From Planctomycetota bacterium (lineage in GTDB: Bacteria; Planctomycetota; UBA8742; UBA2392): a stretch of DNA of 64,000 nt. A program made the translations under genes and the position numbers. A model generated the notes under the pieces. The model saw only the letters and a list, made by a program, of their open reading frames with translations, was not told the origin of the DNA and did no database searches. The DNA lies in NCBI GenBank assembly GCA_022071975.1, contig JAJVIO010000027.1, positions 58,075 through 122,074 of the forward strand, in the 5' to 3' direction. The first letter of the stretch is position 1; the number at the start of each line of letters is the position of its first letter. Below, one piece after another: positions 1 to 64,000 of this stretch.

Positions 1-703
1 TCTCGGCCGTGGTCTTGTAGTCGTACTCGACGCGGCGGAACTGCAGGGTGCTGCCGTCGATCACCACATAGCACGCGCGGGTGTCGTGGTCGCGCGGCTG
101 GCCGACGCTGCCGATGTTCACCAGCAGCTTGCGAAAGCGCCGCAGGTCAAGCTCGCCGTTGTTGAGGTTCTTGGGGTGGCCGTACTTCCCGGTCTCGCTG
201 TAGATGCCGGGGATGTGGCTGTGGCCGCAGAAGCAGAAGCGGTCGAACTTGGCGAACATGCTGCGGATCTTGGCGGCGTCGAGGCTGTCTTTCGGAAAGA
301 CGTACTCGTGGGTTGGCTTGCGCGGGCTGCCGTGCACGAACAGCAGGTCGCCCTGCTTGTGCTCGCGCTTCTTGGTCATGGCGTCCAGGTAGTTCCAGTA
401 CTTGTGGCGCTTTTCCTTCGGCAGGTCCGGGCTGTTCAACTGTTCGCGCGTCCACTCCACGCTGCGCATGGCGCGCTCGTTGAAGTCTTCGGCCACCAGC
501 ATCACGGCCTCTTCGTGGTTGCCGAGGATGGTGATGTCGAAACGCTCCATCGCGATGTCGAGCACTTCGCAAGGGTTGGGGCCGTAATCCACGAGGTCGC
601 CAAGGCAAAAGATCTTCTGGCAGCCCAGGCTGTCGATATCTTCCATGACGGCGGTGAGCGCTTCGATGTTGGCGTGGATGTCGGAGACTAAAGCGATGCG
701 CAC
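1..703 (-). CDS. Metallophosphoesterase (YfcE/ApaH-like), 3' end cut by window edge; GTG start at 703
   Basis: Minus-frame translation VRIALVSDIHANIEALTAVMEDI...CLGDLVDYGPNP...ILGNHEEA...VHGSPRKP...CGHSHIPG: all metallophosphatase motifs (DxH, GDxxDYG, GNHE, GHSH). The supplied ORFs here are other frames. Confidence 0.85.
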   Translation of the reverse strand, partial: MRIALVSDIHANIEALTAVMEDIDSLGCQKIFCLGDLVDYGPNPCEVLDIAMERFDITILGNHEEAVMLVAEDFNERAMRSVEWTREQLNSPDLPKEKRHKYWNYLDAMTKKREHKQGDLLFVHGSPRKPTHEYVFPKDSLDAAKIRSMFAKFDRFCFCGHSHIPGIYSETGKYGHPKNLNNGELDLRRFRKLLVNIGSVGQPRDHDTRACYVVIDGSTLQFRRVEYDYKTTAE

Positions 704-858
704 TGACCGGCCTTTCAAAGCCCGCAATCGTGCAGGCCCACGAGCACCTCAATCAACCGAAGTGGCCATATTCGTGGAATTTACGCCGGATCGCAAGGGG
801 CAACATTAAGCCCCGCACGCACATCGCACGGGGCTTAAGGAGAGCGTGATTTTTTACC

Positions 859-1902
859 CTACCTGGTCAGCAGGGCGACGTCGCGGTCATCGAGCCGGAA
901 CATGGGCCCCGAGATCGGCAACTGCACGGTGCGGCTGAACGAACGATAGGTGCCGCTGCCGTTGAACGAGCCCAGGCGCTCGAAGGTGCGGTCGATCATC
1001 ATCAGGTCGATCATTACCGTGTTGGGGTAGTTCCAGCGCGTGGCGCCCACGAAGTCGCGGTCCGGGTTGGTCTGGGTGATCCAGTCGCCGCCGAACTCGA
1101 CGCGGTTGTCGCGCAGGGGACGCTGCAGCAGGATGGCCGCGCCGCCCGCCGGCACCGGCTTCACGACGCCCGGCGTGCCCTTGGCCCACAGCCAGCGCGC
1201 ATTGGCGTCGGTGGGGCTGCACTCGGGCATGATGTTGTAGTCGAACTGGCCGTTGCGCACGCCAAGCTGGAAGGCGGCCTGGTCGTCCACGAACACGCGC
1301 ACGCCGTAGACGAAGCTGGCCAGCTCGTCCTCGTGCGGGGCGATCGGGTCTGCCTTCTTGCCCTTACCGATGGCGACAATCTCAGCCAGGCTGCGCTGCG
1401 GGATCACGCGGCGCACCAGGTAGGCGCCGCCATACTGTTCGCCGTTCTTGTCGGGCATGCGGCGGCGCAGGTAGTAGGCGACGAAAGCCGTGCCGGTCAC
1501 GTACTTCTTCTGTTTCTTGTCGTACCAGGTGTTGCGGCCGGTGAATGACAGGAACTCACGGATCTGCAGCGTCTGCGAGTCCTGGGGCTCAACCCAGTCG
1601 TCAAGGCGCGAATAGGACTTGGATGCCGGGATGGCTTCCACGTCGCGCAGGTTTTCCGGCATCAGGGTGCGGCAGTTTACGGTGTGGTAGTCTTCCAGGC
1701 CGGTCTCGATCCGCATCAGGTCCTGCTCGATCATGTCGAGAGCGGCGCGGGACTGGCTGTAGACGTCGACACGCTTGGCGGCGCGCAGGTACATGGTTTG
1801 CGCGTTCACGAACATCGAGCGCAGCATCAGCATGATGATCAGCATCAGCGAGATGGCGATCATCAGCTCGAGCAGCGTGAAGCCACGGCGAAGGTTTCTC
1901 AT
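859..1902 (-). CDS. Prepilin-type N-terminal methylation protein, pseudopilin (GspJ-like)
   Basis: MRNLRRGFTLLELMIAISLMLIIMLML prepilin motif; large minor-pilin-size protein. Confidence 0.8.
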   Translation of the reverse strand: MRNLRRGFTLLELMIAISLMLIIMLMLRSMFVNAQTMYLRAAKRVDVYSQSRAALDMIEQDLMRIETGLEDYHTVNCRTLMPENLRDVEAIPASKSYSRLDDWVEPQDSQTLQIREFLSFTGRNTWYDKKQKKYVTGTAFVAYYLRRRMPDKNGEQYGGAYLVRRVIPQRSLAEIVAIGKGKKADPIAPHEDELASFVYGVRVFVDDQAAFQLGVRNGQFDYNIMPECSPTDANARWLWAKGTPGVVKPVPAGGAAILLQRPLRDNRVEFGGDWITQTNPDRDFVGATRWNYPNTVMIDLMMIDRTFERLGSFNGSGTYRSFSRTVQLPISGPMFRLDDRDVALLTR

Positions 1903-1927
1903 GACGTTGCTCCTGCGGGGTGTGGCG

Positions 1928-2707
1928 CTACTTGGCTGCGTTCACGTAGAAGTCCCACTCGAAGAAGGGGTCGTTGATGACGTCCCCCTCGAACTGGAAG
2001 CCCTTGTAGACCCTGACGTGAACCACGTAGAGGTCGTCCAGGGGCTGCTTCTGGCCGGTACCGTCAGCGGACGGCACGCTGGCGCGCTGCACGCTGCGGC
2101 GGACCGAGAAGTCGAACTGGTAGAACATGCGATCGTCCGGGTCCAGGCCCTCGATGGCGCCGGCGCGGCGCAGCGGGTCAGGCAGCAGGCGGAACACGCG
2201 GGGGTCGCCCTCGAAGCTGGCCTTGCCGCCGCTGGCGTTCAGCCCGTCCACAGGGACGTCGGTTACCATGTTCTTGCGCGCGTCACCCGTGACGCCGGCG
2301 TCGAACATCACCTTGGGCAGACGGAAGAACACGGTGTTGGTGGCAGGCGCGCCGCCGACGATGTCCTTTGTCGCATCGCGATCACCGGAAGCGGTCTTGC
2401 TCTTGCCGCCTTCGTAGTACTCGCGGTACTGGTCGGGCGTGAAGGTCAATGAGCTGTCCGGGTAGTAGAAGGCGTAGATGTTGTCGTTTTCGTTCAGGTT
2501 GATCGGCCTCGACAGCGACTGGGTCACCAGCGAGCGCACGTTGCGGGTGATTTCCGCGGCGCGGGTGTAGTCCATGGCCTGGCGCGAGAGGCGCACGTTG
2601 GTGATGAACAGGGCCATGATCGCGGTGCCGCCCAGGGCGAAGATCGCCAGCGCCACCAGGATCTCGGTCAGCGTGAAGCCCCTGCGGTTGTTCGGTTTTC
2701 TGCGCAT
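1928..2707 (-). CDS. Prepilin-type pseudopilin (GspI/PilV-like)
   Basis: RRGFTLTEILVALAIFALGGTAIMALF. Confidence 0.8.
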   Translation of the reverse strand: MRRKPNNRRGFTLTEILVALAIFALGGTAIMALFITNVRLSRQAMDYTRAAEITRNVRSLVTQSLSRPINLNENDNIYAFYYPDSSLTFTPDQYREYYEGGKSKTASGDRDATKDIVGGAPATNTVFFRLPKVMFDAGVTGDARKNMVTDVPVDGLNASGGKASFEGDPRVFRLLPDPLRRAGAIEGLDPDDRMFYQFDFSVRRSVQRASVPSADGTGQKQPLDDLYVVHVRVYKGFQFEGDVINDPFFEWDFYVNAAK

Positions 2708-2750
2708 GAGGTTTTCCTTGCCGTCGTTGAAAGGGTCGCGACGGTCAGGC

Positions 2751-3431
2751 CTAGGGTTCGGTTACTTCCTCGCGGTCCAGCACGGTCGAGCGCTTCACGG
2801 CCCCGGTGGCCGGGTTGATGTCGATGTACACGAAGCGGTCGTCGTCGGTGAGGATCAGGTCCGCGTTCAGATTCATGGTCTCGCCCGAATCCAGCACGTA
2901 GCCCGGGCGGTCCTGGGGGATGATCAGGCGGCCGTCGGCCAGCACGGCGATTTTGTACTTGCCGGCGAAGCGCGCGTTGGCGGTCTCGGACAGGTAGTTG
3001 TCGATGGGGCCGGTGGGGGCTTCCTGCACCCAGCGCGGCGCGAATTTCACGGCGCCGCCGATCTGGTCCTGGAAGTCGAGCTGCTTGACGTAGTTGATTT
3101 CCTGCTCGTCGGTGCCGGGCTTGGGGCTTGGGTTGACGCGGTAGACCGCCATGCCGGGGCCGACGTAGAAGGCCAGGGCGTCGCTGTCCTGGGACTGTCC
3201 GCCCAGCGCTTCTTCCTCGGTGTAGCACACGATCACGTGGGTCTGGCGCGTGTTCATGGCCTCGCTGCGGGCGAAGGCGATGAAGCCGCCGATGTTGTTG
3301 CCCGACATGCTGAGCCCGCGGCCCTTCATGAAGCGAAGCATCACCGGGACCATCACCGTGACCAGCATGGCCACGATGGCGATCACCACCAGCAGTTCCA
3401 TCAGCGTGAAGCCGCGTCTCTGCCTTTTCAC
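2751..3431 (-). CDS. Prepilin-type pseudopilin (GspH-like)
   Basis: RRGFTLMELLVVIAIVAMLVTVMVPVML. Confidence 0.8.
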   Translation of the reverse strand: MKRQRRGFTLMELLVVIAIVAMLVTVMVPVMLRFMKGRGLSMSGNNIGGFIAFARSEAMNTRQTHVIVCYTEEEALGGQSQDSDALAFYVGPGMAVYRVNPSPKPGTDEQEINYVKQLDFQDQIGGAVKFAPRWVQEAPTGPIDNYLSETANARFAGKYKIAVLADGRLIIPQDRPGYVLDSGETMNLNADLILTDDDRFVYIDINPATGAVKRSTVLDREEVTEP

Positions 3432-3460
3432 GTTCGTCTCCTGCCGCCCGCGGGCGGTTG

Positions 3461-4036
3461 CTACTTCATTTCCTCGCGCGACTTCACCGTGTTGTTGCGC
3501 GAGTCAAAGATCAGGTCGTCAGGGGTGCCGGGCATGGCGTCAGGGCCCGAGGAGTACACGAAGCCGAGCTTCAGGTTGTTGTCGAACTTGTACCAGATCG
3601 GCTTTTCCCAGGCGTCCACCAGGTGCGGCAGACGGCCGCCCTCTTCACGGGTGAACTTGGCCAGGTCTTCGGGCTGCAGCAGCGGCGCGTAGTTCTGGTC
3701 TTTGTAGAGGTCCGAGCCCTCCCAGGTCGAGCGGGTCGGCGCCGCGTAGAACAGCATCATCTGGCTTGAGGCAAGCTTCTCGTCGGACGAGATCCGGCTG
3801 GAAAGCTGCCCGGCGTCTTTCTTGAACTTCTTGATGGTGGGCGGGTTCTTTTCGCCGGTGATCACCGGCCCGATCTGCTGCAGCAGCGTGCGGGTTGCGC
3901 TTTCTTCTGACTTGGAAAGCCAGGGCAGAATCGCCACCGCCAGCACCACGATCAGCAGGGAAATGATGCCGACCACGATCAGCAACTCGATCAGCGTGAA
4001 GCCCTGCCTGTTTGCGCGCATGTTGTTCATCATCAT
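3461..4036 (-). CDS. Prepilin-type pseudopilin (GspG-like)
   Basis: RQGFTLIELLIVVGIISLLIVVLAVAI. Confidence 0.8.
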   Translation of the reverse strand: MMMNNMRANRQGFTLIELLIVVGIISLLIVVLAVAILPWLSKSEESATRTLLQQIGPVITGEKNPPTIKKFKKDAGQLSSRISSDEKLASSQMMLFYAAPTRSTWEGSDLYKDQNYAPLLQPEDLAKFTREEGGRLPHLVDAWEKPIWYKFDNNLKLGFVYSSGPDAMPGTPDDLIFDSRNNTVKSREEMK

Positions 4037-4044
4037 TCTCCCGT

Positions 4045-4638
4045 CTACTCCATGCCATTGTAGATGTCGTCGTTCTCGCCGTTGAGCTCATACAACTCGC
4101 CGTCGGGACCGCGGGAAATGATGTCGTAGGTGTTTTCGTTGTAGCGCCGACCCGTGTACTTCGGGGTCTTTCCGCTGGCGCTCTTCTTCTGGCTGTAGTT
4201 GCGGTAGATGTAGAACTTCTGCCACGGGTCCAGGAAGACCTTTTTGCCGCCTTCTTCACCCAGCACGTACTGGTCGTCCTTCACGTACGGGTCTTTGCCG
4301 GCCTTCTTGGGCTTCTCGACCAGTTCCTCATACAGCTCGGCGTTGCCTTGCCAGTACGAGCCGCCGTCCGTGATGCTGGGGCTGGCCGGGTAGGTGTTGT
4401 TGTCCTTGCCCGTTTCGTCCTGCCACTTGCTGAGGGCCGACGGGATCACGTTGCTAACGAAGTCCTGGGCCTTGGCGATTTCGCCCTTGGACATCGCGTT
4501 GAACAACACGGCCACCAGCACCACCACAAGGATGCCGATAATGCCGACCACAATCATAAGTTCGATCAGGGTGAACCCCGACCGCGATGAGCGTCTCATC
4601 GGACCTCCAGTGACCGTCCGTAGTTGCATGCTATGCAA
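4045..4638 (-). CDS. Prepilin-type pseudopilin (GspG-like)
   Basis: SRSGFTLIELMIVVGIIGILVVVLVAVLFNAM. Confidence 0.8.
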   Translation of the reverse strand: MHSMQLRTVTGGPMRRSSRSGFTLIELMIVVGIIGILVVVLVAVLFNAMSKGEIAKAQDFVSNVIPSALSKWQDETGKDNNTYPASPSITDGGSYWQGNAELYEELVEKPKKAGKDPYVKDDQYVLGEEGGKKVFLDPWQKFYIYRNYSQKKSASGKTPKYTGRRYNENTYDIISRGPDGELYELNGENDDIYNGME

Positions 4639-4802
4639 ACCTTACGCCAGAACTTGGCAGCGGGGATGACACTCGACGCAAGTGCCGACCGCACCAAGAT
4701 TTCAACACATTCCATCGGGTACTGTATGCTACCTGAAGCGGGCAGATACGCAAGTTTGGTGTCGCGCTGGTAACGCCAAGTCTGCCGCAGGTAAGAGGAT
4801 GT

Positions 4803-4924
4803 GGTCAGAGGTTGGAGGTCAGAGGTTAGAGGTTAGAGGTCAGAGGTCAGAGGTTAGAGGTTAGAGGTTAGAGGTTAGAGGTTAGAGGTCAGAGGTTAGA
4901 GGTCGGAGGTCGGAGGTCGGAGGC
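4803..4924. repeat. Degenerate heptamer tandem repeat, unit GAGGTYA/GAGGTCG
   Basis: gaggtcagaggttagaggttagaggtcagaggtcag... read directly. Confidence 0.95.
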
Positions 4925-4950
4925 CAATGTCCAAAACGTTTCCCTACACC

Positions 4951-5046
4951 CTGCCTCCCGCCTCCCGCCTCCTGCTTCCTGCTTCCTGCCTCCTGCCTCC
5001 TGCCTCCTGCCTCCTGCCTCCTGCCTCCTGCCTCCTGCATCCCGCC
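4951..5046. repeat. Heptamer tandem repeat, unit CTGCCTC/CTGCTTC
   Basis: ctgcctcccgcctcc...ctgcctcctgcctcctgcctcctgcctcctgc. Confidence 0.95.
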
Positions 5047-5679
5047 TCATCCCAGCTTGCCGTCGCGCAGCTCAACCACCCGGTCGGCCACTGACTGCGC
5101 CGAGTCGTGGTCGTGGGTGCTGAAAATTACCACCGCGCCGGTCTGTGCCTGCTCCCGGGCCGCTTGCCACAAGCGTTCGCGGGCGTCTTTGTCCAGTCCC
5201 GTAGAAGGCTCATCCAGCAGCAGCAGGCGCGGGTTGTGCACCAGGGCGCGGCACAGCGCGGCCGTCTGTTCCTGGCCGCGCGACAGCTCGCTGACGGGCA
5301 GGTCGGCATAGCGCGCGGCCTGGAAGCGCTCGATCAGCGCATCAGCGCGGGCCGTGTGGTCTTGTACTCCGTAGAGTGCGGCAAACAGGCGCAGGTTCTC
5401 GCGCATGCTGAGGGCTGCGTCGAGCATGCTTTCATGGCCCAGATAGCCCAGCAGGGCGCGGGCCTTGAGCGGCTGGGCCCGGCAGTCCAGTTCGCCAAGG
5501 CTGACCTTGCCGTCGTCGGGGCGCAGGATGGTGGCGAAGATGCGTATCAGCGTGCTTTTGCCGGTGCCGTTGGCGCCGATCAGCGCCACCAGGCTGCCTG
5601 GCTCAACGCTGAAGTCCACGCCGCGCAGCACGTGCGTCGCGCCCCATGACTTGGTGATTCCCTCGGCAACCAGCTTCAT
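5047..5679 (-). CDS. ccmA: Haem exporter ABC ATPase CcmA
   Basis: GANGTGKST Walker A, LSRGQEQ signature, LLLLDEPSTGLD; ccm gene context. Confidence 0.85.
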   Translation of the reverse strand: MKLVAEGITKSWGATHVLRGVDFSVEPGSLVALIGANGTGKSTLIRIFATILRPDDGKVSLGELDCRAQPLKARALLGYLGHESMLDAALSMRENLRLFAALYGVQDHTARADALIERFQAARYADLPVSELSRGQEQTAALCRALVHNPRLLLLDEPSTGLDKDARERLWQAAREQAQTGAVVIFSTHDHDSAQSVADRVVELRDGKLG

Positions 5680-5691
5680 GAGAATCCAGCA

Positions 5692-7281
5692 TCACTCTGC
5701 CGCGTTCGCGTCGAACTCTACCAGGCGGTTCATCAGCCTCTGTTTCTGTTCCTGGTAGACCCGTGCCGGCATAGCGCCTTCCTTATACTCGGCATCGAGC
5801 GCAACCACGGCATCCATTACCTCGCGCCTGGACGCCGGCAGTTCAGCCAGTTTCTTCAACTGCTCGTCGCGCGGCTTGCGGATCGTCGCCACCAGCGCGC
5901 CCACGAATGCAAGCCCGAACACCAGCGCCAGCGCCTTGAACATCACGGAAAGGTTGAAACTGGGCCCGCCGGCGGTCGGCTCAGGCTGTGCGGCGGGGGG
6001 CGGAGCTTCACCGGCCTCCCAGCGTCCCATCATCTGCTGCGCTTCCTCGCTGAAGGCAAACACCAGCTGCGCGACTTCCAGGGCGGCGAGGTCCGGAGTG
6101 TGCTCTGGGTTGGTGGGGTGACGACCGTCCTGGGCCGGCCCGTACAGGCGGCGGTGCGCGCCCTCTACCAGCGCGGCCAGGGTCAACTCGGGTGGCAGGT
6201 TGGCCTCGGCCTCCAGCACGGGGTAATCGAAACTGCGGGTGAAAGACACGCGTTCGGCGGGCGCCGCCGTCAGCACGCCTCCCTGGTGCATCAGCCTGAT
6301 TTCCAGCACGCCCGGAATACCGTCCCGGGTGGGGGGCACGGGGCGCGTGAACACCAAGGTGGCCGAGCGCCCGCTGGGGGACGGGTTCACGCGGTAGACG
6401 GTGTCGCCTGCGCCGGTCATCACCAGCATGGGGTCGTTGTTCAGCAGGTGCCAGTTGTCGGCGCTGACCTGCGGACCGCTGCGGGGTTGGGCCGGGCCGC
6501 CGTGCATGCCGCCGCCGGTGCCGAAGCTCCAGGCCGCGGCGTTTTCCTCGGTGAACGGCTTCTCCAGGGGCGAGCCGACGTTCCAGCCCTGCATGTACAC
6601 CAGTTGGCTGCCGTACATGGCAGGCAGGTTCTGTGCGGACAGGCCGGGGGGCACCATCACGTTCAGCTCGACGGTGACCAGCGCGGCGAGCGCCGGGTCC
6701 GGGTTCACGATGCGCAGCCGCTCGATCACGGTGACCGGGCCGTAGCGCAGGTCGGGGCGCAGGCGGGTGCGGGCCTCCAACCGCCACTTTTCGATGCGTA
6801 TGTTGGAACGGTCCGCGCCCAGCCGGAAGTACGGGACGCGCACGTCCAGCTCGGGCGCGTCGGCCGTGAGCCAGCCTTCGTTCACCAGTGGCCACCACAG
6901 CTCGCCTACCTTGGCGGCGAAGCCCAGGCGGGTGTCAAGCGGCAAGCCCTCTAGGCGGAACGCGCCGTCGCCCTCAACAGGCGAAAACCAGCTGCCCGTG
7001 GGGATTACCGGCGCGATCACGCCGCCCATCGGTGTGTCGGGTTGCTGCCCGGCCGCGAGCGCGTTGAAGGCGCCCTGCCACTGCGTGGCGGTCAACTCAT
7101 TGAATGCCGGCGCGTCGGCGGGAAGCGCGACGGCGCCGATCATGGCGGGCTCGTCCAGGTAAGGCTCGCCGCCGGCCGCGTCGTACAGGCGCCCGGTCAG
7201 CACGCCCTGCGCCGCCAGGGTGGGCGCCAGCAGGCAGGCCAGCAGCAGCAAGGTGTAAATGTTCAGGGCGGATCGGCTCAT
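5692..7281 (-). CDS. Exported/membrane protein of unknown function in ccm cluster; C-terminal TM plus CcmI-like helical tail
   Basis: N-terminal signal peptide, C-terminal TM FKALALVFGLAFVGALVATI followed by a helical segment; overlaps the next ccm gene by 4 nt. Confidence 0.7.
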   Translation of the reverse strand: MSRSALNIYTLLLLACLLAPTLAAQGVLTGRLYDAAGGEPYLDEPAMIGAVALPADAPAFNELTATQWQGAFNALAAGQQPDTPMGGVIAPVIPTGSWFSPVEGDGAFRLEGLPLDTRLGFAAKVGELWWPLVNEGWLTADAPELDVRVPYFRLGADRSNIRIEKWRLEARTRLRPDLRYGPVTVIERLRIVNPDPALAALVTVELNVMVPPGLSAQNLPAMYGSQLVYMQGWNVGSPLEKPFTEENAAAWSFGTGGGMHGGPAQPRSGPQVSADNWHLLNNDPMLVMTGAGDTVYRVNPSPSGRSATLVFTRPVPPTRDGIPGVLEIRLMHQGGVLTAAPAERVSFTRSFDYPVLEAEANLPPELTLAALVEGAHRRLYGPAQDGRHPTNPEHTPDLAALEVAQLVFAFSEEAQQMMGRWEAGEAPPPAAQPEPTAGGPSFNLSVMFKALALVFGLAFVGALVATIRKPRDEQLKKLAELPASRREVMDAVVALDAEYKEGAMPARVYQEQKQRLMNRLVEFDANAAE

Positions 7282-7673
7282 TGCTGCGTTTTGCTGCGGG
7301 CGAGATCCTCTTCGATGCGGCGGCGCGCGGCCGTGCGTTTTTCCTGGATGACATCGAGCCTGGCGGTCAATTCGCGCGCGGTCTGCAGGTAGGCGGGGCG
7401 CAGGCGCTCGAAGTCGTCGGCGGGCAGCTTGCCGGCGAGCTTGTCGTCCTCGAGGTCCTTAAGGGCCCGCAAGGCTTCTTCGCGGCGGCGCGAAATGATG
7501 CTGTACTCAGATTCCACGTCGCCCACGAACCACAGGCGTTTGCGGCGTGCCAGCGGCGAGAACGTGATCACCACCACGCCGAACACCAGCGGCGCCACGC
7601 GCCAGTCGGCGACGGCCGTCAGCGCGCCCGCGGCGGCGGCGGCAATCAGGATTTTCAACCAGGCCTGCTTCAC
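7278..7673 (-). CDS. Small membrane protein, CcmI-like (two TM plus ALRALKDLEDDKLAGKL helical motif)
   Basis: Typical CcmI-type 'ALxxLxxDxxxGKL' helix after TM; overlaps neighbours by 4 nt. Confidence 0.55.
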   Translation of the reverse strand: MKQAWLKILIAAAAAGALTAVADWRVAPLVFGVVVITFSPLARRKRLWFVGDVESEYSIISRRREEALRALKDLEDDKLAGKLPADDFERLRPAYLQTARELTARLDVIQEKRTAARRRIEEDLARSKTQQ

Positions 7674-8169
7674 TCCAGCTCCTTCAGTTCACGCGCGATA
7701 CGCGCCTCGAACTCGGAATCCTCGGCCGGTTGCGGTGCGGCCTCAGGCGCGGGGCCGCGGCGCGTCAGCACCCGGAACGCCACGCCGAACGCCCCCAGCA
7801 GCAACAGGCCCGCGCCGATCAGGATGGGGTAAAGGTTGCTCTCCTCGGGCACCTGCATCACACCCTTGCCGAAGCGCTCCACCATCTGCTGCTTGATTGC
7901 GGCCGCGTCGAGCTTCGAGTCGCCGACCAGCTCGCGCAGGAACTTGCGTTCTTCGTCTTTGGCGCCGCAGACGTTGTGGCTGCAGGAAAGCAGCGGTTCA
8001 CGGCAGCCGCAGATGCAGAACAATTGGTCGCCCACCTGCTGGTAAAGCAGCTCGGCCTGGTCCGGCGTGCGGTCCTGCGCACTGAGGCCTGACGCGAACA
8101 GTGCAAACACCAGCATCAACAGCGCCTGTGCGCCTGCCGCCTTCCGCCCGCCGCCTGCCGCCTGGTAAT

Positions 8170-8173
<4 letters not shown>
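7670..8173 (-). CDS. ccmH: Cytochrome c biogenesis protein CcmH-like
   Basis: Signal peptide, LFCICGCREPLLSCSHNVCG cysteine motif, C-terminal TM; position next to ccmF. Confidence 0.75.
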
Positions 8174-11460
<3,287 letters not shown>

Positions 11461-11465
11461 CCGCT

Positions 11466-11900
11466 TTACGGGGCTGGGTTTGCTTCGTCGGCCGTGGTCA
11501 GTTCTTTGCCCTCGTATCGGGACGGGCACTGCGTCTGCAGCAGCGTGGCCACGAACGCGCCGCGCTGCGGGTCATAGCGCCCTTCCATTGTGACGTGCGC
11601 CGCCTTCTTCAGGTTGGCCGGCACGTCGTCGCCCTCATAGATCACCTGCAGCACCGCGGGGTTGGCCGGCAGCGCCTGCCCCTCGGGGGGGATGTCCACG
11701 GCCGTGAACTGCGTCGGCCGGAACTGGCTTTGCACGGAGATCACCTGCGCCTTCACTTTTACGCGCTCGCCGCCGTATGAGCCGGAGCTGAGCTCGGGGA
11801 TGGTGCGGTACTCCGTGCCGCCCTCGAGCAGCGCGAGTGACACGGCGCCGCCGATGGCCGCGGCGAAAAGCACGATGACGATGATGACCTTGGCGCTCAT
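11466..11900 (-). CDS. ccmE: Haem chaperone CcmE, CxxxY type
   Basis: N-terminal TM, beta-rich OB-like domain, ...LLQTQCPSRYEGKEL; immediately upstream of ccmF; start MSAKVIIVIV. Confidence 0.75.
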   Translation of the reverse strand: MSAKVIIVIVLFAAAIGGAVSLALLEGGTEYRTIPELSSGSYGGERVKVKAQVISVQSQFRPTQFTAVDIPPEGQALPANPAVLQVIYEGDDVPANLKKAAHVTMEGRYDPQRGAFVATLLQTQCPSRYEGKELTTADEANPAP

Positions 11901-12038
11901 GGTTGGTTCCAAACAAATCGGGGGCGCGCTCGCCCCTGCTGAAACTTTATAGCAGGGCCCTTGGCCCGGACAAGCAAAAGCGGCCATCGATAGAACGCAT
12001 GGGCGTGCCCGGGGATTCGCACGATCCGGCCGATTGGG

Positions 12039-12665
12039 TCACTTTCCGGAGTCGGGCTCCAGTTCCTGTTGCAGCCTCCAGGTGAGAGGACCTTCGCGCT
12101 GGAAGGGGTAGTAGGGGAAGACCAGCCGCCAGTGGGTGCGTTCAGCCTCGGGTGAGTCCTCGACGAGGTAGGTGTTGGGCGAGGGGTGCTCAGTGCGCAC
12201 GAAGTAGCGGTCGCCGATCCAGAACCCCCGGGCCTGTTTTGCCGTGGGGGGCGCGTCGTCAATCTCCTGCTGGAACAGGAAGTCCTCTTCGTCGTTGTCG
12301 AGGCGCAGGCGCAGGCGCATGAGCGGCGCGCCGTCGTCGGGCCAGACGAAGCCCGCGGGGGCCAGCGGGTCGGGGCGCGGGGCGCGGTAGTCGTTGACCT
12401 CGACGACCTTTGCGCGGTCGATGAACGCGCCGACGCGGGGGCGGATCTCGGACCAACCGACGCGCAACATGTGCTCGCTGTACTCGCGAAGCACCGGTCT
12501 GCCCAAAGTGTGAAGAAAAAGTGAGGGATCATCTTCGCGGTATGCGTCGCGCATGACGTCGATGGAAGTGCGCGGCTCGGTGAGGCGCGGGCGCGCGGTC
12601 ACCGAGCAGGCGGATGCCAGCAATCCCGCGCAGATCAAGGCAAGGCAGGCGGCTGAGTATTTCAC
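12039..12665 (-). CDS. Hypothetical lipoprotein
   Basis: Lipobox LLASAC at N-terminus. Confidence 0.65.
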   Translation of the reverse strand: MKYSAACLALICAGLLASACSVTARPRLTEPRTSIDVMRDAYREDDPSLFLHTLGRPVLREYSEHMLRVGWSEIRPRVGAFIDRAKVVEVNDYRAPRPDPLAPAGFVWPDDGAPLMRLRLRLDNDEEDFLFQQEIDDAPPTAKQARGFWIGDRYFVRTEHPSPNTYLVEDSPEAERTHWRLVFPYYPFQREGPLTWRLQQELEPDSGK

Positions 12666-12684
12666 GCGGCGTGTCCCGTGGCTG

Positions 12685-12696
12685 TTGACGCGTCAA
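12685..12696. other. TTGACGCGTCAA palindrome
   Basis: Direct reading; intergenic upstream of 12039..12665 and 12844..12966. Confidence 0.9.
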
Positions 12697-12729
12697 TGGA
12701 GAGGGGGCCGGAAGCTTTATCCGGACGTA

Positions 12730-12741
12730 TTGACGTGTCAA
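12730..12741. other. TTGACGTGTCAA palindrome-like site
   Basis: Direct reading; 45 bp centre-to-centre from the previous site. Confidence 0.9.
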
Positions 12742-12843
12742 GTGTGTTGTTGCGGGGCATGATTTTTCTTTGACGGAAACTTGTGCACAGGATACTTTTC
12801 ATCCATCGAGTGTGTGCGATTACGAAAGTCCAAGGAGGGGAGC

Positions 12844-12966
12844 ATGGCAGGTACCGCGAAGAAGAAGCCGGCTGCGAAGAAGAAGCCGGCCGCCAAGAAG
12901 GCCGCCAAGAAGCCGGCTGCGAAGAAGAAGCCCGCAGCCAAGAAGAAGACCGCCAAGAAGAAGTAA
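12844..12966 (+). CDS. Histone H1-like Lys/Ala/Pro-rich DNA-binding peptide (40 aa)
   Basis: MAGTAKKKPAAKKKPAAKKAAKKPAAKKKPAAKKKTAKKK with RBS aaggagggg at 12833. Confidence 0.8.
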   Translation: MAGTAKKKPAAKKKPAAKKAAKKPAAKKKPAAKKKTAKKK

Positions 12967-13076
12967 CCACGCAGCACCCGCAGTAAACGCAAGACGCAGT
13001 AAAGCCAGACGAAGCACGTTTTCCAACCTAGCGTCCTGAAGTCAGGCCGCGAACCAAATAGCCAGCACACACTCGA

Positions 13077-13106
13077 GAGCCTCACTGTCCGCCAACAGTG
13101 AGGCTC
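13077..13106. terminator. Perfect 12-bp-stem hairpin downstream of histone-like gene
   Basis: gagcctcactgt-ccgcca-acagtgaggctc; no strong T-tract. Confidence 0.5.
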
Positions 13107-13142
13107 AACTCTTTAATCCACAACTTATCCGCAGGGCGACGG

Positions 13143-13188
13143 TTGAAAAAACGAACCGGGCCGGGAGAGCAGCGCTCCCCCGGCCCGG
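13143..13188 (-). terminator. Intrinsic terminator of the rpsF-ssb-rpsR-rplI operon
   Basis: ccgggccgggagagc/gctcccccggcccgg stem followed on the minus strand by GTTCGTTTTTTC. Confidence 0.8.
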
Positions 13189-13203
13189 CATTCGTCAGGA
13201 AAA

Positions 13204-13656
13204 CTACTCGGACTGCGCCACGATCCACACGCGGCTCTGCACTTCGACGTCGTCGTGCAGGCGGATGTTGAAGCTGTAGGTGCCCAGCTCGCGGATGTGG
13301 TCGGACTCCAGCTCAACCTGGCTGGGCTTCAGGGTGACGCCCTCTTCCTTGAAGGCGTCGCAGATCACTTTCGGCGTCACGCTGCCGAACAGGTGGCCTT
13401 CGGGGCTGGCGCGCATCGGCACGGTGAGCTGCACCTTGCTGATCGCCTCGGCGATTTCCTGGGCGGTCTCGCGCTGTTTGACCTGGCGGGCCTCATAGGC
13501 GCGCTTCTCACCGGCCAGGCGGCGCAGGTTCTCGTCGCTGGCGGGCATGGCCAGGTTCTTGGGCAGCAGGTAGTTGCGGGCGTAGCCGTCGGTGACGTCC
13601 ACGACGTCGCCGCGCTTGCCCACCCCGCGGATGCTCTCTCTAAGCAGAAGTTTCAT
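13204..13656 (-). CDS. rplI: 50S ribosomal protein L9
   Basis: MKLLLRESIRGVGKRGDVVDVTDGYARNYLLPKNLA. Confidence 0.95.
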   Translation of the reverse strand: MKLLLRESIRGVGKRGDVVDVTDGYARNYLLPKNLAMPASDENLRRLAGEKRAYEARQVKQRETAQEIAEAISKVQLTVPMRASPEGHLFGSVTPKVICDAFKEEGVTLKPSQVELESDHIRELGTYSFNIRLHDDVEVQSRVWIVAQSE

Positions 13657-13695
13657 TTCTCTCTCCAGTCGCACGGGCATTGCTGCCCGTGAAAG

Positions 13696-13965
13696 CTACT
13701 TGTTCACGAAGGGCAGCAGGGCCATGAAACGCGCGAGCTTCACGGCGTCGCGCACCATGGCCTGTTCGCGGTGGCTGGTGCCTGTGCGCTTGCGCGGCAG
13801 GATCTTGCCCACGCCGCTGACGAAGCGCGAAAGCGTGTCCACGTCCTTGTAGTCGATGAAGCCGCGCTGGTCTTTCGACAGCTTGTTCTGCACCGGCAGC
13901 AGCGTGCGTGTGCGCTTCTTCTTCTTTTTCTTCAGCTTGCTCTTGTTGATGCGGATGTTTCCCAT
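13696..13965 (-). CDS. rpsR: 30S ribosomal protein S18
   Basis: [49 protein letters not shown]. Confidence 0.95.
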
Positions 13966-14003
13966 GGTCAGTTCCTTTACGCGGGGCTTCCCGCGGGTTG
14001 GGT

Positions 14004-14501
14004 TCAGTCAAGAGTGACGTCGTCGCCGACGTCCTCGTCGTAGGTTGCGTCTTCTTCCCGGCGCGGAGGCTCGGACAGGTCGTCCTCCATGCCGCCGGCG
14101 CTGTCGTCGTGGATCGTGTTGCCGCCCTTTTCCACGATACGGATGTGACGGCCGGAAGCGCTGCGTTCGACTTCGCGACGGATGAACTGCACGCTGTACG
14201 CGACCACGCGGATGCGCGAGCGGCGCTGGCCGTCGCCGGTGGTCCAGGTGTCCTGCTCGAGGCGCCCCTCGACGAAAACCGGCGAGCCCTTCTTGAGGTA
14301 CTCGGCGCAGCTTTCGGCCAGTTTGCGCCAGCTGACCACGTCAATGAAGCAGGTGCGATCGTGTTTCTCGCCGCTGCTGGTGGTGTAGCTGTCGCTGACC
14401 GCCAGGCGGAATTCCGTGACCGGGGTGCCCGACGGCGTGTGCCGCAGGTCCGGGTCGCGGGCGAGGTTTCCCACCAGGAACACCTTGTTCAGCGTAATCA
14501 T
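14004..14501 (-). CDS. ssb: Single-stranded DNA-binding protein
   Basis: [35 protein letters not shown] fold; acidic tail; between rpsF and rpsR. Confidence 0.93.
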
Positions 14502-14544
14502 CTCACAGTCCGTTCGTCTCGGGTATCTTCAGCCGTGCGCTCGA

Positions 14545-14952
14545 TCAGTCCGCGATCGCGACTTCCTCTTCGTCCTTGCGCGACTCGACCTCCGCTTCGC
14601 GCGGGCGGGCGGGCTTGGTCTCGTAGCGCTTGAACCATTTCTCGATCGGCACGCCTTCGCGGTTGGTGAACAGGTAGCGCAGGATGCGCTCCGTCAGGCG
14701 GCACTCCAGCTCCATCTCCGCCAGCTTCAGCGTGTTGGCGCGGAAGGCGACCAGGATGTAAGCGCCGCGCTTGTTCTTGCGAACCTCGTAGGCCAGGCGC
14801 TGCTCGGCCCACAGTTCGGCGCGGATGATGGTTGCGCCGTGTTTCTCAAGCACATCCCTGCACAGGGCGACCGCCCCTTCCGGGTCCTTGTTCGCGAACC
14901 CGGAGTCCACGAGGAACAAGCCCTCGTAGGTCCTCTGTCCTGCATCTGCCAT
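14545..14952 (-). CDS. rpsF: 30S ribosomal protein S6
   Basis: RTYEGLFLVDSGF...LWAEQRLAYEVRKNKRGAYILVAFRANTLKLAEMELECRLTERILRYL. Confidence 0.93.
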   Translation of the reverse strand: MADAGQRTYEGLFLVDSGFANKDPEGAVALCRDVLEKHGATIIRAELWAEQRLAYEVRKNKRGAYILVAFRANTLKLAEMELECRLTERILRYLFTNREGVPIEKWFKRYETKPARPREAEVESRKDEEEVAIAD

Positions 14953-15057
14953 GACTTCTCCTGCCCGGCATGAACGCGCCCCTTCGGTCTGCTCGCCCGG
15001 CGCCGCCGGGTGTCGGCGCCGGGAAGGGCGATGAATCGCGGGATGAGACCCGCGGGT

Positions 15058-15705
15058 TTACTTCTTGGCTGCCGGCTTGGCTGCTGCCGCGGGGGCTGCC
15101 GCCGCGGCCGGGGCCGCGCCAGGCGCCGCCGGGGCTGCGCCTGGGGTTTCCTCGATGGCGCGGCGCGCGTGGGCGCACTTCACCACGACGCCCTCCGGGT
15201 TCGGTACCAGCTCAGCGCCCTCGGGCAGCTTCAGGTCCTTGAAGCGCACGGAGTCGCCGACCTCGAGGTGCGTCACCTCAAGTTCGATGAACTTGGGAAT
15301 GCCGGCGGCCGGGCAGTGCACGTCCACGTCGCCGCGCATCACTTCCAGCAGGCCGCCGTGGGCCGCGCCGCGCGGGGTGCCCACGAACTTCAGCGGCAGC
15401 TTCAGGCGCACCTTGTCGTGCAGGTCGATGCGGATGAAATCGATGTGCTGCAGGTAGTCGCCCATGAAGTCGCGCTGCAGGCCGCGCACCAGCGCGGTCT
15501 GTTTGCCGTCGCCCATGTCGAGCTCGACTACGTGGTCCGCGTCGTGCACCAGCTTCTCGATGTCACGCAGTCTGAATTGAAGGTTGATGTTCTCGCTGCC
15601 GCGGCCGTAGAGCACGCCGGGCAGTCCGCCGTTGGCGCGCAGCTTGCGCATGGCCTTGGTGCCGCTGTTGGCGCGGCGCTCGGCCTTTAAAACCGGAATC
15701 TGCAT
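15058..15705 (-). CDS. rplY: 50S ribosomal protein L25/Ctc with Ala/Pro-rich tail
   Basis: MQIPVLKAERRANSGTKAMRKLRANGGLPGVLYGRG...; C-terminal domain HCPAAGIPKFIELEVTHLEVGDSVRFKDL. Confidence 0.92.
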   Translation of the reverse strand: MQIPVLKAERRANSGTKAMRKLRANGGLPGVLYGRGSENINLQFRLRDIEKLVHDADHVVELDMGDGKQTALVRGLQRDFMGDYLQHIDFIRIDLHDKVRLKLPLKFVGTPRGAAHGGLLEVMRGDVDVHCPAAGIPKFIELEVTHLEVGDSVRFKDLKLPEGAELVPNPEGVVVKCAHARRAIEETPGAAPAAPGAAPAAAAAPAAAAKPAAKK

Positions 15706-15785
15706 GTTGACCTCAGTAGTGGACCCCGTGCCTGCGTACCGCACCGTGCGGCGTGGCCTGCGCCGGGTTCGTTCCCGAAAAAGCG

Positions 15786-17573
15786 TTACTTCTTTACTTT
15801 CAAATCGACGGCTGCAAAGCCGCAGCGCTCCCCTTTCGGATCGCGGGCGAACACTTTGAGAATGTAGTCACCGGGCGCAAGGGGGGAGTCCAGTTTTCCG
15901 GCGAAGAATCGGCGGTAGCGCTTCACCTTGCTTCCGTCCTCCAGGGTGTCTTCCACAACACCATCGCCGGTCGCGGTTACCTTTACGCCGCACACCCGCT
16001 TGTTGTTGGAGACCGCGTGGTTGGCCGCGATCACTTCTTCGGCTGCGGTGCGCTTCTTCTCGTCGCTGCTTGTCAGGTCGGCCTTGTTGAATTCCTTGAC
16101 CGGGCTGGCAAGCGCCGTGCGGCGGCACTCGACCCAGAATTCGGTCTCCAGCTCGCCGAGCGCATCGAGGGACTCCAGGTGGAGCGACAACTCGTCACCG
16201 GAAAGCTCCAGCGGGCCGCCCGGCAGGCTGAGTTGCAACCTGGGGTACTGCATGCGCAGGCCGGGGTCGCCGGTCAGGTTGTAGAGGCTCAGGTGGCTCT
16301 GGTTCAGGCCGGCGCGCTCTTTCTCGGGGATGATGAACATCGCCATGGTGTCCAGCTTCTTGCGTTCCGGGTGCTCGCCCAGGATCAGCTCGCGCTTGGA
16401 CTTCAGGAAGGCCTGGCCCAGCGTGGGCGTGTTGCTGACGGAAAGCTCGTCCACCATCGCCAGCTCAAGCAGCGTGTTGCTGTAGGGGTGGCTGTCGCGG
16501 CTGCTGGCGATCACGGCCACGGGCGCCTTTTCAGTGAAGCAGATCTTTTCAGCCAGGCTGCCCTTTGGGTGGTCGAGGCGGCCGGTTTCGCAGGCGATGA
16601 TCATCATGACCGGCAGCTTGCCGTCCGGGATGTTGAATTTGCTGACGTCGTCGGCCGAAAGAATCGGGTAACGCGTGCGTTTGCCGTCCACCTCGACGTA
16701 CATGTCGTCGAGGCGGTCGTAGGCGCCGTGGCCCAGGTAGCAGAGCAGCAGGGCGCCGGCATTGGCCTCTTGGATCACCTTGTCGCTGAACTTGCTGGGC
16801 ACGTAGGCGTAGGAGCTGTTGATGTTGGCGTAGGTCATGCGCACGTTGTGGGCCTGCGACATCGACTCGGCGAACTGCATGAACAGCCGCTCCAGCATGG
16901 TGTCGATCATCGCGCCGAAGTGGCCCTCACCCGCGAAGAAGGTCAGGTTGCGCAGCCACTCGCCCTGCTTGGCCGCCTCGTAGGCCTTGACCTTGGCAAG
17001 CGCCAGGCGGGCCTCTTCAGGAGTGCGGGCGGGAATGCGCCCGACGGCGATGTCGGGCAGGCCGTCGTCGTCCTGCACCAGGTCGGCGTAGAAGTTATCT
17101 GTGGGGACGCGCTCGCGTCGGTTGGTGTCGGGGTTGCTGTCCATCTGGCGCGTGAGCATCCAGGGAATTTCGCTTTTCGGGTCGTAGGCCGTGGCGCTGT
17201 CGTTGGGGCAATCGCCCAGCAGCAGCACCTGGAAGCCCTCGCGGATCTCTTCGCCGCCGGCCTCGGCCAGGATCGCGCTCTTGATTTCGGTCAGGCCCGG
17301 TTCATCCGTTTCGTGCAGCTTGCCGATCGCGCCGACCGTCAGCACTTTGGTGACGCGCCCGTGGGATGTGCGGTAGTCAGCCCATTCCTTGGCGACTTCG
17401 GCCAGGCCGTCGGCGCTGATCACCAGGTAGTCCACGGCCGGCGCTTCGGGAGTGGTTTCGCCATCGGGCTTTTCGGCCGGCTTCTCATCCTGAGCGGCCG
17501 GCTGCGGCACGGAAACGAACATCAACGCGACGGCCAAGGCCGCGGCGATCAGCGGAAACTTATTCATTGGCAA
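15786..17573 (-). CDS. Secreted gingipain-like cysteine peptidase (C25 family)
   Basis: Signal peptide; YLVISADGL, DNFYADL..DIAVGRIPART, LLLCYLGHGAYD (His), MMIIACETG (Cys). Confidence 0.8.
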   Translation of the reverse strand: MPMNKFPLIAAALAVALMFVSVPQPAAQDEKPAEKPDGETTPEAPAVDYLVISADGLAEVAKEWADYRTSHGRVTKVLTVGAIGKLHETDEPGLTEIKSAILAEAGGEEIREGFQVLLLGDCPNDSATAYDPKSEIPWMLTRQMDSNPDTNRRERVPTDNFYADLVQDDDGLPDIAVGRIPARTPEEARLALAKVKAYEAAKQGEWLRNLTFFAGEGHFGAMIDTMLERLFMQFAESMSQAHNVRMTYANINSSYAYVPSKFSDKVIQEANAGALLLCYLGHGAYDRLDDMYVEVDGKRTRYPILSADDVSKFNIPDGKLPVMMIIACETGRLDHPKGSLAEKICFTEKAPVAVIASSRDSHPYSNTLLELAMVDELSVSNTPTLGQAFLKSKRELILGEHPERKKLDTMAMFIIPEKERAGLNQSHLSLYNLTGDPGLRMQYPRLQLSLPGGPLELSGDELSLHLESLDALGELETEFWVECRRTALASPVKEFNKADLTSSDEKKRTAAEEVIAANHAVSNNKRVCGVKVTATGDGVVEDTLEDGSKVKRYRRFFAGKLDSPLAPGDYILKVFARDPKGERCGFAAVDLKVKK

Positions 17574-17640
17574 ACTCCTGGGCCCACAAGCTCTGGGGAT
17601 AGTACGAATGAGACCAAAAACATCACGAGGGAACTGTCCC

Positions 17641-17680
17641 GGCGGCCAAGGCCGCCGGCCACGGGCGAGGCGCCCGTGCC
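17641..17680. repeat. REP-like double hairpin
   Basis: ggcggcc-aa-ggccgcc and cacgggcg-agg-cgcccgtg. Confidence 0.7.
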
Positions 17681-17687
17681 ACTCGCA

Positions 17688-18641
17688 TCAGCCTTTGAAC
17701 AGCAGGCTGACCGACTCGTTGAAGTGGATGTTGCGGATCGCCGTGGCGAGCAGCTTGCTTACGCTCAGCACCTTGAGTGTGTCGAATTCCTTGCCCTCCA
17801 CCGGCACGGTGTCCGTCACGATGCATTCCTTGATCGGCGCGTTCTTGAGGCGCTCCACGGCGGGGCCGCAGAACAGGGCGTGCGTGCACGCCACGTAAAC
17901 TTCCTTGGCGCCGAATTTCATGCAGGCCTTGGCGGCGTCCACGATGCTGCCGCCGGTGGCGATCATGTCGTCGATCAGCACGCAGACCTGGCCGTCCACC
18001 TTGCCGATCATGTCCATCACCTCGGTCTCTTCGCCGCTGACGCGCCGCTTGTCCACGATCGCCAGCCCCGCGTTGAGACGCTTGGCGTAGCCGCGGGCGA
18101 CCTTGGAGCGCCCGACGTCCGGCGCCACGATGGTCATGTTCTTGATGCCCTTGCTTTCCTTCAGTTTCTCGAAGTACTCGTTGATCACCGGCGCCGCGTA
18201 CAGGTGATCCACGGGGATGTCGAAGAAGCCCTGGATCTGCGCCGCGTGCAGGTCCATGGTCAGCACGCGGTCGCAGCCGGCGCTTACCATGCAGTTGGCG
18301 ACCATCTTGGCGCTGATCGGCACGCGCCCTTCGTCTTTACGGTCTTTGCGCGCGTAGCCGTAGTAGGGGACCACGGCCGTGATGCGCTCGGCCGATGCTC
18401 TGCGCGCGGCGTCGGCAAACAGCAGGGCCTCCATCAGGTTGTCGTTGACGGGCGGGCAGGTGGACTGCACGAAGAATGTGTCCACGCCGCGGATGTCTTC
18501 TTCGATTTTGACGTCGATTTCACCGTCGGGGAACTTCTCGATGCGCGCGTGCCCCAGGGGAATCTCGAGGATGCTGCAGATGGCCTCCGCCAGCTTGCGG
18601 TTGCTGTTGCCGGCGAAGATCTTGAGTCCCTTGGTCCGCAT
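17688..18641 (-). CDS. prs: Ribose-phosphate pyrophosphokinase
   Basis: KIFAGNSNRKLAEAIC..., DLHAAQIQGFFDIPVDHL, VLIDDMIATGGS. Confidence 0.96.
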   Translation of the reverse strand: MRTKGLKIFAGNSNRKLAEAICSILEIPLGHARIEKFPDGEIDVKIEEDIRGVDTFFVQSTCPPVNDNLMEALLFADAARRASAERITAVVPYYGYARKDRKDEGRVPISAKMVANCMVSAGCDRVLTMDLHAAQIQGFFDIPVDHLYAAPVINEYFEKLKESKGIKNMTIVAPDVGRSKVARGYAKRLNAGLAIVDKRRVSGEETEVMDMIGKVDGQVCVLIDDMIATGGSIVDAAKACMKFGAKEVYVACTHALFCGPAVERLKNAPIKECIVTDTVPVEGKEFDTLKVLSVSKLLATAIRNIHFNESVSLLFKG

Positions 18642-18656
18642 CGTTGTACCCTTTCG

Positions 18657-19928
18657 CTAGCTCTTCTTGCGCAGTTCCCGTGCCGGCGCGCCCACCACAA
18701 TGGTGTCGTCCGGCACGTCCTTGCCGTGGGGGACCACCGTGTTCGCGCCGGTCTGCGCATTCTTACCTACCTTCACCGGTGCTACCAGCACCGTGCCGCA
18801 GCCGATGAAGGCGTTGTCGCCCACCTCGGTGTGATGCTTGGCCTGGCCGTCGTAGTTGGCCACGATCGTGCCGGCGCCAATGTTCACGCCGCTGCCCAGG
18901 GTCACGTCGCCCAGGTAGGCCAGGTGGCCCGACTTGGTGCCGTCGCCGTACACGGCGTTCTTGGTTTCCACGAACGCGCCCACCTTGCAGTCGTTGCCGA
19001 GCTTCGTGCCGCCGCGCAGGTGCGCAAAGGGGCCGATCTCACAGCGCTCGCCGATTACCACTCCCGCACGGATCACGCTGTGGGGCCAGATCACCGTGTC
19101 GCGTCCGATGCTGCAGCCGGCCTCGATGTAGCAGCTTTCGGGCTGGTAGACGCTCACGCCCTGCTCGAGCATCAGCTCATCGAGAATGCGCTCGCGCGCC
19201 AGCTTGTCGGCCTCGGCCAGCTGCTTGCGGTTGTTGATGCCCATCACCTCGGTGTGGTCGTCGCAGGCGCAGGCCGCGACTCTGTTGCCCGCGTCGGCCA
19301 GCAGGCGCACGGTGTCGGTCAGGTAGTACTCGCCCTGGGCGTTGTCGGTATCCAGCTTGTCGAGCACGGCCAGCAGCTTCGCGCAGTCGAACAGGTACGT
19401 GCCAGTGTTGATTTCCTTGATGTCTTCCTGCTGCGGCGCCAGGTCGCGCTGTTCCACGATGCGGCGCACGCGCCCCAGGCCGTCGCGCACGATGCGCCCG
19501 TAGCCGCGAGGCTCGGGCAGCAGGGCGGTCAGGATGGTGCAGGCGGCGCCTTCGCTCACGTGCATGTGGCGCAGCAGCTCGAGGGTGCGCGGGCGGATCA
19601 GCGGCACGTCGCCGCACAGCACGACCACATCACCGTTGAAGCCGGCCAGTGCCTCGCGCGCCTGCATGACCGCGTGGCCGGTGCCATATTGGGGTTCCTG
19701 CGTGACGAAGCGGGTGTTGACCCGCTTGCCGAACTTTTCGCGCACGCGCTCACCTTCGTGGCCGACTACCACGATGGTCTCCGACGCGCCCATGGCCTCG
19801 GCCTGCTCCAGCACCCATTGCAGCACGGGCACGCCCGCCAGCTTGTGCAGCACCTTGGGCGTGGCGGACTTCATGCGCGTGCTTTTGCCCGCGGCAAGGA
19901 CCACGACTTTCAAGGGCCGATCAGGCAT
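18657..19928 (-). CDS. glmU: Bifunctional UDP-GlcNAc pyrophosphorylase / GlcN-1-P acetyltransferase
   Basis: VVVLAAGKSTRMKSATPKVLHKLAGVP; left-handed beta-helix C-terminus GAGTIVANYDGQAKHHTEVGDNAFIG. Confidence 0.96.
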   Translation of the reverse strand: MPDRPLKVVVLAAGKSTRMKSATPKVLHKLAGVPVLQWVLEQAEAMGASETIVVVGHEGERVREKFGKRVNTRFVTQEPQYGTGHAVMQAREALAGFNGDVVVLCGDVPLIRPRTLELLRHMHVSEGAACTILTALLPEPRGYGRIVRDGLGRVRRIVEQRDLAPQQEDIKEINTGTYLFDCAKLLAVLDKLDTDNAQGEYYLTDTVRLLADAGNRVAACACDDHTEVMGINNRKQLAEADKLARERILDELMLEQGVSVYQPESCYIEAGCSIGRDTVIWPHSVIRAGVVIGERCEIGPFAHLRGGTKLGNDCKVGAFVETKNAVYGDGTKSGHLAYLGDVTLGSGVNIGAGTIVANYDGQAKHHTEVGDNAFIGCGTVLVAPVKVGKNAQTGANTVVPHGKDVPDDTIVVGAPARELRKKS

Positions 19929-19997
19929 CCAGACACCAGCGACGGGTAGAGGCACGAAGTCTAGCCGCAGGCGCGAAAGGAACAACCCTTGGGAGAG

Positions 19998-20096
19998 GTG
20001 TCAGGCGGCAGGCGGCAGGAGACAGGCGGCAGTGTGAACAGGAGCCGCAAGCGCCAGCGCGCGGGACCCGTCTGGAGGCAGGAGGCAGGGTGACCA
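19998..20096. repeat. Degenerate heptamer repeat CAGGCGG/CAGGAGG plus dispersed 28-mer
   Basis: tcaggcggcaggcggcaggagacaggcggcag...ggaggcaggaggcaggg. Confidence 0.85.
20037..20064 (+). repeat. Dispersed 28-bp repeat AACAGGAGCCGCAAGCGCCAGCGCGCGG, copy 1
   Basis: Identical to 51700-51727; inverted 2-mismatch copy at 51806-51833. Confidence 0.9.
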
Positions 20097-20150
20097 GGAT
20101 CTGCAAACCCGGCTATCAGCAAGCGGGGGTGGTGGGGGCGAGAAAACGCC

Positions 20151-20179
20151 AGAGGCCAGGGAGCTTTTCCCTGGCCTCT
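20151..20179 (-). terminator. Hairpin terminator of the ECF sigma gene
   Basis: agaggccaggga...tccctggcctct stem, followed on minus strand by GGCGTTTTCTC. Confidence 0.6.
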
Positions 20180-20204
20180 AAGTTTGGCCTCCGACTTCTG
20201 ATCT

Positions 20205-20780
20205 CTATGCCGCAGGCATTGCCTTGCCGGCGAAGCGGTCGCGCAGGAAAGCCTTGGCGCGGTGCAGGCGCGACATCACGGTGCCGATCGGCAGCTTCAG
20301 CTTGCTGGCGATGTCCTTGTAGCTGAGCTCGCCGACGGTGTTGAGCAGCAGCACGTCGCGGTAGCGGCTGTCGAGCTCGCTGAGTCCTTCCTTCAGGTCC
20401 TGGTCGAGGCTCTGCAGGAAGCTGTCATCCTGGGCCAGTTTGCCCGGATCCATCACCGCGAAGCGCTCGTCGTTTTCCGGTGTGTCCTGGGTTTCGGCCA
20501 TGTTCTCGACACCCTCCACGAACACCGACTTCACGCGGCGCTTTTTGCGGCGGTACTCGTTGATGAACTGGTTGAACAAGATGCGCCCCAGCCAGGCTTT
20601 GAGGTTGGTGCCCTGCTCAAACTGCACGAACTTACGCATACCCCTGATGTATGTCTCCTGCACCAGGTCTTCGGCGTCGGCGCGGTTGCGCGTCAGGTGG
20701 TAGGCCTGCGCGTACATGTCCTGCATGAGCGGGAGAGCCTCTTCCTCGAAGCGCTGCCGGAGTGTGGTCTTGGGTGTCAT
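20205..20780 (-). CDS. RNA polymerase sigma factor, ECF/sigma-70 family
   Basis: [48 protein letters not shown] (region 2), [30 protein letters not shown] (region 4). Confidence 0.93.
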
Positions 20781-20920
20781 GGTCCTTCCCTCCCTCAGGT
20801 GCGTCGCTTTTTCCGCACCTTCCTTTATTAGAGCCCGGTACCCCTGGCTTGCATGTTCACTTTAGTAAAACCTATTTTCTTTTCAAGCAACAATCCCGGG
20901 TATTCATCTATTCCGAAAAG

Positions 20921-20934
20921 ACAGACCGGTCTGT
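20921..20934. promoter_or_regulatory. TetR-type operator, copy 2 (ACAGACCGGTCTGT)
   Basis: Perfect 14-bp palindrome; shares AGACAGACCGGTCTG with the site upstream of tetR (reverse complement). Confidence 0.75.
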
Positions 20935-21029
20935 TTTACACCGGCAAAAATTTTTATGCCTCTCCGGTTGAGTCAGAACACCCCAACCCCTTGAGGCCGG
21001 ACATCCCCAAGGGGTTGGGCGTTTAGCGA

Positions 21030-21296
21030 TTACCGTTCGTAATACACCGTGACCACTTCCGTGTCGCCTTTCGTGCTGCGCTCCTCGCGCACGGGCTTCC
21101 AGCCTTCTTCTTCCAAGTCGCGCAACATGCGTTTGTCGCGCGGTTCCATCTGCTTGAAGCCAAATTGATCCGGGCGCATTTCGTAGGTGTACGTGTATGA
21201 ATCCATCTGCTCTCTTCGGCGCGCGTCCCTCGTTCTGGTGGTTTCGCAAGCCGACGCAAACAGACAAAGCACTAGCAGCATGATAGCCAAACGCAT
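21030..21296 (-). CDS. Small hypothetical lipoprotein, passenger gene of the IS
   Basis: MRLAIMLLVLCLFASACETTRTRDARRREQMDSYTYTYEMRP... with lipobox FASAC. Confidence 0.6.
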   Translation of the reverse strand: MRLAIMLLVLCLFASACETTRTRDARRREQMDSYTYTYEMRPDQFGFKQMEPRDKRMLRDLEEEGWKPVREERSTKGDTEVVTVYYER

Positions 21297-21634
21297 GGGC
21301 TTCTCCGTGACTAGCGGAGCGGCCCCTAACGGAGAGGACGCGCTGGCGACCGCCCGGCTCCGGGCCCGACCAAGGGCCTCGCACGTAGCAGCACACCAAC
21401 GCGCCCAAATCGGGCGTCGTTGAGTGTGCGGACGTGCATGTGAAGCTTGGTCGGTTCGGAGCCGCCGCAACAGTTGTCGCCGGTTCTTCCGGCGGTCGCA
21501 TTCTATGGTGTGCGGTAGCTCTAAACCAGCGTCCTGAGTAAAGTGGCCGTGGCGGGCAGGAAACCGCCGAAACCGAGCCAACAACCGAGTGCAGGAACAC
21601 TTCGGGAGTCCGGCTCTCAGCCCATGGAGAGACC

Positions 21635-21850
21635 ATGAGGAATGACAGCCGTTTGGCGCCAGTTTCGGCGGCCCCAAGCCGCGATCTTTTAGCGTGCGCT
21701 GGTATCGCTGGCGCAATCTGGTGGCTGACGCGCACACCAGCGCAGCGAACCGAACTCAAGCGCCAGCTTCGTGAGGCTGCTGACGCCATCGGAGAATTTG
21801 GCGCTTTCCTGACTAGGGGCGCGCAGGCAATGCGGCAGGTCGCAGGCTGA
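21635..21850 (+). CDS. Small hypothetical protein, passenger ORF
   Basis: 71-aa ORF with one hydrophobic helix; weak support. Confidence 0.3.
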   Translation: MRNDSRLAPVSAAPSRDLLACAGIAGAIWWLTRTPAQRTELKRQLREAADAIGEFGAFLTRGAQAMRQVAG

Positions 21851-21866
21851 TTGTCCACGCACGAGT

Positions 21867-22892
21867 TCATCCAGGACCTCCGCTAGGCCTTGCGCGGCGC
21901 GGGTTTGGGTGCCTCCATGCGTCTGAATGGCCCTTCGCTACGCTGATCAACCCCTTATAGGTGGGTCCAAGTCGTTCTGGCGTTAGGCCAAGCAGTGTTT
22001 GGAATGCCGCCATTGGTGTGTTCCTGCGGTTGAAGCGGAAAGCGAATTCATTGAGGTAGGCTTGGAGATGTTGCGGGCTTACCCCGTGGTGCGTGCCGAT
22101 TAGCCAGCTTTTGAGGTTTGAGAAAACGCGGTGGACGTGCGGCAAGATTTTGGCCGCGCGTTCTGGCGTCCCCTCGATCTCTGGCAGGTGCGTGTACCCT
22201 TCCAACTTCGTGTAGCCCTTCAATCCGTCAGTGATGAAGGTTGATCCGGGTTCAACGTTGTCCCGGATGAACTTGTGCAGTTCCGCTCGCGAGAACGTGG
22301 GAATGACTTTCAACCGCACGCGGCCTGCATACTTCCCACTTCGCTCGACGGCAGCAATCACCAACGTCTTGCCAGCGGCCCCGCGTCCCGCCTTGCCCTT
22401 CTTCTTGCCGCCGATATACGCCTCATCCACTTCAACAACGCCGCGCAACTTTTCGCGGTCCTGCCGCACCATTGCCGCGCGCAGCCTGTGCAGCATCATA
22501 AAGGCCGTCTCGTTGCGCTTCAGGCCCAACTGGCGCTGTAGCTGGGTGCCGGAAATGCCGGGCGTCAGAGTCGCCACCAGATACGCCGCCCAAAACCACT
22601 TGTGAAGCGGGATGCGCGTTCGGTGCAGCACAGTTCCGGCGGTGGGCGAGACCTGATAGCGGCAGTTCCGGCACTCGAACAATCTACGGGTCGCAATCCA
22701 GTACGGGACGCCCTGCCAACCGCATTCCGGGCACACAAAGCCATCAGGCCAGCGGGACTCGACTAGATAATCAAAGCAGGCCTCGTCAGCAGGGAACCGC
22801 CGCATGAACTCCATGACGTTCGCAGGGAAGGCAGGAAGGCGCTTGCTGCGATTACTCGTCCTGCGCATCTTCGGCCCCTTCTGTTTTTTCAA
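21867..22892 (-). CDS. IS1595-family transposase
   Basis: N-terminal zinc ribbon CPECGWQG...CRNCRYQVSPTAGTVLHRTRIPLHKWFWAAYLV; DDE domain GVVEVDEAYIGGKKKGK. Confidence 0.93.
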   Translation of the reverse strand: MKKQKGPKMRRTSNRSKRLPAFPANVMEFMRRFPADEACFDYLVESRWPDGFVCPECGWQGVPYWIATRRLFECRNCRYQVSPTAGTVLHRTRIPLHKWFWAAYLVATLTPGISGTQLQRQLGLKRNETAFMMLHRLRAAMVRQDREKLRGVVEVDEAYIGGKKKGKAGRGAAGKTLVIAAVERSGKYAGRVRLKVIPTFSRAELHKFIRDNVEPGSTFITDGLKGYTKLEGYTHLPEIEGTPERAAKILPHVHRVFSNLKSWLIGTHHGVSPQHLQAYLNEFAFRFNRRNTPMAAFQTLLGLTPERLGPTYKGLISVAKGHSDAWRHPNPRRARPSGGPG

Positions 22893-23241
22893 GTTCGGCG
22901 AACAATGTCTTGAGCGCGTTGTGGTGGTCGGGCGAGAGATGCAGGTGTTCGGTTGCCGTCACTGGCATCTTGACCGACTCTCCCTCCACGCTCACTCCGG
23001 CTGCGCGCAAGGCCCTTGCTATCGACAAGCGCCGCTCTTTGAGCTTGGCCAACAGTTTCGCGCGGCCCCTCGTCGAAATCGCCGCGCCGATCAACAGCAG
23101 AACCCCAGCCGCAATGATTGCGGCTTGCCAAGCGTCTACCGATTCGGGGCCGACAATTGCCAAAAGCATCGGTTTCACGAGTCCCGCAATGAAAACCACA
23201 CTAGCGTAGGCCCATTGGAGCCAATCAATCCTGTCCCTCAT
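22852..23241 (-). CDS. Hypothetical two-TM membrane protein, passenger gene overlapping transposase start
   Basis: MRDRIDWLQWAYASVVFIAGLVKPMLLAIVG... TM helices. Confidence 0.5.
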   Translation of the reverse strand: MRDRIDWLQWAYASVVFIAGLVKPMLLAIVGPESVDAWQAAIIAAGVLLLIGAAISTRGRAKLLAKLKERRLSIARALRAAGVSVEGESVKMPVTATEHLHLSPDHHNALKTLFAELEKTEGAEDAQDE

Positions 23242-23319
23242 GCCCCTTCCTCCAGTTTCGACTGGAGTACATACTAGGGCTTGAGCCTTTCTGACTCAAC
23301 CGGAGAGGCATAAAAATTT

Positions 23320-23913
23320 TTAGCCCTCAATTCCCAGACGTCCCGCAACGATCCGCCACGCCGTCTCCGCCGGCCAGTTGCACCGGTGCACCGGCGAGGC
23401 CGCGAACACGGCCTCCGACAGCAGGTAGATTTCGTCCGTGATGTCCTGGATTTCGTCGTCACCCTTGCCGCTTCCGCGGAAGTGCGCGCCCACCAGTTCG
23501 CTCAGGAACGTACGGAACACGCCCTTGTGCCAGCGCACCAGCTCACGCACCCGGCTGCCCGCGTCGCGGAACTCGCTAACCATGTTGAGGTAGGCGCAGC
23601 CGTTGGCCGATGAGCCGCAACTGCACGAACTGCCGAGCCATTCAAACACCCGGCCGAGCTTCTCTGCCGGCGTCCTGCCCTGGGCCACCACCGCCCGCAA
23701 CTCGGCCATCATGCGCTCGTGCCGCTGCTCCAGCGAAACCACCAGCAGGTCTTCCTTGGTCTTGAAATGGTGGTAGAAACTGGCCTTGCAGATGCCGGCC
23801 TGCTTGATGACCTCATTGATGCCGGTGGCGCCGTAGCCCTTTTCGTAAAAGAGCCGCGCCGCCGTTTCGAGCAGGCGGTCACGTACATTGAGCTTTTCAG
23901 CAGTTCCGGCCAT
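23320..23913 (-). CDS. TetR/AcrR family repressor
   Basis: RDRLLETAARLFYEKGYGATGINEVIKQAGICKASFYHHFKTKEDLL HTH. Confidence 0.93.
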   Translation of the reverse strand: MAGTAEKLNVRDRLLETAARLFYEKGYGATGINEVIKQAGICKASFYHHFKTKEDLLVVSLEQRHERMMAELRAVVAQGRTPAEKLGRVFEWLGSSCSCGSSANGCAYLNMVSEFRDAGSRVRELVRWHKGVFRTFLSELVGAHFRGSGKGDDEIQDITDEIYLLSEAVFAASPVHRCNWPAETAWRIVAGRLGIEG

Positions 23914-23928
23914 GAAGGAAGTGTATAT

Positions 23929-23940
23929 CAGACCGGTCTG
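23929..23940. promoter_or_regulatory. TetR-type operator, copy 1 (CAGACCGGTCTG) between tetR and ubiX
   Basis: Perfect palindrome 16 bp upstream of the tetR start in the divergent intergenic region. Confidence 0.8.
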
Positions 23941-23992
23941 TCTGGCAACCGAAAAATAAGGACTAATCCCGTCTTTTTTCATACTGGGTGGT

Positions 23993-24595
23993 ATGGCGGC
24001 TTCAGATCGAGTTGTGGTTGCAGTCACAGGTGCTTCGGGCATTCAATACGCCCAGGGCCTGATGCAAGTCCTTGGACAACAGGGGCTTGAGACTCACGTC
24101 GTGTTCAGTGAAGCCGCCTTCGACGTCTGGAAGGCCGAGCTGGACATTCCCTGTGACCCGAAGAAACCCGACCTGAAGGCCTTCGCCGGCACCGACGGCC
24201 GCTTCCCTTTATACCGCAACAGCCAGGTCGGCGCCCCGCCCGCCAGCGGCAGCTTCCGTCACCGCGGCATGGTGATCTGCCCCTGCACGATGAGCACTCT
24301 CGGCCGGGTCGCTAACGGCACCGGCGAGGGTTTGATCGGCCGTGCTGCCGAAGTCGCGCTGAAGGAGCGGCGCAAGCTGCTGTTGGTGACGCGCGAGACG
24401 CCGCTGTCGTTGATCGCGCTGCGCAACATGGTGCAGGTGACGGAGGCCGGCGGAACCATCATCGACGCCAACCCCGGTTTTTACACGCGGCCGCAGACCG
24501 TGCAGGACATGATCGACTTCGTGGTGGCCAGGGTGCTGGACCACCTGGGTATCGATCACGATCTGACCAAGCGTTGGGGCGAGAAGCAGATGTAA
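23993..24595 (+). CDS. ubiX: Flavin prenyltransferase UbiX/Pad1 family
   Basis: VVVAVTGASGIQYAQGLMQVL, CPCTMSTLGRVANG, RRKLLLVTRETPLSLIALRNM. Confidence 0.9.
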   Translation: MAASDRVVVAVTGASGIQYAQGLMQVLGQQGLETHVVFSEAAFDVWKAELDIPCDPKKPDLKAFAGTDGRFPLYRNSQVGAPPASGSFRHRGMVICPCTMSTLGRVANGTGEGLIGRAAEVALKERRKLLLVTRETPLSLIALRNMVQVTEAGGTIIDANPGFYTRPQTVQDMIDFVVARVLDHLGIDHDLTKRWGEKQM

Positions 24596-24600
24596 CGTAG

Positions 24601-24697
24601 CATGCGCATCCTGCGCATGAGTAATTCCACGCGCTTGAAGCGCGTGGTGCCTTGGCTGGAAGCCAAGGCCACGGGCCATGCGCTGGAAGCGCATGCC
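24601..24697. repeat. REP-like array of four consecutive palindromes with TCC/GGA/TTGAA loops
   Basis: catgcgca-tcc-tgcgcatg; ccacgcgc-ttgaa-gcgcgtgg; gccttggct-gga-agccaaggc; catgcgct-gga-agcgcatg. Confidence 0.85.
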
Positions 24698-24792
24698 ACT
24701 TTCGAGCGCAACCCGCGTGCGTTGAGAAATGGCCCGGCGCTTGCCGGGTCGGTCTGTGGTGATACACTTCCGCCCTCGCCGAACGAGACAGT

Positions 24793-24869
24793 CGGGGCGT
24801 AGCTCAGCCTGGTAGAGCGCTTCGTTCGGGACGAAGAGGCCGCAGGTTCAAATCCTGTCGCCCCGACCA
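24793..24869 (+). tRNA. tRNA-Pro (anticodon CGG), encoded CCA
   Basis: CGGGGCG acceptor, anticodon arm CTTCG-TTCGGGA-CGAAG, TTCAAATC T-loop, CGCCCCGACCA. Confidence 0.96.
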
Positions 24870-24874
24870 AAGAC

Positions 24875-24908
24875 GCAGGGCTTCCAGAAGGAAGCCCTGC
24901 TTCTTTTT
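24875..24908 (+). terminator. Intrinsic terminator after tRNA-Pro
   Basis: gcagggcttcc-agaa-ggaagccctgc-ttcttttt. Confidence 0.85.
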
Positions 24909-27900
24909 CAGCTGGTTGGCTGGGGTTCGAGGGTGATTGGTTCTTCGGTTTCTTCCTCGATCACCACTTGCGGGCCTTGCTGTTCGCCGCGGTGGGGGTC
25001 GATGTCCTTGTTGAACCAGCGCTTCACCCTTTGCAGCGTGTCCTCCAGCGCGAGGTAGGTTGAAGGCAGCATCACCAGCACCACCACCGTCGAGAACGCA
25101 ATGCCGAACGCCAGGCTGATCGCCATCGGGATCAGGAATGCCGCCTGCACAGAGCGCTCCAGCATGATCGGCGTCAGGCCGGCAAACGTGGTCAGCGATG
25201 TCAGCAGAATCGCCCGGAAGCGCCGGGGTCCGGCCTCGCGCACGGCCTCCAGCACTGTCTTGCCCTCTTCGCGCCGGTAGCGGTTGATGAAGTCGATCAT
25301 CACCAGGCTGTCGTTCACCACCACGCCCGAGAGGGCCAGCAGGCCGACGATGCTCAGGAACGTCACGTCCATGCCGATCGCCAAGTGCGCCCAGATCGCA
25401 CCCGCGACGCCGAACGGGATCACCCACATCACGATCGCCGGCTGGAAGTAAGAGCGGAAGGCCACCGCCAGCAGGCCGAACATCAGGAACATCGAGAGGA
25501 TCAGCCCCACGCGCAGGCCGGCGAAACTTTCCGCCTGGCGCTGCTGTTCGCCGCCGAACTTCCACGTCAGGCCCGGGTACTTCTCGGTCAGAGCCGGGAG
25601 GAAGTTGGCGGCCAGGTCGGCGTTCAGCTCGTTCGCGTTGGTGACCGTGCGGTTCAGGTCGCTGGTGACCACGATGGTGCGCTGGCGGTCCAGCCGGTTG
25701 ATGCTGCTGACACCGCGCGAGATGGTGTAGCCCGCGACTTCCGAGAACGCGGCCTCGCGCCCGTTGGGCAGGCGGATACGCATGTTCTCGAGGTTGCTGA
25801 TCGACTCGCGCTCGTCCTTCGGGTAGCGCACGAACACCTTCACTTCATCTTTGCCCACCTGCACGCGCTGGGCTTCGTTCCCGTAGAACGCGCCGCGTAC
25901 CTGCTGGATCAGCGCCGCCTGTGTCAGGCCAAGGCTGCGGCCCGATTCGCTGACTTCCGGCACGATCTCCAGCTTGCCCTCGCGGTAGTCGTCCGCGATG
26001 TCGAAGGTGCCCGGGTACTCGGCCAGGTGGCCCTTCAGGTCCTCGGCCGCCTGCTCGATCTGTTTCAGGTCGCGGCCGGCCAGCTCGACGTTCACGGCAG
26101 CACCCACGTTGACCTGGTCCGAGCTGAAGGTGAGCTCGATGGCATTGGGGATGCGCTGGCCGACCTTGTTGCGCCACATGTCGCGGATTTCGGAGGCTTT
26201 CAGTTCGCGCTTCTCGGACGAGACCAGCGCCAGGTGCACCTCGGCGATGTTGTCGCGGCTCTGGCTCGAGCCGCCTTCGCCCGGCGGGCCGTTGGCCATG
26301 CGGAAAGGATGCGCGCCCAGCACGGCGCGGATGTTTTCGACCACGCTGCCGCGCTTGTCGCCTTCCACCTCGGCGCGGATTTCCTCGGCCGTGGATTCCA
26401 GCACCTCAAGCGCGCGGCGTGTCTCCTCGGCGGAGGCGCCTTCGGGCAGGGTGACCGAGGCGATCACGTCGTTGCCCTCGATGGCCGGGAAGAACGCGAC
26501 TTTAATGCGCCCGCTGGCGAACAGGCCGCCGGTCAGGATCAGGAAGCCGAGCCCGCCGCCGATGATGGTCCAGCGCCAGCGGATTGTGAACTCAAGCGTG
26601 GGGCGGTAGGTCTTGTCGATGAACCAGTCCACCGTCTTCTCGAAGCCGCCCTGCACCTTTGACCACGCGCGGGGCAGGAACCAGTTGCTGAAGCGGCCCT
26701 TGCCCTCGCCGTGCGCCAGGTGCGCGGGCAGCACGAACAGGCTTTCCAACAGCGAAGCCGCCAGCGCCAGGATCACCACTGAGGCGATGGCGGCGGCGAA
26801 CACGCCTGTGCGCCCCGGCAGCATCAGCATGGGGCTGAAGGCGATTACCGTGGTGGCGATTGCCAGGCCCACCGGAAGCATGACCTCGCGTACTCCGTCG
26901 ATGGCGGCCTGCAGGGGCGGCTTGCCCATGCGGCGGTGGGCGTCAATGTTTTCACCCACCACGATTCCGTCGTCCACCAGGATGCCCAAGGCCAGCACGA
27001 AGCCGAAGCTGGACAGGAAATTGATCGTCATGCCCGCCCAGGGCATCAGCCACACGGTGCCCAGCACGGCCGTGGCCAGCCCGACCGCCACCCACATGGC
27101 GAGCCGCGCGCGCAGGAAGAAAGCCAGCACCAGGAACACCAGCAGCAGGCCCTGCATGCCGTTCCACTTGAGCAGGTCGAGGCGCTCAATCAGGTTTTCC
27201 GAGATGTCACGGAACTTCTGGATGGTGACGCCGGGCGGGAGCTCGGCTTTCTTCTTCTCGGTGTAGGCGGCGACGGCTTCGGCAATCGCCAGCGTGTCCT
27301 GGTCGCCGACGCGGTAGACCTCGATCATCAGGCTGCGGCGCCCGTTGACGCGGGATTCCAGGGTGACTTCCTCAAAGGTCTCGCGCACGTCGGCCAGGTC
27401 ACCAACTTTGATTTCCGTTCCGTCCGGGCGGGTGATCACCGGGATGCGCTCGAACTCTTCACGCGTGTAGGCCTGGCTGCTGCTGCGGAACAGGATTTCG
27501 CCGCCCTCTGTCTCGACCGAGCCGGCGGGCAGGTTCAGCGAGTAGCGGTTCACCGCGGCTGCGATCTCCGCAAAGCCGAGGCCGTAGCGGCGCAGGTCGT
27601 CTTCGCGCACGCTGATTGCGATCTCGTGGTTGCGGTCGTCGCTGATCTCGGCCTTGCTGATTTGCGGCAGGGCGACGATCTCTTCGCGCACCTGGTCGGC
27701 CAGGCGGGTCAGCTCGCGCTCGGACATGTCGCCCGCGAGCAGCAGCCACACAACGCGCTCTTCGATTTTCCCCTCGCGGATCACCGGCTCTTCGGCCTCG
27801 GCGGGGAAGGTGGTGATGGCGTCGATCTCGGCCTTCACTTCGTCGGTGACGTCCTTGATGTCCTCGCCGTCTTTGATTTCGACGGTGACCAGGCCGAGGC

Positions 27901-28162
27901 TTTCCGTGGCGCGGCTGCTGATGCGCTTGACGCCGTCGATGCCCTGGATCGCCTCCTCGATCTTGATGTTGACCGATTCTTCGACTTCCTCGGGCGTAGC
28001 GCCCGGGTACAGCACCGAGACGCTGATGATCTCGGGCTCGATGTCCGGAAACGCGGTACGCCGGATGATCGGCAGTGTCATCAACCCGCCGATCAGGAAC
28101 ATGCCCATCAGCAGGTTGGCCGCGACGCCGTTGCGCGTGAACCAGGCTACCAGGCCGTTCAT
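24908..28162 (-). CDS. RND efflux transporter permease (AcrB/HAE1 type)
   Basis: About 1084 aa; FPDIEPEIISVSVLYPGATPEEVEESV, FVLALGILVDDGIVVGENI, GVVVNDSLVMIDFINRYRREEG. Confidence 0.95.
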   Translation of the reverse strand: MNGLVAWFTRNGVAANLLMGMFLIGGLMTLPIIRRTAFPDIEPEIISVSVLYPGATPEEVEESVNIKIEEAIQGIDGVKRISSRATESLGLVTVEIKDGEDIKDVTDEVKAEIDAITTFPAEAEEPVIREGKIEERVVWLLLAGDMSERELTRLADQVREEIVALPQISKAEISDDRNHEIAISVREDDLRRYGLGFAEIAAAVNRYSLNLPAGSVETEGGEILFRSSSQAYTREEFERIPVITRPDGTEIKVGDLADVRETFEEVTLESRVNGRRSLMIEVYRVGDQDTLAIAEAVAAYTEKKKAELPPGVTIQKFRDISENLIERLDLLKWNGMQGLLLVFLVLAFFLRARLAMWVAVGLATAVLGTVWLMPWAGMTINFLSSFGFVLALGILVDDGIVVGENIDAHRRMGKPPLQAAIDGVREVMLPVGLAIATTVIAFSPMLMLPGRTGVFAAAIASVVILALAASLLESLFVLPAHLAHGEGKGRFSNWFLPRAWSKVQGGFEKTVDWFIDKTYRPTLEFTIRWRWTIIGGGLGFLILTGGLFASGRIKVAFFPAIEGNDVIASVTLPEGASAEETRRALEVLESTAEEIRAEVEGDKRGSVVENIRAVLGAHPFRMANGPPGEGGSSQSRDNIAEVHLALVSSEKRELKASEIRDMWRNKVGQRIPNAIELTFSSDQVNVGAAVNVELAGRDLKQIEQAAEDLKGHLAEYPGTFDIADDYREGKLEIVPEVSESGRSLGLTQAALIQQVRGAFYGNEAQRVQVGKDEVKVFVRYPKDERESISNLENMRIRLPNGREAAFSEVAGYTISRGVSSINRLDRQRTIVVTSDLNRTVTNANELNADLAANFLPALTEKYPGLTWKFGGEQQRQAESFAGLRVGLILSMFLMFGLLAVAFRSYFQPAIVMWVIPFGVAGAIWAHLAIGMDVTFLSIVGLLALSGVVVNDSLVMIDFINRYRREEGKTVLEAVREAGPRRFRAILLTSLTTFAGLTPIMLERSVQAAFLIPMAISLAFGIAFSTVVVLVMLPSTYLALEDTLQRVKRWFNKDIDPHRGEQQGPQVVIEEETEEPITLEPQPTS

Positions 28163-29316
28163 GGCTGCTCCTTGGTGAGTTCCACGGGCATGTCCTCAAC
28201 CACCATGTCGAGACGCGAGGTCACCACCTGCTCGCCTTCTTCCAGGCCGGCGCTGATCAGCACCGACTCCGGCGTGGCGCGCACCACCGTGACTTCGCGC
28301 TGCTTCAGGCGGTTTGCGGGATCGACCACGAGTACGCGCCCATCGGGGCGCAGGGCAGCGCGCGGCAGCACGAACACGCGCTCGGCTTCGCGACCGGTGA
28401 TCACCGCGTTCACAAAGGTGTTGGGCAGCAGTGGCGTGGCCTGGGCGCTGCCGTAAGGATCCCGGACGCGCGCGACCGCGTAGTACATGCGGGTTTGCGG
28501 GTCAACCTCGGCCTCTGTGCGCACGATGCGCGCGGGCCAGGAGATTACGTCCGGCCCGAAACGCGCGCTGAGCTGCACCTGCGGCGCGCGCTCATCGTCG
28601 TACTCGAGCTGGCCGCCAAGCGGCAGCTCAAGGAAGCCGATGTCGTCGGCGCTCAAGGGCAGCCTGACCTCGGCGTAGTCCGTGGCGTACACGCGCGCCA
28701 CCGGCGTGCCCAGGCCGATGAACTGCCCCTGCTCGACCAGCTTCAGGCGCACGCGCCCGTCGTATGGGGCGAGGATGCGCGTGCTCAGGAAATCCACGTT
28801 GGCCTTGGCGTGCGCGGCCAATGCTCCCTGCACCGCGGCGTTGCGCTCGGCCAGCTGGGGCTCGCGCAGCAGCAGCGGGTCGGCGGGACCCTGGCCGTAC
28901 TTCTCCCATTCGCGCTTGGCCAGCCGCGCCTCGGCCTCTTCGCGCTGCAGGGCTGCCTTGGCGGTGGCAAGTGCCGCTTCGGCCTGGGCCAGCGCGGCCT
29001 TGGCGGCGAGGTCATCAATCACCACAAGCTCGTCGCCGGCCTTAAAGAAGCCGCCGTTTACGAAGGCCGGGTGCACCGCCGCGATGCGGCCGGGAACCTC
29101 GGACGTCAGCGTGGTTTCCGTGCGCGGAGCAACGGTGCCGGTGGTGCGTACCTCGTAGCGCCAGGCCTGCGGCTTGACCGTCACGGTCGTCACGCGCGGC
29201 AGGCTTTTTTCCGGTGTCACGGTCTGAACCTTGACTTGTGAGGCCTTGAGGGCAACGGCGCCGCCGATGCTGACCAGCAATGCAACAGCGGGCAGAATGT
29301 ACTTAAGGAGTTTCAT
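28159..29316 (-). CDS. RND periplasmic adaptor (membrane fusion protein)
   Basis: TTGTVAPRTETTLTSEVPGRIAAVHPAFVNGGFFKAGDELVVID; operon with permease. Confidence 0.92.
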   Translation of the reverse strand: MKLLKYILPAVALLVSIGGAVALKASQVKVQTVTPEKSLPRVTTVTVKPQAWRYEVRTTGTVAPRTETTLTSEVPGRIAAVHPAFVNGGFFKAGDELVVIDDLAAKAALAQAEAALATAKAALQREEAEARLAKREWEKYGQGPADPLLLREPQLAERNAAVQGALAAHAKANVDFLSTRILAPYDGRVRLKLVEQGQFIGLGTPVARVYATDYAEVRLPLSADDIGFLELPLGGQLEYDDERAPQVQLSARFGPDVISWPARIVRTEAEVDPQTRMYYAVARVRDPYGSAQATPLLPNTFVNAVITGREAERVFVLPRAALRPDGRVLVVDPANRLKQREVTVVRATPESVLISAGLEEGEQVVTSRLDMVVEDMPVELTKEQP

Positions 29317-30727
29317 CGCTCGTCCCATTTTCGATCACACTTGACGCGTCAAATCCGCCCCCCAGCGCGGAATAAAGGTCAACCCTTGAGTTCAACAGCG
29401 CCAGCCGCGTAGCCAGCTGCGCACCCTGCGCGTTGAACAGCTGGCGGCGCGTCTGCAGCACCTGGGTAATGTCCAGCGCGCCCTGGTAGTAGCGCTCGGT
29501 GGCGATCTCCAGCGCGGCACGGGTTTCGGTTACGGTCGTGCTCAGCGCCTCCAGCTCACGGCGCAGGTGGGCTTCGTTGGCCAGTGAGTTCTCGACTTCC
29601 GCGAACGCCTTCAGCGCCACCACCACGTAGTAGGCCAGCGCGCCGCGTTCCAGCGCCTGGGTGCGGTCGATCTCGGCCCAGCGCCGGCCGCCGTCGAACA
29701 GCGGTGCCAGCAGGTTGCCCAGCAGGTTGAACACGAAGAACTTGCCGTCCAGCACGTCCGCCACCTGGTCCGACGCCAGGCCCGTGGAGCCTGTCAGCGA
29801 GATGCGCGGCAGCAGGTCCAGGTACGCCGCCCGAACGCGCGAGTCCGCGGCCGCAACCTTGCGCTCGGCCTCTGCGATGTCCGGCCGGCGGGTGAGCAAC
29901 TGTGAGGGCAGGCCGCCCGGAGGAGCGGGCAGCTCAGCGGGCAGAGTGCCCGAGGTTTCGACCAGCGCGGCCGGGTAGCGACCCAGCAGCAGTTCGAGCT
30001 GGCGGCGCGCCAGCTTGTAGACGCGGCGCAGGGTCTCGATGCGCGCCTCGCTGGAGGCCACGTCGGCCAGCGCCAGCCGGTAGTCGAAGGCGCTGCGCAG
30101 GCCGGCCTTGTAGCGGTCTTCCACGCGCTCGGACAACTCGCGCGCGCTGGCCAGGTTGCCTTCGGCGAGCTGGATCTGCTGCCAGGCCTCGGAGGCCGAG
30201 AACCAGGCCTTCACCACTTGCACGATCAGCGAAAGGCGCGCGCCGTAGTATGCAGCTTCCAGGGCCTGGCGGTCGGCGATGGCGGCCGACTGGGCGGCGC
30301 GCACACGGCCCCACAGGTCGATCTCCCATTGCAGGTTGAGCGACACGCCGACCCGCTGGGTTTCGATCTCGGTGAGGCTCGGTCCGCCGAAGGACTGCAC
30401 GGTGCGGGTGCGGCTGCCGTCCACGCTGCCGGTCACGTTGGGCATCGCGCCGGCCTGCACGGTACGGATGTTCGCTCCGGCGGCTTCGATGCGGCTGGCG
30501 ACCTCCCACAGGCTGGGATTGTTGCGCAAGGCTTCTTCCACCAGCGCATCGAGGCGCGGGTCGCCAAAGGCGGTCCACCAGTCGTCGGCGACCTCTTCGT
30601 CAGCCAGGGGCCGCTCTGTCCAGTTGGCCGGGACCTCGACCGGTACTTCAGGCTGCTGAGGCGGTGGGGGCGAGGCGCAGGCGGCAAGCAGCAGGCCGGG
30701 CGCGATCAACCATGCCAGGCGTTTCAT
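29303..30727 (-). CDS. RND outer membrane channel (TolC/NodT family lipoprotein)
   Basis: LLLAACASP lipobox; LTRRPDIAEAERKVAAADSRVRAAYLDLLPRISLTGS. Confidence 0.93.
   Translation of the reverse strand: MKRLAWLIAPGLLLAACASPPPPQQPEVPVEVPANWTERPLADEEVADDWWTAFGDPRLDALVEEALRNNPSLWEVASRIEAAGANIRTVQAGAMPNVTGSVDGSRTRTVQSFGGPSLTEIETQRVGVSLNLQWEIDLWGRVRAAQSAAIADRQALEAAYYGARLSLIVQVVKAWFSASEAWQQIQLAEGNLASARELSERVEDRYKAGLRSAFDYRLALADVASSEARIETLRRVYKLARRQLELLLGRYPAALVETSGTLPAELPAPPGGLPSQLLTRRPDIAEAERKVAAADSRVRAAYLDLLPRISLTGSTGLASDQVADVLDGKFFVFNLLGNLLAPLFDGGRRWAEIDRTQALERGALAYYVVVALKAFAEVENSLANEAHLRRELEALSTTVTETRAALEIATERYYQGALDITQVLQTRRQLFNAQGAQLATRLALLNSRVDLYSALGGGFDASSVIENGTSDETP
29341..29352. other. 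TTGACGCGTCAA palindrome, in 3' end of tolC-like gene and close to adaptor gene start
   Basis: Direct reading. Confidence 0.9.
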
Positions 30728-31377
30728 CGTTTGGCTCCTTTGCGCATTACGCGGCCGGGTGCGGCTTCCATGCCGGCGGTGCAGAAATCGACCAGGCGGT
30801 CGGCGAGGCCGGCCGGGTCTTCACTGACCGGCGTGACCTTTACCGCGGCACAGATGGTCTTGGTGTTCATGACGACGAAAGCGAACGAGCCCACGGAGAA
30901 CACGAGGCGGAGGCGGATTTCCTCGGGCGTCAGCTTCGGCAGCGCCCTTTTCAACTGTTCGACGAACGACTGAAGGGAATTGTGAAACGTGCGTTCGACC
31001 ATTTCGCCCACGACCTGGAACATGCCCTCGAACTGCACGCGCGCGAGCAGCTTGGCGAAGTGAGGGTACTCGGCGGCGATGCGCACGGTGGGGAAGATGA
31101 AGGCGTTGATCACGGAGCGCACGGTGGGGGGCTTCTTGCCTGCGGCCTCAACGGCAAGGGCAAGCATGCGGTTGCGCTCATCGATCAGTGTGCGCACGCG
31201 GCGCAGCAGTACTTCGCGCAGCAGGACATCTTTGCCGCCGAAGTGGTAGTTGACGGAAGCCAGGTTGGCGCCGGCCTCGGCGGTGATGTCGCGCACGGAC
31301 GCGCCATCCACGCCATGGATTGCAAACAGTCGTTCGGCGGCATCAAGCAGGCTATCACGGGTGTGCGGCGTATTCAT
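30724..31377 (-). CDS. TetR family regulator of the RND operon
   Basis: TRDSLLDAAERLFAIHGVDGASVRDITAEAGANLASVNYHFGGKDVLL. Confidence 0.92.
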   Translation of the reverse strand: MNTPHTRDSLLDAAERLFAIHGVDGASVRDITAEAGANLASVNYHFGGKDVLLREVLLRRVRTLIDERNRMLALAVEAAGKKPPTVRSVINAFIFPTVRIAAEYPHFAKLLARVQFEGMFQVVGEMVERTFHNSLQSFVEQLKRALPKLTPEEIRLRLVFSVGSFAFVVMNTKTICAAVKVTPVSEDPAGLADRLVDFCTAGMEAAPGRVMRKGAKR

Positions 31378-31505
31378 GCACGGATAATCAAACGTATGTA
31401 TGAAAAAGTCAAGAGCAAAAAAACGCGTGCACGACGCCGAAAAAGGAAGGAGGGGAGGCCCTGGGGCCTCCCCTGCTGGGTATTGCGCTTGAAGGTGGGA
31501 ATCAA

Positions 31506-34500
31506 TCAGGAGGGGAGTTTGCGCCACGCGCGAAGGCGGGACGCGACGATCAGCAGGGCCAAAGCACCCAGTAGCAGGGCCCACATGCCGTCGTAGTTGT
31601 CGCTTCCGGTCGAGCAGCCGCCGCCGCTGTCGCCACCGCCGCCGCTGCCGCCCCCGACCACGCCGGCAAAGCCGGCGACGGTGAAGGTGTAAGCGCCTTC
31701 GTTGGCGTCATCGTTCAGGATCTGCACGTTGAAGCTGAATGAGCCGGACGCGGTCGGCGCTACCTGGATGGTGAACGTCGTGCTGCCACCGACCGCGATG
31801 GTTGTGTTCGGAACGGCCGTGACGGTGGCCGTCGCGTTGACCGGCGACAGGATCTGCACCGCCGGCGAGCCGATCAGCGACAGGTCCATGTTGCCGTTGT
31901 TCTGGATGGTGAAGGTGTAGCTGCTGGAGGAGCCCGGGGTGACCGTGCCTACGCTGAACACACCGCCCTGGGCCAGGGCCGCGCTGTTCGGGTCCAGAAT
32001 GTCGATCTCGGGCGTCGAAAGGCCGGTGCCCGACACAGTGATGGTGTAGTTGCCTTCGTTCGGGTCGCTGTTGGCGATCACCATATCGAAGCTGAAGGCG
32101 CCGCTGCCCGGGGTCAGCTCAACCTGGAAAGGCGCCAGCGCGGCCGGGGCCAGCGTGGTGATGGTCGGCTGCTGAATCACGGAGACGGTCAGGTTGCTCA
32201 CGTTCTGGATGTCCACGATGGGCGTACCGGTCAGCAGCAGCGACGTGTTGCCGCCGTTGACGATGTAGTAGGTCAGCGCCTGCGTCACGTTCTCCGCCAC
32301 GCCGCCCAGGTTGTCCGTGCCGCCGTCGGCGATGGAGGTGCCTGCCGGACGCTGCACGTCGATTTCGGGCTCGGCACCGGTGCCGATGATGGTGATCTGG
32401 TACGGGTTCTCGTCCGGGTCATCGCTGCTGAGCAGCACCTCGACCAGGAAGGTGCCGCCGGAGATGGGGGTGACGTCGATGCTGAAGGCGTCCGCCTGGC
32501 CCGGGTTCAGCTGGCCGACGCTGGGCTGGGCGGTGATGCTGACGTTGCAGTTGTAGGTGGTGCCGATCTGCACCGCGCTGGTGAAGTTCAGCACGTTGGC
32601 GCCGGTGGGGGCGACGTTGGCGACGTCATAGGTGAGCGAGATCGGTGTGGAAATCGGCTGCGTGCCGACCAGGTCGATGCCGTTGTTGGCGATGGAGGTG
32701 CCGCCGCGGGAGATGTCGATGTCCGGCAGAATCTGCAGGCGGATGTCATCCAGCAGCAGGTGGTCGGAGTTCAGGGTGTCGGCCATCTGGAAGCGGATCA
32801 CCATCTGGGCGGTATAGTTGAGCGACAAGGCGCTCATCATCGCGGAGAGGTTGATCGACTGGTAGTTCCACACGCCCTCGGTCCCGCCACAGTACAACTG
32901 GTATGCAGCCTATTCCCAGGTCGCGCCGCCGTCAGTGCTGACGAACACGCCCTGGTAGGGGTCGGTGGCCGTAGCCGCGTCCAGACCTTCGTCGTTCCAG
33001 TAGAAGTCGAAGAGCACGCTGGCGCTGGTGGTGATCGCCGACATATCGAGGTACAGGTCCAGCGTTGTCGCGCCGGTACCGGTGTCGCCAAACATGTCAA
33101 GCATGCCCGAACCGGAATTCGGGCTGCTGCCGAGGATGGGGCCGGCGGTGATCAGGTAGCCGCTTGCACCGGTGACACTGTCGCTGCCCGGGGCGCCGCC
33201 GACAGTAATCACCGTCGGAATGGTCTGGGCGCCGGTGGCGAAGATGGCGTTGGCGTAGGTTGACGCGGTCTCAAACCCTTCCGTGAAGGGCAGGGTGGCG
33301 GGCTGGATGACCGTCACCGTGCCGCCGCCGTTCACCGGGAAAGTGCCGGAAACGGCGCCCGGCGTGGTGGTCACGTCCGTGTCCGCGGCGATGCTGCAAC
33401 CCAGGCTCTCAGGTACAGCGGACGTTGCGGAGATGTCGGCGGTGACGAATACCGTTGCCGAGGTGCTGCTCAGGTTCAACAACGGAGCGCCGGTGAAGTT
33501 GACGATGCCGCCGGAGAACGCGCCGGTTGCGCCGAGCTGTGTGTCGCCGGTGCTGAACACGCCGTCGCTGTTGGTGTCGGCCCAGAGTTTCACGCCCGCC
33601 ACATCCGTGTCAGTGATGGTGCCAGTCTTGCTCACCGTAATCGTGGAAATGCTCTGGTTGGAGTTCACAGCAGTCAGGAAGAAGCTGCCGATCACGACGT
33701 CGGTGTCGCCTGGCATTGCAATCCGATCGGCCGGCTGCGGGCCGGCGTTGACCCGGAGAGCCGCGGCAGCAAGGGCAACGGTCACGTCGTCAATGAAGAT
33801 ACCGTCGCCACCGGAGAAGGACGAGTTGTCCTGGCCCTGGAAGCGGAGGATCATGTTCGAGGTGTAGTTCAGGCCAGCCTGTTGAAGCGCTGCGGACAGG
33901 TTGACGCTGATGTTATTCCAGACGTTGTTGGTGTACGCGGATGGTTCCAGGCGGAAAATAGCCACCCAGGTTGCGCCGCCGTCGTTGCTGATCAGCACCA
34001 GGTCTTCGTTGTCGGTTTCGTCGGCGTTGTCAGTGAATGAGAATGACAGGTCGATCGTGTCGGTTGCTGCGTTGTACGCGCTGAGGTCAAACAGCATGTC
34101 CATGGCGGCCGCGGCGTCACCGCTGGGGAAGTCGAACATCACGTAGTTCGGCGAGGAGGGGGGCACGAACGCGCCTTGCTGTGCGGTAACTTGTACCTGG
34201 CCCGCGTTGGTGAAGTTGGTCATGGAGACCGTGCCACCCACGGCCGTCGCCGACGGATACATGCCCGGCGCGCTGTGGAACACGATGTTGCTATACGTGC
34301 CATCGAAGTTTTCGGTGTGGGGCAGGCTGCTGACCGGGGCGACGACGGTGAGGCTGTCCAGGTCAATCGGGAAGCTACCGCCGACGTATCCCGGGGTGGC
34401 AGTCACGTCGCTGGCCGCAGTCACTCGCATCTGGATGTTGGCGGGGACTGTCGGTGCAGCTGCGATGTTGCCAGTCACGAACAGGCGCATGGCCTGGTTG

Positions 34501-37415
34501 TTTGTGTAGCTGCGCAGGGGCGCGCCGGTGAAAGTCACCGTGGAGCCGGACATGGTCGCCACGGTCGAGCCCAGCTGGGTGTCGCCGGTGCTGAACACGT
34601 CGTCGCCATTGGTGTCTTCCCAGAGCTTCAGGTTCGTGATGTCACTGTTGTTGGCAGTGCCGATCTGGGTGAAGGTGATGTTGGAAAGGGCCTGAGTCGA
34701 GTTGACCGAGACCGTGTCAACGCTGGCAAGCACCTGGTCGTTCTGGCCGCCGAAGGCAGCCGCAACGAGGCCGGTAACCGGCAGCACCGTGAGGTGCGGG
34801 GCCGGGTCTTCGACGCGGATGTCATCGATCAGCAGGTGGTCGGCCGTGGAGTTTTCAGCCATCTGGAAGCGGATCACCATCTGTCCCGTATAGTTCAGGG
34901 TCAGTGTGGTCAGCACGGTGGAGAGGTCCATCGTGACGTGGTTCCAGACGCCTTCCGTGGTGTTGGTGGGGAACTGGAAGAGTGCCGCCTCCCAGGTGGT
35001 GCCGCCGTTGGTGCTCAGGAACACGCCCTGCATGACGTCGGTGGCCGCCAGAATGTCCAGGCCTTCATCGTTCCAGTAGAACTCGAAGGTGACCACGTCG
35101 CTGGTGGAGAAGCCGGACATGTCGAACCAGAAGTCCATGGCGGTTGCGCCGGTGCCGGTACCGCCGAACATGTCGAGCATGCCGGTGCCGGAGTTCGGGC
35201 TGCTGCCGAGGATCGGGCCGGCCGTGACCTGGTAGCCGCTGGCGCCGGTCGTTACTGAGCTGCCGGGGGTGCTGGGCGGTGTTGCGGTCACGGTCGGGAC
35301 GGTCTGCGCGCCGGTCGTGAAGGTGCTGTGGAAGTAGGGAGGGGCGGTTTCAAAGTCCTGCACGAACGGGTAGCTGGTAACCGGCGCCTTCAGGAAGGCT
35401 TGGTCGAGATCAACCGGGAAAGTTCCCTCAACGCCGCCCGGGTTGGTGGAGACATCGGTGGAAGCCGCAACCTGGAATTGGATGTAGGCCGGTACTGTCG
35501 GTACGGCCGCGATGTCCGCAGTCACGAAGAGCCGCATGGACTGGTTGGTGGTGTAGCTGCGCATGGGTGCACCGCTGAAAGTCACGGTTGCGCCAGCCAT
35601 GGCAGCGACATTGGAACCAAGTTGGTTGTCGCCCGCGTTGAAAATGCCGTCCGTGTTGGTGTCTTCCCACAGCTTCAGGTTGGTGAGGTTTGCGTTGTTG
35701 GCGGTGCCGACCTGGGTGAAAGTGATGCTGTTGAGGGACTGAGTAGAATTCAGAGAGAACGTGTCGACGGTCGCGACGAGTGTGCCTGTAGCGCCGGCTA
35801 CGGCGTCGGTCGAAGCGCCAGACACCGGGAAAATGCGGAGAGCGGGTGACGGGTCAGGGATGCGGATGCTGTCCAGCAGCATGATGTCCGTGTCAAGGTC
35901 CTCCGCAATCTGGAAGCGGATGACCATCTGGCTCGTGTAAGACAGGGACAGGTTGGTCATGATTGGGGACAGGTCAATGCTCTGGTGGTTCCAGATGCCG
36001 GTGTTGAGGCTGTGCGGGAACTGGTAAACGACGGCCTGCCACGTTGCTCCGCCGTCTGTGCTGAGGAACACGCCCTGCAAAGCGTTTGTGGCGGCGTTGT
36101 TGTCGATGCCCTCGTCGTTCCAATAGAACTCAAGTTCAACGTAGTCGGATGTCGAGAACGTGGACATATCGAACAGCAGGTCCATCGAAGTGGCACCCGT
36201 TCCTGTGCCACCGTACATGCTGAGCATTCCGGAACCGTCCTGCGGGTTGCTGCTGGCAATCGCGGTGGTTGCAACCTGGTAACCGCTGCTGCCGGTTACA
36301 GCATTAGAGCCCGGCGCCTGCGTTGGGTTGATAACAGTCGGCACTGTCTGCGCGCCTGTCTTGAACAAGGCATTGCCGTACGGAGGTGAACTCTCGAAAC
36401 CCTGGAAGTATGGGAAGGACGAAGTGTAAGTGGCGATCACGAACGTAACGGTAAAGACCTCGTTGTTCGTCCCGTCGTTCAGCGTCACCGTGTAGCTGTA
36501 GGTGCCGCCGGCGGTGGGGGCACCGGTCCATTGAAGTGCAGCGGGCACGGAAACACCGGTTCCGCCAGACGGAGCCGTAACACCGGGAATCGGATTGGAC
36601 GACGTAACTGCAATGTCGATGGTTGCGTCGTTGATGTCGTCCGCCGTAAGGTTGTAGCCGCTGAATGTGGTCCCGTTCTTTCCTGTAGCGACCAATTGCG
36701 AGTTGAACTGAGAACCTGTCGCCGGCTTGAGCGTCGGCTTGGTCGGGTCGATGATCCGGATGTTGTCGAGTCGCCAGTAGTCAATGCCCGCCGTACCCAT
36801 GTCGGAGTGAAGGACGACTGCGATCTTGCAGGTTGGGCTGCCGATCATCGCAGGAAGCACAGAGTTGAGTACGACGTTCTCAACGGAATACGCAATCGTG
36901 CTGGCGTTGTCGCCGATGCTGGTTGCAAGCGTCCAGCTGGTGCCGCCATTAGCGCTGAGCCAGATTTCGAACTTGTGGTCTCCAGCAGTACCGAAACCGT
37001 CGTTGCCCAGCTCGAAGTTAAGCGCTGCAAAGGCGTTCGCCGCGCTGAGATCGATCGTCGGGCTGATCAGGGCAACGGAGTAATTCGTAATGGACGGAGA
37101 CCAGTAGAACCGCGCGTGTTTGGTCCCCCACGACGTCGGTGCACCAGAGATGTTCGGCTCGATGGTCCAGGTCTTGGTCTGGACGGTCGCCGTCGGGCGC
37201 GCGGCCGTGAACAGTCCGTCGTAAGTCCACGTACCGGAAGTCAGGGTTGCTGCTTGCCAGTCTGTTCCAGCAGTGCCGGCCTCAAAGTCCTCGTTAAAAA
37301 ATTGTGCCGATACCGTTCCTGCCGCCGCAGACAGCAGTAGTCCGATCAACAGCGTGTGCACTGCTCTGATTCGAATCATTTGTTTCCCCACAGTTTTGTC
37401 CTTTGACTTGGACAT
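31506..37415 (-). pseudogene. Giant secreted repeat protein (choice-of-anchor D type domains, C-terminal Gly/Cys sorting tag) interrupted by one in-frame TAG at about 32910-32912
   Basis: ORFs 32910..37415 and 31506..32897 are in the same frame; sequence across the stop aligns with internal repeats (TWE*AAYQLYCGGTEGVWN vs TWEAALFQFPTNTTEGVWN) with the TAG in place of one Ala codon. Confidence 0.75.
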
Positions 37416-37593
37416 CTCATCCTACTTGCACATAACGTTTTTGAACTGCGGTCACCTTCCCACTGCTTGATGCGCGCAGGAATTGCACGGCAACTCACAG
37501 ACGCGACGTTGCAACATGTGTGCCAAGCCTGACCGGACGGTCGGGGATTTCTTCTAAATCCTTGGAAATAAGGGGTTTGGGGCCGCCGGTGTG

Positions 37594-37605
37594 TTGACGC
37601 GTCAA
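37594..37605. other. TTGACGCGTCAA palindrome, intergenic
   Basis: Direct reading. Confidence 0.9.
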
Positions 37606-37648
37606 GCGATCGGTGCGCTTTGTGGATCGAATCAAGACCCGGAAACGA

Positions 37649-37676
37649 ATCATGATCGATCAGGATCGATCATGAT
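37649..37676. promoter_or_regulatory. 28-bp perfect palindrome ATCATGATCGATC-AG-GATCGATCATGAT
   Basis: 13-bp perfect arms, 2-bp spacer, intergenic. Confidence 0.7.
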
Positions 37677-37703
37677 GTGAGTGAAGTCCGCTCGGGTAAC
37701 GTC

Positions 37704-40700
37704 TCAGATTTTTCGCAAAAACTCCAGCGTCGCGCGGGTGAACGGCGACGGGTCGTCAGGCCGGAAGCGTAGCTTCTCCGCCAGGGCCAGCGCCTCCGCC
37801 GCCGCCTGCCGGTCGCCGCCGGAGATCGACTGCGCCGCAAGAGCCCGGAAATAGTCCCGCTGTACAGGACGTCCGGCCTGCCGCCACGCGTCCACGGCAG
37901 CCCGGGCCAGTTCGGCTGCTTCGGCGTTGCGGCCGTGGTCGATCAGGATTTCGGCCATGGCGGTGCGGATGCCGGCGGTGGTGCCGTCCTCTTCGCCCTC
38001 GCACAGCTTCAGCGCGCCCTGGAAGCCGCGCAGGGCTTCCTCAAGGTTCCCGCGCTTGCCGGCGATGTAGGCCAGGTTCTCGACGCACACGGCCTGCAGG
38101 CGGGGCTGTTCCTGCTCGGCGAACAGCTTTTCAGCCTCGCGCATGGCTTGCTCGGCCTCGTCGTAGCGTGCAAGCTCGACGTACATGATGCCGGTGTTCA
38201 TCAGGTTTTTGGCAAGCGTGAGGCGGTCGCCGAGTTCCCGGGCGAGCTGGGTGGTTTCACGCACCAGGGGCTCTGCGGCATCGAAACGGCGCAGCTGGCG
38301 CTGCATCAAGGCGCGGTTGCCCAGGCAGATGGTGATCATGCGCTTGTCATTGAGTTCGTGGAAGATGCGTTCGGCCTGCTCAAAGATCTCCAGCCCGCGC
38401 TCGTGGTCACCCATGCGATGGTAGATGTTGCCCCGGGTGCTGAGCACGAAGCCAAGGCCCGGCAGGTCGCCGGCCTCGCGCAGGATTTCCTCGCTGCGCC
38501 GGCTGTTCTCGAGTGCTTCCTCGAATTCGCCAAGCTCGGCGCCAAGCAGGGCCATGCGGCTCAGCACGCGGGCTTCGTTGGCGCGGTTGCCCAGGCGCTG
38601 GAAGATCGGCAGCACTTCACGGTGTAAGGCCTGCGCGCGCAGGGAGTTGCTGCCTGCATACTCGATGCCGGCCAGGTTGAACTTGGCCGTCGCAAGCAGC
38701 CCGTCGTCTCCCAGCCGTTCCGCCAGCTCCACGGCCTGCTCGGCCAGTTCGCGGCCGGCCACCGGGTCGCCGGCCTCGCGTTCGGCCTGGGAAAGCAGGA
38801 ACAGCATGCGCGCCCGCAAGGGGCTGTCGGCCTCGCCCTGAAGCTCGAGCGCGCGACGCATGGCCGGCACACGCGCCTTGGCCGGACCGCGCACCCGCAG
38901 CAACTGGTAGCTGTGCAGGCTCAGTTCGATGAACGAGGAATGGCGTTCCGGCCTGGTATCAGCCCAGTCGAGAACGGCCTGCACGTTTGCGCGCGCAAAG
39001 TCCATGCGGTCCAGCGCCTCGATGCTGTCGGGGCTGAACACGCGGCCGTCCCAGTGGGCGATGTAAGAGCGGTAGTATTGGGCAAAACGATCCAGCACCG
39101 CGGCGCGCTCCGCGTCGTTGGCAAGCTCCAGCCAGCGCTCGGAGGCGTATTCGCGTACCAGCTGGTACATGTTGAAGCGCGTCTCGTAGGGTGTGTCGAA
39201 GGCGCGCAGCAGGCTCTTTTCCCGCAGGCCCTGCACGAGGTCGATGGGCGCGGGCGCGTCGGGAAACCTTGACAGGTCAAGGATGTTCTCGGCGGCATCC
39301 AGGAAGAATCCGCCGCGGAACACCGAAAGCTGCGCGAACGCCCAGCGCTCGACGGGGCTGAGCAGGTCGTAACTCCAGTCCAGCGTGGCCTGCAGGCTGC
39401 GTTGGCGGGGCTGCAGGTCGCGGCGTGATGACTTCAGCACTTCGAACAGCTTGTCCAGCCTGTCCGCGATCTGCTCGGGTTGCATGATCACCGTGCGCGC
39501 CGCTGCCAGCTCGATCGCTAGCGGCATCCCCTCCAGGCGCTGGCAGATACGCGCCACCGCCGGCGCCGAGCGCGGCGTGAGCTCAAAGCCCAGGTGATGC
39601 ACGCGGGCTCGGTCAATGAACAGGCGCACGGCCTCGGCCTTTGCGATGGCCTCCGGCGCTGCGTTTTCGTCGGGCAGGGGCAGCGGCAGCAACTCGAACT
39701 CCTGCTCGCCTTCCACGCCCAGCAGCGCGCGGCTGGTAACCACAAAGCGCAACTGCGGCGCCTGGCGTACCCAGTCGCCGACCACGCCGGAAGCTGCCTC
39801 GGCCACCTGCTCGAAGTTGTCCAGGATCAGCAGGCTGGCGGGCCGCGCCTGCAGAATCGCTCCCACGGCCAGTTCCGGCGACTGATTGCCGGTCAGCGGC
39901 ACGCCCAGTGCCTGTGCCACCGCATAGGCGACGCCCTCGATATTGCGCGACTCCGTCAGGTCCGCGAACCAGGCGCCGCCGGGCAGCGCACCCATCAGCA
40001 TGCGCCCGGCCTCGCGCGAGATGCGGGTCTTGCCGGTGCCGCCGGGGCCGGTAATCGTGATCAGGTTGCTGTGCCCGGAAAGCACCAGTTCAGTCAGCTT
40101 CTGCAACTCTTTCTGGCGGCCTATGAAGCTGGTCCGGGGCGCATCCAGGTTGGTGCGCCGGGCGCGCTCGGCCAGGGGCGGTGGTGGCTTGACTTCGGTT
40201 TCCGTCTCGATTTCGAAGTCGGCTTCTTCATCGACGGGCTCCATGCCCTGCATCACGCGGCGGCAGGCCTCGAGGTCGATGCGCAGTTTCTTCCCGTCCT
40301 CGATGATCAACCCAAGCCGCAGTGGAATCGGCTTGATGTGGCGCTGCCATTCGTTCACCAGCGCGTTGTTGGTCGGCTCGGCGCCGCGCACGGCGCGCAG
40401 GCACTCCAACACGTCTCCGCGGGCGAAGCGGTTGCTGCCCAGGTGATCATGGAACGCGAGCAGGAATTCGCTCCAGCGCTTCGGGTTCTCCGCGCCGCTG
40501 CGATAGAGTTCACGGAAGCGCTCGATGTAATCCGCGCCATCAAGGGAAGCCGGTGCCTGGGCTTCCTGCAACGTCTGGGGCAGGTCTTCGCGCAGCACCA
40601 CCGCACGCGCGCCGGCCTGGGCCGCCGCATACGACATGGCCGAGCGCAACTCGCGGATGTTGCCCGGCCAGGCATACGCCTGCAGGGCGCGGACAGCCTC

Positions 40701-41327
40701 TTCCGACAGGCTGCGCGCCGCGCCGGCTTCGCGGGTGCCGTGCTCTTCCAGGAAGAACTTTGCCAGCTCGGGGATGTCTTCGCGCCGTTCGCGCAGGGGT
40801 GGCAGCGTCACCACGAACGAGTTGATGCGGTAGTACAGGTCTTCGCGGAACTTGCCGGCCTTGATCAGTTCCTTCAGGTCGTGGTTGGTGGCGCACACCA
40901 GGCGTACATCCACCGGGATTTCCTTGGTGCCGCCTACCCGGCGGATCACGCCTTCTTCCAGGGCGCGCAACAGCTTGGGCTGGATTTCCACCGGCGTGTC
41001 GCCGATTTCATCCAGGAACAACGTGCCCCCCTCCGCCGCCTCGAACAGGCCAGGGGTGTCTTTCACAGCGCCGGTGAACGCGCCGCGCATGTAGCCGAAC
41101 AGCTCGCTTTCAAACAGGTTGGCCTGGAACGTTGCGCAGTTCAGTGAAACCAGTCGGCCTGCGCGGCCGGACTTGCGGTGCACGTACTCGGCGATGACGC
41201 CCTTGCCTGAGCCGGTTTCGCCGTAGACCAGCAGTGGTGCATCCTGGCGTGCCGCTACCGAAGCGTCCGACAAAGCCTTGCGGAACGCGGGCGAGCTGCC
41301 AATGAGCTGTGTCGATGCCTTCGGCAT
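37704..41327 (-). CDS. Sigma54-type AAA+ activator fused to STAND/NB-ARC ATPase and TPR repeats (1207 aa)
   Basis: [41 protein letters not shown]; then [33 protein letters not shown]; then TPR helices. Confidence 0.92.
39269..39280. other. TTGACAGGTCAA site, coding
   Basis: Direct reading, flanked CC/GG. Confidence 0.85.
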
Positions 41328-41413
41328 GCGTAAACTGCTGCTGTTTACCAGTTTAACGAGCGCTTGGGATACAGCTTAGCGATAAATCGCCCCAGCCCCA
41401 ACGGGGAGGCGAC

Positions 41414-43636
41414 TCAATCAGGCAGCAACTGCCACTCGGACCCCATGTTGTCGTCCGTCACCAGTTGCAGACCTTCCGTACGGGCGAGGATGGCAGAACG
41501 GGTTTCCATTCCCCACCAGGGCGGGTTCGGCTCGACCAGTGAATCCAGCATACCCATCAGCTTATCGAGCTTTTCCCGGTCGGCGTCACGTTGCAGGTCC
41601 AGCACCGGCTCGCCATCGATCCGCATGTTCAGCAGCGCGCGGCGCCAGCGTTCGCGGCTCGGCAGCAGCGGCCGGTCGCTGACCAGAACGTTGTTGATGA
41701 TGCGCACAACGTGAGGGTAGACCTCGCAGGCGGTGCGCTGCACCCGTGCGGAATCAGTGGTGTTGTAGAGCGCCATGCCGCCCGGTTTCAAGTGCTCGCG
41801 CATCAGCTGCAGGAACTCGACCGAAAGCAGGTTCGTGGCATGCCCGCGCCAGTGCCAGGTGGTGTTCATTACGATCAGGTCGAACTTGCGGTCTGGATTG
41901 CGGTTCAACCAGCGGCGGCCGTCGTCTATCTCAATGGTCACCTTGGGATTGTTCAGCAGGCTTTGCACGCTGGGCTCAAGGCCGATCAACTCGACGTAAC
42001 CGGGGTTGATCTCGATTACCGTCAGGTGCTCCACGCCCGGAAGGTTGGCCACCACCTGCGCCCATGAGCCCGAAGACAGCCCGATCATCATTACATCTCG
42101 CGGTGTCTCCGTGAATGCGGCCAACGCGAACGGCCGCACGATCAGGTTGCGGTCGTTGACCAGGTCGTGGCTGAAAACGCCGTCGTACATGCCGCCGCCG
42201 TAGATGCGGCGGTCCTGGGTCACGGTAATCACGCCATGGCGATTCTCGACCACGTGCGCGAAAGGCTCGGACGGGTCCGGTTTGTCAAACACCTGCAGGC
42301 GGTGCCACAGGCCGTCAAACAGCCAGCCGGAAATCGCCACCACCAGCACCACCGACACGCCGACCGCGGCCAGGTGCCGCAGCCGCAAGGTTTTCGGCGT
42401 GTCGGCCAGGAACGCCAGTCCGCCCGCGAGCATCAGGCCCAGCATCGTCAGCAGCACGCTGGTCCATTGCAGGCTCAGTACGTCCAGCAGGACGAAGCCG
42501 GTTACCAGGCTGCCCGAGGCCGAGCCGATGATGTTAGCCAGGTACAGGTAACTCATGCCCGCGCCGGCTTTGGCGTCCGGCGCGACACCGTAGTGGCAAA
42601 TCAGCGGGAAGGTCGCGCCAAGCAGCCCGGCCGAGATGGTCACCAGCGGCAGCAGGAACGGGTAAGGCAGAAAAGTGGCCAGCCAGCTCGATACCGGTGC
42701 GACCAGGAAGCTGGCAAGCGTGGCGGCCAGCGCAAAGCCGGCCAGTGCACGAAGACCTTGGCCCTTCACGTCCGAGGTGCAGAAGCGCCGCGCGAACAAT
42801 GACCCCAGCGCGATGCCCAGCAGGAACGAACCCAGCACGGCGGCAAACGCAATGGCGTGGCCGCCCGTCGTGAACGAGTGCACCCGAAACCACACGATTT
42901 CATAGGACAGCGAAACGAAGCCCGTCAGCCCGACCAGCACCGCCGCCAGCAGGAAGCGCTTGCGGGAGAAACCGCCGACAGCGGCTTGTGCCGCTTCCTC
43001 CGGCGGCGGGGTTTTGTGCCGCATACCGGCCAGGAACGCGCCGCCCGCGACCAGCATGTTCAATAACGCTGCCAGCGAAACCGCGCCCTGCATGCCGAAC
43101 ACCCGCATGATGAACAGCGCAACGGCAAAGCACGCCGCCGCCGAGCCGAACGTGTTAACGAAGTACAGCAGGCCCACCGCGCGCCCCACGTTGCCGGTAT
43201 GGCGCACCAGGTGCGAAACGAGGATCGGCAGAGTCGCACCCATCAGCAGCGTGGGCACCAGCACCAGGCCGAAGGTCAGCATGCCGGTCACCCACACGCC
43301 GGCGCCCAGCGTCGCCTTGCCGACGGAGTCAAAGATCTCGAGCGAAAAATAGCCGTACGCGCCGATGCCGAGCTCGACGACGCCGAACACCGTGAGCAAC
43401 GGGATGCGGCGCAGCCGCGAAATCGCGCCGCCTGCCAGGCTGCCCAGCCCCAGGCCCAACATAAACGCCGTCACCACAACCGTGACCGACTCCACGTTGA
43501 TGCCGTAGATCGCGAACAAGGAGCGCTGCCAGACAAGCTGGTAAATCAGCGCAGGGAAGCCTGAGAAGAAGAAGATCGTGCAGATCACCGGCAGGCTGAT
43601 GCTGCTTCGAGCTTGTGGAGAATCGTCGGTGCCCAT
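41414..43636 (-). CDS. Polytopic membrane protein fused to spermidine-synthase-like methyltransferase fold domain
   Basis: About 12 hydrophobic helices then IGLSSGSWAQVVANLPGVEHLTVIEINPGYVELIG...VTIEIDDGRRWL...FDLIVMNTTWHWRGHATNLLSVEFLQL. Confidence 0.88.
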   Translation of the reverse strand: MGTDDSPQARSSISLPVICTIFFFSGFPALIYQLVWQRSLFAIYGINVESVTVVVTAFMLGLGLGSLAGGAISRLRRIPLLTVFGVVELGIGAYGYFSLEIFDSVGKATLGAGVWVTGMLTFGLVLVPTLLMGATLPILVSHLVRHTGNVGRAVGLLYFVNTFGSAAACFAVALFIMRVFGMQGAVSLAALLNMLVAGGAFLAGMRHKTPPPEEAAQAAVGGFSRKRFLLAAVLVGLTGFVSLSYEIVWFRVHSFTTGGHAIAFAAVLGSFLLGIALGSLFARRFCTSDVKGQGLRALAGFALAATLASFLVAPVSSWLATFLPYPFLLPLVTISAGLLGATFPLICHYGVAPDAKAGAGMSYLYLANIIGSASGSLVTGFVLLDVLSLQWTSVLLTMLGLMLAGGLAFLADTPKTLRLRHLAAVGVSVVLVVAISGWLFDGLWHRLQVFDKPDPSEPFAHVVENRHGVITVTQDRRIYGGGMYDGVFSHDLVNDRNLIVRPFALAAFTETPRDVMMIGLSSGSWAQVVANLPGVEHLTVIEINPGYVELIGLEPSVQSLLNNPKVTIEIDDGRRWLNRNPDRKFDLIVMNTTWHWRGHATNLLSVEFLQLMREHLKPGGMALYNTTDSARVQRTACEVYPHVVRIINNVLVSDRPLLPSRERWRRALLNMRIDGEPVLDLQRDADREKLDKLMGMLDSLVEPNPPWWGMETRSAILARTEGLQLVTDDNMGSEWQLLPD

Positions 43637-43698
43637 GAAAGCCGACAATGCCCGCGTGAAGAATCTTCGTAAAGAAGGTGCATTGTCGGGTGGATCAT

Positions 43699-43730
43699 CC
43701 GTATTACACTGCAGCAAGAACGTAATACGG
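43699..43730. promoter_or_regulatory. NikR box CCGTATTAC-N14-GTAATACGG
   Basis: 9-bp perfect inverted arms just upstream of nikR, same spacing class as GTATGA-N16-TCATAC. Confidence 0.88.
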
Positions 43731-43736
43731 ATTTCC

Positions 43737-44174
43737 ATGTCGGACCTCGTACGAGTCAGCATATCCCTGGAAGCATCCCTCGCGGCCGAGCTGGATCGCC
43801 TGGTGGAGACTTCGCGCTACGAGAACCGCTCCGAATACGTGCGCGACCTGATCCGCGAGCAGCTGGTCAGCGAAGAGTGGGAGCAGGGGCGCGAAGTGCT
43901 GGGCACCATCACCCTGATCTACGACCACCACCAGGGCGGGCTCAGTGACAAGCTGAACGGCCTGCAGCACGACCACCACGCCAACGTGCTGGCCAGCACC
44001 CATGTGCATCTTGATCACGGCACATGCGCCGAAATGATCATGCTGCGCGGCAAGCCGGAGATTCTGCGCGAACTCACCGACGGCATGCGGCGGCTGAAGG
44101 GCGTTCTGCACGCGGCCTTCGCCCTGAGCTCGACGGGCAAAACTCTGCAACGCGGAGGGCACCGCCATGCATGA
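43737..44174 (+). CDS. nikR: Nickel-responsive regulator NikR
   Basis: RVSISLEASLAAELDRLVETSRYENRSEYVRDLIREQL RHH domain; Ni-site HHQ...HVHLDHGTCAEMI. Confidence 0.95.
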   Translation: MSDLVRVSISLEASLAAELDRLVETSRYENRSEYVRDLIREQLVSEEWEQGREVLGTITLIYDHHQGGLSDKLNGLQHDHHANVLASTHVHLDHGTCAEMIMLRGKPEILRELTDGMRRLKGVLHAAFALSSTGKTLQRGGHRHA

Positions 44175-44883
44175 GCTGCTGCTGGCACTTGGTACAGGGC
44201 TGATCGCGGGTATGGCGCACGTTTACATGGGCGCAGACCACCTGGCCGCGCTCATGCCGCTCAGTGTCGGCCGCAGGCTGAAGGCGGCCTGGCTGGGTGT
44301 GCGCTGGGGCGTGGGCCACAGCATGGGCGTGGTGATCGTGGCGATCATCTTCCTGGTGCTGCGCCAGGCAGTTGATCTTGAACCGGTCAGCGAGTGGGGT
44401 GAGCGTATCGTGGGCATCATGCTGATCGGCCTGGGCGTGATCGGCCTGCGCGCGGCCTTCAAACATCGCATGCACGCTCACACACACGCCCACGAAGGAG
44501 ATGCCCACACCCACTTGCACGTTCACGTTGAGGGCGCCCACGACCCGGCCGCCAAGGAAGAAGCCCACGCACACATGCACAGCCACGCCGCCTTCGCGGC
44601 CGGCACGTTGCACGGCCTGGCAGGCATGGCGCACCTGATGGGCGTGCTGCCCAGCCTGGCGTTTCCCAGCCTGCGCGAGTCGTTCGCGTACCTGGCGGCG
44701 TTCGCGGTCGGCACGGTGCTGGCGATGGCGCTGTTCGCGGCGGTGTTCGGAGCGATTACGGCCAAGCTGGGCGACAAGGCGCCGAAGCTGATCAAGGCCT
44801 CGATGTACCTCGCCGGCACGGTCTGCATCGTGGTAGGGGCGGCGTGGATCCTGGTGCCGCTGATGGGCTACGAACTGCCCTGA
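44167..44883 (+). CDS. Nickel/cobalt permease (RcnA/UreH-type) with His-rich loop
   Basis: GMAHVYMGADHLAAL..GVRWGVGHSMG; HRMHAHTHAHEGDAHTHLHVHVEGAHD; overlaps nikR. Confidence 0.88.
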   Translation: MHELLLALGTGLIAGMAHVYMGADHLAALMPLSVGRRLKAAWLGVRWGVGHSMGVVIVAIIFLVLRQAVDLEPVSEWGERIVGIMLIGLGVIGLRAAFKHRMHAHTHAHEGDAHTHLHVHVEGAHDPAAKEEAHAHMHSHAAFAAGTLHGLAGMAHLMGVLPSLAFPSLRESFAYLAAFAVGTVLAMALFAAVFGAITAKLGDKAPKLIKASMYLAGTVCIVVGAAWILVPLMGYELP

Positions 44884-46224
44884 TCAAGCCGTGATCAGCA
44901 CATACAAGTAGTACGCCGCGAACAGGCCTGAGAGGATGATGCCGGCCCAGCTGTAGGCGATCATGCGCGGGCTCAGCCGCGCCTCCTGCGGCACCTCGCT
45001 GCCCATCATGGCGCGGTGGTTCAGCCAGGCCAACAGCGGCGCTGACAGGAAGCTCAGCGAAGTGGCCAGGTCCACCAGCGCCTTGAACGCCTTGCCGCCG
45101 CCGATCGCGTACCAGATGATCCCGACCGCGCCCAACCCCAGCACCACCAGCGCGATCCAGTAAACCCGGCGGCTGATCTGCGAGGGCTGGCCCGGCGTCT
45201 CGGGTTCCTGGAAGCGCGCCACCAGCGCCGCGATCGCGCGCGGGAAGCCGTCCACCACCGTCAGCGTGGTCGAGAACATCACCGTAAACGCCGAGGTCGC
45301 GATGATCGGCTTGGCCCAGTCGCCCAGGCTGGCGGTGTACAGGCCGATCACCTGCCCGGCGAACCCGGCCGGGCTGTCCGAGAACTTCTCGCCGCTGTGG
45401 AACATCACGCCGGCGCCCAGAATCACGAAGCACAGGGCCAGCAGCACCGTGCCCAGGTAGCCGACGTTGAAGTCGGTGAGCGCATCTTTCACGCTGGGTG
45501 CGTGGCCGGTTTCGCGCCGGCGGGCCAGCGTCCAGAGCGAGTGCCAGATCGAGATGTCGAAGGCGCTGGGCATCCAGCCGATGAACGCGACCAGGAACAG
45601 CACCTTGGGCGTGTCGGTCAGGAAATCGGCCGACGGAAGCCACTCCATCGCCCCCCAGTCGATCTTCGGCAGCGCCAGGGCCGTGGCCAGCAGCGTGGTG
45701 ACGGTCAGCAGTGCAACCACGACTTTCACGATCTTGTCGAGCCACTTGTAGTGGCCGACAGCCAGCAAGCCCGCGCAGATCAGCGTCAGCAGCGCCGACA
45801 GCCACACCGTGGGCGCCAGGCCTGCCAGCGGGTCTTTCCAGCCCAGCAGCGCCGTGAACATCGCGGCCGTCACCAGCGTGACCACGGCCTGCACCGTGAA
45901 CATGGTGCCCAGCGTCAGCAGCGCGTACAGCACCAGCGCCCACCTGCCCTGGCGGCGGTAGCCTTCCAGCAGGCTGGTGCCCGTGGCGGCCGCGTAGCGG
46001 GGCCCGAAGCTGAAGGCCGGGTACTTGAAGAAGTTGGCCGCGAACAAAACGACCAGCAGGGCAAAGCCGAAGCTGGCGCCGGCCCGGGTGCTCTGCACCA
46101 GGTGCGATACGCCCACAGCGGCGCCCGCCCAAAGCAGGCCGGGGCCGAGGGCCTTCCAGAAGTTCTTTGGCGCCGGTTGTTCGGGCATGGACGTGATTCT
46201 TCCCACGGGAGAGGCCGGATTCAA
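44884..46224 (-). CDS. Nramp-family divalent metal transporter
   Basis: LGPGLLWAGAAVGVSHLVQSTRAGASFG; 11+ TM helices. Confidence 0.85.
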   Translation of the reverse strand: MNPASPVGRITSMPEQPAPKNFWKALGPGLLWAGAAVGVSHLVQSTRAGASFGFALLVVLFAANFFKYPAFSFGPRYAAATGTSLLEGYRRQGRWALVLYALLTLGTMFTVQAVVTLVTAAMFTALLGWKDPLAGLAPTVWLSALLTLICAGLLAVGHYKWLDKIVKVVVALLTVTTLLATALALPKIDWGAMEWLPSADFLTDTPKVLFLVAFIGWMPSAFDISIWHSLWTLARRRETGHAPSVKDALTDFNVGYLGTVLLALCFVILGAGVMFHSGEKFSDSPAGFAGQVIGLYTASLGDWAKPIIATSAFTVMFSTTLTVVDGFPRAIAALVARFQEPETPGQPSQISRRVYWIALVVLGLGAVGIIWYAIGGGKAFKALVDLATSLSFLSAPLLAWLNHRAMMGSEVPQEARLSPRMIAYSWAGIILSGLFAAYYLYVLITA

Positions 46225-46328
46225 GATGGGCTAGCCGGGTCCGGGATGTCGGGCATGGAAGGGTGGAAGCTGGAATCGGGTTGTTATAGCGTGCGTTGTA
46301 CGCCGGATGGCGGCGGCAAGAGAGAGCC

Positions 46329-47144
46329 ATGACACTGACCATCGAGCAGGAAAAGGAAGCCAGGCAATTCCTTTCCGACCTGCGCAAGGAAATCAAGAAC
46401 CATGCCGGCGTGGGGCACAGCATCCTTGGCCGCATGAAGACGGACCCGCGTTCGCGCTTTGACTTCATGGTGCTGGCGGGGCAACACTTCCCGCTGGTGG
46501 GCAACTTCACGCGCTACATGGAGCTGCTGCTGCTGAACGCGCCCGACAGCGAAGCCAAGTGCTGGCTGGCCAAGGTGCTGGTGGACGAGTACGGCGAGCG
46601 CAGCGAAGGCGAAGACCACGCCGAGCACTACAAGAAGTTCATGCACGCCGCGGGCCACAAGCCCGGTGAAGAAGACATCATCCCGCTGCACCCGGAGGTG
46701 GTGCACTTCATCCGCGAGCACTATCGCATCGCGACCGAAGAACCTTTCCTGGTGGGGCTGGGTGCTTTAGGCCCCGGCCACGAATGGAGCATCCCGGCCA
46801 TGTTCGAGCTGGCCGTGGCAGGCCTGCGCAAGGCGGGCTTTGCTGAGAAAGAGATCGAGTACTGGACCATGCACCTCGAGCAGGACCAGGACCACGGCGC
46901 CTGGCTTGAGGAAGCGCTGGTGAAGTACTGCATCATCGAGCGCAACCGCGAGCTGATCCGTCGCGGCGCACTGCTGAGCCTGGATGCGCGAGAGCGCTTC
47001 TGGTGGGGGGTGACCGACAAGATCGCAAGCGAGAGCACGAAAAAGCACCTGCCGCCCGGCACGTCCGCCACGCACACGGAGGGGCAACTCACATTGCGTG
47101 AGCTCCGGCAGCGCTGGCACGTGGAAGCGCGGCTGGTGGAGTGA
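46329..47144 (+). CDS. Haem-oxygenase-like (TenA/PqqC/CADD-type) iron-dependent oxidase
   Basis: VGHSILGRMKTDP...HFPLVGNFTRYMELLL...LVDEYGERSEGEDHAEHYKKF...HLEQDQDHGAWLEEAL metal-ligand pattern. Confidence 0.78.
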   Translation: MTLTIEQEKEARQFLSDLRKEIKNHAGVGHSILGRMKTDPRSRFDFMVLAGQHFPLVGNFTRYMELLLLNAPDSEAKCWLAKVLVDEYGERSEGEDHAEHYKKFMHAAGHKPGEEDIIPLHPEVVHFIREHYRIATEEPFLVGLGALGPGHEWSIPAMFELAVAGLRKAGFAEKEIEYWTMHLEQDQDHGAWLEEALVKYCIIERNRELIRRGALLSLDARERFWWGVTDKIASESTKKHLPPGTSATHTEGQLTLRELRQRWHVEARLVE

Positions 47145-47171
47145 ACGACAACCAGAGAAACGGGCGGCAAC

Positions 47172-48131
47172 ATGGCAATCGACAACCTGATGGTGGTGGC
47201 ATTCGGCGGGCCGACCAAAGAGTGCTGCGGCAAACACGCGGAGTGCCCGGGGCAGGCTTTCTGCTTCGTGAACGGCATCTTCGGCGACAACCCGGCGCGC
47301 CGCGCGCGCGTGGATGAAGTGGTCGAGCACTACAAGTTCTTCGGCGGCTTCAGCCGCTTCAATGAAATCACCGAAGCGCAGGCCAATGCGATCCGGGCTG
47401 AGCTGAAGAAGCGCGGCCATGACCTCAAGCTCACCGTCGGCTACGACCACTGGATGCCATGGATTGCCGACCAGGTCGCGAAGGTTGACGGCGAGTTCCT
47501 GGTGATGGTGATGACGCCTCACCAGAGCGCGGTTTCCTGGGACGCCTACCTGCGCCGCGTGACCGAGGGCCTGGAAAAGCTTGACGAGTCAAGTCGCCCG
47601 AAGTGGGCCGGTGTGGTGGAGCCTTTCTGGAACAAACCCGGCTTCATCGAGGCCCTTGCCGACCGCGTCCGCGAGGCCGCCAAGGCCATCAACGCCGACC
47701 TGACCAACAGTTCCACCGGCCTGGTGCTGAGCGCCCACGCGATCCCGATGTCGCTGGTGAAAACCAGCAAGTACGTCGAGCAGATCAAGGAGACGGCCGA
47801 GCTGGTGGCGGCCAAGGTGGGGGCCGCGAACTTGATGGTGGCCTACCAGAGCGCCCCCAGCGACAGCAAGATCGAGTGGACCACGCCCTACCTCGAACGC
47901 GCGATCGAGGAATTGAAGGACGGCGGCGCCCGGAAGATTGTCGCCGCGCCGATCGGCTTCCTGTGTGACAACGTGGAAGTGCTGTACGACCTCGGCGTGG
48001 AAGGCAAGAACAAGGCGGACGATCTCGATCTGCCGTTTGCTGCAGCCGAGGCGGTCAACACCCACCCCGCTTTCATCAAGCAACTCGCCGACAACGTGGA
48101 AGCCAAGCTGAACGAGCTGACTACCCGCTGA
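47172..48131 (+). CDS. hemH: Ferrochelatase with atypical N-terminal Cys-rich segment
   Basis: LVLSAHAIPMSLVKTSKYVEQI, QSAPSDSKIEWTTPYLERAIEEL, IVAAPIGFLCDNVEVLYDLG. Confidence 0.93.
   Translation: MAIDNLMVVAFGGPTKECCGKHAECPGQAFCFVNGIFGDNPARRARVDEVVEHYKFFGGFSRFNEITEAQANAIRAELKKRGHDLKLTVGYDHWMPWIADQVAKVDGEFLVMVMTPHQSAVSWDAYLRRVTEGLEKLDESSRPKWAGVVEPFWNKPGFIEALADRVREAAKAINADLTNSSTGLVLSAHAIPMSLVKTSKYVEQIKETAELVAAKVGAANLMVAYQSAPSDSKIEWTTPYLERAIEELKDGGARKIVAAPIGFLCDNVEVLYDLGVEGKNKADDLDLPFAAAEAVNTHPAFIKQLADNVEAKLNELTTR
47581..47592. other. TTGACGAGTCAA site, coding (hemH)
   Basis: Direct reading, flanked C/G. Confidence 0.85.
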
Positions 48132-48227
48132 CGTGCGCTCTATCCGCCTGCCTGCCTCCGTCGTGCGAGTGAAAATCTTCGGAACCACGGCGGATGCGGC
48201 GACGTCTCAGGCGCGGGAAGGAACACC

Positions 48228-48860
48228 ATGCGCTGCCTGCTTCCACTACTGATCGTGCTGCTGGCGATTGCCGGCTGCGGGGACGACGCGAGCCGTGACA
48301 ACGGGCGCGGAGTCGACAATGCGCCATCGCGCAACACGCCGGACAGAGACGACCCCGATCCGAATGACTCAACAAGGCCGGGGCCAGTGGAACGTCCCGG
48401 CGGCTTGTACCCCGATCCTTCGCCACCGAAGTACGTGGAGTTGGGTTGGTCGGAGTGGGGCGACCGCAAGGTCGCGATGGTGTACGAAAAAGACCACATC
48501 GAAAAACTGCCCGAAGACACCTCGGCGGTCAGCTTCCACATGGTGCTGTGGTACGACTTCGGGCGTGAGGCCCGCGTCGGCGATGCTGAACTCAAACGGC
48601 TCAAACGACTGCCGCAACTGCACTATCTCGCTGTGGGGGTGGAAATCGGCGACGAGGGCTTTGAGGCGATCAGCGAACTGCCCGCACTGGAGCACCTGGT
48701 GCTGATGAGCTTCTACGTCGTGAACGCCGAGCGCTTCCAGATGCTCCAGAAGCTGGCCACCCTCAAGACCCTTGAGCTGCACCTGCACGAGAGCGCCCTG
48801 GACGAAGAAGCCCTGAAGGCCTTCCGCAAGGCGCGCCCGGACGTGTCCATCAAGCGCTGA
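48228..48860 (+). CDS. Hypothetical lipoprotein with LRR-like C-terminus
   Basis: LLAIAGCGDD lipobox; LPQLHYLAVGVEIGDEGFEAISELPALEHLVLM. Confidence 0.65.
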   Translation: MRCLLPLLIVLLAIAGCGDDASRDNGRGVDNAPSRNTPDRDDPDPNDSTRPGPVERPGGLYPDPSPPKYVELGWSEWGDRKVAMVYEKDHIEKLPEDTSAVSFHMVLWYDFGREARVGDAELKRLKRLPQLHYLAVGVEIGDEGFEAISELPALEHLVLMSFYVVNAERFQMLQKLATLKTLELHLHESALDEEALKAFRKARPDVSIKR

Positions 48861-50054
48861 CTAAGTCCCAGGCTGCTTGGCCTTCTCCTTGGCGCGCTTG
48901 GGCTTGGGTTCCGGCCAGTGCTGTGCGGGGAACAACGTCTTCATCGCGAGCAGTTTGCCGTAGCAAAGCAGCCGGTCGCCGCTGAGGATCTCTCGCGTGT
49001 TGCGCGGGTTGGGGATGGTCTGGCTTTCACGCATGATGCTGAGAACCAGGATGTCCTGGTCGCGCAAACCGCTCTCCTTGATGGATTTTCCGACTAGCGG
49101 TGATTCCGGCCCGATGGGAACTTCCGCCACGCCATAGCCGCGATCAAGCGTCAACCTCTGCCGGATGTCCAGGTCGGGAAACAACACCTGTTCCTCGACG
49201 TGCTTGATCATCTCGCCGGCGATGTCAACGCCCGTGGCGGTCTCGATGCCTTCCAGCCCCGGCGAGCTGTTCACTTCCATCACCTGCGGGCCTTCATTGC
49301 TTTCCAGCATGTCCACGCCCGCCACGCGCAGGCCCAGGATCTGCGCCGCCATCACGGCCGTGCGCTCGTACTCGGGCTCGAGTTGCACGGGTACCGCCAC
49401 GCCGCCACGGTGCACGTTGCTGCGGAACTCTGTGCCCTGCGCACTGCGGCGCATGGCCGCCACGACGCGGCCGCCGACCACGAACGCGCGCACGTCACGG
49501 CCGCGGCTTTCTTCCACGAAGTTCTGGATCAGCACGTTCTGCTTCGTGCTCTGGAGCGTTTCGACAATCGCCTCGGCGATCTTGCTGGTGTCGGCCAGGA
49601 TCACGCCGATGCCCTGGGTTCCCTCCAGCAGCTTGATGATCACCGGCGCGCCGCCGACGCGCTCGATGGCCGGCATCACGCTGGAGCGCTGGCGCACGAA
49701 AGCGGTCTTGGGAATGCCGATGTTGTGGCGGCTGAGAATCTGGAAGGCCCGCAGCTTGTCGCGGCTGGTGGCGATGGAGCTGCTGGTGTTCAGGCAGAAC
49801 ACGCCCATCTGTTCGTACTGGCGCACCACGGCCGTGCCGAAGAAGGTGATACTGGCGCCGATGCGCGGGATGATGGCGTCGAAGTTCTCGACGCGTTTTT
49901 CGCGGTACCAGACGTGGGGGTTCTTCTTCTCGACATCGAGCGAGAACTTGAGCGGGTCAAGCACGCGAACCTTGTGGCCGCGCGCTTCGGCGGCTTCACG
50001 GATGCGCCGCGTGCTGTACAGCCGCGGGCCCTGCGAGAGAATTGCGATTTTCAT
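48861..50054 (-). CDS. rimK: RimK-type ATP-grasp ligase fused to C-terminal RCK_C/TrkA_C-like domain
   Basis: MKIAILSQGPRLYSTRRIREAAEARGHKVRVLDPL..., QNFVEESRGRDVRAFVVGG, VDMLESNEGPQVMEVNSSPGLEGIE; C-term ESPLVGKSIKESGLRDQDILVLSIMRES..ILSGDRLLCYG. Confidence 0.88.
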   Translation of the reverse strand: MKIAILSQGPRLYSTRRIREAAEARGHKVRVLDPLKFSLDVEKKNPHVWYREKRVENFDAIIPRIGASITFFGTAVVRQYEQMGVFCLNTSSSIATSRDKLRAFQILSRHNIGIPKTAFVRQRSSVMPAIERVGGAPVIIKLLEGTQGIGVILADTSKIAEAIVETLQSTKQNVLIQNFVEESRGRDVRAFVVGGRVVAAMRRSAQGTEFRSNVHRGGVAVPVQLEPEYERTAVMAAQILGLRVAGVDMLESNEGPQVMEVNSSPGLEGIETATGVDIAGEMIKHVEEQVLFPDLDIRQRLTLDRGYGVAEVPIGPESPLVGKSIKESGLRDQDILVLSIMRESQTIPNPRNTREILSGDRLLCYGKLLAMKTLFPAQHWPEPKPKRAKEKAKQPGT

Positions 50055-50162
50055 AGGAGGTTGTGGCCGGAGGGTCGAGGTCAGCCCCGGCCGGAAGGCC
50101 GGGGAGGTTGCGCGCAGTGTACAATTTCACTGATTTCCCCGCCCTTCCGGGCGGGGCTGCGG

Positions 50163-50843
<681 letters not shown>

Positions 50844-50954
50844 TCGTGCTCCCTAGCTTGACGGTTACAGGGCAGGCAATAGTATACGCCCCCTCAACGG
50901 CCGGGCAAGGAAGCGGGCTCGCAAGGCTGCAACCTTCAGGCGTTTGGGAACGTA

Positions 50955-51031
50955 GGGCGTTTAGCTCAGTTGGCTAGAGCACTGTCTTCACACGGCAGGG
51001 GTCACTGGTTCGAGTCCAGTAACGCCCACCA
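50955..51031 (+). tRNA. tRNA-Val (anticodon CAC), encoded CCA
   Basis: GGGCGTT acceptor, CTGTC-TTCACAC-GGCAG, TTCGAGTC, AACGCCCACCA. Confidence 0.96.
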
Positions 51032-51033
51032 TC

Positions 51034-51062
51034 AAAAACACCCGCCTTTGGCGGGTGTTTTT
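51034..51062 (+). terminator. Intrinsic terminator after tRNA-Val
   Basis: aaaaacacccgcc-ttt-ggcgggtgttttt. Confidence 0.9.
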
Positions 51063-51112
51063 GGTGCGCGCCAAAGCCTTGGCGTAGGCGGGCTTGTTCG
51101 ATGAAGAAGAAA

Positions 51113-51134
51113 GCCCCGGGCTTCCGCCCGGGGC
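51113..51134 (-). terminator. Hairpin terminator for 51184..51612
   Basis: gccccgggc-ttcc-gcccggggc then TTTCTTCTTC on minus strand. Confidence 0.65.
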
Positions 51135-51183
51135 CGTTGTCTCTCGACCAACTTCAAACCACCAACTATCAACCGCCGTCCCG

Positions 51184-51612
51184 CTACTTCTGTTCCTTTG
51201 ACCACTTTTCGATGGCCTCGGCGTTTTCCTTGGCGAGGCGCGTGGTCAGGTCCAGCACGTCCTTCTTGAACACGCGGTCCTTGCGCTTCATGTTTGTGAT
51301 CGCGTCGTGGAACTCGGTGCTGTCCTTGTACTTGGCGTTCTTGGCTTCTTTCACCGCCTCGTTCCAGACATCGTCGGCCTTGTATGGCTCGTTGGCTTTC
51401 ACCTTGGCCAGCACGATCTCGTAGTACTTCTTGAACACGCGCTCGACGTCGGCGAACAGGGTCTTGCCCTCTTCGCTCATTTCGCGCTTCTGCGGCTCTT
51501 TTACGTCTTCGCCCTTTTCTTCCTTAGGCGGCTCGGGCGGCTTCTCGGCCTCCTGCGCGAACAGCGGCGCGCAGAACGCCAGCGCAAGCAGCATGGTCAG
51601 CAATGTACGCAT
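51184..51612 (-). CDS. Hypothetical secreted charged protein
   Basis: Signal peptide MRTLLTMLLALAFCAPLFAQEAEKPPEPPKEE. Confidence 0.6.
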   Translation of the reverse strand: MRTLLTMLLALAFCAPLFAQEAEKPPEPPKEEKGEDVKEPQKREMSEEGKTLFADVERVFKKYYEIVLAKVKANEPYKADDVWNEAVKEAKNAKYKDSTEFHDAITNMKRKDRVFKKDVLDLTTRLAKENAEAIEKWSKEQK

Positions 51613-51699
51613 GATCGATCCCTCCTGGCTCCCGTACTGTAACGTCTTTATCGGCCAGCGGGTTCCTTTTTCCAAGTGCAGGAATTCTGGCAGGGGCGA

Positions 51700-51833
51700 A
51701 ACAGGAGCCGCAAGCGCCAGCGCGCGGCCCGAATCGCGGGTGACGCACAAGCAACAAATGGGGCCGACAGCCGTTTTCGGCGTCGGCCCCCAGGTTGAAG
51801 GTCAACCGCGCGCTTGCGCTTGCGGCTCTTGTT
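51700..51833. repeat. BIME-like composite: 28-bp dispersed repeat plus its inverted copy, with internal hairpin
   Basis: 51700-51727 aacaggagccgcaagcgccagcgcgcgg; 51806-51833 ccgcgcgcttgcgcttgcggctcttgtt; internal ggggccgac..gtcggcccc. Confidence 0.85.
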
Positions 51834-51835
51834 CC

Positions 51836-53488
51836 TTACCCGATATTCATGGTCATCAGGAACTCGGCGTTGCTGCCGGTCTTCTTGAGCTTCTCTTTCA
51901 GCAGTTCCATGGCCTCGATCGGATTCATGTCGTTCAGGATGCGGCGCAGGACCCACATGCGCTTCTGCTCTTCGGGGTCCAGCAGCAGCTCTTCTTTTCG
52001 TGTGCCGGAGCGCGTGACGTCGATGGCCGGGTAGACGCGGCGGTCGGCCAGGCGGCGGTCCAGGTGCAACTCGGCGTTGCCGGTGCCCTTGAACTCTTCG
52101 AAGATCACTTCGTCCATCCTTGAGCCCGTGTCGATCAGCGCGGTCGAGATGATCGTCAGCGAGCCGCCTTCTTCAATGTTGCGCGCCGCGCCGAAGAAGC
52201 GCTTGGGGCGCTGCAGGGCGCTGGCGTCCACACCGCCGGTCAGGATCTTGCCCGAGTGCGGCTGCTCGGCGTTGTATGCACGGCCGAGGCGCGTGATGCT
52301 GTCCAGCAGGATCACCACGTCCACCTTATGCTCGACCAGGCGCTTGGCTTTGCCCAGCACCATTTCGGTGACCTGCACGTGGCGGCTGGTGGGCTCGTCG
52401 AACGTGGAGGCGATAACTTCCGCATCCACGGTGCGCTCCATGTCCGTCACTTCTTCGGGGCGCTCGTCGATCAGCAGAACGATCACGTAGACGTCCGGGT
52501 GATTGGCGCGGATCGCGTTGGCGATCTTCTGCAGAATCACCGTTTTGCCCGTGCGCGGCGGCGCCACGATCAGGCCGCGCTGGCCGCGGCCGATGGGCGT
52601 GACCAGGTCGATGATGCGCAGGTTGAGGTCGTTCTTGACCTCCAGGAAGATGCGCTTGTCGGGGTAGAGCGGCGTGAGTTCGTCAAAGGGCACGACCTCG
52701 GCCAGCTTGTTGGGGTCTTCGCCGTTGACCTTCTCAACCTTCAGCAGCGCGAAGTAGCGCTCGTTGTCCTTGGGCGGGCGGATCTGGCCGGCTACTACGT
52801 GGCCTGACTTCAAGCCGAAACGGCGGATCTGGCTGGGGCTGACGTAAATGTCGTCGGGGCTGGGCAGGTAGTTGTAGTCGGGGCTGCGCAGGAAGCCGAA
52901 GCCTTCGTTCAGCACTTCCATGACGCCTTCGCCGCTGATCACCGCGCCGCGCTTCACGCGGTCTTTCAGCAGCTGGAAGATCAGGTCCTGCTTCTTCAGC
53001 CCGGTCACGTCCTGCATGCCCAGCTTGCGCACTTCGCGCTGCAGGTTCTCCATCTTCATCTTCTGAAGGTCGTTCAGGTTGACGAAGAAAGGCTCGCGCG
53101 GCGGCTGGGGCTGGGCCGGGGCGGCTTCGGCCTCGGTGGTGGGGGGCTGCTCGGTGACTTCCGACTCGCCGTTGTCTTCAGTGACCACGGGGGGCAGGGG
53201 CGCTTCAGCCTTGGCGGCCGCCATGGCGGCCGCGGTTTCGTCATCGACCGCGACGTAGCCGGGGGCCTCGTTGCCGCCGGCAATTTCGTGGGCGCGGCCT
53301 TCGGCCTCTTCTTTCTCGCGGCGCGCCTCCATGCGGGCCATTTCGGCCTGGCGGGCGAACTCTTCGTGCATCACGTCGGTCTGGCCCTTCTTGCCGCCGC
53401 CGGGTTTACGCCGACCGCCACCGCCGCCGCGATTGTTGTTACGGCCGCGGCCGCGCTTACGAGGTGCTGACTTTCCTTCGGGTGTCAT
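51836..53488 (-). CDS. rho: Transcription termination factor Rho with long low-complexity N-terminus
   Basis: [58 protein letters not shown]. Confidence 0.97.
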
Positions 53489-53602
53489 TTGTGCTCCAGC
53501 GCTCTTGCGAGCTTGCCCGGGGATGGGCTCCCCGAGGTCCTGGTTCCGCGCCGATGGGCCGTGGGCCGGCCTGGCGGGAACGTCCTGTCCGGGTACGGAT
53601 GG

Positions 53603-54220
53603 TTAGTGGCCCCCGGCGGCCGGTTCGATGTGAGATTGCCAGATTTCCTCTACCTGGCGGTCCAAGTCTTCGAGCGTGCCCGTGTTGTTGATGATCACGT
53701 CGGCGCGCTGCTTCTTTTCAGAGAGGCTCAACTGTCCGGCCTGGCGGGCCGCTACCTGGCCCTTGGCCCAGCCGCGCTCCTGGATGGCGCGTTGTTCGCG
53801 GGATGCTTCATCTGCTTCAACGTAAACCAGCAGAGAATACTTCCCCTCGTAAGCGCCCGACTCCAGCAGCAGGCTGACATCCAGCACCACCGCCTTCACC
53901 TTGGGATCGTTGAGTCCAGCCTCGATTTTCGCCTGTGTGCGTTGCCGGATGCGGGGGTGGGTGATGGCATTCAGTGTAGCCAGTTTTGCGGCGTTGCCAA
54001 AGACCTCGGCACCCAATTTCGCCCGGTCAACTTCTCCTTGCCCGTTGAAGACGCCCGCACCGAAGGCGTCTTGAATCTCTTTCTTCACGGCCGGGTCCCG
54101 CAGGACCGCATGGCCTTCTTTGTCCGCGTCCACGGCCAATGCGCCGCGCTTTTCGAAGGCTTTTGCCACAGCCGACTTGCCGCTGGCGACACCGCCGACC
54201 AAGGCGATGACCGGCTTCAC
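53603..54220 (-). CDS. coaE: Dephospho-CoA kinase
   Basis: VKPVIALVGGVASGKSAVAKAFEKRGALAVDADKEGHAVL. Confidence 0.88.
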   Translation of the reverse strand: MKPVIALVGGVASGKSAVAKAFEKRGALAVDADKEGHAVLRDPAVKKEIQDAFGAGVFNGQGEVDRAKLGAEVFGNAAKLATLNAITHPRIRQRTQAKIEAGLNDPKVKAVVLDVSLLLESGAYEGKYSLLVYVEADEASREQRAIQERGWAKGQVAARQAGQLSLSEKKQRADVIINNTGTLEDLDRQVEEIWQSHIEPAAGGH

Positions 54221-54230
54221 GGCTGCGCCC

Positions 54231-54320
54231 AATTCAAAATGCAAAATGAAAAATGCAAAAGGCCATGCTGCTGCGGTGGACGCCCTTCATTTTGAATTTT
54301 GCATTTTGAATTTTGCATTG
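54231..54320. repeat. AT-rich inverted/direct repeat of CAAAATGCAAAATT-type unit
   Basis: aattcaaaatgcaaaatgaaaaatgcaaaa ... ttcattttgaattttgcattttgaattttgcattg. Confidence 0.85.
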
Positions 54321-54323
54321 CCG

Positions 54324-55724
54324 TCACTTGCCCATGTCGCCCGCGTTCCAGTCAATCAGCGGCTTGAACTCCGGCGCCTGCGTCTCCGGCTTGCCGGTCG
54401 CGCCGGCCAGCAGCTTGATGGCCGCGGCCTTGGCGGCGCGGCGCCGGTCGCCGTCGGTCACGCCCTGGGTGATGACCTCGAAGGTCAGCAGCTCGTTGCC
54501 GGCCTTGAGCACTCCCAGCAGGTTGTTTTCTGAGCTGCTGTCGTCGTAGTCGAAGACCACGATGGGCAGCTTTGCGTCCTGCGGTACGTAGCCCGTTGAG
54601 AACCTGGCGCTGGGCACTTTCAACCGGCGGTTGAAGGTGGTGTCGCGCCTTAGGCGCGCGCGCAGGTCCCCCTCGGTTTCAGCTTCTTTCAGCCTGCGGA
54701 TCAGGATCCAGGGCTTGGCGCCTTCGCCGTCAATCTGGATGGTTGAGTCGCCGCCGATCTTGCGGACGAGTTGGCCATTTTCGATTGGAAGCTGAAGGGT
54801 GCCGTCGGGAAACCGCAAGGTCCCCCGGAGCTGCTCCTCGAGCGAGCTGGAACATTTATGCTTTGGCGAGCCCTCAAGCGCAAGCTCCCGCTTGATGGAA
54901 ATGCCAGCGAGGATTGAAGAGAGTTCCACCAGTAGGCCCTTGTCGTTGAGCCGGGCCGTCGATTTCTCACCAAGAACTTCAGCGACGATGGTCAGGCTTG
55001 CCGTCCTGCCTCTTATGTTCCTGGCGAAATAGAGTGCCGGGACTGGCGCAGACGGCGCACTTCCGGCACCAAACACCATTGCGATCTCAACTCCAGCCTG
55101 ATTCGATTCAGCGGGCACGGAGTGCAGCCAATCCTTCTCCTCCCATTCGTTAACTCCTGGCAAGCCGACTTTCCGCCGCTGAATCGCAAGGCCCTCAACA
55201 GCTTGTTTCGCATCCGTTGGGGACGCGATAGCAACGCTGACTGGCGTTCCATCAGGCAAGTCGATTGCCATCAACTCCGTGCCGTACCAGTCCACTGGCC
55301 ACAGTTTGCTGCCTTTAGGCAAATCGAACTGCAACAGCACCTGCTCGTCGGAACCCTTGGGGGCGAGTCTTAGCCGCCGCTTCTGGTCGCGGTCGAGCCC
55401 TTCAAAATACTCCGGGTACTCAAGCTGGTCCTGGGGCACGAACGACAGCCACTCGATCCCCGCCTGCCTGCCGATGTCCAGGAAATCCGACTGCGCCTCC
55501 CGCGGCCGCCACTGGTCGCGGTGTTCTTCGACTTCCTCGTGGTCTTCGCCGTCCTCGTGCGTGTGCCCGTGGGAGTTGCATGCGGTCAGTAGCAGGGCCA
55601 GCAGCACGAACGGGAGCGCAGGCTTCCAGCCTGCATTGCCTGCCGGCATCCTGCCGGCAGGGCCGTCGGCGGGACGCCGACGGCGAATGCAGGCAAGATG
55701 CCTGCGCTCCGTTTCAGTACCCAT
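54324..55724 (-). CDS. Hypothetical lipoprotein with REP-derived N-terminal extension and His/Glu-rich segment
   Basis: MGTETERRHLACIRRRRPADGPAGRMPAGNAGWKPALPFVLLALLLTACNSHGHTHEDGEDHEE; start overlaps polA stop. Confidence 0.65.
   Translation of the reverse strand: MGTETERRHLACIRRRRPADGPAGRMPAGNAGWKPALPFVLLALLLTACNSHGHTHEDGEDHEEVEEHRDQWRPREAQSDFLDIGRQAGIEWLSFVPQDQLEYPEYFEGLDRDQKRRLRLAPKGSDEQVLLQFDLPKGSKLWPVDWYGTELMAIDLPDGTPVSVAIASPTDAKQAVEGLAIQRRKVGLPGVNEWEEKDWLHSVPAESNQAGVEIAMVFGAGSAPSAPVPALYFARNIRGRTASLTIVAEVLGEKSTARLNDKGLLVELSSILAGISIKRELALEGSPKHKCSSSLEEQLRGTLRFPDGTLQLPIENGQLVRKIGGDSTIQIDGEGAKPWILIRRLKEAETEGDLRARLRRDTTFNRRLKVPSARFSTGYVPQDAKLPIVVFDYDDSSSENNLLGVLKAGNELLTFEVITQGVTDGDRRRAAKAAAIKLLAGATGKPETQAPEFKPLIDWNAGDMGK
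55614..55709. repeat. Cloverleaf-like REP element, 96 bp
   Basis: Outer arms gagcgcaggc/gcctgcgctc; inner hairpins gcaggc-ttcca-gcctgc, tgccggca-tcc-tgccggca, gccgtcggcg-gga-cgccgacggc. Confidence 0.9.
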
Positions 55725-58528
55725 TACTTCGCCTCCAGCCAGTTGTCGCCGATGCCGGCGTCTACATCCAGCGGCACTTTCAGCTTCATGGCCTTGCTCA
55801 TCACCTCTCGGGCGAACTCGGCGCACTTTTTGGCTTCTTTCTCGGGCGCCTCGAACACCAGCTCGTCGTGAACTTGCAGCAGCATGCGCCAGGGCAGCTT
55901 CTGCTTCTCGATCTGCCGGTGCGCGTCCAGCATGGCCTGCTTGATCAAATCCGCGGCCGTGCCCTGCAGCACCGTGTTGAACGCCTGGCGCTCGGCCTGT
56001 TTGCGCACCATCACGTTGCGGCTGCCGATCTCCGGCAGATAGCGCTTTCGGCCGGCGAGCGTCTTCACATAGCCCTGTTTGCGGCACTCCTCAAGCACTT
56101 CGTCATTCAGCTTCGCCACGCGCGGGTGCGAGTTGAAGTAGTTGTCGATGAACTCCTTGGCCTCGCCGCGCGAAATGCCCAGGCCCTGCGACAGGCCGAA
56201 AGCGCTCTGGCCGTACAGCACGGCGTAGTTCACGGTCTTGGCCACGTTGCGCTGGTGGGTGGTGACGTCTTCGGCCTTCACGCCGAAGATGCCGGCCGCG
56301 GTGGCCTTGTGAATGTCCACGCCGTCCTTGAAGGCGGCGATCATGTGCCTCTCGTCCGCGATGTGGGCCAGCAGCCGCAGCTCGATCTGGCTGTAGTCGG
56401 CGCTGATCAGCTTGCAACCCTCGGCCGCGATGAACGCGCGGCGGATCTTCTTGCCGTCCTCAGTGCGCACCGGGATGTTCTGCAGGTTGGGGTCCTTGCT
56501 GCTGAGGCGGCCGGTGGCGACGGTCTGGCGGTAGGTCGTGTGCACGCGGTCGTCGGCATCGGCCAGGCCGGGCAGCGCGTCCACGTAGGTGGACTTGAGC
56601 TTGGACAAGTGCCGCCACTCCAGCACCTTGGCCGGCAACTCGTGCATGGGCGCCAGGATTTCCAGCGTGGACTGGTCAGTGCTGCGGCCGGTGCCCTTTG
56701 CGGTGCGGCCTTGCACGGGCAGCTTGAGCTCATCGAACAACACCTCACCAAGCTGCTTGGGCGAGCCGATGGCGAACTCGTGGCCGGCCAGCTTGTGGCA
56801 TTCTTTCTCGAGGCGCTCGATGTCTTTTTCCATCTCCTTGGCGAGCTTGCCGAGGTAGGGCTTGTCGATGCGGATGCCGCGGTGCTCCATGCGGCCGAGC
56901 ACCTCGATCAGCGGGAACTCGAGATTGTTGGCCAGGTCTTCGAGTTCGAGTTGCTTGAGCTGGGGCGTGAGGGCGTCGCTGACGCGCAGGGCGTAGTCGG
57001 CGTACTGGGCTGCGTACTGCATGACGCGCTCGGGCTCGGCCTCGTGCAGGCTGACGCGGGCCTTCTTTTCGCCGAACAGCTTGTCGAGATTAACGGTGTC
57101 GAGCCCCAGGTACTCGCGGCACAGGCTGTCCAGGCGCGCGTCTTCTCTTGACCCGTCAAGCAGGAAGGCGACCAGCTTGGTGTCGCTCTCGATGCCCTGG
57201 ATCTCGCAGTCTTCCTTCAGCAGCAGGCGCAGGTCGTGTTTGAGGTCGTGCCCGATCTTGCCCACCTTGGGGTCGGCCAGCACGCCACCCAGCGCTTTCA
57301 GCACTTCGCCGCGATCCAGCGAGTTGCTGTTCAGGGGCAGGTACCAGGCCTTGCCCGGCTGGGTCGCCACGGCGATGCCGGCCAGGTTGGCGTACTCCTC
57401 GGCCGCGCAGTGGATGGCGAGGCGTTTGGCTTTGGCGGTCGCCTTGCGGAAGGCCTCGAAGGCTTTTTCGTCGTTGACCAGCGTGTAGTCAGCGCCGGCC
57501 GCGATCAGCGTCTTGTCGATTTCCGGTGCCTGCTGGGCGGGCACGTCGCCGAACAGGCTGGTCTGGGCGCCTTTGGTTCGTTTTGGAGCAGTTTCGGTCT
57601 CGGAGCGTTTACCCGTCGCTGGCGCTCCGGGCTCCTGTTCACTGGTTTCGCCTGCGGGAACCATTTCGTCGCCCCAGCCGAAGTCCGTAGCGACTGATTT
57701 AAAGTTCAGCTCGCTGAGCAGGGGCAGCAGCAGTTCTTTTTTCGGCTCGTGGTACTTGGCCGCCTTCTTGTCGAGCTTCACCCCCGGCACGTCGGTCTTG
57801 ATGGTGACCAGTTGCCGGCTGAGCGCGGCATCCTCGCGGAAGGCGATCAGGTTTTCGCGGCGCTTGGGTTGCTTGATTTCCTCGGCCTTCTTGAGCACTT
57901 CATCCATGCTGCCGTACTGCTGGATCAGCTCCGCGGCGGTCTTGATGCCGATCCCCTTGGCGCCCGGGATGTTGTCCACACTGTCGCCGGCCAGGGCCTG
58001 GATGTCGATGAACTGCGCGGGCGTGACGCCCAGTTCTTCCTTCAGCTGGTCAAGGCCGTACTCGCTGTCGTCGTCGGCGTTGAGCATCCGGATATGGGGC
58101 TCAAGCAGCTGCTTGAGGTCTTTGTCGCGGGTGACCAGCCGCACTTCCACGTTGTGGTGCGCGCTCTGTTTGGCGAGCGTGCCGATCACGTCGTCGGCCT
58201 CGAAGCCGGGCACCTGCACGATGGGGATCTCGAAGGCTTCCACCATCTGCACGATCACCGGGATCTGGTCGCGCAGGTCCTCGGGCATTTCGCCGCGGTT
58301 GGCTTTGTATTCGGGGTAGATCTCGTTGCGAAAGGTGGGCCCTTTGGGGTCCAGCACGCAGATCAGGTAGTCCGGCTTATGCTGCTTGATCAGCTTCTGC
58401 AGCATGCGGGTAAAGATATAGATCGCCCCGACGGCTTTGCCGCGAACGGTACGGCGCCTGGCGGCCGGGCTGTAGTAGGCCCGGAAAATCTGGCTGTGGC
58501 CGTCAATGATGTAGAGAGACTCAGTCAC
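55724..58528 (-). CDS. polA: DNA polymerase I (5'-3' exo, 3'-5' exo-like, polymerase); GTG start
   Basis: VTESLYIIDGHSQIFRAYYS, AGDSVDNIPGAKGIGIKTA, SADYSQIELRLLAHIADE, QRNVAKTVNYAVLYGQSAFGLSQGLGI, LQVHDELVFEAP. Confidence 0.95.
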   Translation of the reverse strand: MTESLYIIDGHSQIFRAYYSPAARRRTVRGKAVGAIYIFTRMLQKLIKQHKPDYLICVLDPKGPTFRNEIYPEYKANRGEMPEDLRDQIPVIVQMVEAFEIPIVQVPGFEADDVIGTLAKQSAHHNVEVRLVTRDKDLKQLLEPHIRMLNADDDSEYGLDQLKEELGVTPAQFIDIQALAGDSVDNIPGAKGIGIKTAAELIQQYGSMDEVLKKAEEIKQPKRRENLIAFREDAALSRQLVTIKTDVPGVKLDKKAAKYHEPKKELLLPLLSELNFKSVATDFGWGDEMVPAGETSEQEPGAPATGKRSETETAPKRTKGAQTSLFGDVPAQQAPEIDKTLIAAGADYTLVNDEKAFEAFRKATAKAKRLAIHCAAEEYANLAGIAVATQPGKAWYLPLNSNSLDRGEVLKALGGVLADPKVGKIGHDLKHDLRLLLKEDCEIQGIESDTKLVAFLLDGSREDARLDSLCREYLGLDTVNLDKLFGEKKARVSLHEAEPERVMQYAAQYADYALRVSDALTPQLKQLELEDLANNLEFPLIEVLGRMEHRGIRIDKPYLGKLAKEMEKDIERLEKECHKLAGHEFAIGSPKQLGEVLFDELKLPVQGRTAKGTGRSTDQSTLEILAPMHELPAKVLEWRHLSKLKSTYVDALPGLADADDRVHTTYRQTVATGRLSSKDPNLQNIPVRTEDGKKIRRAFIAAEGCKLISADYSQIELRLLAHIADERHMIAAFKDGVDIHKATAAGIFGVKAEDVTTHQRNVAKTVNYAVLYGQSAFGLSQGLGISRGEAKEFIDNYFNSHPRVAKLNDEVLEECRKQGYVKTLAGRKRYLPEIGSRNVMVRKQAERQAFNTVLQGTAADLIKQAMLDAHRQIEKQKLPWRMLLQVHDELVFEAPEKEAKKCAEFAREVMSKAMKLKVPLDVDAGIGDNWLEAK
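57148..57159. other. TTGACCCGTCAA site, coding (polA)
   Basis: Direct reading, flanked C/G. Confidence 0.85.
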
Positions 58529-58783
58529 GCAGGAGTTCAGGAATTGCGACGGAAAGCACCGTGCCCCGGGGCGGGCCGGTTGGCATCCCAAGGGGCTGGC
58601 GGGTATGGAGTTCTGAGCTTGCTTTCGGTGACACAAGGGTGTCAAGGTTTTTGTTGGTGGATTATTGCCCCTTTTGTCCCGCTTCCTTATGCTCAGGGCG
58701 CTTCTACCCCCCTGATTGATGCTGCTGCACCGAACGACTGCGCGGATTCGTTCCGCTTGTGTTTTGTGCGTCAGTAAGCGGAG

Positions 58784-60217
58784 TTGTCGCTGATGTCGAG
58801 ATACTCTCGCCGCGGCATGGTCGATCTGATCGTCATGATCGTCATGATCGTGTTCCTGCTTGGTATGGGGACACTCGCCTTCCTTACATACGACAAGGCC
58901 CAGAAGGAAAAGCAGTACCTGGCGGCCTTGCGTGAAATCCCGGCCCGCCAGTCCGCGGAACTGGATTCCGTCAAGGCCCGCTACGCCGAGGTCAGCATGT
59001 ACATCGGCTTCCGGGGCGAAGCGGCCTACAGCTCGCCGGAGGCGATCCAGCAACTGCTGAATGAGGGCAGCCAGGTGGTGGCGGACTATTACGTGGTCGA
59101 CCCGGTGGAAGGCCAGGCCGCGCCGCTGCAGGGCACGCGCTCGACGACCATCAAGGTCCGGCTGTATGACAAGGAGTCGGGCCAGTGGACCGAGAAAGAG
59201 CTGCCCATCTCGCAGGTTGAGGGCACGCGCCGTAACTCGACCAAGATTTATGAGGCACAGGACGTACTGACCATCCAGCACGCGCTGGGCCGCCAGGACG
59301 AAGTGATCAACAGCCTGGTAACCCGCTACATCCCCAACGTGCAGGCGCAGCGCAAGTCCCAAAAGGACGAAAAGGACCGTTCCGCCGGGCGCAAGGCCAG
59401 CGAGTCGTCCAACAAGTACGGCGAAGTCTCGACGGAAATCGAGACCGCCAACTCGGACATGAAGACCAAGCAGGAAGAGGTAGCGAGCTCGGAGCAGCGC
59501 CTGGCCGAGGCGATGAAGAAAGAGAACGAGACCTACCTGAAGCTCGATTCCGACAGTGTGCGCGAGGCCCGGGAAGCGGCGTTTGCCGCCGCGCGTGAGG
59601 CCGCGGTTGCGCGTCGCGAAGCGCGAAAGGCCATGGAAGCGTATCGCCTTCAGTCGGACAAGCGCCGCATCGACGACACCCGCGACCCGGACGGCGCCAT
59701 CTTCCTGGTTGACAAGAAGTCGGGCTACGTGTGGATCAACATCGGCCAGCAGAGCGACGTGCGCAAGAACCAGACCTTCCAGGTGCTGCGCGCCGACGCC
59801 AGCCGCAACAGCGAAGTTCCGATCGGCGAGATCCGGGTCCAGGAAGTGATGCGCGGCAACATCGCGCGCTGCCGCGTGGACGCGCTGGATGACCCCTCCA
59901 CGTACCCGGAGGCCGGCGACATCATCAAGAACCCGAACTTCAGCGACCGCCAGTACTACAGCTGGGCCCTGGTCGGCGAGTTCGGCGGCAGCTTCACCAG
60001 CTTGACCCGGCAGCAGCTCACGGACCTGCTGCGCAGCGTGGGATACCGCGTGACGACGCACATCGACGCCACCACCGACGCGGTGGTCATCGGCGGCAAC
60101 TGGGACAAAGACCCCGAGTTCATCAAGGCGGAAGAACGTCGCCTGAGCTTCGAAAAGTACCCCGAACGGGAAGTGCTCTGGTTCCTGGGCATGATCGGCC
60201 CTGACCAGCAGGAATAG
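58784..60217 (+). CDS. Membrane-anchored coiled-coil protein with FlgT_C/OB-like and BRCT-like C-terminal modules (paralogue A)
   Basis: TM DLIVMIVMIVFLLGMGTLAFL; coiled coil; GYVWINIGQQSDVRKNQTFQVLR; YYSWALVGEFGGSFTSLTRQQLTDLLRSVGYRVTTHIDATTDAVVIGG. Confidence 0.8.
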   Translation: MSLMSRYSRRGMVDLIVMIVMIVFLLGMGTLAFLTYDKAQKEKQYLAALREIPARQSAELDSVKARYAEVSMYIGFRGEAAYSSPEAIQQLLNEGSQVVADYYVVDPVEGQAAPLQGTRSTTIKVRLYDKESGQWTEKELPISQVEGTRRNSTKIYEAQDVLTIQHALGRQDEVINSLVTRYIPNVQAQRKSQKDEKDRSAGRKASESSNKYGEVSTEIETANSDMKTKQEEVASSEQRLAEAMKKENETYLKLDSDSVREAREAAFAAAREAAVARREARKAMEAYRLQSDKRRIDDTRDPDGAIFLVDKKSGYVWINIGQQSDVRKNQTFQVLRADASRNSEVPIGEIRVQEVMRGNIARCRVDALDDPSTYPEAGDIIKNPNFSDRQYYSWALVGEFGGSFTSLTRQQLTDLLRSVGYRVTTHIDATTDAVVIGGNWDKDPEFIKAEERRLSFEKYPEREVLWFLGMIGPDQQE

Positions 60218-60244
60218 TCGCAGAACCGGAGCGAGGAACTACCC

Positions 60245-61882
60245 ATGGCAAAAGACAACAAAGTAGCGGGCTGGTACTGGATCATCTCGGCGATCCTCAC
60301 GCCCTTCGTGCTGATTGCGACGCTTCTGTGGGCCTACTACGCGCAGCAGGTGCAGACCTATCGCGCCGAGGGCACCCGCCTGGTCGCGAAGCTTGAGGCT
60401 GACCACGCGATGTTCGAACCGGTGCTCAACCACATGAAGTCGGTTTCTGAGGTTACCGGCTTCAAGATGGGTGACCCGCTGGGCGGCGTTGACCAGGTCA
60501 AGGGCAGCATCCCCAATCCCACGGCCTTCCAGGGTGAGGAACGCAACCAGCCCCAGGAGAAACGCAGCCCGCTGCTGAACGCCTACATCGACGCGGAAAA
60601 CCGCTTCTACGGCGCTGCCGACGCGGCCGGTTACGTGCATGAATACGCCGCCGCGCGTGAGTGGCTGACTGCCTTTGAGCGTAAACTGCAGCGCTATGTG
60701 TACCTGAAGGGCTATCAGCACTACACGGTCAAGACCATCGACATCGGCGGCGAGAATGTCGCCGTGGCCGCCGGGGACCTGAGCCGTCAGGTGGAATTGA
60801 TCGACAATCTGCCTCAGCCGCCGGAGTCGGCGCTTGAGAGCGCGCTGACCCGCCACGCCAACAACGAGCCGCCGGCTGACAAGGTGATGCAGGAGCCGGT
60901 CAAGATCACCCTTGAGCTGGTGTTCCGCAAGCAGGTGCAGCTGATCCGCGACCTCGTGAGCGCCAATCTGCACCAGTACAACCTGCTGTACGCCGACGTT
61001 TCGGGTGACGTGGACTACGTGGACGCCCAGGGCAACCGCACCCGCATCGCCGTGGGCTTCAAGGGTGAGCGCGACAGCCTGGATAAGATCATCGCGGACC
61101 TGGGCGGCCTCAGCCGCAAGGTCGGAGAGCGCAAGCAGGAAAGCCTGGACAAGCTCGATGACGCCGGCGACATGGCTGAAAACGGAATCACCGAAACCAA
61201 CGCCAAGGAAAACCGCCTGCAGTTCATGGTGGTGGCCAACGACGGCCGTATCGAGGAACTGGCCAACAAGTTCGCCAACGAGAAGCTGACCCACGAGGGT
61301 GACGCCCAGAAGTTCGAAGACCTGGTGCGCAACCTGCCGCGCCTGAAGATCCCGCAGAAGCTTGAGCAGAGCGACCCGGACGGCGAAATCAGCTACAGCG
61401 ACTACAAGCGCGGCGTGGTGCACATCAACCTCGGCCATGCCGACGGCGTGCGCGTGGGCCAGCGCTTTGAGGTGTGGCGCCCGCACGGCTTCGAGAAGGA
61501 CGAGTTCGTGGGCGTGGTGGAAATCGTCCGAATGCTCTCTGAGCACTACAGCCTGTGCACCGTGTTGACCCTGACCGCCACCGAAGACCCGGTGCGCAAG
61601 GCGGACAAGATCGTCAGCCAGTTCTGGCACAACGGCAAGTTCCTCACGGTCGCCCTGCACGGCAGCTATGAGCCGCCCAACGAGGCCTACAGCAAGGAAC
61701 GCCTCACCGAGTTGCTGAAGAACATGGGCGTGAAGGTTGTTGATAAGGTGCAGCCAGGCACTGACCTTGTTGTGCTGGGCAGCAACCTGCTGGGCGACGA
61801 GTGGTATCGCCGTGCCCGCAACGACCTGCGCTTCGAGACTCTGAAAGAAGACGACGTGCGCCTGTACGTCGACCCGAGGTAA
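60245..61882 (+). CDS. Membrane-anchored coiled-coil protein with FlgT_C/OB-like and BRCT-like C-terminal modules (paralogue B)
   Basis: TM WYWIISAILTPFVLIATLLWAYY; GVVHINLGHADGVRVGQRFEVWRPHG; FLTVALHGSYEPPNEAYSKERLTELLKNMGVKVVDKVQPGTDLVVLG. Confidence 0.8.
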   Translation: MAKDNKVAGWYWIISAILTPFVLIATLLWAYYAQQVQTYRAEGTRLVAKLEADHAMFEPVLNHMKSVSEVTGFKMGDPLGGVDQVKGSIPNPTAFQGEERNQPQEKRSPLLNAYIDAENRFYGAADAAGYVHEYAAAREWLTAFERKLQRYVYLKGYQHYTVKTIDIGGENVAVAAGDLSRQVELIDNLPQPPESALESALTRHANNEPPADKVMQEPVKITLELVFRKQVQLIRDLVSANLHQYNLLYADVSGDVDYVDAQGNRTRIAVGFKGERDSLDKIIADLGGLSRKVGERKQESLDKLDDAGDMAENGITETNAKENRLQFMVVANDGRIEELANKFANEKLTHEGDAQKFEDLVRNLPRLKIPQKLEQSDPDGEISYSDYKRGVVHINLGHADGVRVGQRFEVWRPHGFEKDEFVGVVEIVRMLSEHYSLCTVLTLTATEDPVRKADKIVSQFWHNGKFLTVALHGSYEPPNEAYSKERLTELLKNMGVKVVDKVQPGTDLVVLGSNLLGDEWYRRARNDLRFETLKEDDVRLYVDPR

Positions 61883-61899
61883 GCCTGGACGGATTTAGA

Positions 61900-61934
61900 G
61901 CCCGCCGCACGCCGGCGGGCTCTTTTGTTTTTTC
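61900..61934 (+). terminator. Intrinsic terminator
   Basis: gcccgccg-cacgc-cggcgggc-tcttttgttttttc. Confidence 0.9.
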
Positions 61935-61976
61935 CGCCCCTGCACAGCCCGCCGAAACTCGCGTACGATTAAGCAC

Positions 61977-62404
61977 GTGGTCCAGGCAGTCGCCTGCCCG
62001 AATGGGTGGGAGGAAAGTCCGGGCTCCGCAGAGCAGGAGGGTTGCTAACGGCAACCGGGTGCGCCTCAATGGCGCATCCAGGGAAAGTGGCACAGAGAAC
62101 AGACCGCCCGGCTTGTTTGCCTGGCCGTGACGAGGGCCCGAAAACTCGCACGGCCGGACGAAGCCCGAAAGGGTCCGGGCAAGGGTGAAAAGGTGGGGTA
62201 AGAGCCCACCGCGCGGCCGGAGACGGTCGTGGCAGGCCAAACCCCCTCCGGAGCAAGGCCAAATAGGGACCAAGGGACTGCTCGTCCCGCTGCGAATGTG
62301 TCGCGAGAGGTCCGGGTAGGCTGCTGGAGCGTCGGGGCAACCCGTCGCCTAGACGAATGACCGCCGCCCCGCAAGGGGAAACAAAACCCGGCTTACAAGA
62401 CCAC
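61977..62404 (+). ncRNA. rnpB: RNase P RNA (bacterial type A-like)
   Basis: GAGGAAAGTCCGGGCTCC, GTGGCACAGAGAACAGACCGCC, GGGTAAGAGCCCACCGCG, TAGACGAATGACCGCC, AAACCCGGCTTACAAGACCAC; terminal gtggtc/gaccac pairing. Confidence 0.95.
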
Positions 62405-62515
62405 AAAGACGGGGGGCACGGGCGCCCCCCGCCACTGTTTAAGCGCCAGAGTCCCAGAACGGCGGCGCGGACATTCCTGTGCGCGCGAGCGCAGCAAAGC
62501 ACTGACTGTCGCCGG

Positions 62516-62869
62516 TCAGCCCAGACGCCATTGTCCGTCTACAACCTTCAGGGGACGGTGCCTGAATTCATACTGCACCCCGTTTTTGCGGCAGCGGCGT
62601 CCGGCCTTCTTGTGCCACAGCTCGCCGGCATAGGACGGAAGCGAGTTGCCCCACACACGAATCCAGACGGCGCGTCCCCGTGCGTCCGGATGCTCTTCGG
62701 CCAACCGGCCGGTGGTGATGTAGGCGAGATAACCGCCCACCTTGGCCTCAAGCAGCCGGATGTGTTCGTCCGAGTCTTCCCAGTCCATGTGGTCCGAGAC
62801 CATCAGCGATACGGTGGCGTCATCGTCCCATGCGATGTAGTCGATTTCGTCAGCCTGACGGATGCTCAT
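62516..62869 (-). CDS. Hypothetical protein, DUF6572-like
   Basis: YIAWDDDATVSLMVSDHMDWEDSDEHIRLLEAKVGGYLAYITTGRL; cotranscribed with next gene. Confidence 0.55.
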   Translation of the reverse strand: MSIRQADEIDYIAWDDDATVSLMVSDHMDWEDSDEHIRLLEAKVGGYLAYITTGRLAEEHPDARGRAVWIRVWGNSLPSYAGELWHKKAGRRCRKNGVQYEFRHRPLKVVDGQWRLG

Positions 62870-62915
62870 TCACGCCCTCTCTGCGAAACACGACCTTCCC
62901 CGCCCGCGCTGCAGG

Positions 62916-64000
62916 TTACGGACGCAGGCTTTCAATCTGTTCAGTCAGTCGTTCGAGTTCGCGGTTCAGGTCCTTTTTCATTTTCTCCAGGCGGTCGGCG
63001 ATCTTCTCCGAGTCGCGCTTGATGTTGTTGCACCAGCCGCCCATGTCATCAATGTAGTCGATCTGCCGCTGCACGCCGTTGATTGCCTTGTCCACGGCAT
63101 CCCAGTCCACGTCTGCGGACGGGTCGGTTTCGGCGCGCTCGCGTACGGCCAACGCGCGGGCCAGGGTCACCGCCGCGTCGAGGTTCACGTTGCTGCTCTG
63201 GTCTTCGGGGTCCCAGACCACGAGGATGTCGTTTCCTTGACGCGTCAAGGAGTGCCCGAACTCGGCCTGCATCGTTGCGTTGTCGCGCAGGCTGGAGGCT
63301 GCCAACACGAACACGCCTACTTCGGCGCCGCGGTTCCTGCGCGCCTCATCCAGCTCGGCCAGGGCCTTGGCCTTTGTGTAGTTGTCAGCGCGCTTACACT
63401 CGTACACGATCTTCGCGCCGCTTGCGGCCGAGTCGGCACCCAGGGTCTGCACGTGGTCGCCGACCTTGCTGCGCGCGACGAGGCCGGTGGTTTCGCCGAC
63501 GCTTTCGAAAACCTCGTCGCCGTGCATGCGCCCGCGCAGGGCGTCGCCTGCCAGGGCCTCGAAATCGAAGCCGCCGCTCGGGCTGACCGCGCGCTCTTTC
63601 TTCGCGCCCCGCAGCTCTGCCAGCACGCTGGCGACCTCGGTCTGGAACTTGCCCTGGCGCTCGACCAGGTCGTCGATCTGTTTCTTCAGCTTGCCGTGCA
63701 GGTTGCTGAGCGCGCTGTTGTCGGAGTCCAGCGACAGGTCTTTGCGGATCTGCTCCTGCGTATCAACCAGCGCCTTCTTCAGTACACCTAGCGCGGTCTT
63801 TGGGTCGTTGGGGTTGAAGTTGGTTTCGATCTGGGTAATCAGCCGCTTCAGCGCCCCCTGCTCATTGTTCAGGTCGAACTCGCCCAGCACTTTCTTGCCC
63901 TGCTCGTTCAAACGTTCCTCGGCTGCGCGGGCGATGGATTCCACCAGTCCCTTCTTGTTCTCTGGGTCGAGGTGCCGCATCAAGGGGCTGTTTTCGCCGA
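62916..64000 (-). CDS. Coiled-coil protein with PD-(D/E)XK nuclease-like core (RmuC/DUF2130-like); N-terminus may be cut by window edge
   Basis: DFEALAGDALRGR..., KVGDHVQTLG...GAKIVYECKRADNYTKAKALAELDEARRNRGAEVGVFVLA; flanking coiled coils; frame open to window end. Confidence 0.65.
   Translation of the reverse strand, partial: GENSPLMRHLDPENKKGLVESIARAAEERLNEQGKKVLGEFDLNNEQGALKRLITQIETNFNPNDPKTALGVLKKALVDTQEQIRKDLSLDSDNSALSNLHGKLKKQIDDLVERQGKFQTEVASVLAELRGAKKERAVSPSGGFDFEALAGDALRGRMHGDEVFESVGETTGLVARSKVGDHVQTLGADSAASGAKIVYECKRADNYTKAKALAELDEARRNRGAEVGVFVLAASSLRDNATMQAEFGHSLTRQGNDILVVWDPEDQSSNVNLDAAVTLARALAVRERAETDPSADVDWDAVDKAINGVQRQIDYIDDMGGWCNNIKRDSEKIADRLEKMKKDLNRELERLTEQIESLRP
63237..63248. 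other. TTGACGCGTCAA palindrome, coding
   Basis: Direct reading, flanked CC/GG to a 16-bp perfect palindrome. Confidence 0.9.

Follow-up and report, generated by a model that had tools for sequence, protein, structure and literature searches.

Planctomycetota have probably recruited the BRCT domain, a module of intracellular DNA-repair and adaptor proteins, to the periplasm, where, stripped of phosphate recognition, it would form the head of a phylum-wide and often paired envelope tether built on an FlgT_C-type barrel and a helical stalk. Two members of this family, P0001 and P0002, are encoded side by side in the window, the whole 64,000-nucleotide stretch analysed here.

Both open reading frames were confirmed on the same strand. 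P0001 (58793-60217, + strand, 474 aa) is the upstream copy and comprises a signal anchor, a stalk, an FlgT_C-like barrel and a BRCT domain; P0002 (60245-61882, + strand, 545 aa) has the same architecture. For P0001, ATG 58793 was preferred over TTG 58784 because it is preceded at 8 nt by a GGAG and aligns with the starts of orthologues. The genes are separated by 27 nt and a Shine-Dalgarno-like GAGGA (60233-60237, + strand) lies 7 nt upstream of the P0002 start, so they probably form one operon. As proposed in the original prediction, they are tandem paralogues (P0001 used as query against its own genome recovers P0002 at 1.9e-14), and hydropathy places an N-terminal transmembrane anchor in each, at approximately 58826-58891 in P0001, with SRRG just before it, and approximately 60278-60337 in P0002 (both + strand). 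Each also has an additional region between the anchor and the stalk, absent from that prediction. As a separate observation, [RKQ]G immediately precedes the transmembrane segment in 28/52 members (a raw count, without background comparison; for example window 58793-58830), which recalls PilX/TadE-type prepilin peptides. Yet the 25 Pfam families listed for members include no prepilin, and a prepilin-type anchor was therefore set aside as a lead only.

The C-terminal module of the two proteins is firmly predicted to be a BRCT domain from sequence profiles and structural models, with approximate ends at 59942-60214 in P0001, a few residues of which are shared with the barrel range, and at 61628-61879 in P0002 (both + strand). 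Taken as single sequences, they match Pfam BRCT weakly and below threshold (0.015 and 0.0026, respectively). The family profile was decisive: that of the C-terminal module reached the BRCT domain of DNA ligase (LigA) in the PDB at 1.1e-10, that of the BRCT part alone reached LigA 1l7b at 2e-13, and Pfam BRCT was matched by 31 of 55 members (best 7.7e-14). AlphaFold, run on single chains, predicted the beta-alpha-beta-beta-alpha-beta-alpha order of a BRCT fold (E-H-E-E-H-E-H) both within the barrel-BRCT module of P0002 (pLDDT 90.1) and for the P0001 BRCT alone (pLDDT 87.4). The latter was modelled by itself because Foldseek searches with the two-domain model were dominated by barrel matches (F1-ATPase, FlgT); it retrieved chiefly BRCT domains, with DnlJ, RFC1 and XRCC1 at the top and Dbf4 also present.

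Preceding the BRCT domain is a barrel, at 61358-61648 in P0002 and, by homology to it (alignments A1/A4), at 59669-59962 in P0001 (both + strand). Pfam FlgT_C (PF16538) matches P0002 at E=4.3e-4, with 21.1 bits and thus below the curated cut-off of 27. The barrel profile matches TsaP in the PDB at 2e-4, and the P0002 module model matches FlgT 3w1e in Foldseek at 3.4e-4 (prob 1.00, partial coverage). The predicted barrel has the fold of the FlgT C-terminal barrel, SH3-like and of the FlgT_C/TsaP type. Profile searches, AlphaFold and Foldseek therefore uphold the domain reading of the original prediction, FlgT_C-like and BRCT-like modules on membrane-anchored paralogues. No enzyme family was matched in the barrel-BRCT module.

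The stalk, a charged helical segment running from anchor to barrel, is a probable coiled coil as judged by its periodicity. Heptad-like periodicity has p=0.007 and 0.023 in P0001 and P0002, whose longest Pro/Gly-free segments span 82 and 35 residues, and it exceeds shuffles at p<0.05 in 31/52 members, both window proteins included. The long coiled coil originally proposed is accordingly clear across the family but only moderate in the pair itself. Elsewhere on this contig, beyond the window (G000:C7:1407-4083), three tandem minus-strand genes encode short relatives (L167, L168 and L173) and are followed by a trypsin/PDZ protease gene. Two of them consist of a transmembrane segment, a helical stalk and an FlgT_C-like barrel without BRCT, and one is a 214-aa protein with a transmembrane segment and a barrel-like part, indicating that the stalk-barrel theme extends beyond the BRCT-bearing family.

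The barrel-BRCT module is probably extracytoplasmic. The anchor is preceded by a short N-terminal tail, and net charge is more positive on its N-terminal side in 36/53 members, with the opposite in 3/53. Counts of K+R alone are level across the anchor (2.40 vs 2.45), so the positive-inside signal depends on net charge. Together with these N-in-looking anchors, homologues that carry the same module behind other export signals point outside the cytoplasm: two are lipoproteins (L069 and L070, with lipoboxes LLAGC/LVAGC and Ala at +2 in both), and another two, L067 and L068, are LRR proteins that bear signal peptides. In the latter, the module sits between LRR segments. These homologues are few and all within the window's taxonomic family, which counts against the envelope reading.

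In BRCT domains, the phosphate pocket is formed by a Ser/Thr before the invariant Gly and a Lys at the start of helix 2. No family member has the Ser/Thr (0/53), whereas Thr occupies this position in 20/20 LigA BRCTs of the phylum; the helix-2 Lys (GSK) of these LigA domains is not conserved in the family either. By these two features the family falls outside the phosphate-binding BRCTs. Loss of the pocket residues and the extracytoplasmic location both argue against DNA or phosphopeptide binding, which in its canonical form appears unlikely from the sequences.

In planctomycetes the family counts as a core feature and occurs in most of the phylum, 'planctomycete' being meant only in the sense of the phylum searched (a sample of 392 Planctomycetota genomes). 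It is present in about 325/392 genomes, as counted by eye from the table. A raw tally of 390/392 was rejected, since about 67 genomes had no match or nothing better than 1e-13, and 20 of these, when re-examined, contained mostly LigA BRCTs in ~700-residue frames matching over the BRCT part only, and some barrel-only proteins. The distribution of FtsW was considered as a cause of the family-less genomes and was not discriminating. A plasmid search gave no family match. No curated Pfam or NCBIfam model describes the whole protein, and the NCBIfam models that match members most strongly are those for LigA, via the BRCT. The original prediction had named an extracytoplasmic topology with a known family as an argument against itself: the topology does seem to lie outside the cytoplasm, yet the protein as a whole belongs to no known family. 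A search of the open-access literature, with few subscription papers covered, returned nothing relevant on BRCT domains in planctomycetes or in the periplasm.

Paired copies have probably arisen more than once. In the window's class, copies of the P0001 type and of the P0002 type each make up their own clade, and in five further families (f57, f17, f53, f64 and f74) upstream and downstream copies again fall into two separate clades, pointing to tandem duplication, probably at least two times, with both copies retained. Such retention, seen in two lineages or more, would fit a heteromer but is only suggestive of one.

On balance, we lean towards P0001 and P0002 being paralogous, inner-membrane-anchored envelope tethers whose BRCT tip binds a periplasmic or outer-membrane partner. 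The N-terminus would be cytoplasmic and everything beyond the anchor periplasmic; the stalk may oligomerise, as a homomer or as a heteromer with the paralogue, and would keep the barrel-BRCT head at a distance from the membrane. The head could then serve as a scaffold or tether, not as an enzyme or DNA binder, by binding a protein or some other component of the envelope that is located in the periplasm or at the outer membrane. Favouring such a tether are the barrel's kinship with the envelope proteins FlgT and TsaP, the lipoprotein and signal-peptide homologues, the net charge bias, the pocket loss, the lack of any enzyme match, the phylum-wide retention and the keeping of tandem pairs. Against it, the nearest known BRCT relatives are, to our knowledge, all intracellular, and polA neighbours the family in some lineages.

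The gene neighbourhood raises another explanation. In about 27 families, rho-coaE(-polA) is divergent from the family gene followed by tatC and cinA, the identities of these neighbours having been confirmed, and this is the ancestral gene order. In the lineage of the window, polA (DNA polymerase I, 55724-58525, with its true start at about 58525), coaE (53603-54244) and rho (51836-53488), all on the - strand, are kept and tatC is elsewhere; a longer polA frame reaching 60061 is an artefact. Also on the - strand of the window are genes for a DUF6572 protein (62516-62869), a DUF2130/Mrr_cat-like nuclease-domain protein adjoining the pair (62916-63983), a protein with RimK-type ATP-grasp and TrkA_C domains (48861-50054), and a large membrane protein with MFS-like and spermine-synthase-like parts (41414-43762). 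In 30/54 genomes examined, tatC directly follows the family gene, in the same orientation and within 700 bp; such an ancestral operon suggests that the protein could be an accessory of Tat export, working with TatC, for instance on the periplasmic face. We regard this as doubtful: the window's family retains the pair without adjacent tatC, tatC is kept in 13/13 tested genomes without a detected full-length family member, and conservation of cinA, coaE and rho as neighbours is just as strong, so that the arrangement may reflect old gene order only. Moreover, neither P0001 nor P0002 matches TatA/B (MttA_Hcf106) in Pfam, the link to TatC being one of synteny only.

The barrel's matches to FlgT and TsaP, and the PilX-like residues before the anchor, would also suit a role as part or analogue of a ring associated with a secretin or pilus, in which the stalk would extend to a channel in the outer membrane. 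This is unlikely, given that secretin or pilus genes do not recur in the conserved neighbourhood and that prepilins are missing from the members' listed Pfam families. Equally improbable is a cytoplasmic membrane tether for a DNA or repair complex, in which the BRCT, at the membrane, would bind the ends of DNA or the partners LigA/PolA. LigA is indeed the nearest BRCT relative and polA a divergent neighbour in several lineages, but the N-in anchors, the lipoprotein and signal-peptide homologues and the loss of the pocket Ser/Thr in 53/53 members speak against it. Accordingly, of the two functions first suggested, an envelope complex fits, whereas chromosome tethering is disfavoured by the N-in/C-out anchors, the exported homologues and the pocket loss. 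Finally, a cell-shape scaffold in place of or alongside MreC is very unlikely, as the shared membrane-coil-barrel order, weak matches of two members to an MreC model and a common hairpin motif (hhalign probability 74% over 21 columns) are outweighed by the confinement of the likeness to that one 21-residue hairpin and by a separate genuine MreC in 27/31 relatives (the incomplete assembly that contains the window yielded none). Membership in MreC was rejected, its two-barrel family PF04085 being matched neither by P0001 or P0002 nor among the 25 families listed for members.

The planctomycete envelope is unusual and cell division proceeds without FtsZ; the family is an old and widespread envelope candidate in this phylum, with a defined architecture. 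Among the essential proteins of Planctopirus limnophila are 108 that are specific to the phylum and of unknown function (PMC10632474). If the envelope tether does carry its BRCT head in the periplasm, a fold regarded as a hallmark of DNA-damage and adaptor proteins inside the cell is also able to function beyond the cytoplasm, and profile-based annotation, misled by the LigA-like BRCT, can wrongly class such proteins as relatives of DNA ligase.

Among known systems, FlgT of the Vibrio flagellar ring (FlgT_C, PF16538) shares the barrel fold and the motif INxGxxxGVxxGxxF with the family (the Pfam score of P0002 staying under the curated cut-off), and lacks a comparable stalk and a BRCT. TsaP, a type IV pilus secretin-associated protein with LysM and FlgT_C-like domains, is matched by the barrel profile; the family has no LysM, is anchored by a transmembrane segment, has an added BRCT and a conserved neighbourhood without secretin. 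MreC shares the order of transmembrane segment, coil and barrel together with the 21-residue hairpin, and has no BRCT. A BRCT role remote from DNA repair has a precedent in Chs5 of the fungal exomer, which acts in membrane cargo trafficking (PMC6057913) and was matched by the P0001 BRCT model in Foldseek (4yg8); Chs5 is, however, eukaryotic and cytosolic, and has only the BRCT fold in common with the planctomycete family. The nearest BRCT (PF00533) is the C-terminal one of the NAD+-dependent DNA ligase LigA, alike in fold and sequence profile. In contrast to it, the family domain has neither a Ser/Thr ahead of the invariant Gly nor the GSK Lys, its beta1-alpha1 loop is longer, and it is carried on a membrane-anchored stalk, probably outside the cytoplasm.
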